From Chromohalobacter canadensis (GTDB lineage: Bacteria > Pseudomonadota > Gammaproteobacteria > Pseudomonadales > Halomonadaceae): a DNA stretch of 64,000 bases. The DNA is taken from positions 620,001 through 684,000 of the forward strand of contig NZ_CP140151.1 in assembly GCF_034479555.1 (NCBI RefSeq), given 5' to 3'. The notes under the pieces were generated by a model, which was not told where the DNA came from, did no database searches, and saw only the letters and a program-made list of their open reading frames with translations. The translations under genes were made by a program, and so were the position numbers. Shown piece by piece: positions 1-64,000 of the stretch (within the stretch, counting starts at the first letter, position 1; each line of letters starts with the position of its first letter).

Positions 1-17
1 TTACCTCTCGGAAAAAC

Positions 18-53
18 ACTACATGACGCCGCGCCATTAGGGCGTCATGTAGT
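18..53. repeat. Perfect 13-bp inverted repeat, probable terminator
   Basis: Arms at 18-30 and 41-53 are exact reverse complements, separated by a 10-base loop. Read on the minus strand the hairpin is followed by GTTTTTCC, as in an intrinsic terminator. The gene it would serve lies outside the window or is not visible. An operator role upstream of aceA is the alternative. Confidence 0.5.
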
Positions 54-268
54 CAAACTACAACGTTTCCTGCGCCTAACTAGGCATTGTTGGCCTCGCT
101 TGAGTGCGTCATATTTTTCATAAAGCCGAAGTTAAAACGGTTGTTTTACCGCAGCGCAATATCCGCGTCATTACGCGTACCACAGCGGAAAAGATCGCAC
201 TTCGGCTGAACGTGAAATGCCCTTTCGGGCACGCTCTGAACGCTCACGATGACCAAGAGGCAAGCGAC

Positions 269-1579
269 ATGTCCCAGACACGCGAACAGCAAATCGCCGC
301 ATTGGAACAGGATTGGAAAGAGAATCCGCGCTGGAAGGACGTCACGCGTCCGTATAGTGCCGAGGAAGTGGTGAGGCTCCGTGGTAGCGTCAATGAAGCG
401 TATACGCTCGCCACGATAGGCGCCGAAAAGCTCTGGCGCCTGATCAACGGCGAGGCCCGCAAGGGCTACGTCAACTGTCTCGGCGCGCTGACCGGCGGCC
501 AGGCCATGCAACAGGTCAAGGCGGGTATCGAGGCGATCTATCTATCGGGCTGGCAGGTCGCGGCCGACAACAACAGCTACCTATCGATGTACCCCGATCA
601 GTCGCTTTACCCGGTGGATTCGGTGCCCAAGGTCGTTGAGCGTATCAACAACAGCTTCCGCCGTGCGGACCAGATCCAGTGGCAGAAAGGCGCCAATCCC
701 GGCGATGCCGACTTCGTCGATTACTTCGCGCCCATCGTTGCCGATGCCGAGGCGGGGTTCGGCGGCGTGCTCAACGCCTATGAGCTGATGACGGCGATGA
801 TTCGCGCCGGCGCCAGCGGCGTGCATTTCGAGGATCAACTCGCCGCGGTCAAGAAATGCGGCCACATGGGGGGCAAGGTGCTGGTGCCCACCCAGGAAGC
901 CGTGCAGAAACTGGTCGCTGCTCGTCTGGCCGCCGACGTGGCGGGCACATCGACGCTGGTCATCGCACGCACCGATGCCAACGCCGCCGATCTGATTACC
1001 GCCGACGTGGATGACTACGACAAGCCTTTCATCACCGGCGAGCGCACCGCCGAAGGCTTCTACCGGGTCAACGCCGGGCTCGATCAAGCCATCGCCCGAG
1101 GCCTGGCCTACGCGCCCTTCGCGGATGTGATCTGGTGCGAAACCGCCAAGCCGGATCTTGACGAGGCCAAGCGTTTCGCCGATGCGATCCACCGCGAATA
1201 CCCCAATCAATTGCTGGCCTATAACTGCTCGCCGTCATTCAACTGGAAGAAAAATCTAGACGACGCCGAGATCGCCGGCTTCCAGAAAGCCCTGGCCGAT
1301 ATGGGCTACACCTACCAATTCATCACCTTAGCCGGCATTCACAACATGTGGTACAACATGTTCGATCTCGCCCACGCCTACGCCCAAGGTGAAGGCATGA
1401 AGCATTATGTCGAAAAGGTTCAGCAGCCGGAATTCGAGGCGGCCGAGCGCGGCTACACCTTCGTCGCCCACCAGCAGGAAGTCGGCACCGGCTACTTCGA
1501 CGACATGACCAACATCATCCAGGGTGGGGTCTCCTCGGTGACCGCCCTCAAGGGTTCCACCGAGGAAGCGCAGTTCTGA
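269..1579 (+). CDS. aceA: Isocitrate lyase
   Basis: Cleaves isocitrate to glyoxylate and succinate, the first step of the cytoplasmic glyoxylate shunt used for growth on acetate and fatty acids. The protein is 436 aa, matching the usual ~434 aa of enterobacterial AceA. The active-site motif [11 protein letters not shown] is present, with the catalytic Cys at residue 197. The reading frame stays open back to base 104, but I chose the ATG at 269: an AAGAGG ribosome site (255-260) sits 8 bases upstream and the protein then begins like known isocitrate lyases. It stands alone, with no malate synthase next to it, and converges on asd. Confidence 0.96.
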
Positions 1580-1604
1580 CACGCCGCACACTCGCCTAAA
1601 ATGA

Positions 1605-1640
1605 GAAGGGCGCCCGTTGGGCGCCCTTCGTCTTGCTTTT
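1605..1640. terminator. Terminator between convergent aceA and asd
   Basis: An 11-bp GC-rich stem (1605-1615 with 1619-1629, 3-base loop) is followed by a T-rich tail ending in TTTTT at 1636-1640. It fits termination of aceA and could also stop asd read-through from the other side. Confidence 0.85.
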
Positions 1641-1657
1641 TCATGCGTGCGTGCGGT

Positions 1658-2773
1658 TCAGCCTTGCTCGCGAAGGATGCCGAGCATTCGCTTGAGCGGC
1701 TCTGCCGCGCCCCACAGCAGCTGATCGCCTACCGAAAAGGCGGAGAGGTATTCGCCGCCCATGGCCAGCTTACGCAGGCGCCCCACCGGCACGTCCAACG
1801 TGCCGGTAGCGGCCGCCGGTGTCAGGCTTTGCAAGGTGGCGTCCTTATCGTTGGGAATCACCTTCGCCCACTGGTTGTGCTTGGCCAGACGGTCTTCGAT
1901 CTCGTCGAGCGGCACGTCCTGCTTGAGCTTGATGGTGAAGGCTTGGCTATGCGAGCGCATCGCACCGATCCGCACGCACAAGCCGTCGATGGGAATCGGC
2001 GAATCGCCGGTGGCGAGAATCTTGTTGCTCTCGACCCCGCCTTTCCACTCTTCCTTGCTCTGACCGTTGTCCATCGCCTTGTCGATCCACGGCAACAGGC
2101 TGCCGGCCAGTGGCTCACCGAACTGCTCGGTGGGAAAGTCACCGCCGCGCATGGCCTGCGTCACCTGGCGGTCGATATCCAGGATCGCACTGCCGGGATC
2201 CGCCAGCGAGGATGCCGCAGCACCGTGCAGGGCACCCATCTGGGAAAGCAGCTCGCGCATGTGCTTGGCGCCCGAGCCCGAAGCGGCCTGGTAGGTCATG
2301 GAGGTCATCCACTCCACCATATTGGCCTCGAACAAGCCGCCCAAGCCCAGCAGCATCAGGCTGACGGTGCAATTGCCGCCCACGAACGTCTTGCCGCCGT
2401 TGGCGAGACTGCGTTCAATGACGTGACGGTTGACCGGATCGAGCACGATGGTTGCCTCGTCCGCCATGCGCAGCGTGCTGGCGGCGTCGATCCAGTAGCC
2501 TTGCCAGCCGGCCTCGCGTAGCGGGCGATAGACGCTTTCTGTGTAGTCGCCGCCCTGAGCGGTGACCACCACGTCGAGACTCTTGAGAGCCTCCAGGTCA
2601 CGGGCATCCTTGAGGGGCGGCACTTCAACCCCGATGTCGGGGCCAGGCTGGCCGACCTGAGAGGTCGTGAAGAACACCGGTTCGAGGCCAGCAAAATCGC
2701 CATCCTCGCGCATGCGTTGCATGAGGACGGATCCCACCATTCCCCGCCAACCGACAAAACCGACTCTAAGCAT
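1658..2773 (-). CDS. asd: Aspartate-semialdehyde dehydrogenase
   Basis: NADPH-dependent reduction of aspartyl phosphate to aspartate semialdehyde, the branch point to lysine/diaminopimelate, threonine and methionine. The protein is 371 aa (E. coli Asd is 367). The N-terminus has the nucleotide-binding start [13 protein letters not shown], and the active-site motif GGNCTVS places the catalytic Cys at residue 135, as in E. coli. AGGAGG lies 7 bases before the ATG. It is 56 bases downstream of leuB on the same strand, the order seen in Pseudomonas, and may be co-transcribed with leuCDB. Confidence 0.97.
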
Positions 2774-2829
2774 GTGTCGTCCTCCTGAAATCTACGAATG
2801 GGCGTATGGCCATGATACGTGAGCCGCGC

Positions 2830-3909
<1,080 letters not shown>

Positions 3910-4012
3910 GGCGTACTCTCTCGATGCATCACTGATGACGTCTCGGGCGCGCACCGGATGACTTGGCGTCCCGGGCGTGCCCGTGTGGTTCATGAATGGC
4001 CGGCAGCTACCG

Positions 4013-4660
4013 TCAACTCGCTTGGCGGAACAACCATGGCCGCGCCTGGCGATGACGCTTTTCGAAGTCATCGATAGCGTCAGCGTCCTTCAACGTCAGG
4101 CCGATATCGTCCAGTCCTTCGAGCAGGCAATGCTTGCGGAACGAGTCGACCTCGAAGGCCAGCACTTCACCGCTGGGCGTGGTGACCTGCTGCGTCTCCA
4201 GGTCGACGTCCAGCCGATAGCCTTCCTCGGCCTCAGCTTCCTGGAACAGCCGATCCACCGTGGCTTCGTCGAACGTGATCAGCAACAGGCCGTTCTTGAA
4301 GGCATTGTTGAAGAAGATATCGGCGAAGCTCGGTGCGATGATCACGCGAAATCCGAAGTCCTCCAGTGCCCAGGGGGCATGCTCGCGCGAACTGCCGCAG
4401 CCGAAGTTGCGGCGTGCCAGCAATACACTGGCGCCCTGGTAACGCGACTGGTTGAGCACGAAATCCGGATTGAGCGGGCGGTTGGCGACGTCCTGGCCCG
4501 GATAGCCCTCGTCCAGGTAGCGCAGCTCGTCGAACAGATTGGGGCCGAAGCCGGTACGCTTGATCGACTTCAGAAACTGCTTGGGAATGATCAGGTCGGT
4601 ATCCACGTTGGCGCGATCCATGGGCGCCACGAGGCCCTGATGACGATCGAACTGTCGCAT
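4013..4660 (-). CDS. leuD: 3-isopropylmalate dehydratase small subunit
   Basis: Small (swivel-domain) subunit that pairs with LeuC to isomerise 2- to 3-isopropylmalate. The protein is 215 aa. Family signatures are [12 protein letters not shown] near the N-terminus and the [14 protein letters not shown] loop. A GTG at 4666 overlaps the leuC stop, but AGGAGG lies 7 bases before the ATG at 4660 and only one base before the GTG, so 4660 is preferred. Only 2 bases separate it from leuC, and its ribosome site lies inside the end of leuC, indicating coupled translation. Confidence 0.96.
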
Positions 4661-4662
4661 GC

Positions 4663-6126
4663 TCACGCCTCCTGTACTTGGCTGTCATCGTTGGCGGCAC
4701 GCTCGGCCCCAAAATCGCGCACGTCGACGAAGTGTCCGGCGATGGCGGCGGCGGCTGCCATGGCGGGGCTCACCAGATGCGTGCGGCCTCCGTAGCCCTG
4801 GCGTCCCTCGAAGTTACGATTGGACGTCGAAGCGCAATGCTCGCCGGTACCCAGCTTGTCGGCATTCATCGCCAGGCACATGGAGCACCCCGGCTCGCGC
4901 CATTCGAAGCCCGCCTCGAGGAAGATTTTGTCCAGCCCTTCCTCCTCGGCCTGGCGTTTGACCAGCCCGGAGCCGGGTACGACCATCGCCAGTTGGATGG
5001 AATCCGCCACCTTGCGCCCCTTGGCGACCTTGGCCGCTTCGCGCAAGTCTTCGATGCGCGAGTTGGTGCACGAGCCGATGAAGACCTTGTCGAGCTGAAT
5101 ATCGGTGATCTGCTGCCCTGCGTGAAGCCCCATGTACTCAAGCGCACGCGAGACGCCCTGCTGCACGGTCTCGTCGCCGGAAGCCGTCGGGTCCGGCACC
5201 TGCGCACCGACACCGGCGACCATCTCCGGGCTGGTGCCCCAGGTGACCTGCGGCTCGATCGCGGCAGCATCGAGCTCGATGCCTTTATCGAAATCCGCAC
5301 CGCTGTCAGAGACCAACCCGCGCCAGTCGGCGACCGCCGCGTCCCAGTATTCCTCGCTGGGCGCGAAGGGGCGTCGACGCAGGTACTCGATGGTCGTCTC
5401 GTCGACCGCCACCAGGCCCACACGTGCGCCAGCCTCGATGGCCATGTTGCAGATGGTCATGCGGCCTTCCATGGAAAGGTCGCGAATCGCGCTACCGGCG
5501 AACTCGATGGCATAGCCTGTGCCGCCGGCGGTGCCGATCTTGCCGATCACGGCCAGCACGATATCCTTCGCCGTCACGCCGAGACCCAGCTCGCCCTCGA
5601 CGCGCACCTGCATGTTCTTCATCTTGCGCTGAATCAGGCACTGGGTCGCCAGCACATGCTCGACCTCGGAGGTGCCGATGCCGTGCGCCAAGGCTCCGAA
5701 GGCACCGTGCGTGGCAGTGTGCGAGTCGCCACAGACGACCGTCATTCCGGGCTGCGTGGCGCCTTGCTCCGGCCCTACCACGTGCACGATGCCCTGGCGT
5801 GCATCGTTGATGCGGAACTCTTCGATGCCAAAACTGGTGCAATTGTCGTCCAGCGTCTCGACCTGAATGCGTGAGACCGGATCGACGATGCCCGCGTTAC
5901 CCTCGGCACGCTCCTTGAGTGTGGTCGGCACGTTATGGTCCGGCGTGGCGAGATTGGTATCCAGCCGCCACGGCTTGCGCCCGGCGAGACGTAGCCCCTC
6001 GAAGGCCTGGGGCGAGGTCACCTCGTGCAACAGGTGACGGTCGATGTAGATCAACGCCGTACCATCGTCGCGTTCCTTTACCAGGTGCCGCGACCAAAGC
6101 TTGTCGTAAAGAGTCTGGCCTGCCAT
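4663..6126 (-). CDS. leuC: 3-isopropylmalate dehydratase large subunit
   Basis: Catalytic [4Fe-4S] aconitase-family subunit of isopropylmalate isomerase in leucine synthesis. The protein is 487 aa, slightly longer than the 466 aa of E. coli. The cluster-binding cysteines are visible in IGSCTNSR and [10 protein letters not shown], and the [12 protein letters not shown] segment is typical. It is the first gene of leuC-leuD-leuB-asd and diverges from a LysR regulator across a 220-base intergenic region, the arrangement found in pseudomonads. Confidence 0.97.
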
Positions 6127-6304
6127 GGAATCTCCTCCACTCGTGCCTCCCCGACCGGGAAGATTGGGCGATGACGATCTATGCCGTCTTGCAACATGTC
6201 GCCTTACAACATGTCGCTAGCTACGCGCCGCGATAACCGACGCAACCTTGATGCCCCTAAGCCTAAGGGGGGTTATGGATAAACGCAATTCATGTTATTT
6301 ATGC

Positions 6305-6317
6305 TTTGGATTCCAAA
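6305..6317. promoter_or_regulatory. Palindrome in leuC/lysR intergenic region, candidate operator
   Basis: Two perfect 6-base arms, TTTGGA and TCCAAA, flank one base, 30 bases before the LysR start codon. LysR proteins usually bind imperfect dyads between divergent genes. The position fits, but binding is inferred. Confidence 0.4.
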
Positions 6318-6346
6318 ATAGAATACCTACCCAAGAGAGCGCGCTC

Positions 6347-7243
6347 ATGGATACGCAAAGCCTGCAAGCCTTCCTCGCGGTCGCCGATTACGGCTCGTTC
6401 TCGCTCGCCGCGGAGCAGCTCCACCTGACCCAGCCCGCCGTCAGCAAGCGCATCGCGGGCCTCGAGGGACAAGTCGGCGCGCAGCTCTTCGACCGCCTCA
6501 ACCGCCGCGTGACACTCACCGAAGCCGGTCGCACCCTGCTGCCGCGTGCCCGCCAGATTCTGGTGATGTTCGACGACAGCCGCCGCGCGCTTTCCAACCT
6601 CAGTGGCGACGTCAGCGGCAGCCTGACCATGGCCACCAGTCACCATGTCGGCTTGCACCGTCTGCCACCGCTGCTCAAGGCTTATACCCAGGCATACCCG
6701 GACGTACGCATGGACATGCGCTTTCTGGACTCGGAGCAGGCCTATCAAGGCGTGCTGGACGGCGACCTGGAGCTCGCCGTGGTCACGCTGGCGCCGGTGC
6801 CCGATCCGGCGCTGACAGTGGTGCCGGTGTGGATCGACCAGTTGCGCTTCGTTTGCGGGCACGAGCACGCCCTCGCAGGACACGATACGCTCGCCCTGTC
6901 GGCGCTGTCCGATTACGACGCCGTGCTGCCGGGACATCTGACCTTCACCCGGGGCATCGTGGTGGAAACCTTCGCCCGCGACGGCCTGCAAGTGAACGTC
7001 TCGCTGTCCACTAATTACCTCGAAACCCTCAAGATGATGGTGGCCATCGGCTTGGGATGGAGCGTGCTGCCCGAGTCCATGATCGACGACGACATCAAGC
7101 TCATGCCCATTGAGCATCGCCCCATCCAACGCCCACTGGGTTACCTGTTTCACAAGAGCCGTACTCTCTCCAACGCCGCACGGGCCATGATCGAGATGCT
7201 GGATGCCGCCCAGGACACGACCGCCCAAGACTGGTCGTCATGA
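6347..7243 (+). CDS. LysR-family transcriptional regulator, divergent from leuC
   Basis: A 298-aa protein of normal LysR length. The N-terminal winged helix-turn-helix spans roughly residues 1-60 (LQAFLAVADYGSFSLAAEQL, then QPAVSKRIAGLE), followed by a two-lobe effector domain. The ATG at 6347 gives the canonical start MDTQSLQAFL. AAGAGAG lies just upstream, while the in-frame extension to 6248 has no support. Divergence from leuC suggests it controls leuCDB, perhaps sensing a leucine-pathway intermediate. That role is inferred from position. Confidence 0.9.
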   Translation: MDTQSLQAFLAVADYGSFSLAAEQLHLTQPAVSKRIAGLEGQVGAQLFDRLNRRVTLTEAGRTLLPRARQILVMFDDSRRALSNLSGDVSGSLTMATSHHVGLHRLPPLLKAYTQAYPDVRMDMRFLDSEQAYQGVLDGDLELAVVTLAPVPDPALTVVPVWIDQLRFVCGHEHALAGHDTLALSALSDYDAVLPGHLTFTRGIVVETFARDGLQVNVSLSTNYLETLKMMVAIGLGWSVLPESMIDDDIKLMPIEHRPIQRPLGYLFHKSRTLSNAARAMIEMLDAAQDTTAQDWSS

Positions 7244-7282
7244 CCCCATGTCGTGAAAGATCAACATCACCCACAAGATAGC

Positions 7283-7302
7283 CAGGGCCTTCGCCTTTTT
7301 TC
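7283..7302 (+). terminator. Weak terminator after the LysR gene
   Basis: A short hairpin (AGGGC, loop CTTC, GCCTT) runs directly into six Ts. The stem is only about five pairs including one G-T, so strength is uncertain. Confidence 0.4.
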
Positions 7303-7452
7303 GTCACTCTTATTTGATCTATAGCGACACAAAAACGCCGTTTATTATCAACCCGGCCGATACGTCGTGTCAGAAAACATCATGTGAGCTGCACAGCACC
7401 GCCTTAGCCTTGTGCCAGACCAACGACACAAACCGCTTGCATGAGGCAGGAC

Positions 7453-8619
7453 ATGACCAACACGACTCCCCAAGCGTGGGCGGAGCAGCCCGCGGAAACA
7501 GCATTGACCCTTCCGGCCCGTTATTTCTACGACCCGCAACTCTTCGCCGCCGAGCGTGACCGCATCTTCATGGGCGCCTGGCATTTCGCCTGTCATGTCA
7601 ACGAGGTGGCCGAGCCCGGCGCCTTCGTGGTGCGCGAGATCTTCGATCAGAGCGTCATCGTGATACGTGACCGCCAAGGTGAGTTGCACGCCTTTCATAA
7701 CGTCTGCCAGCACCGTGGCAACCGTCTGCTCAACGAGACGCGCGGCGTTCAGAAAGGCGTCATCCGCTGTGCCTATCACTCCTGGTGCTACGGGCTGGAC
7801 GGCAGCCTGCGCGCCGCGCCACGCAGCGACCGGATCGCGGCCTTCAATGTCGATGATTACCACATCCCGCCGGTACGCCTGGAAGTCTTCGCGGGGGGCG
7901 TCTACTTCAATCTCGATCCCAACGCGACCGACATGCAGACGCTTTTCCCCGGTGCCGAGACCGCCATACGCGAGGCGATTCCGGACCTGGACGCCATGCA
8001 GCTAATCCAGGAAGACGACGTCATCATCCCGGCCAACTGGAAAGTGATCATGGACAACTCCATCGAAGGCTATCACTTCCAGCTTTCGGGGCCCCACCAC
8101 GTCGACCTGGCCGCCTTGATCGATTTCGATGGCTACCGCCTGACCCATCACGACAACTGGTGGACCTATGGCGCGCCGCCCAATGCCAGCGCCAAGCAAG
8201 CCTACGGCGTGCCGCTGGACCGCCCGCCCGGCAACGGCGATGGCTTTTTCAACATCGGCATCTGGCCGCATAACACCTTCTACCAGTTCCCGTTCTCGCA
8301 GTGCATGGGCACGTTCATGATCATCCCGCTGGATGCCGAACGCTCGATCCTGCGCTTCGGGTATTACACCCCGCACGACACGCTGCCGGAAGTGACCAAG
8401 GCCAGCATGCGCTGGATGAACGAAGAGCTCGGCCCCGAGGACATCGAGCTCAACATCAGCGTGCAGAAAGGCCTGCACTCGCTGGGCTATGACCAAGGCC
8501 GTTACATGATAGATGCCGCGCGCAGCAATGAAAGCGAGCATCTGGTGCTGCACTTCCACCGTCTGGTGTTCCAGGCCCTGCACGGCGACGCCACCACACC
8601 CCAGGAGGCGCCGTCATGA
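7453..8619 (+). CDS. Rieske non-heme iron oxygenase, large subunit (quaternary-amine type)
   Basis: Oxygenase component of a two-part Rieske system, partnered by the reductase at 12116. The protein is 388 aa. The Rieske [2Fe-2S] ligands are C85-x-H87 and C106-x2-H109. The mononuclear iron site has E205-x2-H208, with Glu where ring-hydroxylating dioxygenases have Asp; carnitine and betaine oxygenases (CntA, GbcA) share this Glu. The second His is at 215/216 rather than the usual +5, a local insertion. AGGCAGG precedes the ATG at 7453 and favours it over the ATG at 7441. The likely reaction is oxidative demethylation or C-N cleavage of a betaine-like amine. Genes around it support a quaternary amine, but the substrate is unknown. 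Confidence 0.87.
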   Translation: MTNTTPQAWAEQPAETALTLPARYFYDPQLFAAERDRIFMGAWHFACHVNEVAEPGAFVVREIFDQSVIVIRDRQGELHAFHNVCQHRGNRLLNETRGVQKGVIRCAYHSWCYGLDGSLRAAPRSDRIAAFNVDDYHIPPVRLEVFAGGVYFNLDPNATDMQTLFPGAETAIREAIPDLDAMQLIQEDDVIIPANWKVIMDNSIEGYHFQLSGPHHVDLAALIDFDGYRLTHHDNWWTYGAPPNASAKQAYGVPLDRPPGNGDGFFNIGIWPHNTFYQFPFSQCMGTFMIIPLDAERSILRFGYYTPHDTLPEVTKASMRWMNEELGPEDIELNISVQKGLHSLGYDQGRYMIDAARSNESEHLVLHFHRLVFQALHGDATTPQEAPS

Positions 8620-9383
8620 CATTCACCGGTCAACGCGTGCTGGTGACCGGTGGCGCCCGCGGTATCGGCGCCGCCACGGCACGGCGCTTTCTGGAACAGG
8701 GCGCACGCGTCGCCATCGGCGCACGCCGAGAAGCCTCCGTCGACGCGTTTCGCGATTCGCTGGCGAATACCGACCTGGCCGCTGCCACGGTGGAAGCCGC
8801 CGTCGGCGAGATCGGCACCCAGGACGAATGCCAGGCGGTCGTGGAAACCGCCGTCGCGCGTCTCGGTGGACTCGACATCCTGGTCAATTGCGCCGGCGTC
8901 TTCGAGGAAGTGCCCTTCGAGGCGGTCACGCAGGAACACTGGGAGAGCACCTTCCGCGTCAACGTGGGCGGCACCTTCTTCTGCATCCAGGCGGCGCTAC
9001 CGCACCTGGAGGCCAGTGGCGGTAACGTCGTCAACCTGGGCTCGGATGCCGGCCTGATCGGCTTTCCGCCGAGCAGCGTCTACTCCGGCGCCAAGGCCGC
9101 TGTGGTCAACCTGACCCGTGCCCTGGCCCTGGAGCTGGCCGGCCGCATACGGCTTAACTGCGTGTGCCCGGGCAATGTCGAGACCGACATGATCCAGCAC
9201 GCCGCCGAGACCAGCGACGATCCACATGCTTATCTGGACGCGGCCCATCGACGTTCGCCCCTGAAGCGCATGGGGCAACCGCAAGAGATCGCCGATGCCG
9301 TGCTCTATCTCGCCTCCCCCCAGGCGGGCTTCACGCATGGCGCCATCCTGTCCGTCGACGGTGGCGGCGTGTGCGGCTTTTGA
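8616..9383 (+). CDS. Short-chain dehydrogenase/reductase
   Basis: A 255-aa classical SDR, NAD(P)-dependent. The cofactor motif TGGARGIG is at residues 11-18, NCAG takes the place of the usual NNAG, and the catalytic pair is Y156/K160 (YSGAK). The C-terminus SVDGGG is typical. It overlaps the oxygenase stop by 4 bases (ATGA), with AGGAGG 7 bases upstream, so the two are translationally coupled. In the operon it probably oxidises or reduces a hydroxy/oxo intermediate after the oxygenase. The substrate cannot be read from sequence. Confidence 0.88.
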   Translation: MTFTGQRVLVTGGARGIGAATARRFLEQGARVAIGARREASVDAFRDSLANTDLAAATVEAAVGEIGTQDECQAVVETAVARLGGLDILVNCAGVFEEVPFEAVTQEHWESTFRVNVGGTFFCIQAALPHLEASGGNVVNLGSDAGLIGFPPSSVYSGAKAAVVNLTRALALELAGRIRLNCVCPGNVETDMIQHAAETSDDPHAYLDAAHRRSPLKRMGQPQEIADAVLYLASPQAGFTHGAILSVDGGGVCGF

Positions 9384-9449
9384 GCCCTCACTGCATCGCG
9401 CACCGCCCCTGACGACAACACAACGACAATACACCACGAGGAGACTCCC

Positions 9450-10409
9450 ATGACCGCTACCCCCCGACACCGCACCCCACTGGGCCGTTTGACGTCCACG
9501 CTCATCGGCGGCGCCATGGGCGCGCTGCTGCTCGCACCTTTCGGGATCGCCCAGGCCGAGGACGACAGGGTCCGCTTCGGCACGCCGCAATGGCCCGGTG
9601 CTACCGTCAAGTCGGAAGTGGCACGACAGATTCTGGATACGCTCGGCTATCGCACCTCGCTGCGGGAAGCCAGCTCGTCGATCATCCTGGAAGGCATGGC
9701 GAGCGGCGATCTCGACGTCAACATGGCGCTCTGGCGGCCGTCACAAAGCGGCATGCTCGACCCTCGTCTGGAGTCCGGCGAACTGGTCGAAGTCGTCAAG
9801 AACATCGACGGCGCACGCTTTCAGCTCGCGGTTCCCGAGTATGTTTGGGACGCCGGCGTGCATTCGATGGCCGACCTCGCCGAGCACGCGGAACGCTTTG
9901 ATCGCACCTTCTATGGCATCGAGCCAGGCAACGTCGGCAACGAATTGATGCAGAAAGCCATCGACGACGGCACCTACGGCCTGGATGACTGGCGAGTCGC
10001 CGCGTCCAGCGAGACCGGCATGATGTCGCAAGTCGAAAGCGACATCCGCAACGACCAATGGATCGCCTTCCTTGGCTGGGAACCGCATTGGATGAACGTC
10101 GACTTCGACATTCGCTACCTCGAGGACCCCAAGAACCTGTGGGGCGACGCCAGTTCAGTGTCCACGGTGGTTGCCAGCAACTTCGCCGAGCGTCACCCCA
10201 ACGTCATCGCCTTTCTCGACAGCATGGTCGTGCCCATCGAGGTCCAGGACCAATGGGTCTACGCCTTCAGTCGCGATGATCAGCCGCTGGAAGCGGTCGC
10301 CGCGAACTGGATCCAGTCGCATCCCGAGCGGGTCAACGCCTGGCTCGAAGGCGTCACCACGGCGGATGGTGATACGAGTGCACAAGACGCCTACCAGGCC
10401 TCGCGTTGA
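9450..10409 (+). CDS. Periplasmic glycine betaine/choline-type ABC substrate-binding protein (orphan)
   Basis: A 319-aa OpuAC/ProX-like binding protein. A signal peptide runs to about residue 36 (APFGIAQA, then EDD). Aromatic residues expected for a cation-pi cage appear in PQWPGA, ALWRPSQ and FLGWEPHWM, matching the way this family holds trimethylammonium groups. An AGGAG site precedes the ATG. No permease or ATPase gene lies nearby, so it must borrow a transporter encoded elsewhere or act as a sensor. Its place inside the operon is the best clue that the pathway handles a quaternary amine. Confidence 0.88.
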   Translation: MTATPRHRTPLGRLTSTLIGGAMGALLLAPFGIAQAEDDRVRFGTPQWPGATVKSEVARQILDTLGYRTSLREASSSIILEGMASGDLDVNMALWRPSQSGMLDPRLESGELVEVVKNIDGARFQLAVPEYVWDAGVHSMADLAEHAERFDRTFYGIEPGNVGNELMQKAIDDGTYGLDDWRVAASSETGMMSQVESDIRNDQWIAFLGWEPHWMNVDFDIRYLEDPKNLWGDASSVSTVVASNFAERHPNVIAFLDSMVVPIEVQDQWVYAFSRDDQPLEAVAANWIQSHPERVNAWLEGVTTADGDTSAQDAYQASR

Positions 10410-10438
10410 ACTTTCGCCCTTCGCCTCAGGATGCTTGC

Positions 10439-12103
10439 ATGACAACTCATCAAGATTACGACTACATCATCGTCGGGGCAGGGTCGGCCGGTTGCGTGCT
10501 GGCCGACCGACTCACCGCCGATGGCGAAGCCCACGTATTGCTGCTCGAAGCCGGGCCTCGTGATCGCTCGTGGACCATCGACATGCCGGCCGCCATGGGA
10601 GCGGCCATCGATGGGCCACGCTTCAACTGGCACTATTGGTCGGGCCCCGAGCCCCACCTCGACGAACGGCGCATCGCCACGCCTCGCGGGCGCACGCTGG
10701 GCGGCTCGTCGTCGATCAACGGCATGGTGTACATCCGTGGCCACGCCCGCGATTACGATGTCTGGGAAGAAGCCGGCTGCCACGGTTGGGGCTACCGGCA
10801 CGTCCTGCCCTACTTTCGCCGTGCCGAAACCCACGAACTGGGCGCCGATGCCTACCATGGCGAGACAGGGCCTTTGCATGTCAGTGCCGGTCGTCCCGAG
10901 GATCCCTTGGCAAAAGCCTTCCTGGCCGCCGGGGAGGAAGCCGGCTATGCCGCCAGCGACGATCTCAACGGCTACCGTCAGGAAGGCTTCGGCCGTGTCG
11001 ACCGCACGACGCGCGCGGGCAGGCGCTGGAGCACGGCGCGTGGCTACCTGGCACGCGCCGAAAAGCGCGCCAACCTGACGGTCGTCACCCACGCGCTGGC
11101 CCAGCGCGTGCTCGTCGGCGAGGCCGGTGCCGAGGGTGTCGAATATCGCCACGAGGAGACGTTATACCGAGCACACGCCACCCGTGAGGTCATCCTGGCG
11201 GGTGGTGCCATCAACAGCCCCCAGTTGTTGATGCTCTCCGGCATCGGCCCCGACGACGAATTGGCCCGCTGGGGCATTCCTCGCGTCCACACGCTCGATG
11301 GCGTGGGCCGTCGCCTCAGTGACCACCCGGATACCGTGGTGGCGTACCGCTGCCGCCAGCCAGTCTCACATGCGCCCTGGACCTATGCCCCCCGCAAGTG
11401 GTGGCTAGGCATGCGCTGGTTCCTCGATCGGCGCGGCCTCGCGGCGAGCAACCAGTTCGATGCTGGCGCCTTCATCCGCTCGCGGGCGGGGGTCGAGCAT
11501 CCCGACCTCCAGTTGACGTTCATGTCACTGGCCATCGCGCCCGGCACCACCGAAAGCCTGCGCGAACATGCGTTCCAGGTGCACATCGATTTGATGCGCC
11601 CCACGAGCATGGGCCGCGTGCGCCTCAGGAGCGCGGCCCCCGCGCGAGCGCCGGACATCGTCTTCAACTACCTGGCCAGCGAGCGCGACCGCGCCGACAT
11701 GCGCGCGGCCGTGCGTTGCGTCAGGGAACTGGTCGAGCAGCCGGCATTCGCGGATTTGCGGGGCGAGGAAATTTCCCCCGGTGCCGACTGCCAGAGCGAT
11801 GAGGCGCTGGATGCCTGGGCGCGCGCCACCACCGAAACCGGCTATCACGCCGCCGGCACCTGCAAGATGGGCCCAGCCGACGATCCGGAAGCCGTGGTCG
11901 ACCCCGAGCTTCGCGTGCATGGCGTCGCCGGCTTGCGCGTGGTCGATGCCTCGATCATGCCCCGCGTGGTCAGCGGCAATACCAATGCGCCGACCGTCAT
12001 GATCGCTGAAAAGGCCAGCGACATGATCCTCGGCCATGCCCCGCCGATGCCCTCGGATGCTCCCTTCTGGCTGCATGACGACTGGCAACACCAGCAACGT
12101 TGA
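10439..12103 (+). CDS. GMC-family FAD-dependent alcohol dehydrogenase, choline dehydrogenase-like
   Basis: A 554-aa glucose-methanol-choline oxidoreductase, the same length as BetA (556). The FAD motif [10 protein letters not shown] is at about 13-22. GMC signatures are [17 protein letters not shown] and [16 protein letters not shown], and the catalytic His is H470 in [10 protein letters not shown]. The open frame starts at 10406, but the ATG at 10439 gives the normal [13 protein letters not shown] start. It probably oxidises a primary alcohol to an aldehyde, which the aldehyde dehydrogenase at 13120 would take over. It is not placed with betB/betI, so it need not be the housekeeping choline dehydrogenase. 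Confidence 0.88.
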
Positions 12104-12115
12104 GGAGGACATGCC

Positions 12116-13069
12116 ATGACCGCGACGCCATTCGACGTCGTGATCGAAAGCCACCAGCGGCTATCGAGCGCTATCTACCAGATCGAGTTGGCCGCCGCCG
12201 ATGGCGCTGCCCTGCCTCCGGCCCCGGCGGGTGCCCATCTCGAGATACACCTTCCCAATGGCCTGGTACGTCACTATTCGCTGCTGGACGACGCGCGTCA
12301 CGGCCGTTATCGCATCGGCGTGCTGCATGACCCGGCCTCGCGCGGGGGATCCGCCTTTCTGGCCGAGCAGGCCGGGCTCGGCACGCGACTGCGCGTTTCC
12401 CCGCCCCAGGATCGCTTTCCCCTCGCCGACGCCCGGCAGCACTACCGGCTGATTGGTGGCGGGATTGGCATCACGCCACTCGTCGCCATGGCACGCCGAC
12501 TCGTCGAGCGGGGCGACACGGTCGAGGTGCATTACCTGGTGCGCCACCGGGACGAGGCGGCGTTCCTCGACGAACTCCGCGCGTTCCTGCCCGCGTCGCG
12601 GCTGCACCTGCACGCCTCCGCCACGCAGGGAAGGCTCGCTCCGCGTGCGCTGCTGGGCGACTACACGCCGGACACCGGCGTTTATGCCTGCGGCCCCGAA
12701 AGCCTGCTGGACGCCTTGACCGACGCGGCACAGGCGTGGCCCCCGGGCGCACTGCAAATGGAACGTTTCCGGGGCGCATCGCAAGCGCCGGCAGCGCGTA
12801 CCACGCCTTGCCAGATCGAGCTCGCGCGCAGCGATAAGCACTTCACGCTCGCCGAGGATGAAACCCTGCTCGACGGCCTGGCACGCGCCGGCGCGGCGCC
12901 GGACAGCCTGTGCTGTGAAGGGGCCTGCGGCACCTGCGGTATCCCCGTGCTCGCAGGCGAGGTCGAGCATCGCGACGTGCTCCAGTCCGATGCCGAAAAA
13001 GCCACCAACGACATCATTTACGTCTGCGTTTCGCGCCCCAAGGGGGAGCGACTGGTGCTTGACCTGTGA
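12116..13069 (+). CDS. Rieske oxygenase reductase (phthalate dioxygenase reductase type)
   Basis: A 317-aa electron-transfer partner for the oxygenase at 7453. Domain order is flavin-binding barrel (RHYSLL, residues about 50-55), NAD domain ([13 protein letters not shown] and [12 protein letters not shown]), then a C-terminal plant-type [2Fe-2S] ferredoxin with ligands C266, C271, C274 and C304. This FMN/NAD/ferredoxin order is that of the phthalate dioxygenase reductase family, which includes CntB/YeaX and vanillate demethylase reductase. GAGGAGG precedes the start, 12 bases after the GMC gene. Confidence 0.9.
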
Positions 13070-13119
13070 GGTCGGCACGAGCGCTTTCTACGCCCATTCG
13101 ACAATCGCCAAGGTACGTC

Positions 13120-14619
13120 ATGTCTTCCACCTCTATGCCTCTCACCCACGCCGACTGGCAACAGCGCGCTGCCACCCTCTCGCTGGACGGCACCGCCTAC
13201 ATCGACGGTCACCGCTATGCGACACGCCAGGGTGAATCGCTCGCGTCGGTCAATCCCATGACGGGTACGTCGCTGACGACGGTCGCGGCCTGCGGCCCGG
13301 CGGATATCGATGTCGCGGTCGCCGCGGCACGCCGCGCATTCGACACCGGTGCCTGGTCACGTGCCGAGCCGACGACACGCCGCCGGTGCCTTCAGGCGCT
13401 CGCCGCTCAGGTGCGCGATCACGCCGAGGAATTGGCCCTGCTCGACAGCCTGGAAGTTGGCAAGTGCATCCACGAAGCCCTGGACGACGTCGAGGAAGCG
13501 GCCTTGCTCTTCGACTGGTTCGGCGAGCTCCAGGACAAAAGCTACGACCAGCTCGCGCCCAGTCCCAATAACGTACAGGCCACGGTGGCCCACGAGCCTC
13601 TCGGCGTCGTTGCCGCCGTGGTACCGTGGAACTTTCCCTTGCATAACGCGGCGGTCAAAGTGGCTCCCGCGCTGGCCGCCGGCAATAGCGTGGTGCTCAA
13701 ACCCGCCGAGGAATCGTCGCTCTCCGCGCTGCGCCTGGCGGAACTCGCGACCCAGGCCGGCCTCCCGCCCGGTGTACTCAATGTCGTGCCGGGATATGGG
13801 CATATCGCCGGCGAAGCGCTGGGCCGGCACGCGGATGTCGACGCGCTCGGCTTCACCGGCTCCACCGAGATCGGCAAACGCTTTCTGGTCTACTCGGGGG
13901 AATCCAACATGAAACCCGTATGGCTGGAATGCGGCGGCAAGAGCCCACATCTGGTGTTCGACGATTGCCCCGACCTGGATGCCGCCGTGGACAACGCCGT
14001 GGCCGGTATCTTCACCAACGCCGGCCAGGTCTGCTCGGCGCATTCGCGCCTGTTGCTGCAAGACGGCATCGCCGAGCGTTTCCTCGAGGCCTTGCAGGTA
14101 CGCATCGAGGCGCTCGTGCCAGGAGACCCGCTCGATCCGTCAACGACGCTCGGCCCGCTCGTCAGTCAGGCGCAGTTCGACAAGGTCCGCGACTACCTAG
14201 CAGTCGGCAAGCGTGAGGCCACGCTGCTGTACGGCGGCGAGACGCTGCAGGCGGCCGGCGGTACATTGTTCGTCGCGCCCACGGTGTTCACCGATGTCGA
14301 ACCGCACCACCGGCTCTTCCAGGAAGAGATTTTCGGCCCCGTGCTCAGCGTGACGCGCTTCAGCGACGAGCACCAGGGCGTGACATTGGCCAACGCCAGC
14401 CAGTATGGTTTGGCGGCGTCCCTATGGACCGCCGACCTGGGACGCGCCCATCGCCTTTGCGATGCCCTGCAGGCCGGTACCGTGACGGTCAATGGCGTCG
14501 ATGCCGTCAGCCCGCAGACGCCCTTCGGCGGTATGAAGCAATCAGGCATCGGCCGCGACTACGCGCTGGCCGGCATGCACAAATACATGGCGCTCAAGAC
14601 GCGCTGGATCCACTATTGA
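13120..14619 (+). CDS. Aldehyde dehydrogenase, PuuC-like
   Basis: A 499-aa NAD(P)+-dependent aldehyde dehydrogenase. The catalytic Cys is C305 (NAGQVCSAH), the general base E270 (LECGGKS), and N171 lies in VVPWNFPLH. The overall pattern is closest to PuuC, the gamma-glutamyl-aminobutyraldehyde dehydrogenase. The frame is open from 13066, but ATG 13120 with AAGG upstream gives a family-like N-terminus. It probably converts the aldehyde made by the GMC enzyme, or released by the Rieske enzyme, to an acid. Close relatives accept several amino-aldehydes, so the substrate stays open. Confidence 0.9.
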   Translation: MSSTSMPLTHADWQQRAATLSLDGTAYIDGHRYATRQGESLASVNPMTGTSLTTVAACGPADIDVAVAAARRAFDTGAWSRAEPTTRRRCLQALAAQVRDHAEELALLDSLEVGKCIHEALDDVEEAALLFDWFGELQDKSYDQLAPSPNNVQATVAHEPLGVVAAVVPWNFPLHNAAVKVAPALAAGNSVVLKPAEESSLSALRLAELATQAGLPPGVLNVVPGYGHIAGEALGRHADVDALGFTGSTEIGKRFLVYSGESNMKPVWLECGGKSPHLVFDDCPDLDAAVDNAVAGIFTNAGQVCSAHSRLLLQDGIAERFLEALQVRIEALVPGDPLDPSTTLGPLVSQAQFDKVRDYLAVGKREATLLYGGETLQAAGGTLFVAPTVFTDVEPHHRLFQEEIFGPVLSVTRFSDEHQGVTLANASQYGLAASLWTADLGRAHRLCDALQAGTVTVNGVDAVSPQTPFGGMKQSGIGRDYALAGMHKYMALKTRWIHY

Positions 14620-14654
14620 TGGCCTCGTTTTCGCCATCGCCATAGGAGCGTTAC

Positions 14655-15389
14655 ATGACGACCGCTACCGAGATTCCCGGCACACCGCGCGAACAACTGG
14701 CTTGCGCGTTCCGCTGGCTGGCTCGCCTCGACATGCACGAAGGGGTCGCCAATCATTGCAGCCTGGCCACCCAGGCAGACGGCATGCGCTTTTTGGTCAA
14801 CCCCGAGGGGCGTCATTTCGCGGAAATGCGTGCCAGTGATCTGATCGAGGTAGATGCCAGCGCCGCACAACGCCCCGAGTCCATCGATCCCACCGCCTGG
14901 GCCATCCATGGTGCCATGCATCGCCAGGGCCGCGACGTGGGATGCGTGATGCATGCTCACTCCCTCTACGCCACCGCCCTGGCCTGCCTGGAGACGCCGG
15001 AGCTGCCCCCGGTGGAACAGAACGCCATGCGCTTCTTCGAGCGGGTGCATGTCGATGCCGGGTTCGACGGCATGGGGCTCGACGAAGAAGCGGAACGCCT
15101 CGGTCAGTTGGCCGGCACGGCGCCGATCCTCCTGCTCGGCAATCATGGCGTAGTCGCCACCGGCCAGGACGTCGCCGAAGCCTTCGACAACCTCTATTAC
15201 TTCGAGCGCGCCTGCCGCTCCTACCTGGTAGCGCGCGCCAGCGGTCTGCCCGTGCGCCCCGTCGCTCCCGAAGTCGCACGCAAGACCGCGCAGCAATGGG
15301 AAGACTATCTGGCACAAGGCTCGGCACACATGCATCTTGCCGCCTTGATGCGCCTGCTCGACCGCGATGCGCCCGACTATCGTGATTGA
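14655..15389 (+). CDS. Class II aldolase/adducin-fold protein lacking the aldolase Glu
   Basis: A 244-aa protein with the zinc site of class II aldolases: H100 and H102 (MHAHSLY) and H164 (GNHGVV). Aligned on the WxxH and HxH landmarks of fuculose-phosphate aldolase, the catalytic Glu73 position is alanine here (A81, in DPTAWAIH), with the 19-residue spacing to the zinc His kept. It may therefore be a decarboxylase, epimerase-like or non-aldol lyase, or a binding protein. AGGAG precedes the ATG. It ends the enzyme series of the operon and overlaps the regulator by 23 bases. Confidence 0.82.
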   Translation: MTTATEIPGTPREQLACAFRWLARLDMHEGVANHCSLATQADGMRFLVNPEGRHFAEMRASDLIEVDASAAQRPESIDPTAWAIHGAMHRQGRDVGCVMHAHSLYATALACLETPELPPVEQNAMRFFERVHVDAGFDGMGLDEEAERLGQLAGTAPILLLGNHGVVATGQDVAEAFDNLYYFERACRSYLVARASGLPVRPVAPEVARKTAQQWEDYLAQGSAHMHLAALMRLLDRDAPDYRD

Positions 15390-16395
15390 TACGCAGCGCA
15401 CAACGCCAGCCCCAGAACGCATCGCGATCCTGCTGATGCCGCAGTTTTCCTTTGCCGGTCTGGGGGCGATGCTGGATCCGCTGTTCATCATCAACTGGCT
15501 GGCCCAAGAGCCGCGCTTCAAGTGGCAATTATTGGGCAGCGATGCCACGGTCGCAGCCTCCAACGGCGTGCCTCTAAGCGTGGATACCGAGTGGCCCGCG
15601 CCCACCGAGCTGGATAGTGTCTTCGTCCTGGCAAGCTTCGAAACCAAGACGTATACCGGCGACAAGCGTATCGCCATGTGGCTACGTCAGTGCGCAGCGG
15701 CTGGCGTAGCGTTAGGCGGCATCGAGATGGGCAGCGAAGTGCTGGCCGCGGCGGGCGTGTTCGACGACCATCAGGTGGCCGTGCACTGGGATAACCTGGA
15801 AGGCTTTCGCGAGCTTTATCCACGCATCCAGGCCACCAGCGATCTCTATCGCATCGCGGGCCAGCGGCTGAGTTGCGCCGGTGGCACCGCCGTGCTCGAC
15901 ATGATGTTCGCCTGGCTCACGCCACGTGTGGAGCCGCCCTACATGGAGGAGTTGCGCAATCATCTACTAGAACGACGCCAACGCCGCGACGACAGCGAAC
16001 AGTTGTCTGCGGCGCCCGAACATCATGTCGAAACCTCTGCGCAGTTACGCAAGGTAATACGTACCATGCGACGCACCCTGGAGACGCCGCTCTCGGCTCC
16101 GGCGCTGGCCGCCCTGGTGGGGCTCTCGCCGCGCCAGCTGGAGCGACGCTTCAAGGCCGAACTCGGCGTCACGCCGATTCGTTATTACCTGTGGCTGCGT
16201 ATCAATCGCGCACACCGGTTACTGCAGCAAACCGACCTAAGCGTGGCGGAAGTCGCCAACTGCGCGGGATTCGGTTCACTAGAGCACTTTTCACGGGCCT
16301 ACCGACGCTTCTTCGGCTGCGCTCCCAGCGACGACCGCCTGCAATCGCGAGACGCACCAGTGGTCCCGGTGCGACTTTTTCCCGTCAAGCGCTGA
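15367..16395 (+). CDS. AraC-family regulator with GATase1/DJ-1-like sensor domain
   Basis: A 342-aa regulator of the GbdR/CdhR/ArgR type. The N-terminal ~200 residues form a DJ-1/PfpI-like domain with GGIEMGSEVLAAAG where true amidotransferases have a nucleophile elbow, so it is a sensor, not an enzyme. The C-terminal ~100 residues hold the double helix-turn-helix (PALAALVGLSPRQLERRF and VAEVANCAGFGSLEHFSRAY). Relatives respond to glycine betaine, dimethylglycine, carnitine or arginine. It overlaps the aldolase-fold gene by 23 bases; a GTG at 15382 is an alternative start. It likely activates this operon. Confidence 0.86.
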   Translation: MRPTIVIDTQRTTPAPERIAILLMPQFSFAGLGAMLDPLFIINWLAQEPRFKWQLLGSDATVAASNGVPLSVDTEWPAPTELDSVFVLASFETKTYTGDKRIAMWLRQCAAAGVALGGIEMGSEVLAAAGVFDDHQVAVHWDNLEGFRELYPRIQATSDLYRIAGQRLSCAGGTAVLDMMFAWLTPRVEPPYMEELRNHLLERRQRRDDSEQLSAAPEHHVETSAQLRKVIRTMRRTLETPLSAPALAALVGLSPRQLERRFKAELGVTPIRYYLWLRINRAHRLLQQTDLSVAEVANCAGFGSLEHFSRAYRRFFGCAPSDDRLQSRDAPVVPVRLFPVKR

Positions 16396-16407
16396 GGGCA
16401 CTCACCA

Positions 16408-18264
16408 TCATGACGACGAACTGTCGTCCTCAGCGGGTTTAACACCCAGCACCTCGGGGATGGTCTGCCGCACGTAACGGCCCGGAGCGGGTTCGATGGG
16501 CGTCAACTCGCCTTCACCAGGAAGGCGCGCCGCGACCATCTTGTCGGGATCGGCGTAGCGGTTGTCGGTCATCCACGCCTGCCAATGCGGCCACCAGGAT
16601 CCCTCATGGTAGTCGGCGGCCTCGAACCAGGTGTCGGGATCGTCAGGAATCTCGTCATTGGTCCAGTAACCGTACTTGCGTTTTTCCGGTGGGTTGACGA
16701 TCCCTGCGATGTGTCCCGCGCCTCCCAGTACGAAGGTCGTCGGTCCTTTGGGCAGGCGAGTGGCCAGATAGCTACTCCGCCACTTGGCGATATGATCGTC
16801 GCGCGCGGAGACGAAGTAGCTCGGCGTCGAGATCTTGCGCAAGTCGATCTTGACGCCATCGAGTTCTATCCCACCGGGCTGAACGAGGCGATTCTCGCGA
16901 TACATGTGGCGCAGATACCAGCCATGGGTGCCCGCTGGCAGATTGGTACCGTCACCGTTCCAGTACAACAGATCGAAAGCCGCCGGCGCCTCGCCCTTGA
17001 GATAATTGCTGATATAGAACGACCAGAAGAGATCGTTCTCGCGCAGCAAGTTGAAGGAAAACGCCATGACGCGGCCATCGAGGTAGCCGTCACGCGCGAG
17101 CTGGCGCTCGATGCCCGCCAGCACCGGCTCGCGGAGGAACACGCCGATTTCGCCGGGGTCGCTGAAATCCTGCAACGTAGCCATGTAGGTGACCGAGCGC
17201 ACCTTGCGGCCACGCAGGCTACTGGTCAGGTACGCGACCGTGGTCGCCGCCAAGGTGCCACCGATGCAATAGCTCAACAGATTGACGGACTTCTCGCCGC
17301 AGGCTTGCGTGATCGCCGCCATGGCGGCGATCGGCCCCGACTGCATGTAGTCGGCCCAGGTGAGGTGCCGCTGCTCGGGCCCAGGGTTGCGCCAGGAGAT
17401 CATGAAGACGGTATGCCCTTGCGCCACCAACCATTTCACCAAGGAATTGTCCGAGCGCAAGTCGAGGATGTAGTACTTGTTGATCCAGGGCGGTACGACC
17501 AGAAGCGGGGTCTTGAATACCTTCTCGGTACTCGGCTGGTACTGGATCAGCTGCATCAGCTCGTTTTCGAAGATCACCTCGCCCGGCGTGACGGCGAGGT
17601 TCTCACCCAGCCGGAAGGCACTGCGGTCGCTCATCGCCACATTGAGGCCTTCGGCGGAGTTGGCCAGGTCCTCGCGCAGTCGCTTGAGTCCCTCGACAAG
17701 GTTCTGTCCTCGCGTTTCGAGGGTCTTGCGTACCACTTCAGGATTGGTGGAGACGAAGTTGCTCGGCGCCAGTGCGTTGACGTACTGCCGAGCATAGAAT
17801 TCCAATTGATGGCGCGTCTCGGGAGTCAGACCGCCCAGGTTCGCCAACAACTCGTCGACGGCACGTACAAAAAGCAGGTACTGCTGCAGGATATAGCGAT
17901 AGAAGGGATGCGAGTGCCAGGCATCATCGCGAAAGCGGCGATCCTCTGGGCTCGGCTCGATCACCGCAGGTACGCTCTGGCCCATGAGTTCCCGCAGGGC
18001 ATTCTGCCAGACGCGTAGCTGATCCTGCGCCAGACGCATCTGCACGGCATACACCGCTGGCGCATTGACGACCATGGCCTCGGCACCGATACGCAGGCTC
18101 TCCTGAATATCGGCATACACCGAAGCGCCGGCGTCGCTTGGCCACAGCCGATTGAAAGCCTCCTGCATGAGGGCTTGGTATTGCTCACCGAACGCACTCA
18201 CCTGGCGCTGCCAAGCGTGTGGGTCACCGAAGGCGTCATCGCCCTCTTCGGGCCCTTGCCACAT
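16408..18264 (-). CDS. phaC: Class I poly(3-hydroxyalkanoate) synthase
   Basis: Polymerises (R)-3-hydroxyacyl-CoA into PHA granules. The protein is 618 aa, typical of class I. The N-terminal PhaC domain is followed by an alpha/beta-hydrolase domain whose lipase-like box is SYCIGG, with nucleophile C333. The catalytic Asp lies in VSARDDHIAKW and the His in GGAGHIAGIVNPP. GGGGAG lies 8 bases before the ATG. phaP follows upstream in the same direction with a 93-base gap, so both may be one unit. No phaA/phaB is nearby, a separation common in halomonads. Confidence 0.95.
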   Translation of the reverse strand: MWQGPEEGDDAFGDPHAWQRQVSAFGEQYQALMQEAFNRLWPSDAGASVYADIQESLRIGAEAMVVNAPAVYAVQMRLAQDQLRVWQNALRELMGQSVPAVIEPSPEDRRFRDDAWHSHPFYRYILQQYLLFVRAVDELLANLGGLTPETRHQLEFYARQYVNALAPSNFVSTNPEVVRKTLETRGQNLVEGLKRLREDLANSAEGLNVAMSDRSAFRLGENLAVTPGEVIFENELMQLIQYQPSTEKVFKTPLLVVPPWINKYYILDLRSDNSLVKWLVAQGHTVFMISWRNPGPEQRHLTWADYMQSGPIAAMAAITQACGEKSVNLLSYCIGGTLAATTVAYLTSSLRGRKVRSVTYMATLQDFSDPGEIGVFLREPVLAGIERQLARDGYLDGRVMAFSFNLLRENDLFWSFYISNYLKGEAPAAFDLLYWNGDGTNLPAGTHGWYLRHMYRENRLVQPGGIELDGVKIDLRKISTPSYFVSARDDHIAKWRSSYLATRLPKGPTTFVLGGAGHIAGIVNPPEKRKYGYWTNDEIPDDPDTWFEAADYHEGSWWPHWQAWMTDNRYADPDKMVAARLPGEGELTPIEPAPGRYVRQTIPEVLGVKPAEDDSSSS

Positions 18265-18357
18265 ACGTCATCTCCCCGCATAGCAAAACGGTTCACACAC
18301 ATGTGCGCCGTCGGCAGCCGCTTCTCTTCGCGACTGCCGGGGCATGGCATGGGGTAT

Positions 18358-18813
18358 CTATTGTTTGCTGCTACTGCGTGAAGAAGACGACTGGTTGCCG
18401 CCGCTCGACGCCTTGGCGGGCTCGGACGCCTTGGCAGACTCAGACGCCGACTTCATGTTTTCCGAGGCTTGATCGGCGGCGTTCTGCCCCGCTTCAGACA
18501 TCATCTCCTCGAGTTCGCTTTTGAACTTGAGACTGATGTCGGCCATGGCGCGTGCGTCTTCGAGCATTTGCTTGGAGAGCGCATTGAGCATGTCGGCCTG
18601 CTGGGTGGTGAAATCGCGCGCGTCCTCGGCGTCCTTGACCTCAGAAGCGGCCCGCATGCGCTCCACACCCAGCTGGCTATAGCGTTTCATGGCATCGAGC
18701 TGGTATTCGGTCATTCGCTCCATGTTGTCCAGCATCAAACCGTTGAACTTACGCATGGGCTCGAAAAAGCCACGCGTCTGTTCGGAGAAGGCACTAAACA
18801 TTTTGTCCTGCAT
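18358..18813 (-). CDS. phaP: Phasin (PHA granule-associated protein)
   Basis: A 151-aa protein rich in helix-forming residues, with a phasin-family core from about residues 1-110 (SEQTRGFFEPMRKFN, YQLDAMKRYSQLGVERM). It ends in a Ser/Ala/Lys-rich tail of about 40 residues. Phasins coat PHA granules and limit their coalescence. A strong AGGAGG precedes the start. It lies directly upstream of phaC on the same strand, which supports the call. Confidence 0.88.
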   Translation of the reverse strand: MQDKMFSAFSEQTRGFFEPMRKFNGLMLDNMERMTEYQLDAMKRYSQLGVERMRAASEVKDAEDARDFTTQQADMLNALSKQMLEDARAMADISLKFKSELEEMMSEAGQNAADQASENMKSASESAKASEPAKASSGGNQSSSSRSSSKQ

Positions 18814-18919
18814 GACGAATCCCTCCTGGAGGATCTAGGCAAGGCCAGTGCGCGTTATGCTGCACTGCACAAAGAATAGCCCCACCCCTCTGAGCTTGCA
18901 ATTGCCATATGTCAAGACT

Positions 18920-19210
18920 CTAGGGCTTTTTTCGTTTCGAATTGTGAGCCGCTTCGTCACTCTGTGTATCGGCTTGGCGCAACATATCCATCAACATCTG
19001 CTGGTATTGGCCAAAGCTGGCGACGCCCTGCGCCATGCCCTGCTGCAGGAAAGGCTGCATGAGGCTCCAGGGATCATAGCCCTCCACCCCAGACTCCATC
19101 TGCTGGCGGATGTGGGCCATCAGCTCCTGTTGAAAGGCTTCGACATCCGGCAGACCCATCGCCTGGCGAAATTCCTGCGGGGTGAGATCGAACTCGACAT
19201 GGACTTTCAT
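18920..19210 (-). CDS. DUF6489-like small protein next to the PHA genes
   Basis: A 96-aa protein starting MKVHVEFDLTPQEFRQAMGLPDVE. The beginning, with the 'MKV.V..D.TP.E.R...GLPDV' pattern, matches my memory of the DUF6489 family, which tends to sit near phasin genes. The C-terminal half is Gln/Met-rich and predicted helical, ending in a basic tail KRKKP. The frame is open to 19375, but the ATG at 19210 gives the conserved start. Function is unknown; location about 100 bases upstream of phaP suggests a granule link. Confidence 0.65.
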   Translation of the reverse strand: MKVHVEFDLTPQEFRQAMGLPDVEAFQQELMAHIRQQMESGVEGYDPWSLMQPFLQQGMAQGVASFGQYQQMLMDMLRQADTQSDEAAHNSKRKKP

Positions 19211-19280
19211 GAGACGCTCCCATTGCTGGCTGCTTTCAGTGTAGCGAGCCACGGCCAAAACGGGAGCAATGACCATGACA

Positions 19281-19307
19281 AAGCCCGCCTGAAAACCAGG
19301 CGGGCTT
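19281..19307 (-). terminator. Terminator-like hairpin after aroC
   Basis: A perfect 11-bp GC-rich stem (19281-19291 with 19297-19307) with a 5-base loop lies 37 bases past the aroC stop. There is no long T-run, so it may be a moderate terminator or a 3'-end stabiliser. Confidence 0.65.
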
Positions 19308-19343
19308 GATCTTGGATGACGCGGGTCATGTTTAGGCGCTGAC

Positions 19344-20429
19344 CTAGGCGAGACGCGGCGTGGCCACTTCCACATCGGCGTTCTGCGCCCGATGACGCAG
19401 ATAATGATCCATGAGTGTCAGCGCCATCATCGCCTCGGCGATCGGTGTGGCCCGGATGCCGACGCAAGGGTCGTGCCGGCCCTTGGTGACCACCTCGACG
19501 GCCTCGCCATGTACGTCGATCGAGCGCCCAGGCTGGGTGATGCTCGAGGTCGGCTTGAGCGCGAGGTGTGCCACCAGCGTCTGGCCGGAACTGATGCCTC
19601 CCAAAACGCCCCCGGCATGATTGGAGAGGAAACCCTCGGGTGTCATTTCGTCGCGATGCTCGCTGCCCCGTTGAGCCACGGACGCGAAGCCGTCACCGAC
19701 CTCCACGCCCTTGACGGCATTGATGCTCATCAAGCCATGGGCCAGTTCGGCATCCAGGCGGTCGAAGACCGGCTCACCCAGTCCCACCGGCACGCCCTCG
19801 GCGACGACAGTGATCCGTGCGCCGACACTGTCCTGATCGCGGCGCAGTTGATCCATGAAGGCTTCGAGCTCGGGGACCTTATCCGGGTCGGGGCAAAAGA
19901 ACGGGTTGCTATCGACCGCCTCCCACTGCTTGAAGTCTATACCGATAGGGCCCAACTGACTCATGTAACCGCGCACACGGATGCCTTGCGATGCCAGGTA
20001 CTTGCGCGCGATAGCCCCGGCAGCGACGCGCATGGCCGTCTCGCGGGCACTCGAACGCCCTCCACCGCGATAATCACGAACCCCGTACTTATGATGGTAG
20101 GTGTAGTCGGCATGCGCGGGTCGGAACTGATCCTTGATCTTCGAATAGTCCTTGGAACGCTGGTCAGTATTCTCGATCAGCAGGCCAATCGGCGTGCCGG
20201 TGGTAACGCCCTCGAAAACGCCCGAGAGGATGCGTACCTGATCGGGCTCGCGGCGCTGCGTAGTATGCCGCGAGGTGCCCGGCCGACGCCGATCCAGATC
20301 ATGCTGCAAATCCGAGGCATCGAGCTCGAGCCCCGGCGGGCATCCATCGATGATGGCGCCTAGCGCTTCGCCGTGGCTCTCGCCGAAGGTCGTGACGGTG
20401 AACAACTTGCCAAAGGTATTGCCGGACAT
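19344..20429 (-). CDS. aroC: Chorismate synthase
   Basis: FMN-dependent anti-1,4 elimination of phosphate from EPSP to give chorismate, the last shikimate-pathway step. The protein is 361 aa, the same as E. coli AroC. The start [20 protein letters not shown], the signature [18 protein letters not shown] segment and [10 protein letters not shown] are family hallmarks. GAGGAG lies 6 bases before the ATG at 20429; the extension to 20531 is not supported. It is 17 bases after prmB, as in many gammaproteobacteria (prmB-aroC). Confidence 0.97.
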
Positions 20430-20446
20430 TCCGCGCTCCTCAACGA

Positions 20447-21400
20447 TCAGGCGAACGATGCCGCATATTGGTCGAGCTCGGCAGCGGTTAGCGCGAATAC
20501 GCCCTCGCCGCCCCGCTCGAACTCGAGCCACAAGAACGGGACTTCGGGAAACGCCGCGTCGAGATGCCGCGCGGAATTACCCACTTCGACGATCAACACG
20601 CCATCGTCGGTCAAATGCTCACGCGCCTCGCGCAGCATGCGGCGCACGATATCCAAACCATCGTCGCCCGCCGCCAAGGCCAGGCTCGGCTCGTGGCAGA
20701 ACTCAGCCGGCATGCCCGCCAGGTCGCGCGCGTCCACATAGGGCGGGTTGGAGACGATGATGTCATAGCGCTGACCGACAACGCCGGCAAACAGATCCGA
20801 GGTCACCGCGCGCACGCGCTTGCCAACATCGTGATGCACGATGTTGACCTTGGCCACCGCCAGTGCTTCGGGGCTGATATCGACCAGATCGACCTCGGCC
20901 GTGGGCAGATACAGCGCCGTGGCGATGCCGATGCAACCGGAACCAGCGCACAAGTCCAGCACTCGCGTCGGCGACCACTGGGGGAACCAGGCCGCAAAGC
21001 CGTCCTCGACCAGCTCCGCGATCGGCGAGCGCGGGATCAGTACCCGCTCGTCGACCTCGAAGGGATGGCCGGCGAAGAAGGCCTCACCCAGCAAATACGG
21101 CAGGGGCGTGCGCTGCTCGATGCGCTGACGCACCAGGTTCACGACCCGACGGCGCTCGATCGGCAATAGCCGGGCATCAAGGACGGCGGGATCGATGTCC
21201 CAGGGCAGATGCAGCGCGCCCAGGACCAGCGCCACCGCCTCGTCCCACGCACTGGCCGTACCGTGCCCAAAGTGCAGGCGGTGCGCATTGAATTCACTGG
21301 TCGCCCAGCGCAGGCAATCACGCAGCGACACCAGCCCTTCAGCCAGTGACGCGTCGTCGAGGGTCAGCGTGGAAACGTCGGTCGGTCGGGAAGCAGGCAC
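20447..21400 (-). CDS. prmB: Ribosomal protein L3 N5-glutamine methyltransferase
   Basis: S-adenosylmethionine-dependent methylation of a Gln side chain in ribosomal protein L3. The protein is 317 aa (E. coli 310). The SAM site is [12 protein letters not shown], and the N218-PPY motif of glutamine methyltransferases is present. I chose the GTG at 21400, preceded by ACAGGA, because the upstream extension to 21475 lacks resemblance and overlaps the likely promoter. It precedes aroC and diverges from smrB, the same gene context as in E. coli, which separates it from PrmC. Confidence 0.92.
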
Positions 21401-21528
21401 GAAGCATCCTGTTAAGCGGTTCCATGGAATCGGCGATTGTACCCGGAGCGCGCGCCGGTTCACAGTCGTGGACAAGTCGCTATACTGGGTAGCCTTTAAA
21501 CCGACCGTGCCGCCTGGGGAGTTTCGCC

Positions 21529-22119
21529 ATGAGCCGACGCCGTGGCCAGCCTGACGACGCCGAGATCAACGTGTTTCGTCAAGCGCTGGAAGACGCTGGC
21601 GTGCATCGTCTGCATACCAACCGCGCCGATACCGGGCGCCCGCGCCGCCGCGACGACGATGCCGTGGCAGAGCGCCGCGCCGCCGCCACCAGCGCCGATA
21701 CCCAAGCCCCCACCAGCCGCACCAGTGATGGACGCGTCGAGCCGGTGCGCCCCAGCGAGGCACTGGAATTCGCGGTCCCTGATCTGCCCTACCGGACGCG
21801 GACACAACTCAAGCGCGGCAATATCGAATGGGAAGCCGGCCTGGACCTCCACGGCTACACCGTCAGCGAGGCACGCGAGCAACTCGAAACCTTCCTTCAC
21901 GACGCCCACGGGCAACGCTGGCGTTGTGTGCTCGTGATACACGGCAAGGCCCGCGCATCGCTACTCGGTAAGGATGACGATTACCCGGTCATCAAGAGCC
22001 ACGTCAATGCTTGGCTGCGCGAATGGCCCGCCGTGCTCGCCTTCTGCTCGGCACGCGATGCGGATGGTGGTACCGGGGCGGTCTATATTCTGCTCCGCCG
22101 GCGCGGCGATGCCGTATAA
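21529..22119 (+). CDS. smrB: Smr-domain endonuclease SmrB-like
   Basis: A 196-aa protein with a disordered, Arg/Asp-rich N-terminal half and a C-terminal Smr domain from about residue 105: [24 protein letters not shown] and the end region [13 protein letters not shown]. coli SmrB (YfcN) cleaves mRNA at collided ribosomes and is likewise divergent from prmB. The DxH and HGK motifs are kept. GGGGAG sits 8 bases upstream of the ATG. Confidence 0.9.
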
Positions 22120-22167
22120 CCGACCGCTACCGGCCATGAACAATCCAGTTTCAACTAAATCCACGTT

Positions 22168-23208
22168 TCAACGCGGCCTGCGCCTGGCGGGCTTCATCAG
22201 CGGATGATTCTTGGCTTCAGTCACGTCACCTCCGGTCACGGTCATGTCGCGATCCCCCTCGTAACGGTCGATGGCCTGCGCGGCCAGATGATGCCCCAAT
22301 TGAATCAGCGCCTCGGCACGGTGAAACTCATAGGCACCGCACACGCTCTTGGGCACCTCGATCAAGATATCGGGGGGGTACCCAGCCACCTTGTATTTGG
22401 CTAGCGCCGCCTGGGTGATATCGAATGACGCCAGCATCATGTCGAGCTTGCCCCAGGCGCGTTCGGTAGCCGCTTGCTCGGAGGCATCGCTAACCTCAAC
22501 GTCTTCCTGGCCGTTGCCGAACATCTGCTGCACACGCTCACGTACGCCGCCCAGCCAGCCGCCGAACCCTTGTCCGCGCGATTCGCGCTCGCGTTCGCGT
22601 GCTTCTTCCTGTGCTGCTTCCTCGGGAGGCAGCATTTCCTCGAGCGTCACCTGTCGGGAGGTCTGCGCGGTAGAGTTGACCGCCACTACCAGGTCGGCGT
22701 GGACCGCCACGGTGGGAATGATCGGCAATGGGTTGAGCAAACCGCCATCGACGAGCACATGCCCATCCAGGTGCACCGGTGTGATGATGCCCGGGACCGC
22801 AATGGAGGCACGGATCGCACGCAAAAGCGGACCGCTCTGGAACCAGATTTCCTTCTGTCGATTGAGGTCGGTGGCCACGGTAGTCAACGGGATGCTCAAG
22901 TCCTCGATGCGGATATCACCGATCAGGCTCTCGAGCTTGTTCATCACCTTGCTGGCGCGCATCGCCCCCATCGGACTCCAGGTCACATCGACCAGCTTGA
23001 GCACATCGAAGTAATCCAACTGGCATACCCAGTCGCGGTATCGATCAAGCTGGCCGGCCGCATAAACGCCGCCCACCAAGGCCCCCATCGAGCAGCCCGA
23101 GATAGCGGCTATTTCGTACCCACGGGCTACTAGCTCATCGATTACGCCGATATGCGTGTAGCCCCGCGCGCCACCACTACCCAGTACCAGCGCAACTCGT
23201 TTGCCCAT
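22168..23208 (-). CDS. Patatin-like phospholipase, RssA/NTE type
   Basis: A 346-aa patatin-family lipid acyl hydrolase. The oxyanion loop is GSGGARG (10-16), the nucleophile is S40 in GCSMG, and the catalytic Asp lies in VDGGLLNPLP. A Glu/Arg-rich segment around residues 200-230 (EEAAQEEARERERE) is probably coiled coil. The ATG at 23208 has AAGGAGAG upstream, and the ATG at 23226 lies on that ribosome site and is rejected. It follows the hydrolase gene by 14 bases and is likely co-transcribed. A cytoplasmic or membrane-surface role is likely. Confidence 0.88.
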   Translation of the reverse strand: MGKRVALVLGSGGARGYTHIGVIDELVARGYEIAAISGCSMGALVGGVYAAGQLDRYRDWVCQLDYFDVLKLVDVTWSPMGAMRASKVMNKLESLIGDIRIEDLSIPLTTVATDLNRQKEIWFQSGPLLRAIRASIAVPGIITPVHLDGHVLVDGGLLNPLPIIPTVAVHADLVVAVNSTAQTSRQVTLEEMLPPEEAAQEEARERERESRGQGFGGWLGGVRERVQQMFGNGQEDVEVSDASEQAATERAWGKLDMMLASFDITQAALAKYKVAGYPPDILIEVPKSVCGAYEFHRAEALIQLGHHLAAQAIDRYEGDRDMTVTGGDVTEAKNHPLMKPARRRPR

Positions 23209-23222
23209 ATCAACACTCTCCT

Positions 23223-24104
23223 TCACGCATGACGCCTCGTCGTCTCGTTCGAGTCGGCGACGATGGCCTCGGCCACGGCATCGACGGCATGCGCTTCGAG
23301 ATGCAGGTGATGTCCACCGGGCAGTATCACGCGCGTGAGCCGAGCGATGGCGTCACGTGCCCGCTGGGCGTAGGCACGCTCGGCGAGAATACCCTGCTCG
23401 CCTTCGATCAACAGTACCGGGGCTTCGATAGTGCGCAGCAGCGACAGCATCTGCTCGGTGGTAAAGCGCACCAACGATGGACGCAGCAAGCGACCGTCGG
23501 AGCGCAAGCGCACGTGGCCATCGTCTTCCACATCCAGGTTGCGGCGTACCAGGGGGGCAGCCGTATCGGCATCGATGGGCGTCACACCACCCGCCACGCG
23601 CACCGCAATGGCGGTGTCCTCATCGGGATAGCGCGGCACCGTGGAGCGCGAGCGACGGCGCTGGATCAAGCCCATGCGCAGTTGCTTGGCGGTGTCATCA
23701 ACCTCGGTGGTCAAGGTACCCAAGCCGTCGATCAGCACCAACCGAGCGACACGCTCCGGCATCGCGGCCGCCACCAAACACGAGACAGCTGCCCCCATCG
23801 AATGCGCCAGCAGCGGCGCACTCTCGAGCCCCAGTGCATCGAGCGCGTCTAACACATCCAACGTATATTCCCAGATCGGGTAGTCGCCGCCTTCGGCGCG
23901 CGGCTGCGAGCGCCCGTGGCCAGGGAAGTCGATCGCGACGATGCGAACCCCCAGACGCTCGACCAGCAACGGTGCCAAGCGCGAAAAGCTCTCGGCATTA
24001 TCCAGCCAGCCATGCAGCGCCAACCACACGGGCGCGTCGGCGTCGCCCCAGGCCAGGGCCGCGAGACGCCCATGGGCCAGATTCAGAGATTCGGGTTCGC
24101 GCAT
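23223..24104 (-). CDS. Alpha/beta hydrolase
   Basis: A 293-aa alpha/beta-hydrolase. The HGW oxyanion segment is at 31-33, the nucleophile is S102 in AHSMGAA, and a C-terminal PGGHHLHLEA segment supplies the catalytic His. A cap-like insertion lies at about 130-190. The ATG at 24104 is chosen over the GTG at 24116 because GAGAG lies just before it. It is the first gene of a two-gene unit with the patatin-like lipase. The substrate is not evident; carboxylesterase is a reasonable default. Confidence 0.83.
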   Translation of the reverse strand: MREPESLNLAHGRLAALAWGDADAPVWLALHGWLDNAESFSRLAPLLVERLGVRIVAIDFPGHGRSQPRAEGGDYPIWEYTLDVLDALDALGLESAPLLAHSMGAAVSCLVAAAMPERVARLVLIDGLGTLTTEVDDTAKQLRMGLIQRRRSRSTVPRYPDEDTAIAVRVAGGVTPIDADTAAPLVRRNLDVEDDGHVRLRSDGRLLRPSLVRFTTEQMLSLLRTIEAPVLLIEGEQGILAERAYAQRARDAIARLTRVILPGGHHLHLEAHAVDAVAEAIVADSNETTRRHA

Positions 24105-24261
24105 AAAGACTCTCACAGTTGATCGATCGAGGGCCCGCTCGACACGCCGCCTGCTTCATCGGTCATGGGACGTTTGAAGCGCGGCACTGGGCCTAGCAGG
24201 CTAACGGGTTTACCATAAACCTTTTCGTAGCCCAAGCCGACCAAGGAACAAGGAATCCTGC

Positions 24262-24372
24262 GTGCCAAGATCTCGACCGCCCCGCCCCACTCGCCTGCGC
24301 AATACCCTATTTTGGCTCGTCGTGGCCGCCGCCATCATCGTGGGCTTCGTACTAGCAAAACAAGGAAACTGA
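24262..24372 (+). CDS. 36-aa single-span membrane protein
   Basis: A short gene with a GTG start preceded by AAGGA 7 bases upstream. The product has a basic, proline-rich N-terminus (PRSRPPRPTRLR) and one hydrophobic helix (residues 17-31), ending AKQGN. The positive-inside rule places the N-terminus in the cytoplasm. Its stop lies 6 bases before the AEC transporter start, suggesting one transcript. I do not recognise it. Confidence 0.5.
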   Translation: MPRSRPPRPTRLRNTLFWLVVAAAIIVGFVLAKQGN

Positions 24373-24378
24373 TCGCGC

Positions 24379-25326
24379 ATGGACCTGTTGGCCGTCTTCT
24401 CGCATACGCTGCAAGTCACGCTGCCCGTCTTCGCCATGGTGTTTCTGGGGATCGTCTTCAAACGCATCGGCTGGATCGACGCTCATTTCATTTCCATGGC
24501 CTCGGCCTTGGTGTTTCGCGCCACCATGCCGACACTGATTTTCCTGAGCATCGTTCGCGCCGACCTGGACGTCGCCCTGCAACCGGGACTGATCGTCTAT
24601 TTCCTGGGCTTTTCGGTACTGAGCTTCTTTCTCGCCTGGGGCTGGGCCATCTGGCGCTGCCCCCATGCCGAGCGCGGCGTCTTCACGCAAGGGGCTTTTC
24701 GCGGCAACTGCGGGATCGTCGGCTTGGCCCTTGCCGCCAACCAATACGGCGATTATGGACTCTCGCTGGGAAGTATCCTGGTCGGTGGCATCATCATCGT
24801 GTACAACGTTTTGTCGGCGATCATTCTGGCCTATTACAGTGAAGGCGCGCGCTCGGGCCTCGGCGCGATTCTCAAGCATATCGCCAAGAACCCACTCATC
24901 CTGGGTGTCTTGCTGGCCATTCCTTTTGCGTATTTCCATATCGATCTGCCCACATGGCTGCTCACATCAGGCGACTATTTCGGCGCCATGTCTCTACCTC
25001 TGGCCCTGGTCTGCATCGGCGGCACGCTGTCATTCACGTCCGTCAAGCAGAGTAGCGGCCTGGCACTGGATGCCAGCCTATGGAAGGTCCTATGGCTTCC
25101 CCTTCTCGGTGTGCTGGGCGCCTTCGCGCTGGGTTATCGTGGGCGCGAGCTAGGCATTCTCTTCCTTTTCTTCGGCAGCCCCGGCGCCGCGGCGAGTTTC
25201 GTCATGGCCAAGGCCGCACATGCCAATGCCAAGCTCGCCGCCAATATCATTGTCATCACCACCGTCGCCTCGCTGTTCACCATCAGCGCCGGAGTGTTCA
25301 TCCTGAAACTGGTGGGCTGGATCTAA
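24379..25326 (+). CDS. AEC-family transporter (auxin efflux carrier superfamily)
   Basis: A 315-aa integral membrane protein with about ten predicted helices. The family features are the N-terminal TLPVFAMVFLGIVFKRIGWID and the mid-protein GAFRGNCGIVGLALA, where the conserved Asn-containing crossover of AEC carriers lies. Relatives such as MdcF or YfdV export or import small organic acids; no substrate can be set here. It likely shares a transcript with the 36-aa protein just upstream. Confidence 0.86.
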   Translation: MDLLAVFSHTLQVTLPVFAMVFLGIVFKRIGWIDAHFISMASALVFRATMPTLIFLSIVRADLDVALQPGLIVYFLGFSVLSFFLAWGWAIWRCPHAERGVFTQGAFRGNCGIVGLALAANQYGDYGLSLGSILVGGIIIVYNVLSAIILAYYSEGARSGLGAILKHIAKNPLILGVLLAIPFAYFHIDLPTWLLTSGDYFGAMSLPLALVCIGGTLSFTSVKQSSGLALDASLWKVLWLPLLGVLGAFALGYRGRELGILFLFFGSPGAAASFVMAKAAHANAKLAANIIVITTVASLFTISAGVFILKLVGWI

Positions 25327-25431
25327 AACCGGTCACTCACCGCGAAACCTCACCGTATTTGCCAAGAGTTTGCGGCCATGGTCGCAAACTGAATTGAGCG
25401 GAGATGGCCATGACAAGGAGTCAGCTGCTGC

Positions 25432-25959
25432 ATGCTTGACAGTTATAACGCTCTCGCCGGGCAATTCTTTGGCGTAATCTCGCTGATACTCTGCCTGCTG
25501 GCCTTTGCCAGCAAGCGGGATGAGCGGCTGATGGGCCTATTGCTCTCCGCCAATGTGGCCTTCGCGTTGCAGTTCATCCTCTTCGAAAGCTGGACAGCGG
25601 CGGCGCTGACGGTGCTGGTGATCGTGCGCATAGCACTGGCGCGACGTTATCCGGGTAGTAAGCAGATAATGGCTGGCGTGCTTGTCGCCAGCGGTGTGGC
25701 AGCGCTGTTGACCTGGCAAGATTGGGCGGATCTGCCTGCCCTAGTGGCTATGACGGTGGGAACGGTGGGCATGTTTCTATTTCACGGCATATCCATGCGC
25801 ATCTGCTTGGGGCTCGCAGCATTGTCATGGTTCCTCAGCCACGCCCTGGTCGGCTCGGTAGGCGGCATGCTGGCCGAGGCGTTGGTATTTATCACCAACG
25901 CCATCACCATCTACCGGCTAGCCCGCGCCAGGCGTCGCTACCCACAAGCGTTCGAATGA
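25432..25959 (+). CDS. ygjV: YgjV-family inner membrane protein
   Basis: A 175-aa protein with five or six hydrophobic segments, matching the YgjV family in length and in the pattern LCLLAFASKRDERL... and VGTVGMFLFHGISMR. The function of the family is unknown. AAGGAG is present 11 bases before the ATG. The C-terminal tail (YRLARARRRYPQ) is basic, so it probably faces the cytoplasm. Confidence 0.75.
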   Translation: MLDSYNALAGQFFGVISLILCLLAFASKRDERLMGLLLSANVAFALQFILFESWTAAALTVLVIVRIALARRYPGSKQIMAGVLVASGVAALLTWQDWADLPALVAMTVGTVGMFLFHGISMRICLGLAALSWFLSHALVGSVGGMLAEALVFITNAITIYRLARARRRYPQAFE

Positions 25960-26031
25960 ACATGTCGGCCCGAGCGTTATCCGAGACTCCAAGGTCACCG
26001 GATAAGGGCCGCCATGTGTCCATCCCCGGTG

Positions 26032-26208
26032 TCACGCCCGATAAGAAGCATAGGTATTACTCGCACGACTCAGGTGATGACGCATCGCATCGCGGGCCGC
26101 GTCCGAGTCACCGGCGAGAATATCAGCATGCTCCTCGGCAACACGCTCCAGATAACGATGCGTCGCCGCCGGCAACGTGGGGATCTGGCTGACACGACCG
26201 GCCGGCAG
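26032..26208 (-). pseudogene. Remnant of a GntR/FCD-family regulator (C-terminus only)
   Basis: A 58-codon stretch with a stop on its upstream side and no start codon or helix-turn-helix. It encodes VAEEHADIL...GDSDAARDAMRHHL, which matches the last helices of the FCD ligand domain (pattern EHxAIL.AI..GDA..AR.AMR.HL). About four residues are missing between the EHADIL and GDSD parts. It fills most of the 349-base gap between ygjV and ybiT. Recognition rests on one motif. Confidence 0.62.
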
Positions 26209-26218
26209 TTACAACGCA

Positions 26219-26248
26219 CCAACGCATGCTGCAAGCAGCACGCGTTGG
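26219..26248. repeat. Inverted repeat downstream of ybiT
   Basis: 13-base arms at 26219-26231 and 26236-26248 match except for one pair, with a 4-base loop. It lies about 60 bases past the ybiT stop. It may end ybiT transcription, though no T-run follows. Confidence 0.45.
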
Positions 26249-26308
26249 TCGGGAACTACCTTTTAGACTTGCCGTGTCCGTTGGTGGTGAGAATGGCGAC
26301 CTTTGCGC

Positions 26309-27898
<1,590 letters not shown>

Positions 27899-28115
27899 AA
27901 TCGAGGTTCTCGCGGGAAACGGCGTGAATGAAGCGACGGCGGACCCGGCAGCGCGAGCCCAACCTACGTCGAAGCGACATTGTACGCGCTGGCAACGATC
28001 GGCGTCAGCGCCATCCTCCAAGAACACACTCAATCCCCGCGCAAACGCGCGTACGAGCCCAGACCATCGTTCATGCAAAGATCAGCACAATTCAAGTCAG
28101 GCGTATCGGGAAACA

Positions 28116-28415
28116 TCAGCGCACTAGAGCGGGGCTCTTGGGATCGAATTCCCATCCCGGGATCAGGTACTGCATCGCCATGGCGTCATTGCGCTGCGTC
28201 ACGTCGAGACGCTTATAAAGCTGGTGGGCTTCCATCAACTTGTCCTCGTCCAGCTCAACGCCAAGCCCCGGCTCGGACGGTACTTTCAGCTTGCCGTCCC
28301 GGATCTTGAACGGTTCCTTGGTAATGCGCTGCCCATCCTGCCAGATCCAGTGGGTGTCGATGGCAGTGATCTCACCCGGGCAGGCCGCCGCTACCAGGGA
28401 CGGGAGTAGCGGCAA
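28116..28415 (-). pseudogene. Glucarate dehydratase C-terminal fragment
   Basis: About 98 codons matching the last part of GudD (E. coli ~446 aa): [19 protein letters not shown], then [14 protein letters not shown] and AMQYLIPGW. The first ~350 residues, with the enolase-superfamily metal ligands, are absent. Upstream lies the ABM-domain gene, so the rest has been deleted. There is no credible ribosome site before the first ATG. It is read as a relic, not a working gene. Confidence 0.88.
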
Positions 28416-28427
28416 GCAATTGCGGGA

Positions 28428-28736
28428 CTAGGCCTCGGTTCCCTCGACGATCTCGAATTGCTCGAGGCCACCGCCCTCGGAAAAAGCCTCGGTGGGCATG
28501 GGATTGGCGTGGGCTTGCTTGAAGTCATCACTGCCTACCCAGGCGCGGAAGGCATCCTGGTCTTCCCATTCCGTCTCGACGAGATAAGGCGCCTGGTTGC
28601 CCTGAGGCCGTAATACCCGCATGGCTTTGAAGCCAGGTTGTTTATCGACCTGGCTGGCACGTTGCTGAAACCGACGCTCGAATTCGGCCTCATACCCTGA
28701 ATTGACGAAAACGCGGTTGATGACGATAAAACTCAT
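28428..28736 (-). CDS. ABM-domain (antibiotic biosynthesis monooxygenase-like) protein
   Basis: A 102-aa ferredoxin-like-fold protein: MSFIVINRVFVNSGYEAEFE..., then PGFKAMRVLRP and YLVETEWEDQDAFRAWV. This group includes heme-degrading monooxygenases such as IsdG/HmoB and uncharacterised quinol monooxygenases. Catalysis cannot be judged from the sequence. It lies 12 bases after sixA on the same strand and may belong to the gpsA-sixA unit. Confidence 0.8.
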   Translation of the reverse strand: MSFIVINRVFVNSGYEAEFERRFQQRASQVDKQPGFKAMRVLRPQGNQAPYLVETEWEDQDAFRAWVGSDDFKQAHANPMPTEAFSEGGGLEQFEIVEGTEA

Positions 28737-28748
28737 CCGTTTCTCTCC

Positions 28749-29234
28749 TTAGCCAAGCAGTTCACGAGGCGACTGCCAGTGTTTGAGCGTCGCGCATCCC
28801 GCCGCCCAGATATCGGCTTCCAGCATGGCAATGGTGGCCGGCGGCATGGGCTGAGATGCACGCATATCGCCCTCGACCAGACGCCCAACCAGGGCGCCGA
28901 CCAACGGCATGTGGCTGACCAGCAGGCACGGCGTGTCCGCGGCTTCGTGCTGCAACCAGTCGATGAGTGGTTCCAGCGGATCATCCGGAGTGATGATCGG
29001 TAGCGTTTCGACAGGACGCTCCAAGGGCGTCGCCATCCACTGCGCGGTCTGCTGAGCACGCCGATAGGGGCTGGCAACGATACGCAGTGCCGCACGCACG
29101 TCTTTGGCGAGCATGCTGTCCAGCCATGTCCCCATGGCACGCGCTTCCGCCTCGCCTTTCTTAGTGAGTGAACGCTCACTATCTGGCATGCCCGGCACGG
29201 CTTCGCCATGACGCATGATATAAAGGTTCGACAC
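28749..29234 (-). CDS. sixA: Phosphohistidine phosphatase SixA
   Basis: A 161-aa histidine phosphatase with the RHG signature at the N-terminus (YIMRHGEA) and the second catalytic His in LVSHMPLVG. SixA removes phosphate from histidine of signalling/PTS proteins. A TTG at 29240 overlaps the gpsA stop, but a GTG at 29234 has AGGAG 8 bases upstream and gives an N-terminus like E. coli SixA, so it is chosen. It is translationally close to gpsA (2-base gap), a common gammaproteobacterial pairing. Confidence 0.9.
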   Translation of the reverse strand: MSNLYIMRHGEAVPGMPDSERSLTKKGEAEARAMGTWLDSMLAKDVRAALRIVASPYRRAQQTAQWMATPLERPVETLPIITPDDPLEPLIDWLQHEAADTPCLLVSHMPLVGALVGRLVEGDMRASQPMPPATIAMLEADIWAAGCATLKHWQSPRELLG

Positions 29235-29236
29235 GT

Positions 29237-30307
29237 TCAAGTCTCCTCTGCGCCGGGTTCCATCCGGCGTGCCTCGAATACATCCTGTCGCGGCAGGACG
29301 AACTCAACGTCGCTGCTCTGCTCTTGCTGCATGAGCATTTGCGCCATCTGTCGCGCCGGCACGCCGTTGAACAGCACTTGGTAAAGTCCTTCGGCCAAGG
29401 GCATATAAATGTCTTCACGACGCGCTTTCTCGCGTACCAGACTGACAGTGTTGACGCCTTCCGCCACCTGGCCCAGTGATTCGATGGCTTCCTCGAGCGT
29501 CTTGTTCTCGCCCAGCGCGAATCCGACGCGGTAATTGCGCGAGAGCTTCGACGAGCAGGTCACGATGAGATCCCCCACGCCCGCCAGCCCGATGAAGGTC
29601 AGTGGATTGGCGCCCAGCGCCACCGCGAAGCGGCTCATTTCCGCCAGTGCCCGCGTCATCAGCATGCTGCGCGTGTTTTCTCCCATGCCAAGCGCCGCCG
29701 CCATGCCCGCGGCGATGGCATAGATGTTTTTCAGCGCGCCGCCCAATTCGACGCCATAGCGGTCGTTGCTGGCATAGACGCGGAAATAGTCACAACCGAG
29801 CGCCGATTGCACCCGGGCACGGGTATAAGGATCGTCACTGGCGATGACCGTCGCCGTGAGGTGCTTGTCGGCAATTTCGGAAGCGAGATTGGGCCCCGAA
29901 AGCACACCGATATGGGGGAAACCGGTCTCCTCCTCGAGGATCTGGCTCATCAGTTTGAAGCCTTCCTCACGGATCCCCTTGGTGGTGCTGACCAGAATTT
30001 GCGAAGGCTTGAGCCACGCCCGAGCCTGACGAACAACGGCGGAAAAGGCGCTCGAGGGAATCGCGATGAAGACCACCTCGGCATCTTGTAGCACCGCACG
30101 CATATCGTCGGAAGCGACCACCGAGGGATTGATGGCGTAATTCGGCAAGTAGCGTGGATTGCGATGCTCACTGTTGATCTGTTCGATCAAGGCCGGGTCG
30201 CGCAACCACTGGCGCACACGGGCTCCATTGTCGGCGGCAATACTGGCGATAGCGGTGCCAAAGCTGCCGCCGCCAAGCACGGCGACTTGAAGACGTTCGT
30301 CGGTCAT
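29237..30307 (-). CDS. gpsA: Glycerol-3-phosphate dehydrogenase [NAD(P)+]
   Basis: Makes sn-glycerol-3-phosphate from dihydroxyacetone phosphate for phospholipid synthesis; cytoplasmic. The protein is 356 aa (E. coli 339). The NAD motif is [12 protein letters not shown], and the substrate region has [12 protein letters not shown] with the conserved Lys plus TRALAEM. The ATG at 30307 has AGGAAAC upstream; the longer open frame to 30367 lacks support. First gene of gpsA-sixA. Confidence 0.96.
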
Positions 30308-30392
30308 GGACGTTTCCTGGTGGCCTGCGAAATGACGCCATTGTAGCGGACCTGACGTGTCACGCACGCCTGATCATCGTCTGCCTGCAAAC

Positions 30393-30420
30393 GACGACAC
30401 CGCCCGTAGGCGGTGTCGTC
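30393..30420 (-). terminator. Terminator after pntB
   Basis: A perfect 12-bp stem (30393-30404 with 30409-30420) with a 4-base loop lies 38 bases past the pntB stop and before the gpsA promoter region. The T content after it is low (GTTTGC), so termination may be incomplete. Confidence 0.7.
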
Positions 30421-30457
30421 ATACTACTCGCTCTGCTCCTGCCAAGCAGCAGGCCGA

Positions 30458-31888
30458 TCAATCGATCATCGGCAACAAGGCATCGATGCTCGATTTGGCG
30501 TCGCCATACACCATACGAGTGTTTTCCTTGAAGAACAGCGGGTTCTCGATGCCCGAGTAGCCCGTCCCCTGGCCACGCTTGCAGACGAAGACCTGTTTGG
30601 CGTCCCATACCTTGAGCACCGGCATACCGGCGATGGGGCTGTTGGGGTCTTCCTCGGCGGCAGGGTTGACGATGTCATTGGAACCGATGACGATCACCGC
30701 GTCAGTTTCGGCGAAATCGTCGTTGATCTCGTCCATCTCCAGCACGATGTCATACGGCACCTTGGCCTCGGCCAGCAGTACGTTCATATGTCCCGGCAAA
30801 CGCCCGGCAACCGGGTGAATACCGAAGCGCACGGTCTTGCCGGCAGCGCGCAACTTGCGGGTCAGCTCACTGACCGCATTCTGCGCCTGCGCCACCGCCA
30901 TGCCATAGCCGGGCACGATGATCACGCTGTCGGCATCGTTGAGCGCACTCGCAACGCCACCGGTATCGATGGCAACCTGCTCGCCCTCGATTTCCGCGGC
31001 CGGCCCTTTGCTGCCACCGAAGCCACCCAGAATCACGTTGACGAAGTTGCGATTCATCGCCTTGCACATGATGTAGGAGAGAATCGCCCCTGAAGAGCCC
31101 ACCAACGCCCCGGTCACGATCAGCAGATCGTTGGAAAGCGTAAAGCCGATGGCCGCCGCCGCCCAACCGGAGTAGCTATTGAGCATCGACACCACCACCG
31201 GCATGTCGGCGCCGCCGATGCCCATGATCAGATGATAGCCGATGAAGAATGCCAGCAGCGCCAATAGCAGCAGCGTCCAGAAGCCGGCGCCGTTAAGATA
31301 GGCGATTGCCAGCAGCAGCGAGACGATCGCCGCCCCCGCATTGAGCAGATGGCCGCCCGGCAATTGGCGTGGCTTGCCGTCCACCTTGCCTGCCAGCTTA
31401 CCGAACGCGACCACCGAACCGGTGAACGTCACCGCGCCGATGAACACCCCCAGCACCACCTCGACCTGCAGGAAGGTCAGCTCTGCCGGCGTCTTTTCGG
31501 CCACCAGTGCCGCGAAAGCCGAGAAACCTTCGCTGGCCTGCGCGGCCATCACCCGCCGACGCTCCAGGTCGGCATTGAAGCCGATGAACACCGCCGCCAA
31601 GCCGACGAAGCTATGCAGCGCCGCGACCAGCTGGGGCATCTCGGTCATATCGACCTTCTTGGCCAGATAGACGCCGATGCCAGCGCCGATCACCATCATC
31701 GGAATCATCCACCAATAGCCGCCTACATTGGGGCCGAACATGGTGAAGACCACCGCCAGTCCCATCCCGGCAATGCCATACCAGACGGCACGCTTGGCCT
31801 TTTCCTGATTACTCAATCCCCCCAGTGAGAGGATAAACAACACACTTGCCGCCACCGCTGCGGCGGACACCAATCCTTGACTCAACAT
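30458..31888 (-). CDS. pntB: NAD(P) transhydrogenase subunit beta
   Basis: Membrane subunit carrying the NADPH-binding domain III of the proton-translocating transhydrogenase. The protein is 476 aa. About eight or nine membrane helices occupy residues 1-280, followed by a soluble domain with [15 protein letters not shown], the NADP motif. It couples the proton gradient to hydride transfer from NADH to NADP+. It lies 18 bases after pntA. Confidence 0.96.
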
Positions 31889-31906
31889 CGTCTTTTCTCC
31901 GCCGCG

Positions 31907-33478
31907 TTAGGATTTCTGGAACATGGCGAGCATCCGGCGCGTCACCAGGAAGCCACCCACGATATTAATGGTGGCAATCAGCACCGAAATGCTGGCCAAC
32001 AAGCCTACCAGCCAACTGCCCGACCCGATCTGCAGGACCGCGCCGAGCACGATGATGCCCGAGATGGCGTTGGTCACCGCCATCAACGGCGTATGCAACG
32101 AGTGACTGACATTCCAGATCACTTGGAAACCGACGAAACAGGCCAGCACGAAAACGATGAAGTGCTGCATGAACGATGCCGGCGCAACCAGCCCCAGCAG
32201 GCCCATCACCACGCCACCGGCCACGAGCATGCCTATCTGACGCTTGGTCTGGTCGAGAAAGGCAGCGTGCTCGGCGGCTTTCTTTTCCTCAGGTGTGGGC
32301 TCCTTGGGTTTCTCCTTGGGCGCCGACTGCCCAATGGCCTTGACCTTGGGCGGCGGCGGCGGAAAGGTGATCTCGCCTTGATGCGCCACGGTGACGCCAC
32401 GAATCACGTCGTCTTCCATGTCGTGAACGATCACGCCATCCTTTTCCGGCGTCAGATCGGTGAGCATGTGACGAATATTGGTGGCGTAAAGCAACGATGC
32501 CTGCGTCGCCATGCGCGAAGGGAAATCGGTATAGCCGACGACCACCACGCCGTTGTCGGTAACGATACGCTCGTCGGGGACGGTGAGATCGCAGTTGCCG
32601 CCCTTCTCGGCCGCCAGGTCAACGATCACCGAGCCCGGCTTCATGGCATGGACCATGTCCTCGAGCCACAGCTTGGGCGCCGGCTTGCCCGGAATCAGTG
32701 CTGTGGTAATGACGATATCCACTTCGGGCGCTTGCTCGCGGAACAGCGCCAGCTGCTTCTCGCGAAACTCAGGGCTAGAGGGTGCGGCATAACCGCCGGA
32801 GCCCGAGCCATCCTGGCTGTCCTCGAAGTCGAGAAACAGAAACTCGGCGCCCATCGACTCGATCTGCTCGGCCACTTCGGGGCGTACATCGAAGGCACGC
32901 ACCACGGCGCCCAGGCTGGTCGCGGTACCGATGGCCGAGAGCCCGGCGACGCCCGCACCCACGACCAGCACCTTGGCCGGTGGCACCTTGCCCGCCGCCG
33001 TAACCTGGCCGGTGAAAAAGCGTCCGAAATGATTGCCGGCCTCGATCACCGCCCGATAGCCGGCAATATTCGCGGTGCTGGAAAGCGCATCCATCTTCTG
33101 AGCGCGCGAGATCCGCGGCACCATGTCCATGGCCATGACCGTGGCACCAGTCGCCTTGCAACGCTCGAGCAAGTCCTCGTTCTGCGCCGGCCAGAAAAAC
33201 GCGATCAGCGTCTGCCCCTTGCGCAGATAGCCGACTTCCTCTTCGTCGGGTTCGCGCACCTTGATGACGACATCGGACGCCGACCACAACGCCGCGCCGC
33301 CGTCGATAACCTCGACACCTGCATCGCGGTATGCATCGTCATCGAAGCCGGCCGCGCGCCCGGCGCCTGACTCGACGACGCAGTCATGGCCGAGTTTCTG
33401 GATGTGCTTAGCACTTTCCGGCGTCAGCGCCACGCGCGCCTCGCCCTGGGCACGCTCCCTGGGAGCCCCAATTCTCAT
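31907..33478 (-). CDS. pntA: NAD(P) transhydrogenase subunit alpha
   Basis: A 523-aa alpha subunit: NAD(H)-binding domain I (residues 1-390, with [15 protein letters not shown]), a Pro/Lys/Glu-rich linker (about 365-410), then four membrane helices. It is the undivided enterobacterial/halomonad form, not the split PntAA/PntAB of alphaproteobacteria. AGGAGG lies 6 bases before the ATG. The start overlaps the stop of a 24-codon ORF upstream. Confidence 0.97.
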
Positions 33479-33549
33479 GCCGCACCTCCTGTTTCGTGTC
33501 GGATGGCGCCTTGCCCGGCACCGCTTGTCATATATTCGGTGATATTCAT
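33475..33549 (-). CDS. 24-aa ORF translationally coupled to pntA
   Basis: ATG preceded by AAGGAGTCAAGG; the stop overlaps the pntA start as ATGA. The peptide begins [14 protein letters not shown] and ends GGAA. It has no signal or membrane segment. The good ribosome site and 4-base overlap suggest it is translated, either as a leader that couples or tunes pntA expression or as a tiny protein. I do not recognise it, and chance is not excluded. Confidence 0.45.
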
Positions 33550-33939
33550 CCTTGACTCCTTGCTCGTCGCATAGGGCTCTCCATCATGAAATCTTGTGTC
33601 ATATCGGTACATTGGCACGTGGTTCTGTAAATGACGTCGTTATACACCAGGAACGTCGATGCATTTCGAACAAAAGAGTCTTATTTATTTAAGGAAAAAC
33701 GTCTTAAAAATCAACAGGAAAAACAAAAATCTCTATCATAATCATTGAGTTATAGCGAGCATAACACAGCTCTTATGCCTCACAACAACTCACAACCCCT
33801 TGTTTTAATTTGGAATTATTTTAAAAACATGACCTACCTATTTCCTTATAGCCACCATAAACGATACGTTATTTACACTTTTGCTTAGTTATTACTCGCG
33901 CATATTGAAAGCGTGCACGCCGCTTTTCCGATACGCCAT
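33550..33939. promoter_or_regulatory. AT-rich intergenic region upstream of pntA
   Basis: About 390 bases without a credible gene. From about 33660 to 33900 the base composition is strikingly A/T-rich, with runs such as TTATTTATTTAAGGAAAAA, against a GC-rich background. It must contain the pnt promoter on the minus strand and the end region of the isochorismatase-like gene. I see no strong terminator or clear operator. Intrinsically bent, nucleoid-protein-bound DNA is a plausible reading. Confidence 0.5.
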
Positions 33940-34512
33940 TCAACAATCACGACACAACTCCTCCACGCTCAGCACCTCGACTCCCTGACGCTCAAGAAGC
34001 GCAAGCCCCAGTCCATGCAAGGTCTCGGCCTGCCAATGAACGCCACTGCGATCCGTCAGTTCGTCATCGGCACAGGCATCGGCCAGCACCGTGACCGAAA
34101 ACCCCAGGCATTGCGCATGCCGCGCCAATGTAGAGACCGTGCCCAGCGTGGTGACCCCTGCCAAGACGAGGTGCGAGATACCGTGACGGTGCAGCCAACT
34201 GTCAAGGTCGGTATCGACGAAGGCGTCATCGGTATGGGTCGTGACCACACGCTCGCCGGGAAGTGGCACGGCGCAGGGCATAGCCTCAGTACCGGGTTGG
34301 CCGCTCCGGCCGGGGGAATGCGGCTCACGCGAAAAACGACGGATATGCACTATACAGCCTTCGCCACCGCGCCAATCATCCAGCAACGCTGTCAGCGGCG
34401 CGACAAGCTCGGGCCGCGCAGGCGTATGCAGCATGGTCACCACGAGCAACGCAGCCGGCGCGTCACGTGCCTCGTGAGGATGGAGAGGTAATACCTGACA
34501 GCGAGGTGCCAT
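33940..34512 (-). CDS. Isochorismatase-fold protein lacking the catalytic triad
   Basis: A 190-aa protein with the overall pattern of cysteine hydrolases of the isochorismatase family: ALLVV near the start, then AFVDTDLDSWL, HLVLAGVTT and VTVLADACA. All three catalytic positions are changed: the Asp of ALLVxD is T26, the Lys of VVTK is T92, and the Cys of GVTTxxC is T125. It should be unable to do the usual hydrolysis. The gene looks intact, with AAAGGAGG 5 bases before the ATG, so a binding or regulatory role is more likely than decay. It stands alone between pnt and selO. Confidence 0.78.
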   Translation of the reverse strand: MAPRCQVLPLHPHEARDAPAALLVVTMLHTPARPELVAPLTALLDDWRGGEGCIVHIRRFSREPHSPGRSGQPGTEAMPCAVPLPGERVVTTHTDDAFVDTDLDSWLHRHGISHLVLAGVTTLGTVSTLARHAQCLGFSVTVLADACADDELTDRSGVHWQAETLHGLGLALLERQGVEVLSVEELCRDC

Positions 34513-34586
34513 GATGCCTCCTTTCGACGAATCGCGTCGTCTTGAGTATGGCGCATCATGGCGATTGTCAAAAACGGCTGTCGGGA

Positions 34587-34605
34587 GACGCCGTCATACG
34601 GCGTC
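34587..34605 (-). terminator. Small hairpin after selO
   Basis: An 8-bp perfect stem (34587-34594 with 34598-34605) and 3-base loop lies 24 bases past the selO stop. On the minus strand a TTTTT run follows about nine bases later. Weak evidence for termination. Confidence 0.4.
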
Positions 34606-34628
34606 TGTCGATGCGACGTCGTGGAATA

Positions 34629-36092
34629 TCATGACGAGCAGGAAAGACAGATCACCGAGGCTTCCGGTGCCGGGGCGGCCGCCCAATGCGCCATTCCCGG
34701 ACGCGGCGTGAAGGGATCGGCGAGCAAGGCCCGAAATTCAGCCAACGGCGCCATATCGCCTGCCTCCGCCGCCTCGATGACCTGCTGAATAAGGTGCGTG
34801 CGCGGCACATAGAGGGGATTGACCGCCTGCATGGCGTCACGGCGCGACACGGCATCGCGTTCCTCTTCCTCGAGGCGCTGACGATAGCGCGACAGCCAGG
34901 CGGCCAGACCTTCGGCCGGGACCTCTTCATGCAGCCACTCGCCCTCATCGACAGCCCATTCCCCCAGGGCACGAAAGGCGCGGTGATAGTCGGCGCCGGC
35001 GTCGACCAGCAGCGTCAGCCAGTCCTGAACCAGTTGGGCATCGCCTTCTTGCACGTTCTCGAGCCCCAGGCGTGCCCGCATCAAGCGCGCGTACTCCTGT
35101 TGCAGCGCCGGTTCGTACTCCGCCAGCTGCGTACGCAGCGCTTCTGGATCGGCCAACGGCGTCAGCGACTGCCCCAGCACCGAGAGATTCCACAACCCCA
35201 CCCCGGGTTGCTGATCAAAGGCGTAACGGCCCGCAGTGTCGGTGTGGTTGGGCACCAGCGTGGGCTCGTAACGATCCATGAAGGCATAGGGCCCGTAGTC
35301 CAGCGTTAAGCCCAGAATCGACATGTTGTCGGTATTCATCACCGCATGCACGAAGCCATAGGCTTGCCAGGCGGCAATCAGACGTGCCGTGCGCGCGACC
35401 GTATCGCCGAATAGCGCCTCCGCCGGTGCCTCGCATTCCGCCAGGGCCGGACGGTGACGCGTAATAACATGCTCGACGAGACGCTGCAGGTCTTCGTTGC
35501 GGCGCGCCTGGTAAAGCCACTCGAAATGGCCGAAACGCACGTGACTGGGCGCCAGGCGCAATAGGGTCGCGCCGGGCTCGACCCGCTCGCGCTGAACCTT
35601 CTCGCCGTTCATCGCTAGAGCCAGCGCCAGCGTCGTGGGAATGCCCAGGCCCGCCATGGCCTCACCGGCGAGATATTCACGAATCGTCGAACGCAGCACC
35701 GCGCGGCCATCACCGAAACGCGAATACGGCGTTTGTCCGGCCCCCTTGAGATGCAGATCCCAGAAACCGTCGTCGGTCTCCACTTCTCCCAGCAGGAGTC
35801 CGCGCCCATCACCCAAGGCAGGATTATAGACACCGAACTGATGGCCGGTATATTTCTGCGCCAGAGGCTCCATCCCCGGTAACACGGTTTCTCCCCCCAT
35901 GACTTGGCGCAGCGTCTCCCGCGACGGGGAATCGTCACTGAATAGCTCGGCGTCGAGGCCTAGCGCGCGACAACCACGTGGACTGATATCCACCAGTCGC
36001 GTATTTTTCCAGGCTGCGGGGCTGACCCGGGTGAAGAAGTCGTCGGGCAGACGCGCCCAAGCATTGTCGAAGCGCAGCGCATCGAGCGTCAT
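34629..36092 (-). CDS. selO: Protein adenylyltransferase SelO (YdiU)
   Basis: Pseudokinase-fold enzyme that transfers AMP from ATP to protein hydroxyls; linked to redox homeostasis. The protein is 487 aa (E. coli YdiU 478). Typical segments are LPGMEPLAQKYTGHQFG, KGAGQTPYSRFGDGRAVLRS and the metal-site region MNTDNMSILGLTLDYGP. The C-terminus is ICLSCSS, where animal SelO has selenocysteine-Ser-Ser; here it is Cys. The ATG at 36092 gives the family start MTLDALRFDNAWARLP. Confidence 0.95.
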   Translation of the reverse strand: MTLDALRFDNAWARLPDDFFTRVSPAAWKNTRLVDISPRGCRALGLDAELFSDDSPSRETLRQVMGGETVLPGMEPLAQKYTGHQFGVYNPALGDGRGLLLGEVETDDGFWDLHLKGAGQTPYSRFGDGRAVLRSTIREYLAGEAMAGLGIPTTLALALAMNGEKVQRERVEPGATLLRLAPSHVRFGHFEWLYQARRNEDLQRLVEHVITRHRPALAECEAPAEALFGDTVARTARLIAAWQAYGFVHAVMNTDNMSILGLTLDYGPYAFMDRYEPTLVPNHTDTAGRYAFDQQPGVGLWNLSVLGQSLTPLADPEALRTQLAEYEPALQQEYARLMRARLGLENVQEGDAQLVQDWLTLLVDAGADYHRAFRALGEWAVDEGEWLHEEVPAEGLAAWLSRYRQRLEEEERDAVSRRDAMQAVNPLYVPRTHLIQQVIEAAEAGDMAPLAEFRALLADPFTPRPGMAHWAAAPAPEASVICLSCSS

Positions 36093-36168
36093 GGTGAGAC
36101 CTCGCGAAGGGGCATGTCGAACTACTTTACACGTCCGGCAACGACCGATAAAAGCGTGCCGGACGACC

Positions 36169-36192
36169 AAAAACGCCGCCCGAAGGCGGCGT
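36169..36192 (-). terminator. Terminator after the Bax-like gene
   Basis: An 8-bp GC stem (36173-36180 with 36185-36192) with a CGAA loop (TTCG on the transcript) is followed on the minus strand by TTTTT. A classical intrinsic terminator, 24 bases beyond the stop. Confidence 0.85.
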
Positions 36193-36215
36193 CGTAAAAC
36201 GGCGGAGGCAACGCC

Positions 36216-37058
36216 TCAGGCCGGGCTGTCTTCGGCCTCGTTACTACTGTGCTCACGAATCAATTCAGCATTGGTGCGCAGCAGCGCCAACAACACGTCG
36301 AAATAATTATCGCGCACGGAATAGCTGTCCAGTGTGCGAATCAATGACTCGGCACTGACGGCCGCGCCTTTTTCATTCTGCGCGGCCCGCGCTTGACGCA
36401 TCGCGAGATAAGCACGGTGCGTGTTCAAGTTATGCAGGTACGCTTCGATACTCGCCTGGACGCTATCGAAGTGCTGGTAATGGCGATCACTACCCCGCTG
36501 TGCCAAGCCGCAGCCTTCACTGAAGCAACGCAAGCCGAACAGGTTATTGCCCTGGCGGGCAAAGCGCGATGTCCCCCATCCCGACTCTTCAACGGCCTGG
36601 ATGACCACCATTTCCAACGGCAAGGTATCGACACGGGAGAGAAGGTACTCGAACGTGTTGGAAGTGCCGCATTCGATCTGGTAGCTATCGCACAACTGTT
36701 GAAGATGCGAGCGTTCGGCATCACTCAGCGAGTCCTGACGCTCACGCGCATCGATCAACCAATCACGTTGGGCCTGGATCTTGGCGTTTTCGGCTTCGAC
36801 CAGCGGCACCAGCAACTCGAGAAACTCCGTTTTGCGCTCGGGCCCGGCCGCATATTCGCGCAGGTCCGGCATCTCCTCGACGGGATCGAGAGCCGGCGTA
36901 TCGACGTTACTTTCGAGTGTCCGCACGTCTCGCGAGGGAGACGCAGCATGGGCGTCCAGAGGTGGCGGCGTTACCGTCACGCCAAGCGCCCCCAACAATA
37001 CCGCCGCGACAACGCCACGCCATCGCCGAGAGAAGAACAAGTCGTGTCGAATCGGCAT
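36216..37058 (-). CDS. bax: Bax-like glucosaminidase (exported)
   Basis: A 280-aa protein with an N-terminal hydrophobic signal (WRGVVAAVLLGALGV, about residues 12-26). The glucosaminidase domain covers about 95-270: PLEMVVIQAVEESGWGTSRFARQGNNLFGL, where the Glu in QAVEESGWG is the likely catalytic acid. E. coli Bax shares this layout. It probably cleaves peptidoglycan glycan strands in the periplasm. AAGGAG is 8 bases before the ATG at 37058; the longer frame to 37136 is not supported. Confidence 0.87.
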   Translation of the reverse strand: MPIRHDLFFSRRWRGVVAAVLLGALGVTVTPPPLDAHAASPSRDVRTLESNVDTPALDPVEEMPDLREYAAGPERKTEFLELLVPLVEAENAKIQAQRDWLIDARERQDSLSDAERSHLQQLCDSYQIECGTSNTFEYLLSRVDTLPLEMVVIQAVEESGWGTSRFARQGNNLFGLRCFSEGCGLAQRGSDRHYQHFDSVQASIEAYLHNLNTHRAYLAMRQARAAQNEKGAAVSAESLIRTLDSYSVRDNYFDVLLALLRTNAELIREHSSNEAEDSPA

Positions 37059-37142
37059 GAGACGACTCCTTGAACATGAAGACATCAGTCTAGCAATAAC
37101 GAACGTCCATGTTGAGTCAATATTGCTGGCATCCAAATGAAA

Positions 37143-37167
37143 CGGGCCGGCCTATGCGGCCGGCCCG
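37143..37167 (-). terminator. Terminator after htpG
   Basis: A perfect 10-bp stem (37143-37152 with 37158-37167), 5-base loop, then TTTCATTT on the minus strand, 22 bases past the htpG stop. Confidence 0.75.
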
Positions 37168-37188
37168 GTAAGCGAACGCCAACGCCAC

Positions 37189-39087
37189 TCAGCTGCTCAA
37201 GAGCTTGTTGAGACGCTGGACATAGGTGGCGGGATCCTCAAGATGCCCACCTTCGGCGATGATCGCCTGATCGAGCAGGATCCGCGCGAGGTCATCGAAC
37301 CGGGAATCGTCGGCGCTTTCCAGACGTGTCACCAGCCCATGCTCGGGATTGAGCTCGAGGATCGGCTTGACCTCCGGCAACGGCTGTCCGGCCGCTTCCA
37401 TGAGGCGGCGCATCTGATAGCCCATGTCGTGTTCGGAAAGCACGACACACGCCGGCGAATCGGTCAAACGGTGCGTCACGCGCACTTCCTGCACCTCGTC
37501 GCCCAACGCTGCCTTGACGCGCTCGAGCAGCGGCGCCTTGGCCTTGGCCGTCTCTTCCTGCGCTTTCTTTTCTTCCTCGTCAGCCATCTCGTCTAGATCA
37601 AGGTCACCCTTGGCGACATCGACCAATGACTTGCCGTCGTATTCGGTGAGATGGCTCATCAGCCACTCGTCGATACGGTCATGCAGCAAGAGTACTTCGA
37701 TGCCCTTCTTACGGAAGATCTCCAAGTGCGGGCTATGGCTTGCCGCATTGAACCCATCGGCCACCAGGTAATAAATCTTCTGCTGGCCTTCCTTCATGCG
37801 TTCCACGTAGCCGGCCAGCGACTGATCCTGAGTCGCGCTGTCGGTCTGTGTGGAAGAGAAGCGCAACAGCTCGGCGATCTTGTCACGATTGGCAAAATCT
37901 TCCGCCGGCCCTTCCTTGAGCACGTTGCCGAAGGCATTCCAGAACGTCTGGTAGGCGTCCTCATCCTTAGCCAGCTTCTTGAGCATGTCCAGCGAGCGCT
38001 TGGTCAACGCGGACTTGAGCTTGTCGACCTGGGGATCTTTCTGCAGCAATTCACGCGAGATGTTGAGCGACAGATCCTTGGAGTCGACCACGCCCTTCAT
38101 GAAACGCAGGTACAGCGGCAGAAACTGTTCGGCGTCGTCCATGATGAACACGCGCTGCGCATAGAGCTTGAGCCCACGTACGCCCTCGCGCTGATTGAGA
38201 TCGAACGGCGCGCGACCCGGCACGTAAAGCAAGCTGGTGTATTCGAGCGTGCCTTCGACCTTGTTGTGGCTCCAGGTCAGCGGATCGCTGAAATCGTGCG
38301 CAACGTGCTTGTAGAAAGCCTTGTATTCATCATCGCTGATTTCTTCCTTGGGCCGTACCCACAAGGCAGTCGCCTCGTTGACGGTTTCCCAAGTGACGGT
38401 TTCGCTGCCCTCGATCTCGTTGCCTTCTTCATCCTGGGCCTTCTCGACCTTCGGCATACGTACCGGGACTTCGATGTGATCGGAGTAGGTGCGTACGAGA
38501 TGCTTGAGGCGTTCAGCGTCGGCGAACTCTTGGGCATCTTCCTTCAAGTGCAACACGATTTCGGTGCCACGTTCGGGCTTGTCGATATCCGCAATATCGA
38601 ACTCGCCTTCACCACGTGAATGCCATTCCACGCCCTGTTCCTGATCGACTCGGCGCGTGCGCACGGTGATTTCGTTGGAGACGATGAAGCCGGAGTAGAA
38701 GCCCACACCGAATTGGCCAATCAGCTTGGCATCTTTCTGCTTTTCGCCGGAGAGCTGCTGGAGGAATTCCGCCGTGCCGCTGCGTGCGATAGTGCCCAGG
38801 TTCTGGATGACCTCGTCGCGGCTCATACCGATGCCATTGTCACGCACGGTGACGGTGCCCGCCTCGGCATTGTGCTCGATCTCGACGCGCAACTCGCTGT
38901 CATTGCCGTACAGCGCGTCGTTGTCCAACGCCTCGTAGCGCAACTTGTCGCAGGCATCCGCGGCATTGGAAATCAGCTCGCGCAGGAAGATCTCCCGGTT
39001 GGAATACAGGGAGTGGATCATCAGCTGCAAGAGCTGTTTGACTTCGGTCTGGAAGCCCATTGTTTCGGCTTGAGCGGCGGTAGTCAT
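37189..39087 (-). CDS. htpG: Chaperone HtpG (Hsp90)
   Basis: A 632-aa Hsp90-family ATP-dependent chaperone (E. coli 624). The GHKL ATPase domain shows [21 protein letters not shown] and [11 protein letters not shown]; middle and dimerisation domains follow. As in other bacterial forms, the eukaryotic charged linker is absent. AGGGGAA precedes the ATG. A near-perfect sigma-32 promoter lies 79-106 bases upstream, so it should be heat-induced. Confidence 0.98.
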
Positions 39088-39165
39088 GGTCGAAATTCCC
39101 CTGTGGCCATAACGGATGCATGTTGAACGGTGAAAATGTGACGATAGATGTCGTCATGCGCATCG

Positions 39166-39193
39166 ATATGGGGGCCGCGCGTGACTTTTCAAG
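39166..39193 (-). promoter_or_regulatory. Sigma-32 heat-shock promoter of htpG
   Basis: Read on the minus strand: CTTGAAA (39187-39193), 13 bases, then CCCCATAT (39166-39173). This matches the E. coli RpoH consensus CTTGAAA-N(11-16)-CCCCATnT at every defined base. It lies upstream of htpG, a known RpoH target. Confidence 0.88.
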
Positions 39194-39239
39194 CGCTTGC
39201 GGCCCGGTCCAGGTGTTCCCATGGCCTAGGGCTTCAACC

Positions 39240-39572
39240 TCAGGGTGCGGTGTCGGGCGGGTCGATGCCTTTCCAGCGGCGGTAAGGCGCAAGCGAATGG
39301 TCGACGCGGGTCAGCAACCAGCCGACGATGAAGACGTCATCGATCACGCCGATGAGCATCAGGAAATCGGGAATGATATCGAATGGCATGATCAAGTAGG
39401 CCACCGCCGCCGTCATCCAGCCGCAGGCCGCCCACGGCACAGGGCGATAGCGACCGGCAGTCACATCGCCCAGCATGGGCACGAACACACGTAGCGCGCG
39501 GGCGATGCGCATCAATGCCCCGCCGCGCTGCTTGAGCCGCGACCACAGCGCCAGTCCTCGCATAAACTTCAT
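39240..39572 (-). CDS. YkvA/DUF1232-family membrane protein
   Basis: A 110-aa protein with the DUF1232 core AYLIMPFDIIPDFLMLIGVIDDVFIVGW, seen as two adjacent hydrophobic segments. Family function is unknown. AAGGAGG sits 7 bases before the ATG at 39572, and an earlier ATG at 39590 overlaps that site and is rejected. It lies just upstream of the htpG promoter, on the same strand. Confidence 0.8.
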   Translation of the reverse strand: MKFMRGLALWSRLKQRGGALMRIARALRVFVPMLGDVTAGRYRPVPWAACGWMTAAVAYLIMPFDIIPDFLMLIGVIDDVFIVGWLLTRVDHSLAPYRRWKGIDPPDTAP

Positions 39573-39710
39573 GGCATGCCTCCTTGGCATTGCGTTCCTG
39601 CAGGCGTCATTATGCAGGGTGTCGCCGTTCGACAACACTACCCAAGGCGTGTCCCCTGAGCGAGGATGATCACATCATCATAACGCCAGGCAAGCAAGGA
39701 GACATGGAAG

Positions 39711-41696
39711 ATGCTCGCACCGCGGCTTCGCCAACGCTGGCTGACGCTATTATCGGTGGCCTCGCTAGGACTTGCGTTACAGGCCACCAACGTCCAGGCA
39801 CAATCCGACACTCAGACGCTCGACGCCGCGGATCGCGCCATGCAAGACGCGCTCGCAGCAGCCCGCGATCATCGCTGGTCACGAATCGATGACGCTGCCA
39901 TCGACGATCATGTGCTGGCCGGTTACGTGGAATACCACCGCCTCAAGGCGCATCTGTCGAGCGCGCCGGTAGTGGAAATACAAAACTATATTACGCGGCA
40001 TGCCGACTCGCCCCTTTCGAGCTGGATGCGCGGCCAAGCACAGACCACATTTGGGCGCGACGGTCGCTTCGGTGACCTGTTGGCCATTAGCGATGGCGAG
40101 CCCCCGGGCACCATCCGGCAATGTTATTACTACACCGCCCTGCTCGATCGCCAACCTCAAGAAGCCGCGCAAGGCGGACGTGAACTATGGCAGGTCGGAC
40201 ATTCGCAACCCGATGCCTGCGACCGGCTTTTCGACACCTTGCGCGAACGCGGCGATATCGACGAGGGCGATATCTGGACACGGCTGACGCTGGCCTGGCA
40301 AGGCGGCGAAAGTCGTCTCGTCGACTACCTGGAAGACCAGCTCGACGATGACTGGGACGCCGGTATCGATGCACTCGAGCGCCTGCGCGGCAACTATGCA
40401 GCCATTACCGAGATCCCCACCGATATCGGCCCCCAAGGGCAAGGCAGCGGCGCGCTCTTTACCGCCGCCATGCACAATTTCACGCGCGCCGACACGGAAG
40501 CCGCGCTCGAGGCTTGGCGCAAAATCGGACCCCACCTCTCGTTGAGCGACACGCAGCGCAACACCGTCGAACACGATCTGGCGTTCTATTCGATGGTACG
40601 CGACGTCGACAACAATCTTGGCTGGACCGACGACGCCTTGCCCCGTCTCGCCGATGGCGATCTGTTCGAATTGCGAGTACGCAATGCCTTGGCCGACCGA
40701 GATTGGGGCGAGGTCATTGACTGGATCGATGCGATGCCGGACGCCACCCGCCAGAAGGCACATTGGCAATACTGGCTGGGCCGCGCACTCAATCAGCGCG
40801 GCGACTCCGAGTCCGCGCAAGCCGCTTGGCAACTTGCCGCCCAGGAGCGCGGGTTCTTTGCCTTCGCGGCTGCCGACAAGATCGGCCAGCCCTATGCCTT
40901 GAACATGGATATGCCCGAGGTGTCGCCACTGCAGAGCGAAATGGCGGCCATGCGACCCAGCGTCCAGCGCAGCGAGGCCTTGCGTCGTATCGGCGAGCCC
41001 GGTCTTGCGCGCAGCGAGTGGTTCCACGCCATCGGCCAGGCCAGTGCATCCGATGCCGCCGCACTCAACGCCTACGCACGCGAGCGGGGCTGGTACGACT
41101 TAGCCGTGCACGGAGCGATCATGGCCGAGCAATGGGATGCCCTGGCCTGGCGCTTTCCCCCCGCGTATCAAACGGACTTCACTCAATGGGGGCAACGCAA
41201 CGGCGTCGATCCCTATCTGCTGATGGCGATTTCCCGGCGGGAGAGTTCATTCAATCGCCAAGCGGTCTCGCCGGTCGGCGCACGCGGACTCATGCAACTG
41301 ATGCCCGGCACCGCCAAACACGTCAGTCGCCAGCTGGATATCGACGCACCAAGCCTCGGCGAGCTCTTCGAGCCTACCACCAATATCCAGTTGGGCAGCA
41401 CCTACATTCGCGACATGATGGAACGCTATCGAGGCAACCGTCTCGCCGCCGCAGCGGCCTACAACGCTGGCCCCGGGCGTGTCGACCGTTGGCTTCGCGA
41501 GGCTTCCGGTAATTTCGACCTTTTCGTGGAAAGCATTCCGTATCGCGAAACCCGTGCCTACGTGCAAGCCGTGCTGACGTACCGGGTCATCTTCGAGAGC
41601 CTCGCCAAACAGGGCGATTCGCAAGGCGTCGCACTGCTGACCCAGGCCGAACGGGAAGGTATCTACGACACTACGCTGCTGGCGCGCAATCCATAA
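39711..41696 (+). CDS. slt: Soluble lytic murein transglycosylase
   Basis: Periplasmic enzyme that cleaves peptidoglycan between MurNAc and GlcNAc with 1,6-anhydro product formation. The protein is 661 aa (E. coli Slt70 645). A signal peptide ends near residue 30 (ATNVQAQS). A long alpha-helical superhelix (about 35-480) precedes the catalytic SLT domain, whose Glu is E511 in ISRRESSFN, followed by GLMQLMPGTA and AAYNAGPGRV. AAGGAGA is upstream of the start. Confidence 0.95.
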   Translation: MLAPRLRQRWLTLLSVASLGLALQATNVQAQSDTQTLDAADRAMQDALAAARDHRWSRIDDAAIDDHVLAGYVEYHRLKAHLSSAPVVEIQNYITRHADSPLSSWMRGQAQTTFGRDGRFGDLLAISDGEPPGTIRQCYYYTALLDRQPQEAAQGGRELWQVGHSQPDACDRLFDTLRERGDIDEGDIWTRLTLAWQGGESRLVDYLEDQLDDDWDAGIDALERLRGNYAAITEIPTDIGPQGQGSGALFTAAMHNFTRADTEAALEAWRKIGPHLSLSDTQRNTVEHDLAFYSMVRDVDNNLGWTDDALPRLADGDLFELRVRNALADRDWGEVIDWIDAMPDATRQKAHWQYWLGRALNQRGDSESAQAAWQLAAQERGFFAFAAADKIGQPYALNMDMPEVSPLQSEMAAMRPSVQRSEALRRIGEPGLARSEWFHAIGQASASDAAALNAYARERGWYDLAVHGAIMAEQWDALAWRFPPAYQTDFTQWGQRNGVDPYLLMAISRRESSFNRQAVSPVGARGLMQLMPGTAKHVSRQLDIDAPSLGELFEPTTNIQLGSTYIRDMMERYRGNRLAAAAAYNAGPGRVDRWLREASGNFDLFVESIPYRETRAYVQAVLTYRVIFESLAKQGDSQGVALLTQAEREGIYDTTLLARNP

Positions 41697-41704
41697 ACGC
41701 TAGC

Positions 41705-41729
41705 GCCGACGCCCCTCAAGGGCGTCGGC
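41705..41729. terminator. Hairpin between convergent slt and the LysE-family gene
   Basis: A perfect 10-bp stem (41705-41714 with 41720-41729) and 5-base loop lies in the 56-base gap between the two stop codons. No strong T-run on either side. Probably a shared terminator. Confidence 0.65.
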
Positions 41730-41752
41730 ATCACCAAGACGTTCGGACTTCC

Positions 41753-42394
41753 TCAGGGACGTTGAGCCAGTGCCAGCTTGACGCCGAAGAGTACCAGCAC
41801 CGTGCCGGTAGCCCCTTCCATCATGCGCGACACCCAGCGCTTGGCCAACCATCTGGTGGCACTTCCCACCATCAACACCACGCCCATCTGCCAAATATTG
41901 GCGATCACGAAATGCACGCTTGCGAGCCACAAGGACTTGGCAAGCGCAGGGTCACCTGGCGCAATGAACTGCGGCAGAAACGCCATATAAAAAACGACCG
42001 TCTTGGGATTGAGCACATTGGAGAGGAAGCCCTCGCGCAGCGGTATCCAGGCCGGTACCCGTTGGCGTTCAACGCCGACGTCGGCTACTGGCAGGCCACT
42101 CCCGCGACGAGCGCTGGCCAGACTTCTTAGACCGAGCCAGATCAGGTACCCCGCACCAAGCAGCTTGAGCGCGTTGAAGGCCCATGCCGATTGCAGCAGG
42201 ATCAGCGAGATCCCAAGCGCCGAGACGGTGGCATGCACGAACAGACCGGAGCAGATCGCCAAACTGGTCAACATGCCATCGCGTACGCCCCCGCGCGAGG
42301 TGTTACGAATGACCAGCAGCGTGTCCACGCCTGGCGTTAGCGTCAGCAGTGTAATCGCTACTAGAAACGGCCAAAACTGAGCATCGAAGAACAT
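41753..42394 (-). CDS. LysE/RhtB-family amino-acid exporter
   Basis: A 213-aa inner-membrane protein with about six helices. The N-terminal family signature is LLTLTPGVDTLLVIRN, followed by GVRDGMLTSLAICSGLFVH and NPKTVVFYMAFLPQFI. Members export homoserine, threonine, lysine, arginine or leucine; the substrate is not decidable. AGGAAAC is 6 bases before the ATG at 42394. Confidence 0.9.
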   Translation of the reverse strand: MFFDAQFWPFLVAITLLTLTPGVDTLLVIRNTSRGGVRDGMLTSLAICSGLFVHATVSALGISLILLQSAWAFNALKLLGAGYLIWLGLRSLASARRGSGLPVADVGVERQRVPAWIPLREGFLSNVLNPKTVVFYMAFLPQFIAPGDPALAKSLWLASVHFVIANIWQMGVVLMVGSATRWLAKRWVSRMMEGATGTVLVLFGVKLALAQRP

Positions 42395-42464
42395 AGGTGT
42401 TTCCTGATAACCAAAACGCGAGCCACCCAGGCGACAAGGAGGCCGCACGGCATGAAATGAGCGT

Positions 42465-43040
42465 TTACAAGAGCCAGAAGGCGCTCACGGCAAGCCCTAC
42501 CGTCATCAACACGCCGATCAATAGCAACAGACCATCCTCGGCCGTCATGCCCAGACCGATCACCGTAATCGCCAGCGCCGGCATCGCCGCCGCGAAGGGG
42601 AGCAACTCCAAGGGGATCATGGCCAGTGCCAATGCGATGACCAGTACGGCGATGAGGCGGCGCGCGGCCGGCTGCAACAATATCTCCAAGCGTTGTGCCA
42701 GCAGCTTGTCGATACGTTGCGTCCAGGGCCGGACGCGTTTGACGGTGCGATGCAGCTTGTCATGGCTGATACCCCGCTCACGCAGCTTCTTCGGCAACCA
42801 GGGAGATTGCCGCCCGAAAAGCTGTTGCACCGCCATCAAAATGATGAACACGGCACATAACGTGGGCACACCGGGAACGCCGCCAGTGGGCAAGAATGCC
42901 AGCAATGCAGGCAGCGTAATCAGAGGGCCGAAGCCCCGCGAGCGAAACGTCTCGACGATATCTTGCAGACGGATAGTCTTGCCATCATTGGCATCGTCGA
43001 GCGTTTCCAGCAACTGGGTCAAACTGATGCGCGACTCCAT
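42465..43040 (-). CDS. ExoD-family membrane protein
   Basis: A 191-aa protein with four or five hydrophobic segments, matching ExoD in length and in the motifs RSRGFGPLITLPALLAFLPTGGVPG and PAARRLIAVLVIALALAMIPLELLP. ExoD was named for an effect on exopolysaccharide in rhizobia; its biochemical role is unknown. AAGGAG lies 9 bases before the ATG at 43040. Confidence 0.82.
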   Translation of the reverse strand: MESRISLTQLLETLDDANDGKTIRLQDIVETFRSRGFGPLITLPALLAFLPTGGVPGVPTLCAVFIILMAVQQLFGRQSPWLPKKLRERGISHDKLHRTVKRVRPWTQRIDKLLAQRLEILLQPAARRLIAVLVIALALAMIPLELLPFAAAMPALAITVIGLGMTAEDGLLLLIGVLMTVGLAVSAFWLL

Positions 43041-43103
43041 GCGCGATTTCTCCTTGGGAACGGTCGTTGATGAGGCCATTGAATAATGGAAGGCCAAATA
43101 CTA

Positions 43104-43526
43104 TCAGCCAAACAGGCCACGCCTGGCATGCTTCATCGAGATCTGGTCATTGAGCGTCCAGAAATCGTAGAGGACACCCAACAAGAACAACCCGCCGGTG
43201 ACGAGATACAACAACCCGGTCAGCCACTTCCCCATGTACATGCGATGCAGGCCGAAGACGCCCAAAAAGGTCAGCAATATCCAGGCAAGGGTGTAGCTGG
43301 TGGGCCCCGCCTGAAAACGCAGGTCTGCCTGACGATCCATCAGCGGGATCAGGAAAAAGTCGATCAACCAGCCGATGCCCAGCAAACCTAGCGTGAAAAA
43401 CCAAATCGTGCCGGTGATGGGCTTGCCGTAGTAAAAGCGGTGCGCGCCGGTAAAGCCAAACACCCACAACAGATAGCCCACGACCTTGCTATGCGTATCG
43501 TTCGCAGCGACGGCGGTATGGGTCAC
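43104..43526 (-). CDS. TM2-domain membrane protein
   Basis: A 140-aa protein beginning at a GTG with GGAGGAG about 8 bases upstream. The TM2 domain occurs twice: FGFTGAHRFYYGKPITGTIWFF...GWLIDFFLI and FGVFGLHRMYMGKWLTGLLY...LYDFWTLN. Two copies in one short protein give four helices. Function of TM2 proteins in bacteria is unknown. Confidence 0.82.
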   Translation of the reverse strand: MTHTAVAANDTHSKVVGYLLWVFGFTGAHRFYYGKPITGTIWFFTLGLLGIGWLIDFFLIPLMDRQADLRFQAGPTSYTLAWILLTFLGVFGLHRMYMGKWLTGLLYLVTGGLFLLGVLYDFWTLNDQISMKHARRGLFG

Positions 43527-43596
43527 GTGACAACTCCTCCAAAATGAAACTCGCTCGATCCGCACCCATCTCCACAGTGCGATATCCCATGACAAA

Positions 43597-43990
43597 CGCC
43601 CACATCACGCGAAGGTTGCTGCCGCACCGTGACGCTTTTGCCTGGCAAGGCGACTGCGCTCGCTAGACAGACGTCAGGCAGCAATATGATTGCCCTCGGT
43701 CAAGGCGCCACGCTTTACTCACGGCGCACACATTGGCGTTCTGGACGACCCCGAATTTTCGATCTATGTTGCATATGCGGTGCATGGTACCCGGAAAAGC
43801 CCCTCGGCAAGAAGCTTGACGCTTGTCCCAGGGTCATGCATTCTCCGCTGCGTAGGTTTGCAAGTCGAATGTCGTCAGCTGTTAATCGAATTCTCGATCG
43901 CCCTTGCGCATTCCCTCCTTGTCTTACCCACGTACAATGGTCGCCAATGGGTCGGCCCGCATCATTACTTCGCAAGTTAAGGAATTCGAA
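43597..43990 (+). promoter_or_regulatory. Long leader region of cspA
   Basis: About 395 bases between the TM2 gene promoter region and cspA, without a credible gene on either strand. Cold-shock genes of the CspA type typically have long structured 5' untranslated regions acting as RNA thermosensors, so part of this is probably leader RNA. The transcription start was not identified. The open frames seen in it have no recognisable protein or ribosome site. Confidence 0.45.
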
Positions 43991-44197
43991 ATGGCAACTG
44001 GCACTGTCAAGTGGTTTAACGACACTAAAGGCTACGGCTTCATCTCTCCGGAAGATGGTGGTGACGACCTGTTCGCACACTTCTCCGAGATTCAGGCTGA
44101 AGGCTTCAAAAGCCTGCAGGATGGCCAAAAAGTGAGCTTTGAAGTCACACAGGGCAAGAAAGGCCTGCAGGCGTCCAACATCAAGGTGGTCGGGTAA
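43991..44197 (+). CDS. cspA: Cold-shock protein, CspA family
   Basis: A 68-aa single OB-fold nucleic-acid chaperone. RNP1 is KGYGFISP and RNP2 is DLFAHFS, both intact, and [11 protein letters not shown] is the typical start. TTAAGGAATTC supplies a ribosome site. Several upstream in-frame codons exist, but the family start is clear. Which paralogue (A, D, E) cannot be told. Confidence 0.95.
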
Positions 44198-44245
44198 TTC
44201 CGATGCCTCAGCGGTCGTGAGACCGACACCGGACTCCGAACGCAT

Positions 44246-44271
44246 GAGCCCACCTGACGGTGGGCTCTTTT
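44246..44271 (+). terminator. Terminator after cspA
   Basis: A perfect 9-bp stem (44246-44254 with 44259-44267), TGAC loop, followed at once by TTTT. A textbook intrinsic terminator 48 bases after the stop. Confidence 0.92.
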
Positions 44272-44356
44272 ATTTCCAGATCATTTATTCCTACACCTAC
44301 GTAACGAATACGCTACACGCATTGTCCGCCTCCATCTCATGAGCCATGTATTGATG

Positions 44357-44686
44357 TCATGGCGTGTCGTCATCTCCTTCGGACGGCTGTGTGTCGTGCT
44401 CGTCATAGGTGCGTTCGCTGAACGACTCGCGATGCGCCTCGATATCGGCCTCTTCCGACGAATCGGTCTGGGAAGACTGTGACTCCTGGTTACTACTCTC
44501 TTCCGTTTTCCCTTGCTCCGTGCCGGGCTGATTGGCCGATTCCTGGTTTTCCTCCTGAGATTCGGCCGGAGGCTCTCCACCGGTGCCACCGCCACGTGAG
44601 TCATCTTCCGCAGCCAGCGTCACCAATGGCCAGGCCACTCCTAGCGCCAACGTAGCACAAGCAATGCCTCGCGAGATTCGATGCAT
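44357..44686 (-). CDS. Exported acidic low-complexity protein
   Basis: A 109-aa protein with a signal peptide (GIACATLALGVAWPLVTLAA, cleavage near residue 25). The rest is Glu/Gln/Ser/Asp-rich and almost free of hydrophobic residues, so probably disordered. AAGGAGC lies before the ATG. No family recognised. It lies next to another very acidic exported protein, and both fit the acidic surface chemistry of halophiles. Confidence 0.65.
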   Translation of the reverse strand: MHRISRGIACATLALGVAWPLVTLAAEDDSRGGGTGGEPPAESQEENQESANQPGTEQGKTEESSNQESQSSQTDSSEEADIEAHRESFSERTYDEHDTQPSEGDDDTP

Positions 44687-44724
44687 GACGTACGCTCCTT
44701 ATACTAACTTTCCTTATACCAAAG

Positions 44725-44755
44725 GACACATGGCGCGACGTGCACGCCATGTGTC
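44725..44755 (-). terminator. Hairpin after the acidic lipoprotein gene
   Basis: A perfect 11-bp stem (44725-44735 with 44745-44755) with a 9-base loop, followed on the minus strand by CTTTGG. Lies 26 bases past the stop codon at 44781. Confidence 0.7.
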
Positions 44756-44780
44756 TATCCTCTGGCAGAATCAGCCGATA

Positions 44781-45218
44781 TTACGACTTGTTGTCGTTTT
44801 CGTCGGTAGCCTCGTCCATTTCATCTGCCGCTTCGTCGGCTTCCTCTTGCGTTTCGTCGGCGGCATTATCCATTGCATCGCCAGTTTCATCGGCGGCTTC
44901 GCTCATTTCATCGCCAGCTTCGTCGGCGGCGTCTGCCGTTGCGTCTTGCGCTTCGTCGACCTCTTCGCCGGCTTCGTTCATGGCGTCGGAGGATTCATCA
45001 GCGACGTCGTCACCCATTTCTTCCATGTCGTCGCTGGCTTCATCGCTCATCTCGGACATTTCATCGCCGGGCTCGTCAGCGGCTTGCTGGGTTTCTTCGG
45101 CCGCCTGTTCGCTACTGTCTGAAGCTTCCTGAGCGGGGTCGTCACCGCTATCGCAAGCCGTTAGGCCAAGTGACATCACCAATGCCAACGCACTCATCGT
45201 CCATTGCTTATACGTCAT
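44781..45218 (-). CDS. Acidic repetitive lipoprotein
   Basis: A 145-aa protein with a lipobox (SLGLTAC) near residue 22, so it is lipid-anchored. The mature part is made almost wholly of Asp, Glu, Ala, Met and Ser in loose repeats (DEAGDEMSEAADETGDAMDN) that look like an amphipathic or coiled helix of extreme negative charge. ATG codons at 45221 and 45218 are both possible; AGGAG spacing favours 45218. No known function. The opposite-strand open frames here are composition artefacts. Confidence 0.7.
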   Translation of the reverse strand: MTYKQWTMSALALVMSLGLTACDSGDDPAQEASDSSEQAAEETQQAADEPGDEMSEMSDEASDDMEEMGDDVADESSDAMNEAGEEVDEAQDATADAADEAGDEMSEAADETGDAMDNAADETQEEADEAADEMDEATDENDNKS

Positions 45219-45315
45219 CATTTCTCTCCTTGAGTCGCTCATTTCTGCCGGGGGCCGGCACTTTCCTAAAAGTCCATGAGGCCATCCAGGTCCCATGGTA
45301 CAGCGTTAGCAAGCC

Positions 45316-45762
45316 CTACATGCCGGGCTCGCCAATATCTTCATACCAAATCTCGGGCCGCTCGGCGATGAACCGTTCCATCAGCGCCTTGCACTGAGGG
45401 TCATCGTATACCGTGAGCGTGACACCACGTTGACGTAATAATGCTTCCTCCCCTTGAAAGGTCGAGTTTTCGCCAATCACGAGCTTGGGGATGCCATAGA
45501 GCAAAATGGCGCCACTACACATGGCGCAAGGTGACAGTGTGGTATAAAGCACCGCTTCACGATACACATGCGCCGCCAAACGGCCGGCGTTTTCCAGGGC
45601 ATCCATTTCACCGTGCAAGATGGCACTGCCACGTTGCTGGCGTTGGTTGTGCCCACGCCCGATGATAACGCCCTTATGCACAAGCACCGAGCCGATGGGA
45701 ACCCCACCCGCGTCATACCCTTTGCGCGCTTCGTCGATGGCTGCCTGCATGAAGGGGTCCAT
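45316..45762 (-). CDS. Nucleoside/cytosine deaminase family protein
   Basis: A 148-aa zinc-dependent deaminase. The zinc/catalytic motifs are HGEMDAL and SPCAMCSGA, with the Glu of HGE as proton shuttle. The length and the C-terminal ERFIAERPEIWYEDIGE resemble yeast-type cytosine deaminase more than TadA. AAAGGA is 6 bases before the ATG at 45762, favouring it over the ATG at 45783. A role in cytosine salvage is plausible but unproven. Confidence 0.83.
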   Translation of the reverse strand: MDPFMQAAIDEARKGYDAGGVPIGSVLVHKGVIIGRGHNQRQQRGSAILHGEMDALENAGRLAAHVYREAVLYTTLSPCAMCSGAILLYGIPKLVIGENSTFQGEEALLRQRGVTLTVYDDPQCKALMERFIAERPEIWYEDIGEPGM

Positions 45763-45894
45763 GGCGATCCTTTTGTCATTCACCTTGATGTACCACGTTA
45801 CACTCGTTGACGTTGGGTACTCACGCCATCATTTCAAGCGTAAGCGCCTTGAAGGCTCCTGGGCAAACGATCACGCAAGCCAACCTGTCGTGCT

Positions 45895-46842
45895 TCAGCC
45901 CTCATCGCTTTGGTGTGAGTACAGTGCGGAAGACGAAGGTGCCGCCAAGGAAAGCGCCCCGGGTAGCAACTCGGCGCGAAAACGCTCGTGAAAACACGGC
46001 TCGCCATCGAGGTTCAGCGGCAGGGCATCTTCACCTTCGAATTCGACCCAGGGCACCTGCAAGTACTCGACGAACTCGCCGCTTTGGGGGAGGTTTTCCA
46101 ACTCATCGATAAGCTGCTTCATCTCCCTGAGCGAGGTGAAGTGACGCACGATGAGCAGTTCCAGTAGGCCATCATCGACCTTGGCCAGGGGGGCCAACTG
46201 CTGACCGCCTCCCGCTTGAGAGCCATTGCCCAGGGCGAGCAGGAACAAGGGGATGTTGCGCTCTCCACCGGGGAGCCGCAAACGGCCCCGGTAAGGTTGG
46301 TAATTCCAGGCCTTGAGCATGCCCATCAACGAATAGGCGCCACCGCCCAAAAGTCGTTTGAGGGGGGCTGGCGTCGAATTGGTGATCTGGGCGCCGAAAC
46401 CGCCAGAGGCAAGGTTGATGAAGTAATCACCTCCCAGGCTACCCACGTCCACATCGTGGGGACGCGCTTCCAACGCCACGCGCAGTGCCTCAAAAGGGTC
46501 CAATGGCAGTTCCAGACCACGCGCAAAGTCGTTGGCACTGCCTAGCGGGAGGATGCCCAGGGTCGACCGCATGCCCTGGGTCAGTTGCATCAAGCCGCCC
46601 ACGACCTCGTTGACCGTTCCGTCACCGCCGCCGGCGATGATACGTTTAATCCCCGCTTCGCTGGCTTCCCGTGCCAAGCGCACGCCGTCACCGGCTTCCC
46701 AGGTCACCCGCACCGCCAGGGGGTGGCCCTCTTCACGAATGCGTTCCACCGCCTCACGGATATCCGGAAGTTGGGCGGACTTACCATTGAGAATCAGCCA
46801 TGCGTCCCCATCGGTTGCGGTAGGCTGGAGTGTTTCACTCAT
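45895..46842 (-). CDS. yegS: Lipid kinase, YegS/DAGK family
   Basis: A 315-aa member of the diacylglycerol-kinase catalytic family. The nucleotide motif is GGGDGTVNEVVGG, followed by LGILPLGSANDFARGL and the metal-site region KVDDGLLELLIV. E. coli YegS phosphorylates phosphatidylglycerol in vitro. The ATG at 46842 gives the normal N-terminus; the extension to 46908 is unlikely. Confidence 0.9.
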   Translation of the reverse strand: MSETLQPTATDGDAWLILNGKSAQLPDIREAVERIREEGHPLAVRVTWEAGDGVRLAREASEAGIKRIIAGGGDGTVNEVVGGLMQLTQGMRSTLGILPLGSANDFARGLELPLDPFEALRVALEARPHDVDVGSLGGDYFINLASGGFGAQITNSTPAPLKRLLGGGAYSLMGMLKAWNYQPYRGRLRLPGGERNIPLFLLALGNGSQAGGGQQLAPLAKVDDGLLELLIVRHFTSLREMKQLIDELENLPQSGEFVEYLQVPWVEFEGEDALPLNLDGEPCFHERFRAELLPGALSLAAPSSSALYSHQSDEG

Positions 46843-46914
46843 CGCTTTATCATCCTCGTTCCTTGAGACACACAGGCCTCTCGTCTTGCCATATGCACTT
46901 TGCACCAACGGGTC

Positions 46915-47205
46915 TCATATTCCCTTGAGCACCTCGAAACCATTGCCTACCGTCGTCGGCAGAAATTCCTCGACATGATATTGCGCCACGCTGGCGACGA
47001 TAAATGGGTCTTCATTAAGCCAGGCCGTCAAACGCTCCCGCGAAGCCGCTTTGGCCAGAATGATGCCACCACTCGGTGGCGATTTACGTCCCGACGCGAT
47101 AAATACGCCACGCTCGAAGCCTTCCCGCACCCATGCCATATGAGCCATTCGGTACGGCTCGACCGTGTCCGGATCGACCACGTACTCCAGCGATACGATG
47201 AACAT
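46915..47205 (-). CDS. YciI-family protein
   Basis: A 96-aa ferredoxin-like-fold protein: MFIVSLEYVVDPDTVEPYRMAHMAWV, then GGIILAKAAS and DPFIVASVAQYHVEEF. The conserved His (AHMAWV) and Asp (EDPF) of the YCII active-site-like pocket are present. Function of the family is poorly known. A clear AAGGAG precedes the ATG. It lies between the lipid kinase and a drug transporter on the same strand. Confidence 0.85.
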   Translation of the reverse strand: MFIVSLEYVVDPDTVEPYRMAHMAWVREGFERGVFIASGRKSPPSGGIILAKAASRERLTAWLNEDPFIVASVAQYHVEEFLPTTVGNGFEVLKGI

Positions 47206-47264
47206 GGCTGCTCCTTGATGTCTGCCGACTGGCGCGTCGCTTTGCCTTGTGTATCTTTACAAAC

Positions 47265-48434
47265 TCATGCCGTCGGCGCCACTCGCCAGGAAAGCCACAG
47301 CAATGGTGAAACCAACACAACGCCGATCAATGCCAGGGCCCACTGCGGCGACAGCGGCATCGCCAGCAATAGCGTAGCCAACAACGCACCACCGCCCAAC
47401 TGCAAGGCACCCAGCAAAGCAGCCGCCGTCCCGGCGCGCTCACGAAACGGTTCCAGCGCTAGGCTCGAGGTTGCACCCAGCGCCAATGAAAAGCCTACGG
47501 AGAGCACGCCTATCGGCCCCATGAAGCCGACTGCCGACAACGGCAACACGGTGACAATCAACGCCTGCAAGACGCCCGAGACAATGATCACCCCCAGCCC
47601 TAAACGCACAGTCCCGACACGCCCGAGGCGGTGAATGATGCGGGGTGCGAAGAAAAACGCCATGATGTTGACCACTGCGTTGGCGCCGAACCAGCCACTG
47701 AATGCCAGCTCCGAAAGCCCAAGCCGTTCCACCAATATGACCGGCGCGGTCGACACATATACCAGGATCGCCGACATGATCACCCCGGCCAGCCCCGCGA
47801 AGTAGACAAAGCGAACACTGGTCAGCACCGGTCGGTAGCGGGCCCAATGATAAAGTCGGCGTTCGAGAACCGTGTCCTGGGGCCGCGTCTCCGCGAAGCG
47901 CCATAAAGCGGCCACGCCCAGCACCGCCGCGAAGACGAACATGAACGCAAAATTGCTGCGCCAGCCGAAGGTCACCGCCAGGCTCCCGCCGATGACGGGT
48001 GCCAGTGCAGGGATGATGCACAGCGCCCCGTTGAGATAACTGTAGAGTTTCGCGCCTTGCTCAGCCGTGAAGCAGTCGCGCACCGCGGCGAAGGCCACCG
48101 TCATGCTCGCGCAAGCCCCCAAGCCTTGCAGCACACGCGATACGTAAAGCGGCCCGAGACTGGTCGCTAGCATGCCCAGCAGCGCCCCCGCCATATAAAC
48201 CACGGTGCCGCAAAGCAGCACCGGACGACGACCGAAGCGATCGGTCAGCGGGCCGACTAGCACCTGTCCCAGGCCGACGCTCAGCAAGAGTAATGTCACG
48301 GTGAACTGGAGTCGGCTGAACGGGACGTCGAACTCGCGCGCCATGACCGTCAGAGACGGCAGGTAGATATCGATCGCCAATGGCGACAACATCACACAGC
48401 CCACCAGCAGGGGAAGCAAACGGGCACCCGACAT
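47265..48434 (-). CDS. Bcr/CflA-family multidrug efflux transporter (MFS)
   Basis: A 389-aa major facilitator with twelve predicted helices. The N-terminal MLSPLAIDIYLPSLTVMA and the loop DRFGRRPVLL mark the DHA1 Bcr/CflA group, which exports bicyclomycin, chloramphenicol or sulfonamides. A GGAGG site is 5 bases before the ATG at 48434; the open frame continues to 48650 without family similarity. Confidence 0.88.
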   Translation of the reverse strand: MSGARLLPLLVGCVMLSPLAIDIYLPSLTVMAREFDVPFSRLQFTVTLLLLSVGLGQVLVGPLTDRFGRRPVLLCGTVVYMAGALLGMLATSLGPLYVSRVLQGLGACASMTVAFAAVRDCFTAEQGAKLYSYLNGALCIIPALAPVIGGSLAVTFGWRSNFAFMFVFAAVLGVAALWRFAETRPQDTVLERRLYHWARYRPVLTSVRFVYFAGLAGVIMSAILVYVSTAPVILVERLGLSELAFSGWFGANAVVNIMAFFFAPRIIHRLGRVGTVRLGLGVIIVSGVLQALIVTVLPLSAVGFMGPIGVLSVGFSLALGATSSLALEPFRERAGTAAALLGALQLGGGALLATLLLAMPLSPQWALALIGVVLVSPLLWLSWRVAPTA

Positions 48435-48665
48435 GAAACCTCCGAGGCGACAAAAAGAACGCCACCTTACCCCGAACACGCCAAGATGCAACTGGACGGG
48501 TGACGCGTGCATTTTCCTGTTTAGGTGTCGCTCGAAAAGCCGACGCGCGCAGATACTTTCAGCACCAGGCCTAAAGCTCATATTCACCCCGCCGATATTC
48601 CCTTTCAGGGCAGTGATCCAAGCAATGCCCCATGTCCGCCGATCATCCATCGCACAGGAAACGCC

Positions 48666-49340
48666 ATGCCATTCCGCACCTGGGGGGTCGTGCTAAGCGC
48701 CGTCCTATTGGGCGGCTGCTTCGGGGTCAATACCTCGCAGGCTCCCATCGCCACGACGTACCCGACCAGTGAGCAGCAACGCATGCAGGCCGCTCAGCAT
48801 TGGGAAGTGCTTGCCGAACACGAGGCAGGCGAGATCCTTGCCAAGCGCGACTTGTGGGGCAAGCCGCTCTATGTCGAGGAGCCTGAACAGGAGACCGCCT
48901 TCAGCCGCGGATTCCGTTCACTGCTGACCAGCGAGCTGGTCGAGCAAGGTGCCATCGTTCGCACCCAACCGGACGATGGCGCCGCCCATGTCAGCTTCGA
49001 TGTCCAAGTGATCAATCATGAGGGTCGCGGCTTCGTACGGCCTCCCCAGGGTGCCCTGACCGCATTGGCCGCTGGCATCGCCGTGGCGACCATTCCGTTC
49101 AATCACTGGACCGAGCCTGCTTTGGGGCTGATTCCCGCGGCCGCCCTGGCCGATACCTTCAGTGGTAGCTGGACCACCACCGGCCAGCTGGAGACCATCA
49201 TCACGACTCAGGTCAGCCAATACGACACGCTGCGCTATTCGTCCTCGAACATGTATTACATCAACGCGGGCGATAGCAATCATTACGGTGCGTCCGACAC
49301 CGGCGATTCCGCCGGCCTGCCGCTATCATCCGACTGGTGA
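48666..49340 (+). CDS. Lipoprotein, FlgO-like locus
   Basis: A 224-aa lipoprotein with a lipobox (LLGGC, Cys about residue 19). A central segment (about 140-175) is hydrophobic and Ala/Pro-rich. A regular fold is suggested by SRGFRSLLTSELVEQGAIVRT, which resembles a FlgO/TolB-N-like unit. It ends LPLSSDW, like the next protein. AGGAAAC precedes the ATG. Its neighbour 14 bases downstream is a clearer FlgO-family protein, so the two probably act together at the outer membrane. Confidence 0.68.
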   Translation: MPFRTWGVVLSAVLLGGCFGVNTSQAPIATTYPTSEQQRMQAAQHWEVLAEHEAGEILAKRDLWGKPLYVEEPEQETAFSRGFRSLLTSELVEQGAIVRTQPDDGAAHVSFDVQVINHEGRGFVRPPQGALTALAAGIAVATIPFNHWTEPALGLIPAAALADTFSGSWTTTGQLETIITTQVSQYDTLRYSSSNMYYINAGDSNHYGASDTGDSAGLPLSSDW

Positions 49341-49354
49341 GGAGACCGCTCGAC

Positions 49355-49921
49355 ATGTCATCTGCCCAACGCCACACCGGGCGCGTCACACTGCGCCTGC
49401 TGACATTGGCCATCCTGTTGCTGGTTCTCTCTGGTTGCAGCCTTCTTCAGAACAATCAGGCGACGGCCCCCGAGCCCAGCATGCTGATGCGCGTCGATGA
49501 AGCCGCCGACAAATTGCTCTCTACCAGCAGCGAGAGGCTCGGCGACCGAGCACCGATCATCGCCACCACGTTCGTCGACGTCGACCAACTGGATCAGTCA
49601 TCGACGCTCGGGCGCACCCTGTCAGAGACCTTCACCTCGCGCCTCGTGCAGGGTGGCCTGAATGTCATCGAAGTGAAGATGCGCGACAGCCTGTACATCG
49701 AGCAGAATACCGGGGAACTGATTCTGTCACGCAACGTTCAGCGCTTGAGCGATAACCACGATGCCCAGGCCGTGTTGCTGGGCACCTATGCGCAAGGCGA
49801 GAACACGCTGTTCGTCAACGCCCGTCTGGTACGCATCGCAGACCGCCAGGTCTTAGGTGCCTCGAGCTTCGAAGTGCCAATGGACAACGACATCAGGGCC
49901 TTGCTGCCTTCTGACTGGTGA
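49355..49921 (+). CDS. FlgO-domain outer-membrane lipoprotein
   Basis: A 188-aa lipoprotein with a lipobox (VLSGC) and a FlgO-type domain: MRVDEAADKLLS, then PIIATTFVDVDQLDQSSTLGRTLSETFTSRLVQGG and AVLLGTYAQGENTLFVNARLVR. FlgO in Vibrio is needed for flagellar outer-membrane stability, but no flagellar genes lie here. It ends LLPSDW. The GTG at 49337 overlaps the previous stop; ATG 49355 with GAGGAGA about 9 bases upstream is chosen. Confidence 0.8.
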   Translation: MSSAQRHTGRVTLRLLTLAILLLVLSGCSLLQNNQATAPEPSMLMRVDEAADKLLSTSSERLGDRAPIIATTFVDVDQLDQSSTLGRTLSETFTSRLVQGGLNVIEVKMRDSLYIEQNTGELILSRNVQRLSDNHDAQAVLLGTYAQGENTLFVNARLVRIADRQVLGASSFEVPMDNDIRALLPSDW

Positions 49922-49940
49922 ACGTCTTTCCTGGCAAACG

Positions 49941-50009
49941 TGGCGCCCCCTCGTGATGGGCGCCATCGTTGGCTTCGCCCGCCAGCCCCCCGACATAGAT
50001 GCTGGCGGG
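49941..50009. terminator. Two hairpins between the convergent FlgO-like and MgtC-like genes
   Basis: First: an 8-bp stem, 49941-49948 with 49958-49965. Second: a 9-bp stem, 49978-49986 with 50001-50009, ending 7 bases before the MgtC-like stop. Both lack strong T-runs. They probably end transcription from both sides. Confidence 0.55.
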
Positions 50010-50015
50010 CCTGCA

Positions 50016-50711
50016 TCATTCACCGGTCGGCGACAGCTGAAATTCCAACAGCGTCTCGTGGCTGCGCAGGTCAGTGGCCAATAACGGCAGGTAGTGACGA
50101 TCGTGCGTCCGCAGCATCATACGGTATTCGAATTGGCGCCCCTCGTCGCGCGTGCGATAGCTGAGGCTCTCGATATGGAAGCGGTGCGCTTTCATGAGCG
50201 CATAAATCTCCGACTCGTCGGGTATCCACTGGCTATCGAAGCGTAGAACGCAGCGCGCGAAGGTACGGCTCGGCATCCGTGCCTCGACGAAACGAAACAA
50301 CGACAACGTCAGCAAGGTCACCAGCGTCGCCACCACGCCCGGCCACCAGAAGCCGACGCCGAAGAGTATGCCCAACGCCGAGGTAATCCAGATCGAGGCC
50401 GCCGTGGTCAGGCCATGTACCGTCAGTCCCTCCTTGAAGATCACGCCGGCTCCCAGGAAACCGATGCCAGTCATGATGCCCTGAGCCATGCGTGTGGGAT
50501 CGGTCCTGATCGTTTCTTCTGGCACATCGCTGCCTAGCCACTGCCACTGGTAGACCGTCACCATCATCAACAATGCCGACGCAATGCACACCAACGCATG
50601 TGTCCGAAACCCTGCGGGGCGCCCATGAAAGGTACGTTCAAGCCCGATCAGACTACCCGCCAACCAAGCCGCGCCCAAGTGCATCACTATCGTCCACAAA
50701 CTCACCGACAT
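50016..50711 (-). CDS. MgtC/SapB-family membrane protein
   Basis: A 231-aa protein with four or five N-terminal helices (residues 1-140) carrying the family motifs GSLIGLERTFHGRPAGFRTHALVC and GIMTGIGFLGAGVIFKEG, then a cytoplasmic ACT-like domain. Salmonella MgtC supports growth in low magnesium by inhibiting ATP synthase; environmental homologues are less understood. AGGAGAAGGAAGAGG lies upstream of the ATG. Confidence 0.9.
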   Translation of the reverse strand: MSVSLWTIVMHLGAAWLAGSLIGLERTFHGRPAGFRTHALVCIASALLMMVTVYQWQWLGSDVPEETIRTDPTRMAQGIMTGIGFLGAGVIFKEGLTVHGLTTAASIWITSALGILFGVGFWWPGVVATLVTLLTLSLFRFVEARMPSRTFARCVLRFDSQWIPDESEIYALMKAHRFHIESLSYRTRDEGRQFEYRMMLRTHDRHYLPLLATDLRSHETLLEFQLSPTGE

Positions 50712-50819
50712 GCGCCTCTTCCTTCTCCTGCGTTATCGTCTATCGTGTCAGCATAGCGTCTGCCACTGTACCCTACAGAATCCACGACAATTCCCACCTT
50801 TCGATAGAAGGATCGCTGC

Positions 50820-51656
50820 GTGAGCCACCCGTCCAACCTCACGCCACCCAGTCGGGTGGAAGATGACGAACACGACCTGCATCTCAACGGCGGTCCCAGG
50901 CCATCAAGTGCGGCGGCCGTCCATGAGTCGATCCGGGAAGAAGGCGAAAAGGAGCTCAAACGCGCCGCTTCGGCGTTATTCTGGTCGGCACTCGCCGCCG
51001 GTCTGTCGATGAGTTTCTCAATGCTCGCCAAGGGGCTACTGCATGCGCGCCTGCCGGACAGCGATATCGGCTATCTCGTCGAGTCGTTCGGTTACACCAT
51101 CGGCTTTCTGGTGGTCATCCTCGCACGTCAGCAACTCTTCACCGAAAACACCGTGACCGCAGTGCTACCGGTCATGAGCACACCGCGCATCATGCAGTTT
51201 CTCAAGCTATTGAAGCTATGGGGCGTGGTACTCATCGGCAACCTCGTGGGGGTGGCGATCTCCGCGTATGCGATCCTCTACATGCCCGTTTTCGACGCCG
51301 AGACACATCAGGCCTTTCTCAGCCTGGGGCATCACATCATGGAGAATACTGGCGGCCAGATGTTCGCCAAAGGCATCATTGCCGGCTGGATGATCGCCAC
51401 GATGGTCTGGCTGCTCCCCGCCGCTGGCGGCGCCAAGATCTGGGTGATTCTGATCGTCACTTATCTCGTCGCACTAGGCGGTTTCACGCACATCATCGTG
51501 GGGTCTACCGAAGTGATGTACTTGATGTTCGCCGGCCAGGCCAGCCTGAGTGAGTATCTCTTCCACTTCGCTCTGCCTACGCTGGCTGGCAACGTGATCG
51601 GCGGCACCTTCATCTTCGCCCTCATTAGCCATGCGCAGGTTCGCAGCGACACCTGA
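50820..51656 (+). CDS. Formate/nitrite transporter family channel (YfdC-like)
   Basis: A 278-aa FNT-family protein with six predicted helices. An extended, charged N-terminal tail of about 45 residues (VEDDEHDLHLNGG...) precedes the first helix; the YfdC subgroup shares such a tail. Pore-region segments are RQQLFTENTVTAVLP and NLVGVAISA. It starts at a GTG with AAGGA 8 bases upstream. The transported anion is unknown. Confidence 0.85.
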   Translation: MSHPSNLTPPSRVEDDEHDLHLNGGPRPSSAAAVHESIREEGEKELKRAASALFWSALAAGLSMSFSMLAKGLLHARLPDSDIGYLVESFGYTIGFLVVILARQQLFTENTVTAVLPVMSTPRIMQFLKLLKLWGVVLIGNLVGVAISAYAILYMPVFDAETHQAFLSLGHHIMENTGGQMFAKGIIAGWMIATMVWLLPAAGGAKIWVILIVTYLVALGGFTHIIVGSTEVMYLMFAGQASLSEYLFHFALPTLAGNVIGGTFIFALISHAQVRSDT

Positions 51657-51911
51657 ACGGGTCTCTACAAAATAGCTTGGCTCGGTACGCCCCTTCCGCC
51701 ATCGGCGTGCCGAGCTTGTCCATTCGTCTATGCCGCTTTATACGCTCTCACGGACGAGACTCCGAATAGAGCCCAACACGCTCTATTGATAACCAATTGT
51801 TATCGCCATGCTGGGTTTCGGAATTAGCGAAGCGCCCAAGTGCCTGTTAAAGCTTAAGTGGCTTATACCACCCACCCGGTTTGACCGGATCGATGACGAG
51901 GGACAATAACA

Positions 51912-52892
51912 ATGGGACGCGCCACACCACGCACACCATATTGGCTTGCCGCAGCACTGGTCATGGGGATTGCCTCCCCCGCGCTCGCCGATTACCCCGA
52001 AAAACCCATCACGCTGATCGTACCCTGGGCCGCCGGCGGCGGGACCGATGCCACGGCACGCATCATCGCCAAGGCCTTGGAGGAAGAGCTCGGCGAGACC
52101 ATCAATGTGGTCAACCGCACGGGCGGCAGCGGCGTTGTGGGGCACACCGCCATCGCGCGTGCCAACCCCGATGGCTATACCCTCGGGCTAGGCACGGTCG
52201 AGATCAACATGATGCATTGGCAAGGCCTGACTGACCTTACCTACGAAGACTTCACTCCCATCGGACAGATCAACTTCGATGCCGCCAGCATCAGCGTCGC
52301 CGAGGATGCCGACTACCAGGACCTGGGCGAACTGATGGATGCGATCCGCGATCAGCCCGACGGTCACTTCAATGCCTCCGGCACTGGGCTCGGGGGTATC
52401 TGGCATGTCGCGCTGGGCGGGCTATTGATGGATCTCGACATGCCCGCAGACAAGGTCAACTGGATCCCCAGTCAAGGCGCCGCACCGGCCATGACGGAAC
52501 TCGCTTCCGGCGGCGTCGACATGGCCGCTACCTCGCTACCCGAGGCGCGTTCGATGATCGATTCCGACCGCGTACGCAGTCTTGGCGTGATGGCCGAGGA
52601 GCCGCTGGAAAGCTTCCCCGATGTACCGACCATCGCCTCGCAGGTGGATAGCGACTTCACCACCGGCGCCTGGCGTGGGGTGATCGCTCCCAAGGGCATG
52701 GACAATGCCATCGTCGAGACGCTGGAAGACGCTCTGCACGAAGCCTACCAGAGCGAAACGTATCAATCGTTCATGGAAAAACAGGGCTATGGCGTGCAGT
52801 GGAGGGACGCACAGGCCTTTGGCGACTACATGGAGAAAAGCGACGCCGAATTCGGTGAGATCATGAAAGCCATCGGCCTCGCCAAACAGTAA
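51912..52892 (+). CDS. TctC/Bug-type solute-binding protein (orphan)
   Basis: A 326-aa periplasmic receptor of the tripartite tricarboxylate transporter family. The signal peptide ends near residue 26 (SPALAD); family motifs are YPEKPITLIVPWAAGGGTD, NRTGGSGVVG and the C-terminal RGVIAPKGM. No TctA/TctB membrane genes are adjacent, as is frequent for Bug proteins, so it needs a partner elsewhere or acts as a sensor. GAGGGA precedes the ATG. Confidence 0.9.
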   Translation: MGRATPRTPYWLAAALVMGIASPALADYPEKPITLIVPWAAGGGTDATARIIAKALEEELGETINVVNRTGGSGVVGHTAIARANPDGYTLGLGTVEINMMHWQGLTDLTYEDFTPIGQINFDAASISVAEDADYQDLGELMDAIRDQPDGHFNASGTGLGGIWHVALGGLLMDLDMPADKVNWIPSQGAAPAMTELASGGVDMAATSLPEARSMIDSDRVRSLGVMAEEPLESFPDVPTIASQVDSDFTTGAWRGVIAPKGMDNAIVETLEDALHEAYQSETYQSFMEKQGYGVQWRDAQAFGDYMEKSDAEFGEIMKAIGLAKQ

Positions 52893-52904
52893 GCGTCACG
52901 CGAC

Positions 52905-52943
52905 GCGCCACGACCGCTCTCCGTATTCATACGGTCGTGGCGC
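52905..52943. terminator. Terminator between convergent tctC-like gene and leuA
   Basis: A perfect 12-bp stem, 52905-52916 with 52932-52943, with a 15-base loop. It occupies most of the 67-base gap between the two stop codons. Probably bidirectional. Confidence 0.75.
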
Positions 52944-52959
52944 ATCACTGACTGCCGCT

Positions 52960-54651
52960 CTATGCTGAGGACTGCGCCTCGGCCGCCAACTCCGACATCG
53001 TGCCCTGGTGCCCCGCGCGATTGAGCGCACTCAACACGGCCTTGAGCGACGCACTGACGGTGTCGCCGTCCTCGGCCATGCCACTGATGCGCTGCCCCCC
53101 TACATTGAGTTGCACGAAGGCGATCGCCACGGCGTCACTACCCTCGCCCAGCGCGTGCTCGCTGTAATCGACGACACTCACCGATTGCCCTGTATGGGTT
53201 TGCCAAGCGGTCATGAAAGACGAAATGACACCGTTGCCCTGGCCACTCAAACGCACGGCCCGACCGGCATCGTTGAGCGACACCGTCAAGCTTTCATCGG
53301 CGTCGCGATCCAGCCGGTAGCCAGTCAACGAGAGCGGCTCATGTCGGGAAAAGGTTTCGGTCAGCACTTCGCGAATTCGCTGGCTGGACAACTCGCCACT
53401 CACCGTCTCGCTCACCGCCTGCACCGCCGGGGCCAGCTCCAACGCCATCCAGCGCGGCAGACTGATCCCGTAGTCGCGCTCGAGCAGGAACGTCATGCCG
53501 CCCTTGCCGGACTGACTGTTGACGCGAATGACTGCCTGGTAATCGCGCCCGATATCGCGTGGATCGATCGGCAGGTACGCCACCTGCCACGGCTCGTCCG
53601 CTTGCTGCTTTCTCAACGACTTGCGGATAGCGTCCTGATGGCTGCCGGAAAACGCGGTGTAGACCATTTCCCCCACCCAGGGATGACGTGGATGCATGGG
53701 GATGCCCGTGCATTCCTGCACCACTTCGATGATCTCGTCGGGACGCGACAGATCGAGCTCGGGGTCGATGCCCTGGCTGTACAGATTCATCGCCAACGTG
53801 ACGATATCCATGTTACCGGTCCGCTCGCCATTACCCAGCAACGTGCCTTCGACACGCTCGGCGCCAGCCAGCAAGGCGAGTTCGGCGGACGCCACCGCGC
53901 CACCGCGATCGTTATGCGTATGCACCGAGATGATCACGCTGTCACGGCGGCTGATATGTTGGCAGAAATACTCGATTTGATCCGCGTGGTGATGCGGCCC
54001 GGCCACCTCGACCGTGGTCGGCAGGTTGAGAATGCACTTTTTCTCCGGCGTCGGCTGCCAGACGTCCATCACCGCTTCGCAGATCGCCAGCGAGAACTCG
54101 ATCTCGGTGCTGGAGAAACTCTCGGGGGTATATTCGAAGCGCCACTCCACCTCAGGATAACGCTCGGCGTGTGCCTTGACCCAGCCCGCCCCCTGAACGG
54201 CGATATCGACGATACCCTGGCGATCCATCTCGAACACACGTTCACGCTGCACGGTCGAGGTGGAATTATAGAGATGCACGATGGCGCGCTTGGTCCCGAC
54301 CAGCGACTCGAAGGTACGCTCGATCAAATGCTCGCGGCATTGCACCAGCACGGCGATGGTCACGTCGTCGGGTATCTGGTCTTCCTCGATCAGCCAGCGC
54401 ACGAAGTCGTAATCCGGCTGGCTGGCCGACGGAAAGCCGATCATGACTTCCTTGATGCCCACCTTGATGATCTGGTGCCACAGACGCTGCTTCTGTTCGA
54501 CGCTCATCGGCTCGAGTAGCGCCTGGTTACCATCGCGCAGATCCTCGCTGACCCAGGTCGGTGCCGCCACCAGGTCACGATCCGGCCACTGGCGATCGAA
54601 GGCTGGCACACGCGGCGCCGGGCGGTACTTGCGATGGTCGAAGCAACTCAT
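52960..54651 (-). CDS. leuA: 2-isopropylmalate synthase
   Basis: Condenses acetyl-CoA with 2-oxoisovalerate, the committed leucine step. The protein is 563 aa, the longer LeuA type of pseudomonads and actinobacteria. The catalytic TIM barrel shows WVSEDLRDGNQAL and SVHTHNDRGGAVASAE, and a C-terminal domain of about 130 residues carries leucine feedback. It is unlinked to leuCDB, and its upstream region (159 bases) is shared with a divergent Lrp-family regulator. CAGGAC is the likely ribosome site. Confidence 0.96.
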   Translation of the reverse strand: MSCFDHRKYRPAPRVPAFDRQWPDRDLVAAPTWVSEDLRDGNQALLEPMSVEQKQRLWHQIIKVGIKEVMIGFPSASQPDYDFVRWLIEEDQIPDDVTIAVLVQCREHLIERTFESLVGTKRAIVHLYNSTSTVQRERVFEMDRQGIVDIAVQGAGWVKAHAERYPEVEWRFEYTPESFSSTEIEFSLAICEAVMDVWQPTPEKKCILNLPTTVEVAGPHHHADQIEYFCQHISRRDSVIISVHTHNDRGGAVASAELALLAGAERVEGTLLGNGERTGNMDIVTLAMNLYSQGIDPELDLSRPDEIIEVVQECTGIPMHPRHPWVGEMVYTAFSGSHQDAIRKSLRKQQADEPWQVAYLPIDPRDIGRDYQAVIRVNSQSGKGGMTFLLERDYGISLPRWMALELAPAVQAVSETVSGELSSQRIREVLTETFSRHEPLSLTGYRLDRDADESLTVSLNDAGRAVRLSGQGNGVISSFMTAWQTHTGQSVSVVDYSEHALGEGSDAVAIAFVQLNVGGQRISGMAEDGDTVSASLKAVLSALNRAGHQGTMSELAAEAQSSA

Positions 54652-54775
54652 GACAACAGTCCTGTGAAAATGGATGAACGAGCCAATTCAATTGCTCGTG
54701 GCAATGATCACAGTCTACGCCGCTCTGCCCCGCAGGCGATTGCAAAATCATCCTCGACGAGATTATTTTTTAGCA

Positions 54776-54781
54776 TATAAT
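54776..54781 (+). promoter_or_regulatory. Candidate -10 box for the Lrp-family gene
   Basis: A perfect TATAAT hexamer 30 bases before the start codon in an AT-rich stretch. No good -35 box was found at 16-18 bases upstream. Confidence 0.4.
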
Positions 54782-54810
54782 TCCAATATAACCCTTTTTA
54801 GAGAACGTTA

Positions 54811-55320
54811 ATGCCAAAAGAGAGCACGCCTGTCGTTGGAGTGACGCTTGACCGTTACGACCGCCAAATACTCGATATCCTCCAACGCCATGGACGTATC
54901 AATAATCAGGAACTGGCCGAGCGCATCGGCCTGTCGCCTTCACCCTGCCTGCGACGCGTGCGTGCCCTGGAAGACAGCGGACTGATCACCGGCTATCGTG
55001 CCCTGGTAGATGCCAAACGGCTGGGCCATAGCCTCACGGCGCTCTTGCATATCTCCATGGACCGGCATACCCCGGAGCGCTTCGCCAACTTCGAGGCCAA
55101 GGTCGCGGCACTGCCGCAGGTACAGGAATGCCTGCTGATCACCGGCCAGGAGGCCGATTACCAACTCAAGGTCGTGGTCCACGATATGGATGACTACCAG
55201 AACCTGTTGCTCAATCAGATCACGCGTATCGAAGGCGTCACCGGCGCGCACTCCAGTTTCGTCTTGCGCCGAGTCCTCGAGCACCGTCCGGTCCCCTCGT
55301 ATTCAGACGCACCATACTGA
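54811..55320 (+). CDS. Lrp/AsnC-family transcriptional regulator, divergent from leuA
   Basis: A 169-aa regulator. The N-terminal helix-turn-helix covers about 15-65 (DRQILDILQRHGRINNQELAERIGLSPSPCLRRVRALE), and the C-terminal RAM domain binds an amino acid (ITGQEADYQLKVVVHDMDDYQ). The divergent position suggests control of leuA and of itself in response to leucine or another amino acid. That link is inferred; BkdR-like control of a catabolic gene downstream (the aldolase) is the alternative. Confidence 0.88.
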   Translation: MPKESTPVVGVTLDRYDRQILDILQRHGRINNQELAERIGLSPSPCLRRVRALEDSGLITGYRALVDAKRLGHSLTALLHISMDRHTPERFANFEAKVAALPQVQECLLITGQEADYQLKVVVHDMDDYQNLLLNQITRIEGVTGAHSSFVLRRVLEHRPVPSYSDAPY

Positions 55321-55415
55321 AACTGCGCATTAGACGCTGGTGCAATGGTTGACTCGCCGAAAGGCTGTTACATTTTTTGTATGCAATAGTCATCTAACGA
55401 AAAAGGACATGCGCC

Positions 55416-56186
55416 ATGCAAGTGCCCCACAACCCCTTCAAGGCATCACTGACAGGCGATACCCGTTATGGATGCTGGGCCGGTTTCGCCACTGGCTACG
55501 CTGGGGAGATTCTGGCCACCACAGGCTTCGATTGGCTATTGATCGACGGCGAACATGCGCCCAACACGGTACCTACGATACTTGGCCAATTGCAGGCGGT
55601 TGCCGCCTATCCCTGCGCCCCGGTCGTGCGTGCCGTCAGCCATGACCCCGCCCTGATCAAGCAACTGCTCGACATCGGCACCCAGACGCTGATGATCCCC
55701 ATGGTCGACACCGCCGAGCAGGCAGCCCAATTGGTCGCCGCCACACGTTACCCGCCGCAGGGATTTCGTGGCGTCGGCGGTGGTCTGACACGTGCCACGC
55801 GCTGGGGCGAGGTGGAAGACTACATGACAACGGCCCATGAAGAGTTGTGCCTGATCGTGCAGGTGGAGTCCCGCAGCGGGGTCGACAACGCCGACGCTAT
55901 CGCCGCCACCCCCGGCGTCGACGCCGTGTTCGTCGGCCCCTTCGATCTATCCACCGACATCGGGCATATCGGCAATCCCAATCATCCCGAGGTCCAGGCG
56001 ATGATTCGACACACCCTGGATGCAACCCGCGCTGCCGGAAAGGCCGCCGGCATCTTGGCTCCCGTCGAGGAGGACGCCAAACGCTATGCCGACTGGGGAT
56101 TCGATTTCATCGCTGTGGGCATCGACATCAGCCTGTTGCGACAGGCCGCCAAGGAGACCGTGGCACGCTACAAGGGTGATAAGTAG
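55416..56186 (+). CDS. HpcH/HpaI-family aldolase
   Basis: A 256-aa metal-dependent class II aldolase with a TIM-barrel. Motifs: FDWLLIDGEHAPN, the metal-site regions VQVESRSGVDNADAIA and DAVFVGPFDLSTDIG. Relatives cleave 4-hydroxy-2-oxo-heptanedioate or 2-keto-3-deoxy sugar acids to pyruvate plus an aldehyde. It is 95 bases after the Lrp-family gene and may be its target. No other aromatic-degradation genes are near, so the substrate is open. AAGGA precedes the ATG. Confidence 0.88.
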   Translation: MQVPHNPFKASLTGDTRYGCWAGFATGYAGEILATTGFDWLLIDGEHAPNTVPTILGQLQAVAAYPCAPVVRAVSHDPALIKQLLDIGTQTLMIPMVDTAEQAAQLVAATRYPPQGFRGVGGGLTRATRWGEVEDYMTTAHEELCLIVQVESRSGVDNADAIAATPGVDAVFVGPFDLSTDIGHIGNPNHPEVQAMIRHTLDATRAAGKAAGILAPVEEDAKRYADWGFDFIAVGIDISLLRQAAKETVARYKGDK

Positions 56187-56242
56187 GCTGATACGGTGTG
56201 AACGCTCGCTATCACGCTCGCTACCACACAAGGAATCCAAGC

Positions 56243-56854
56243 ATGAAACGGATATTCATCGCGACTGCCATTATGGCCGTATTTGGAGGCGCCATATCGC
56301 TTGCGGCTTGCACACCCGAGCCCCGCGAAACGCCGCCTACCCCGGCCAACGAAGAAACCACGGACTTCACGCTGGCGCCCTACTCCGTCAGGCTGCGCGC
56401 CTACGCCTCGCTTGAGCGCATCACCGCGCCACAATCGGGCTACTTCGATACCGGCAGCTGGCAGATCGCGGATGATGCACCGGGCGAGCGTCTGATCACG
56501 CTGGCACTACCGGGCTCCAACGACATCACGGCCGCGCACTGGCGTCTGGGCACGAGCCAAGACGCCAAAGCGGTCTCCAACTGCCTGAAACTGCCACCCA
56601 ACGGTCACTCACAGCCCACGGTGCACATCGATGACCATGACTTCCAGGCCTTCACGCTCAACGACGCCGGCATGAGCCACTTTCAGCAGGCTACGGGCTA
56701 CCGAGCCGTGATCGACGATACCTGCTATGCCATCGACCTAATCGTCAACGGCACCCGCGGCGAGGTCTACGATCCCCCGCGCGAGCCACCGTTTTCTTCC
56801 GATCACGCCATGCAGCGTCTGCGTGAGATCAACGACGGGCTCTCACTGCAATGA
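56243..56854 (+). CDS. Putative lipoprotein of unknown function
   Basis: A 203-aa protein with a signal sequence and lipobox (ISLAAC, Cys about residue 22). The mature part is soluble and mixed alpha/beta in appearance, with two Cys (KAVSNCLKL, DDTCYAID) that could form a disulfide. I recognise no family. AAGGAA is 8 bases before the ATG. Confidence 0.7.
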   Translation: MKRIFIATAIMAVFGGAISLAACTPEPRETPPTPANEETTDFTLAPYSVRLRAYASLERITAPQSGYFDTGSWQIADDAPGERLITLALPGSNDITAAHWRLGTSQDAKAVSNCLKLPPNGHSQPTVHIDDHDFQAFTLNDAGMSHFQQATGYRAVIDDTCYAIDLIVNGTRGEVYDPPREPPFSSDHAMQRLREINDGLSLQ

Positions 56855-56856
56855 AA

Positions 56857-56885
56857 AATGCCGCGACGCTAGGCGCCACGGCATT
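56857..56885. terminator. Terminator between the lipoprotein and the YjfB-like gene
   Basis: A 7-bp outer stem (56857-56863 with 56879-56885) encloses a loop that can form more pairs. On the minus strand it is followed by TTTTTCATT, fitting the YjfB-like gene. Confidence 0.7.
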
Positions 56886-56906
56886 CTTGACCAGCCTATC
56901 CTAGGC

Positions 56907-57110
56907 TCAGGCGTAGGTATTGACTTGCGTACCCACGGTGCCGGTCGTCGCCAGAGACTGCTGGGGGGAAACCGACTCCATCAATTGCGACACGTGTGAC
57001 GCCTGATTGTTGAGCGACTCCTTGAGCAGGCCCATCTGAGACTGTTGATCGGCGTTATGCTGTTGCAACGCCATCGCAGTTCCCACGGCTGCGTTCACGG
57101 ATGAGTCCAT
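56907..57110 (-). CDS. YjfB-family putative motility protein
   Basis: A 67-aa protein, Gln/Ser-rich, with the pattern of the YjfB family: MDSSVNAAVGTAMALQQHNADQQSQMGLLKESLN... ending in a flexible Thr/Gly tail. The family is often annotated as putative motility protein because it occurs with flagellar genes; its action is unknown. AAGGGAG precedes the ATG. Confidence 0.72.
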   Translation of the reverse strand: MDSSVNAAVGTAMALQQHNADQQSQMGLLKESLNNQASHVSQLMESVSPQQSLATTGTVGTQVNTYA

Positions 57111-57372
57111 GAAGCTTCTCCCTTCAAGTGAATGAAATGCGCTTTACGCCCTCTAGTTATCGGCTAGGGCGCAACAAACTTGCATCGCCCACGACCAACA
57201 GCCAACACATGGCACTTTCAGCATGCAAGAAGAGAAGCATAAAGGCCACCCCGTCGTAAGTCGCCCCTGCCATCCTGGCGCCTTGCCGCTTAGAATGACG
57301 GGCCCACAGCCATGCGCTCGACAGCACAAGGACGAGACGCTCACCTAAGCACGCTCACAAAAAGGATGTGAC

Positions 57373-57666
57373 ATGCAGATCGACAGATTCTTTCACTGGC
57401 TCGGCGAGTTCCTCGGCGACGCCTTGCGCGTGGTCGTCGACGCGCTCTCCACCCTGTTCGCGGGACTCTGGGTCGCGATCGACCGTTTCTTCGACGGCCT
57501 CGCCCGCTCGCTGGGCGTCAATCCCTCGCTCATCAACCTGGTGGTGCTGATCATCGGCGTGTGGATGCTCTACAAAGGGATTCGTGCGCTTGTCCGGCGC
57601 GCCTTCGTCGCCGGTATCGTATGGCTGTTCCTCGGCTTGCTGGTGCTCGGCTGGCTCATTCGTTGA
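57373..57666 (+). CDS. Small membrane protein
   Basis: A 97-aa protein with AAGGA 7 bases before the ATG. Two hydrophobic segments lie in the C-terminal half (INLVVLIIGVWMLY and VAGIVWLFLGLLVLGW). The N-terminal half contains amphipathic helices rich in Phe/Leu/Asp. No family is recognised. It is followed by a strong bidirectional terminator shared with pepN. Confidence 0.6.
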   Translation: MQIDRFFHWLGEFLGDALRVVVDALSTLFAGLWVAIDRFFDGLARSLGVNPSLINLVVLIIGVWMLYKGIRALVRRAFVAGIVWLFLGLLVLGWLIR

Positions 57667-57693
57667 AGCGTTTTGCTGCAACGGCCCCACATG

Positions 57694-57723
57694 AAAACGC
57701 CGCTGCCCAGGCAGCGGCGTTTT
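57694..57723. terminator. Bidirectional terminator between the small membrane gene and pepN
   Basis: A 13-14-bp perfect stem starting with AAAA and ending with TTTT (57694-57707 and 57710-57723), so each strand has both the GC hairpin and a U-tail. Confidence 0.92.
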
Positions 57724-57750
57724 AGCGTCACGTTCCTGCAAAGTCGGTTA

Positions 57751-60390
57751 TCAGGCCTCGGCCAGCGCCCGTTCAACCATTTCGAAGACGTTGGGCGAGA
57801 GTTCCTCGGCACGAATGCGCTCGAGCTCGGCCTTCATCAGCGCCTGACGCTGCTCGTCGAAACGCTGCCAACGCGTCAACGGCGTGATGATGCGCGCGGC
57901 GATCTCAGGATTGAGGCTGTTGAGCTCGATCACCACATCCGCCAGTAGGCGATAGCCCTCGCCGTCGAGTCGGTGGAAGTTGATACGGTTCTGCGCCGCG
58001 AACGCGCCGATCAACGCACGCACCTTGTTGGGGTTCTTGAGCGAGAACAGCGGATGCGCCATCAAGTATTTGACGCGTTCCAGCACATCCTCCTGCGGGC
58101 GCGTGACCTGGATGGTGAACCACTGATTCATTACCAGCGGATCATGCGCCCATTTCTCGCCGAACGCCTTGAGCGCCGGCTCGGCGATGTCACTGCGTGA
58201 GCTGTGCACCAGCATCGTCAAGGCCGCACGCACGTCGGTCATGTTGTGCTCGGCATCGACCTGCGCCTCGGCCAGTGCCACGCCCTCGTCGTCCTCGATG
58301 CTCATCAAGTATTCGAGCGCCACATTCTTCACCCGACGCCGTGCGATCTGATCCGGCTCCGGTGCGTAGGGCTCATCGCTGCGGTGGGCTTCATGGATGG
58401 CCAGGAATTCGTCGCGCAGGGCCGTGGCAAGCGACTGCTTGACGAAGACGCGCGCGGCGTGGATGGCATCTACGTCGACCATCGGCTGCTGCTCGGCGAT
58501 GTAGGCCTCCGAGGGTAACGTCAGCATCTCGGCGAGCACCGCCTTGTCATCGGTCTCGGTGGTCAAAAGGCGCCGATACGCGTCGATGACGCGGCTATCC
58601 ATGACCTTTTCAACCCCGTTGCGATGCGCCGCGATGAGGTCGTCGAGGGCCAGCATCGTCAGCCGCTGCCCTGCGTCCCAGCGGTTGAAATCGTCCGCGT
58701 CATGGGTGAGCAGGAACGACAGCTCCTCGCGCGAATACGGATAGCGCAGGTAGACCGGCGCCGAGAAACCGCGCAGCAGCGACGGCGTCGGCGCCTCGTC
58801 GATGCCGGTGAAGACATACGTCTGTTCAGTGTCGCGCAGATGCAGCACCGTCTCATGGCCCAGCGACTCACCGTCCAGCGTCAATGCCATGTCGTTCCCG
58901 GACTTGGTGCCCACCAGCCCCATGCGTACCGGAATGTGCAGCGGTTGCTTCTCCGCCTGACCGGGGGTGGGCGGCGTGCGCTGGGAGAGCCGCAGGTGAT
59001 ACTCGCACTTGGCGTAGTCGTACTCGCCATGGGCGTCGATCTCCGGCGTGCCCGCCTGGGAGTACCAGCGCATGAACTGGCTCAAGTCGAGCCCCGAGAC
59101 TTCCGCCATGCAGTCGACGAAATCCTCAATGGTCACGGCCTGGCCGTCGAAACGTGCGAAGTACAGATCCGAGCCCTGGCGGAACGTCTCCCAACCGAGG
59201 AGATGACGCAGCATGCGCACGATCTCGGAACCCTTCTCGTAAATCGTCAGGGTATAGAAGTTGGAGATCTCGATGTAATGATCGGGACGCACGGGATGTG
59301 CCGTAGGGCCAGCGTCTTCGGCGAACTGCGCGGTGCGGAAGAACGAAACGTCCTCGATGCGTTTGACCGGCGCCGAATTGACGTCGGCGGAAAAGCTCTG
59401 ATCGCGGAAGACGGTAAAGCCTTCCTTCAGCGAGAGCTGGAACCAGTCGCGGCAGGTCACGCGGTTGCCCGACCAGTTATGGAAGTACTCATGGGCAACG
59501 ATACCCTCCACGCTCTGGAAGGCCGCGTCGGTCGCTGTCTGCGGATGCGTCAGCACCGCCGCCGAGTTGAAGATATTGAGCCCCTTGTTCTCCATGGCGC
59601 CCATATTGAAGTCGTTGACAGCGACGATCATGAAGCGGTCGAGGTCGTATTCACGACCGTAGGTCTCTTCATCCCAGCGCATGGCGCGCTTGAGCGAGGC
59701 CATGGCGTGGTCGGTCTTATCGAGGTTTTCCGGCTCGACCCAAATCTGCAGCGTGACATCGCGTCCGCTCATGGTCGTGAAGCGGTCCTCGACCTTCTCG
59801 AGATTGCCCGCCACCAGGGCGAACAGATAACTCGGTTTGGGATGAGGATCTTCCCAGGTCACGAAATGCCGGCCACCTGGCAGCTCGCCGCTTTCAACCG
59901 GATTGCCGTTGGAGAGGAGCACCGGCGCCTCGGTCTTGTCACCCACCACCGTGGTGGAGAAGGTCGCCATGACATCCGGGCGGTCGGGATAAAAGGTGAT
60001 GCGGCGAAAGCCTTGTGGCTCGCACTGAGTGCAAAACATGCCGCTGGAAACATAGAGCCCCTCGAGGGCGGTATTGGCAGCGGGGTCGATCGACACCTCG
60101 GTATCCAGCAAAAAGCGCTCCGGCACGCTGGCGATGGTCAGGCCTTCGTCATCAACCTCATACTCGTCGGCTTCCAGCTCCTGACCATCCACGGCAATGC
60201 GCACCAACGACAGTTTGTCACCGGCGAAACGTAGCGGAAGCCCCGCCTCGCGCTCAGGATGGCGCTCGACATGCAGGCGCGCCGTTACAGTGGTCGCCGA
60301 AGGGGCCAGGTCGAATTTCAGCTCGGTATGCGTCACCCGATAGGCGGGCGGCAGGTAATCCTTGAGATGGGTCGCTTGCGGTTCGGACAT
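57751..60390 (-). CDS. pepN: Aminopeptidase N
   Basis: Cytoplasmic zinc M1-family aminopeptidase of broad specificity. The protein is 879 aa (E. coli 870). The exopeptidase motif GAMENKG and zinc motif HEYFHNW, with the following Glu in LKEGFTVF, are intact. The long C-terminal helical domain is complete. AAGGAGC lies 9 bases before the ATG at 60390; the longer frame to 60474 is not supported. Confidence 0.97.
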   Translation of the reverse strand: MSEPQATHLKDYLPPAYRVTHTELKFDLAPSATTVTARLHVERHPEREAGLPLRFAGDKLSLVRIAVDGQELEADEYEVDDEGLTIASVPERFLLDTEVSIDPAANTALEGLYVSSGMFCTQCEPQGFRRITFYPDRPDVMATFSTTVVGDKTEAPVLLSNGNPVESGELPGGRHFVTWEDPHPKPSYLFALVAGNLEKVEDRFTTMSGRDVTLQIWVEPENLDKTDHAMASLKRAMRWDEETYGREYDLDRFMIVAVNDFNMGAMENKGLNIFNSAAVLTHPQTATDAAFQSVEGIVAHEYFHNWSGNRVTCRDWFQLSLKEGFTVFRDQSFSADVNSAPVKRIEDVSFFRTAQFAEDAGPTAHPVRPDHYIEISNFYTLTIYEKGSEIVRMLRHLLGWETFRQGSDLYFARFDGQAVTIEDFVDCMAEVSGLDLSQFMRWYSQAGTPEIDAHGEYDYAKCEYHLRLSQRTPPTPGQAEKQPLHIPVRMGLVGTKSGNDMALTLDGESLGHETVLHLRDTEQTYVFTGIDEAPTPSLLRGFSAPVYLRYPYSREELSFLLTHDADDFNRWDAGQRLTMLALDDLIAAHRNGVEKVMDSRVIDAYRRLLTTETDDKAVLAEMLTLPSEAYIAEQQPMVDVDAIHAARVFVKQSLATALRDEFLAIHEAHRSDEPYAPEPDQIARRRVKNVALEYLMSIEDDEGVALAEAQVDAEHNMTDVRAALTMLVHSSRSDIAEPALKAFGEKWAHDPLVMNQWFTIQVTRPQEDVLERVKYLMAHPLFSLKNPNKVRALIGAFAAQNRINFHRLDGEGYRLLADVVIELNSLNPEIAARIITPLTRWQRFDEQRQALMKAELERIRAEELSPNVFEMVERALAEA

Positions 60391-60534
60391 CGATCGACGC
60401 TCCTTGAGATCGGGGCATGCACTGGCCCCCAAGACATCGCCTCGCGCGCAAAACGCGAGGCACATGCCGAGCATTGTACGGCGTCCGGTGGAGTCGGCTC
60501 AAAAGTGCGGTCAATGCCGCGCTTCATCGAGCTC

Positions 60535-60969
60535 TCAGCGAGATTCCTGGCGTTGGCTAGAGGAAGGCTCCTCGAAAGAAGACAAGACCGGGCAACGTCC
60601 CAGCGACGGTGTCGGGCGGGTCAGAATCCACACCGCGATCCCCATCAAGCCAATGATCAACGCCACACGTAGCACGAGAGGATCGACCGTAAAGGCGATC
60701 ACCCCCATCGAGACAAGCAGCATGACGCACGCCATCCATTTAGCGTGACGGGGAATGGCGCGTTCGCGCTCCCAGGCGAGAATGGAGGGGCCAAAGCGTG
60801 GATGACGACGAATCCAGTTGGCGAAACGCGGTGAGCTTTTCGAGGCCGCCCAGACCGCCACCAGCATGAAACACGTCGTGGGCATGATCGGCAGGAACAA
60901 ACCGATCACGCCCAGAGAGAAGCTGACGCCAGCCAAGCAGATGAACAATAGCTTGCGTATATCGTACAT
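60535..60969 (-). CDS. YbaN/DUF454-family inner membrane protein
   Basis: A 144-aa protein with three or four hydrophobic segments and the DUF454 core GVIGLFLPIMPTTCFMLVAVWAASKSSPRF, then WIRRHPRFGPSILAWERERAIP. Family function is unknown. AAGGTGG is about 9 bases before the ATG at 60969. It ends with a Ser/Glu/Gln-rich cytoplasmic tail. Confidence 0.85.
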   Translation of the reverse strand: MYDIRKLLFICLAGVSFSLGVIGLFLPIMPTTCFMLVAVWAASKSSPRFANWIRRHPRFGPSILAWERERAIPRHAKWMACVMLLVSMGVIAFTVDPLVLRVALIIGLMGIAVWILTRPTPSLGRCPVLSSFEEPSSSQRQESR

Positions 60970-61231
60970 GCGCCGCGCCACCTTGCCGTGATAGAGGGAA
61001 ACGCCGGACTTCACGCGAGATCGCTGGCAGGCATGGCGAAGCCCGACGCCACCTCTTGCATTGAAGCCCGAATCGCGTATCCAGAGAAATCATCCCTTAC
61101 TATCGAGGCGATTATCGCCAAGGACTGGACACGTGCGTTCATTCTAGCGCAAAGCAAGGGGCCAAGACCAAGACAGCGATCTCCTCAGCACTCAGGCATA
61201 TGGCCCGCGCCACCTCCTCCCGTATGCAGCG

Positions 61232-62797
61232 TTATCCGATGGTGGCGTCGGCCTGCCGGGTCGGCGCGCCCTGCACACCGGACGTCGCGATCGGCGTTAC
61301 ACGCAGCATGCGACGCAAGACTTTGCCCACCGGCGACTTGGGCAGTTCCTCGATGAAACGGTAGCCACGCGGACACTTGAAGCGCGTCAGCCCGGCGTCC
61401 AGGCAATAACGCCCGAGTTCCCGCTCATCGACATCGCTACGTGCTTTGATGAATGCCGTCACCACTTGTCCCCATTTGTCATCGGGAAGTCCCACCACCG
61501 CAACTTCCTCGACCTGCGGATGCAGCGACAGCACATTTTCGATTTCCAGCGGGCTGATGTTCTCGCCTCCGGAGTTGATCAGGTCGTCGACGCGGCCGGT
61601 AACGAACAAGTCTCCATCGTCATCGAAATACCCCGTGTCCCCGGTGAAGTACCAACCCTCCCTGAGGGCTTTGCTATCCGCCTCGGGGTACTGCCAGTAG
61701 CCCTCGAATGCCTCGTCTCCGCTCATGTCGGCGATGACTTCGCCTTCTGCGCCTGGTGCTACGCACATCTCCGGCGACGTGGCCCCGATCTTGACCACCC
61801 GCAGCCGCTGGTTGAGCGCCGCGCGTCCCGACGAGCCAGGCTTATGGTTGGCATGCTGATCGACGGTCAAGGCATACAGTTCCGAACAACCATACTGGTT
61901 GACGAACAAACTCGGTTGGAAAGCCTCTTCGACGCGTGCGATCAACCCCGCACTCATGGGCGCACCGGCAAAGCCAACCTTGTCGATGCTGGCTACCCGA
62001 TGCGGGGCGAACCCCGGCGCTTCGAGCAGCATATGATAGAGCGTTGGCACCAAGTTGAGGCTAGTAACTCGCTCACGCTCGATGGCTTCTAACGTCGCCT
62101 CCGGCTCGAACTTGGGAATGCACACGAAGCGTCCGTCGACCATCGCCATCGCCTGGAGCGCGCGTACGCCCGTGGCATGGTAAAGCGGCATCACGCCCAA
62201 CATGGTCTCATCATGGCGATACAGGTTCTGGGCCACGTACGCGGCCGTCGCGGCCCGCTCGACACGATGACGACGCGGCACTCCCTTGGGCCTGCCGGTA
62301 GTTCCCGAGGTATAGAGCATCATCGAGTAATCGTCGGGCGTCGCCATCAGCAACGTCTCACCGGTCGAACCGAGCAGTGAGTCGAAGGCAATCGCCCCCG
62401 GGGGCGTTACGTCACCGACCACGATCCGCGGTATTTGATGCGCCTCGGCACACGCCTGCACCGCCTCGGCGGTCGCATCGTCATGGGCGATGGCCCCGGC
62501 ACCCGAGTTCTTCAGGTAGTAACGCATATCCAGCGTCGTAGAGCGCCAGTTCACCGGCGTGGCGATGACCCCCGCAAACTGGCAAGCCCAGTACAGAGTG
62601 GCCATCTGCCAGCGATTGTGCATGGCCATCACCAGCCGGTCCCCTTTGTCGAGCCCCAGCCGCCGGAGGTGGCGCGCCACGCTCTGGATGTCCGCATACC
62701 ACTGCGCGTAGGTCTTGTGCGTCCGGCCATCACTGATAGCAACGGCGTGCGGGCGCCGCTCGACCGTGGCAAGAAAGCCGCGTCCCAGATCAAACAT
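61232..62797 (-). CDS. AMP-forming acyl-CoA synthetase
   Basis: A 521-aa ANL-superfamily adenylate-forming ligase. The P-loop is YTSGTTGRPKGVPRRH (about residue 185), the A5 motif is YGCSE, then GWYFTGDTGY, and the catalytic Lys region SPVGKVLRR near the C-terminus. It resembles 4-chlorobenzoate/cyclohexane-carboxylate-type CoA ligases more than long-chain FadD. No partner genes are adjacent, so the acid substrate is unknown. AGGAGAAC is 7 bases before the ATG at 62797. Confidence 0.9.
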   Translation of the reverse strand: MFDLGRGFLATVERRPHAVAISDGRTHKTYAQWYADIQSVARHLRRLGLDKGDRLVMAMHNRWQMATLYWACQFAGVIATPVNWRSTTLDMRYYLKNSGAGAIAHDDATAEAVQACAEAHQIPRIVVGDVTPPGAIAFDSLLGSTGETLLMATPDDYSMMLYTSGTTGRPKGVPRRHRVERAATAAYVAQNLYRHDETMLGVMPLYHATGVRALQAMAMVDGRFVCIPKFEPEATLEAIERERVTSLNLVPTLYHMLLEAPGFAPHRVASIDKVGFAGAPMSAGLIARVEEAFQPSLFVNQYGCSELYALTVDQHANHKPGSSGRAALNQRLRVVKIGATSPEMCVAPGAEGEVIADMSGDEAFEGYWQYPEADSKALREGWYFTGDTGYFDDDGDLFVTGRVDDLINSGGENISPLEIENVLSLHPQVEEVAVVGLPDDKWGQVVTAFIKARSDVDERELGRYCLDAGLTRFKCPRGYRFIEELPKSPVGKVLRRMLRVTPIATSGVQGAPTRQADATIG

Positions 62798-62930
62798 CTC
62801 CGTTCTCCTGTCGCTCGTTTTATTGTGTCGTTGCGGTTGTTTTAGCGACAGGATCGAGCGCACAGGCGTGGGTGGCAACGCTAGCCGACCACAAGGATGA
62901 TGCGCATCAAGGTACTGGAACGAATTCCCT

Positions 62931-63416
62931 TCAATCGCGAAAATTCGTGTACTGGAGGGCCAGCTCGGGGCCGGCATCGCTCTTCAACAAGGCGATTGCC
63001 TGCTGCAGTTCGTCGCGCTTTTTACCGTTGACACGTACCTTGTCACCCTGGATCTGTGCCTGCACCTTGAGCTTGGCCTCCTTCAAGCGCTTGACGATAT
63101 CCTTGCACTCCGGCTGTTCGAGTCCCTGCTTCAGCACTACGTCCTGGTGGGCGCGCACACCGCTGGTAACAGGCTCCTTGATATCCATGCAGCGCGCGTC
63201 GATCCCGCGTGCGATCAGCTTGTTGCGCAGCACGTCGAGCATCTGCTTGAGCTGAAAATCCACCTCGGCTTCAAGGGTCACCGTCTCGCCCTCCAGGGTG
63301 AAGCTCGCGGTCACGCCCCGGAAATCGAATCGGGTCTGGATCTCGCGATTGGCTTGATCGACGGCGTTGCTGGCCTCGTGCTTGTCGAATTCGGAGACGA
63401 TATCGAAAGATGGCAT
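62931..63416 (-). CDS. yajQ: YajQ-family nucleotide-binding protein
   Basis: A 161-aa protein: MPSFDIVSEFDKHEASNAVDQANREI, TRFDFRGV and the final ALQYTNFRD are hallmark YajQ segments. It has two RRM-like/ferredoxin-like halves. Homologues bind cyclic di-GMP in Xanthomonas and affect transcription; RNA binding has also been proposed. GAGGAAAG precedes the ATG. Confidence 0.94.
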   Translation of the reverse strand: MPSFDIVSEFDKHEASNAVDQANREIQTRFDFRGVTASFTLEGETVTLEAEVDFQLKQMLDVLRNKLIARGIDARCMDIKEPVTSGVRAHQDVVLKQGLEQPECKDIVKRLKEAKLKVQAQIQGDKVRVNGKKRDELQQAIALLKSDAGPELALQYTNFRD

Positions 63417-63452
63417 GACACTTTCCTCACTCGGGTAAAATCGGGCGCGATT

Positions 63453-63977
63453 CTAGCATGAACCTCGCGCGCGCTTGCCCACGGCATCACTCGATATGGT
63501 GGAACACTCCTCAAGCGTCGAATCGCTCAGCAGCTTGCTCATCTGCCAGGCCGCGCAGCCATCGACGTAATAATCGTCGAGCCAGCGCAGAACGGAAAAT
63601 CCCATGCGCCGATACAGCCCCAACGCCACGCGATTGTCGGCGCGAACCTCCAACTGCAGGCGCGTCATATCTCGCCGCCTGGCCTCACGCTCAAGCGCCT
63701 CGAGCAACGCGCGCCCTACTCCGCCACCGCGCGTTTGCGGGGCCACACAGAACGAGTAAAGCCGTGTCACACGACTGTTGCGCCGGAAAAGTAGCGTGGC
63801 ATAACCGACAACCTCGTTACCCGGCGTAGCATACGCAACGAGCGTATACGCGTTGGCACGCGCCAATAGATAAGCCAGTTGACGGCGTGTAAAGCGGTCG
63901 CCATCGAAACATATCGACTCGAGATGACAGAGCGCATCCAGGTCAGTAACGGTAGCGGCGCGCAGGGAACAGGACAT
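63453..63977 (-). CDS. GNAT-family N-acetyltransferase (RimI-like)
   Basis: A 174-aa acetyltransferase. The acetyl-CoA motif V.PQxRGGGVGRALLEALE is present (CVAPQTRGGGVG), followed by LQLEVRADNRVALGLYRRMGF, where RimI-type enzymes have LEVR.SN..A...Y...GF. It may acetylate a protein N-terminus, but a C-terminal extension of about 30 residues differs from RimI. GGAGAC precedes the ATG, and the whole gene lies within the window. Confidence 0.85.
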   Translation of the reverse strand: MSCSLRAATVTDLDALCHLESICFDGDRFTRRQLAYLLARANAYTLVAYATPGNEVVGYATLLFRRNSRVTRLYSFCVAPQTRGGGVGRALLEALEREARRRDMTRLQLEVRADNRVALGLYRRMGFSVLRWLDDYYVDGCAAWQMSKLLSDSTLEECSTISSDAVGKRARGSC

Positions 63978-64000
63978 GCGAATGTCTCCGGGGTCACGCG

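Follow-up and report, generated by a model that had tools for sequence, protein, structure and literature searches.

The chromosome of Chromohalobacter canadensis carries a conserved set of eight genes whose families suggest an inducible regulon that breaks down, as a nutrient, a quaternary ammonium compound with an alcohol group, a reading that we hold with evenly balanced confidence, both the substrate and the product being ones that we infer. All eight are intact open reading frames on the forward strand at positions 7453-16395 of the window, the 64,000-nucleotide stretch analysed here (NZ_CP140151.1, 620,001-684,000), and a 16-bp element, TGTCG-N6-ATCAA, is arrayed upstream of the first gene and conserved in the alignment of its relatives:

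7249..7264, + strand: operator element 1, TGTCGTGAAAGATCAA, an exact match to TGTCG-N6-ATCAA
7314..7329, - strand: operator element 2, an exact match
7336..7351, + strand: operator element 3, two mismatches; relatives have similar elements at the equivalent place
7368..7383, + strand: operator element 4, two mismatches; several relatives have similar elements at the equivalent place
7453..8619, + strand: Rieske oxygenase with CntA-like fold and H-X7-H loop (frame open from 7441)
8616..9383, + strand: SDR dehydrogenase, accessory and lineage-specific
9450..10409, + strand: OpuAC-type periplasmic binding protein (SBP), no ABC partner genes beside it
10433..12103, + strand: GMC alcohol dehydrogenase, a BetA paralogue (frame open from 10406)
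12116..13069, + strand: flavin/2Fe-2S reductase, PDR/VanB type, which presumably passes electrons to the Rieske protein
13066..14619, + strand: aldehyde dehydrogenase (ALDH), nearest NCBIfam models PuuC and then BADH, both under cut-off
14655..15389, + strand: class II aldolase/adducin-fold protein, PRK07490 family, over cut-off
15367..16395, + strand: AraC-family regulator, nearest GbdR, presumed binder of the four elements

Three of the gene junctions are overlaps (4, 4 and 23 bp) and the other four are gaps of 66, 23, 12 and 35 bp. Pfam and NCBIfam searches agree with the family names proposed earlier in a sequence-only reading, whose description of eight closely spaced same-strand genes is borne out by the open frames, while the conserved operator array supports its view of the operon as one regulated unit. 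A search for a conserved neighbourhood in Halomonadaceae, which that reading had suggested, finds the identical gene order in 17 of 20 loci of a halophile lineage (Halomonadaceae, Marinobacteraceae and Oceanospirillaceae), so the set is not a chance assembly. The exceptions are L010 (no SDR, short binding protein), L018 (no SDR or binding protein) and L017 (no SDR, binding protein or reductase). Pseudomonas, Burkholderiaceae and Alphaproteobacteria have a rearranged core of Rieske, BetA-like GMC and GbdR-like AraC genes, usually with the aldolase-fold gene and often with the ALDH or a binding protein, and the reductase gene is often missing beyond the halophile lineage; related loci in all these counts are not independent of one another. 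Three loci from metagenome-assembled genomes (L071-L073) have the Rieske gene but neither the operator nor, within reach, a GMC, AraC or aldolase-fold gene, and this distribution speaks against a quaternary-amine regulon. In L073 the Rieske gene lies near genes for MTTB-like methyltransferase, benzoate-CoA-ligase-like and salicylyl-CoA-hydroxylase-like proteins. The LysR gene at 6248-7243 was considered as an operon member and rejected, as in 17 loci it accompanies leuC and the genes around leuC.

The Rieske protein, for which the start at 7453 is preferred over 7441 (most aligned relatives conserve this ATG together with a GAGG-like box), has CntA as its nearest solved relative in both sequence and fold (33-34% identity), in keeping with the likeness to CntA drawn in the sequence-only reading. 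It shares with group V enzymes the CntA-like fold, the bridging Glu and the His-His-Asp iron ligands. Its two ligand histidines, predicted to be H212 and H220 with D334 as the Asp ligand, are spaced H-X7-H, as in all 80 sequences compared (the window protein and 79 relatives), and this sets the clade apart from the H-X4-H of nine out of nine reference Rieske proteins; of 19 other PF00848 proteins, 15 have H-X4-H, one has H-X3-H and three could not be parsed. At CntA position 203, a cation-pi contact, PMC7948474 gives Tyr or Phe for group Va (CntA, choline monooxygenase, OxyBAC); here that column holds Ser in 79 of 80 sequences, the window protein among them, and Ala in one, which matches neither group Va nor the Asn of group Vb. 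The Cys pair beside the iron (CntA Cys206/Cys209), described for group V in PMC10952381, is likewise absent: all 80 sequences have Gly at 206, and the 209 column contains no Cys; many clade members have a single Cys just before the second His in its place. Five of seven CntA pocket residues listed in PMC7948474 are replaced in 79 or 80 of the 80 sequences (Y203 to S, N270 to Y, Y295 to F, Y315 to M and F319 to L), and Y225 and F258 are kept. Loss of Tyr203, the ammonium contact of CntA, disfavours a simple copy of CntA chemistry. The missing Tyr203 and Cys pair also weigh against a quaternary-amine substrate, the fit of such a cation in the pocket being putative.

The Glu of the FucA SSEW motif is the catalytic residue of class II aldolases; in the aldolase-fold protein of the window it is aligned with Ala81, an alanine kept in at least 95% of 70 aligned rows, window included. 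The metal-binding HxH...H pattern of that class is retained, with H100, H102 and H164 aligned to those of 4c24. For the neighbouring enzymes PuuC and BetA, like GbdR for the regulator, are nearest names only, as all three scores fall under the curated equivalog cut-offs: 558 of 850 bits for the ALDH against PuuC, 667 against 732 for the GMC protein with BetA (TIGR01810), and 232 against 480 for the regulator with GbdR (NF052371). With the broader choline dehydrogenase subfamily PRK02106 the GMC protein scores 764.8 bits, over the cut-off of 605. The GMC, ALDH and binding proteins all belong to broad families. An SDR of the same protein cluster occurs in 17 of 80 loci, and we rejected it as a core pathway step; it is lineage-specific and often missing.

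TGTCG-N6-ATCAA also precedes separate Rieske, aldolase-fold, ALDH and some binding-protein units in other loci, and this shared operator, linking these units, is new here. Because such separate units share it, the aldolase-fold gene can be tied to the pathway and its product is probably part of one regulon. Since the motif was derived from the halophile alignment, the halophile counts are partly circular, and those from Pseudomonas, Burkholderiaceae and Alphaproteobacteria are not; where the aldolase-fold and ALDH genes are divergent and have a common stretch between them, as in 17 loci, their operator counts are not independent, and the random control pieces were mostly coding DNA. Two observations weigh against the quaternary-amine regulon. 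Of 31 SBP genes only 10 are preceded by the element, as are only 4 of the 18 AraC genes that start a unit, and the 16-bp word is generally over-represented in the window (108 matches with up to two mismatches, 50 expected). Genome-wide it occurs at 469 places with at most one mismatch, against 90 for the pattern read backwards, and is therefore too common for a single 16-mer to name further regulon members; a stricter form occurs at six places, two of them at this locus. A scan of 6200-18400 for sigma-70 promoters gave 3 sites, with 1.9 in shuffled sequence, and one for terminators gave 4, with 6.6 in shuffled sequence. The four elements are presumably sites of the AraC regulator, whose assignment to the GbdR type in the sequence-only reading agrees with its nearest model. 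TCG-core half-sites before target genes, a feature of the GbdR/CdhR type, are present at this locus, with binding predicted; PMC5806209 gives the CdhR half-site as GGTCGC.

The three Trp of the binding-protein cage (W48, W95, W210) are kept, as expected of a betaine- or choline-type SBP and of the orphan betaine-type protein proposed at first, and ChoX Y119 is replaced by F124. The Asp that contacts the choline hydroxyl is Gly in the window protein and is lacking in the halophile SBP, a point against the quaternary-amine reading, whereas the SBPs of the Pseudomonas and Burkholderiaceae clusters keep all the ChoX contacts checked in 31/31. Against the choline ABC binding protein model TIGR03414 the window SBP scores 273 bits (cut-off 379).

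The same genome encodes elsewhere a BetA/BetB/choline-SBP locus, a GbcA-like Rieske protein (L002) with a reductase-like gene next to it, and a locus for carnitine dehydrogenase, BKACE and thioesterase, so choline, betaine and carnitine each appear to be served by other genes. These separate loci disfavour the plain compounds as substrate, through redundancy rather than proof; the earlier exclusion of all three thus gains a sounder basis than the one first offered, and its argument from the extra SDR falls with the lineage-specific distribution of that gene.

In the reading that we favour, of a regulon for an alcohol-bearing quaternary ammonium compound, the AraC regulator would sense the compound or an intermediate and activate from the elements upstream of the Rieske gene, sites recognised by their conservation. 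The stand-alone SBP may hand the compound over to ABC core components whose genes lie elsewhere. Judging by their families, the BetA-like GMC enzyme would oxidise a -CH2OH group to the aldehyde and the ALDH the aldehyde to the acid, and the Rieske protein with its reductase, given the CntA-like fold, might hydroxylate a carbon next to the charged nitrogen and thereby release an amine or a formaldehyde group. The aldolase-fold metalloprotein, without its catalytic Glu, could then process the carbon skeleton that remains, perhaps by decarboxylating it, and the SDR would be a lineage-specific helper. A route from homocholine through beta-alanine betaine to trimethylamine and malonate semialdehyde, and on to acetaldehyde and acetate, would give most of the enzymes a step, yet we consider this particular substrate improbable.

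It is rather unlikely that the substrate is instead a tertiary or aromatic N-methyl compound or a sulfonium osmolyte, whose cation the aromatic cage of the SBP would hold. The replaced pocket residues and the neighbours of the L073 Rieske gene would fit this, but those neighbours' association with it is putative, the fold and nearest solved relatives are those of quaternary-amine enzymes, and choline- or betaine-type SBPs adjoin the core in two lineages. Distinctly unlikely is a second, redundant route in which the GMC and ALDH enzymes make glycine betaine from choline and the Rieske enzyme demethylates it to dimethylglycine: the PRK02106 score, the intact ChoX contacts outside the halophiles and the GbdR-like regulator point that way, but the genome has its choline locus and GbcA-like enzyme elsewhere, neither the Asn nor the Cys pair of group Vb demethylases is present in the cluster Rieske protein, the choline Asp is missing from the window SBP, and the co-regulated aldolase-fold gene would be left without explanation. 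A CntAB-like pathway for carnitine or gamma-butyrobetaine is suggested by the nearest solved relative and by the joint encoding of oxygenase and PDR/VanB-type reductase in both, but is highly improbable given the altered pocket, the separate carnitine locus and the different content of three CntA/YeaW-type loci on annotated plasmids (SSADH-like ALDH and tartrate dehydrogenase, with a BCCT transporter in two of three).

Returning to the quaternary-amine regulon, we tentatively propose, with somewhat less than even confidence, that the clade forms a third class among the Rieske oxygenases of quaternary ammonium compounds, marked by a longer iron-ligand loop (H-X7-H) and a non-aromatic ammonium site, which together with a dedicated GMC enzyme and a non-aldolase metalloenzyme would serve an undescribed pathway for a choline-like compound under one AraC regulon across Gamma-, Beta- and Alphaproteobacteria. 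Undescribed here refers to the papers listed on Rieske/GMC clusters with aldolase, betaine or GlxA, on homocholine, homarine, Chromohalobacter Rieske enzymes and NovR, none of which names this gene set in its title or the opening of its abstract. If correct, the proposal would add a quaternary-amine route whose parts standard annotation lists separately as choline dehydrogenase, ring-hydroxylating dioxygenase and aldolase. It would also provide a natural case for testing how much lengthening the two-His iron site of Rieske oxygenases tolerates. Through their common operator, members of the regulon could be found in other genomes, and the operator would serve as a direct reporter for identifying the inducing compound.

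Among known systems, CntA/CntB (PDB 6y8j, 6y9d; YeaW/YeaX) has the same fold, with the bridging Glu and the two His and Asp ligands aligned, and likewise encodes a PDR/VanB-type reductase with the oxygenase, but differs in its His spacing, Tyr203, Cys206/Cys209 and pocket, and in partner genes, the GMC, aldolase-fold, SBP and AraC genes here standing against the SSADH, tartrate dehydrogenase and, in two of three, BCCT genes of the CntA/YeaW-type loci compared. GbcA/GbcB, the glycine betaine monooxygenase BmoA and the stachydrine demethylase Stc2 (group Vb) are likewise Rieske oxygenases and act on betaines; Pseudomonas GbcA/GbcB is under GbdR-type control. Position 203 is Asn in group Vb, as it is in this genome's L002, which also has the Cys pair; the window protein has neither. 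The Rieske-SDR-BKACE-ALDH-carnitine dehydrogenase clusters of Ruegeria THAF33 (L088) and Pseudomonas MPC6 (L089) share a GlxA-type regulator, a group V Rieske protein, an SDR and an ALDH with the window, L089 additionally the reductase and a choline-type SBP; unlike the window protein, their Rieske enzymes have Phe203, the Cys pair and H-X4-H, and they contain BKACE and a 3-hydroxyacyl-CoA-dehydrogenase-type (carnitine dehydrogenase-like) gene with no annotated GMC or aldolase-fold gene. With betIBA/ChoXWV the locus shares an SBP of the same superfamily and a GMC protein with 48% identity to the BetA-type protein of this genome, to which it adds the Rieske and aldolase-fold genes and a GbdR-like regulator with its own operator, and its halophile SBP lacks the choline-hydroxyl contact. 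CdhR, GbdR, SouR and ArgR are AraC-family regulators of the same GbdR kind whose half-sites also have a TCG core; unlike theirs, the operator here is TGTCG-N6-ATCAA, present in up to four copies and in both orientations, beside a regulator scoring 232 of the 480 bits of the GbdR model.

The window lies at 620001-684000 of one 3.595 Mb contig, and all eight genes claimed by the sequence-only reading were found in it, with the family names given there:

7249-7383: four TGTCG-N6-ATCAA elements, two of them exact
7453-16395, plus strand: Rieske oxygenase, SDR, OpuAC-type binding protein (SBP), BetA-like GMC dehydrogenase, reductase, aldehyde dehydrogenase (ALDH), class II aldolase/adducin-fold protein and GbdR-like AraC regulator genes

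A minus-strand asd-leuB-leuD-leuC group with a LysR gene on the 5' side and a minus-strand PHA synthase gene on the 3' side were rejected as members. The eight-gene unit is real, conserved, co-regulated and most likely catabolic, and the strongest new points are a cross-lineage operator and a Rieske clade with iron-ligand histidines spaced H-X7-H (H-X4-H in the references).

The Rieske protein, whose closest named relatives are from Chromohalobacter (95-97%), was scanned against one genome per species (84,980 species) and the best 80 of 109 relatives were retained. The conserved neighbourhoods that were to be looked for in Halomonadaceae were found, the eight genes occurring in identical order at 17 of 20 loci from this and two neighbouring families. 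Gene order is broken up in Pseudomonas, Burkholderiaceae and alphaproteobacterial loci, where Rieske-GMC adjacency is kept (58 loci overall), the AraC gene is mostly next, and aldolase-fold, ALDH and SBP genes lie nearby as separate units.

Genes of the same protein cluster among the 80 loci (lower bounds, as contigs end early and simple gene calling missed some genes)
GMC: at least 77 (missing from MAG loci L071-L073)
AraC: at least 74
Aldolase-fold: at least 70
ALDH: at least 42
SBP: two subtypes, at least 31 and at least 17
Reductase: at least 25
SDR: at least 17

The aldolase-fold gene was also located by tblastn in compared loci L042, L059 and L069. The Rieske gene of this clade is rare: matches at E <= 1e-60 occur in 6 of 398 Pseudomonadota genomes, four of them (the window's own included) at >=56% identity and two at only 34-37%, and matches at E <= 1e-100 in 11 of 97 near relatives, again counting the own genome. 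One copy, accompanied by GMC, AraC, aldolase-fold, ALDH and SBP genes, is carried by the P. aeruginosa plasmid pF045_1 (L084).

Several loci show peculiarities. The pF045_1 core (L084 13959-21302), from a cystic fibrosis isolate, lies near recombinase, Tn3 transposase and mercury genes. The Aidingimonas halophila unit lacks the SDR and has a short SBP ORF (129 aa, L010 11133-11556), being otherwise complete. In an alphaproteobacterium (L102 1301-7616), a series of microcompartment-like genes, encoding a CcmP-like shell protein, an acylating aldehyde dehydrogenase and an aminotransferase, leads up to the Rieske-GMC pair. At L097 1501-2598, a genome from the same order carries, besides the core gene, another Rieske gene (38%) that contains a single internal TGA. 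In a MAG (L073 817-15330), a stand-alone H-X7-H Rieske gene lies near an MTTB-like methyltransferase, two 2OG oxygenases, a GbcA-like Rieske protein, a benzoate-CoA-ligase-like protein and a polyamine-type ABC system.

The 16-bp elements emerged when the DNA 5' of the Rieske gene was aligned for the window and 20 halophile loci. Exact matches number three in the entire 64 kb, and the looser word (<=2 mismatches) is generally over-represented there (108 vs 50 expected). Lineages were compared at <=1 mismatch.

Mean elements in the 250 bp 5' of the Rieske gene vs randomly drawn pieces of these loci
Halomonadaceae, 18 loci: 2.06 vs 0.05
Pseudomonas, 44 loci: 1.05 vs 0.06
Burkholderiaceae, 7 loci: 1.0 vs 0.06
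Alphaproteobacteria, 3 loci: 0.67 vs 0.06

Three Leucothrix-type MAGs had none in this interval at that stringency. Since the motif was derived from halophile loci, the other lineages constitute an independent check, and in these non-halophile loci elements precede 53/58 Rieske, 40/50 aldolase-fold, 22/22 ALDH and 10/31 SBP genes (averages for 40 shuffled motifs: 0.7, 0.5, 0.2 and 0.2). Of the unit-starting genes of other families, 35/342 are preceded by an element, some of these being divergent neighbours of the Rieske gene. At 17 loci, divergent aldolase-fold and ALDH genes share one stretch and its elements. Elements 5' of separate units thus place the aldolase-fold, ALDH and part of the SBP genes in one regulon with the Rieske-GMC core, a link independent of operon position. 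For CdhR, the reported half-site is GGTCGC, which closely resembles those of GbdR, SouR and ArgR (PMC5806209); by this analogy, the operon's own GbdR-like AraC protein is the natural candidate for binding the elements. The own genome's carnitine-, choline- and betaine-type loci contain 2, 1 and 0 scattered matches, and no array.

Two further genes adjoin these loci. A ~450-aa membrane-like protein is encoded 3' of the AraC gene at L019 17392-18768 and in nine further halophile loci, three loci having an operator match 5' of its gene; NCBIfam and Pfam gave no match for the L010 copy, and Pfam none above a cut-off for the L019 copy. In three Burkholderiaceae loci (L057 15383-16108, L039, L066), a hydrolase gene, assigned to the isochorismatase family by Pfam on the L057 copy, and the SBP gene are divergently oriented and flank an exact operator.

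The aldolase-fold protein belongs to PRK07490 (362.8 bits vs cut-off 260), and its nearest PDB entries include the decarboxylase NovR and adducin. Because the catalytic Glu of fuculose aldolase is replaced by Ala, aldol chemistry is unlikely; decarboxylation is a guess.

The sequence-only reading had considered choline, betaine and carnitine improbable substrates. The genome has separate loci of these types: one with BetA, BetB and a choline-SBP; a GbcA-like Rieske gene whose adjoining reductase is weakly similar (24-25%); and a carnitine-type locus with carnitine dehydrogenase-like (41%), thioesterase (49%) and BKACE-like (35%) proteins plus SBP and AraC genes. This makes the three less likely, though still conceivable, substrates. 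Another quaternary-amine-like locus (L118, C1:2127000-2140000) encodes a TmpA-like 2OG oxygenase above its cut-off, a 5-guanidino-2-oxopentanoate-decarboxylase-type enzyme, an aminotransferase, amino-acid ABC parts, a quaternary SBP and an AraC protein 36% like that of the window, and perhaps serves a trimethylated basic amino acid. Elsewhere, Rieske-SDR-BKACE-ALDH-carnitine-dehydrogenase-like clusters (L088, L089), whose Rieske protein has Phe203, possibly encode a route for gamma-butyrobetaine that uses a Rieske hydroxylase.

The binding proteins were compared with ChoX at its choline-hydroxyl contact Asp45, Tyr119 and the cage Trp. The window SBP keeps the three cage Trp, with Asp45 replaced by Gly (16/17 halophile orthologues, one having a gap) and Tyr119 by Phe (17/17), whereas the 31 Pseudomonas and Burkholderiaceae sequences keep all ChoX contacts checked. 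Asp45 alone is not diagnostic, as the carnitine-type cluster L089 also has it. These differences indicate that two distinct SBP subtypes came to be associated with one and the same core; this favours a cationic quaternary ligand that is partly choline-like.
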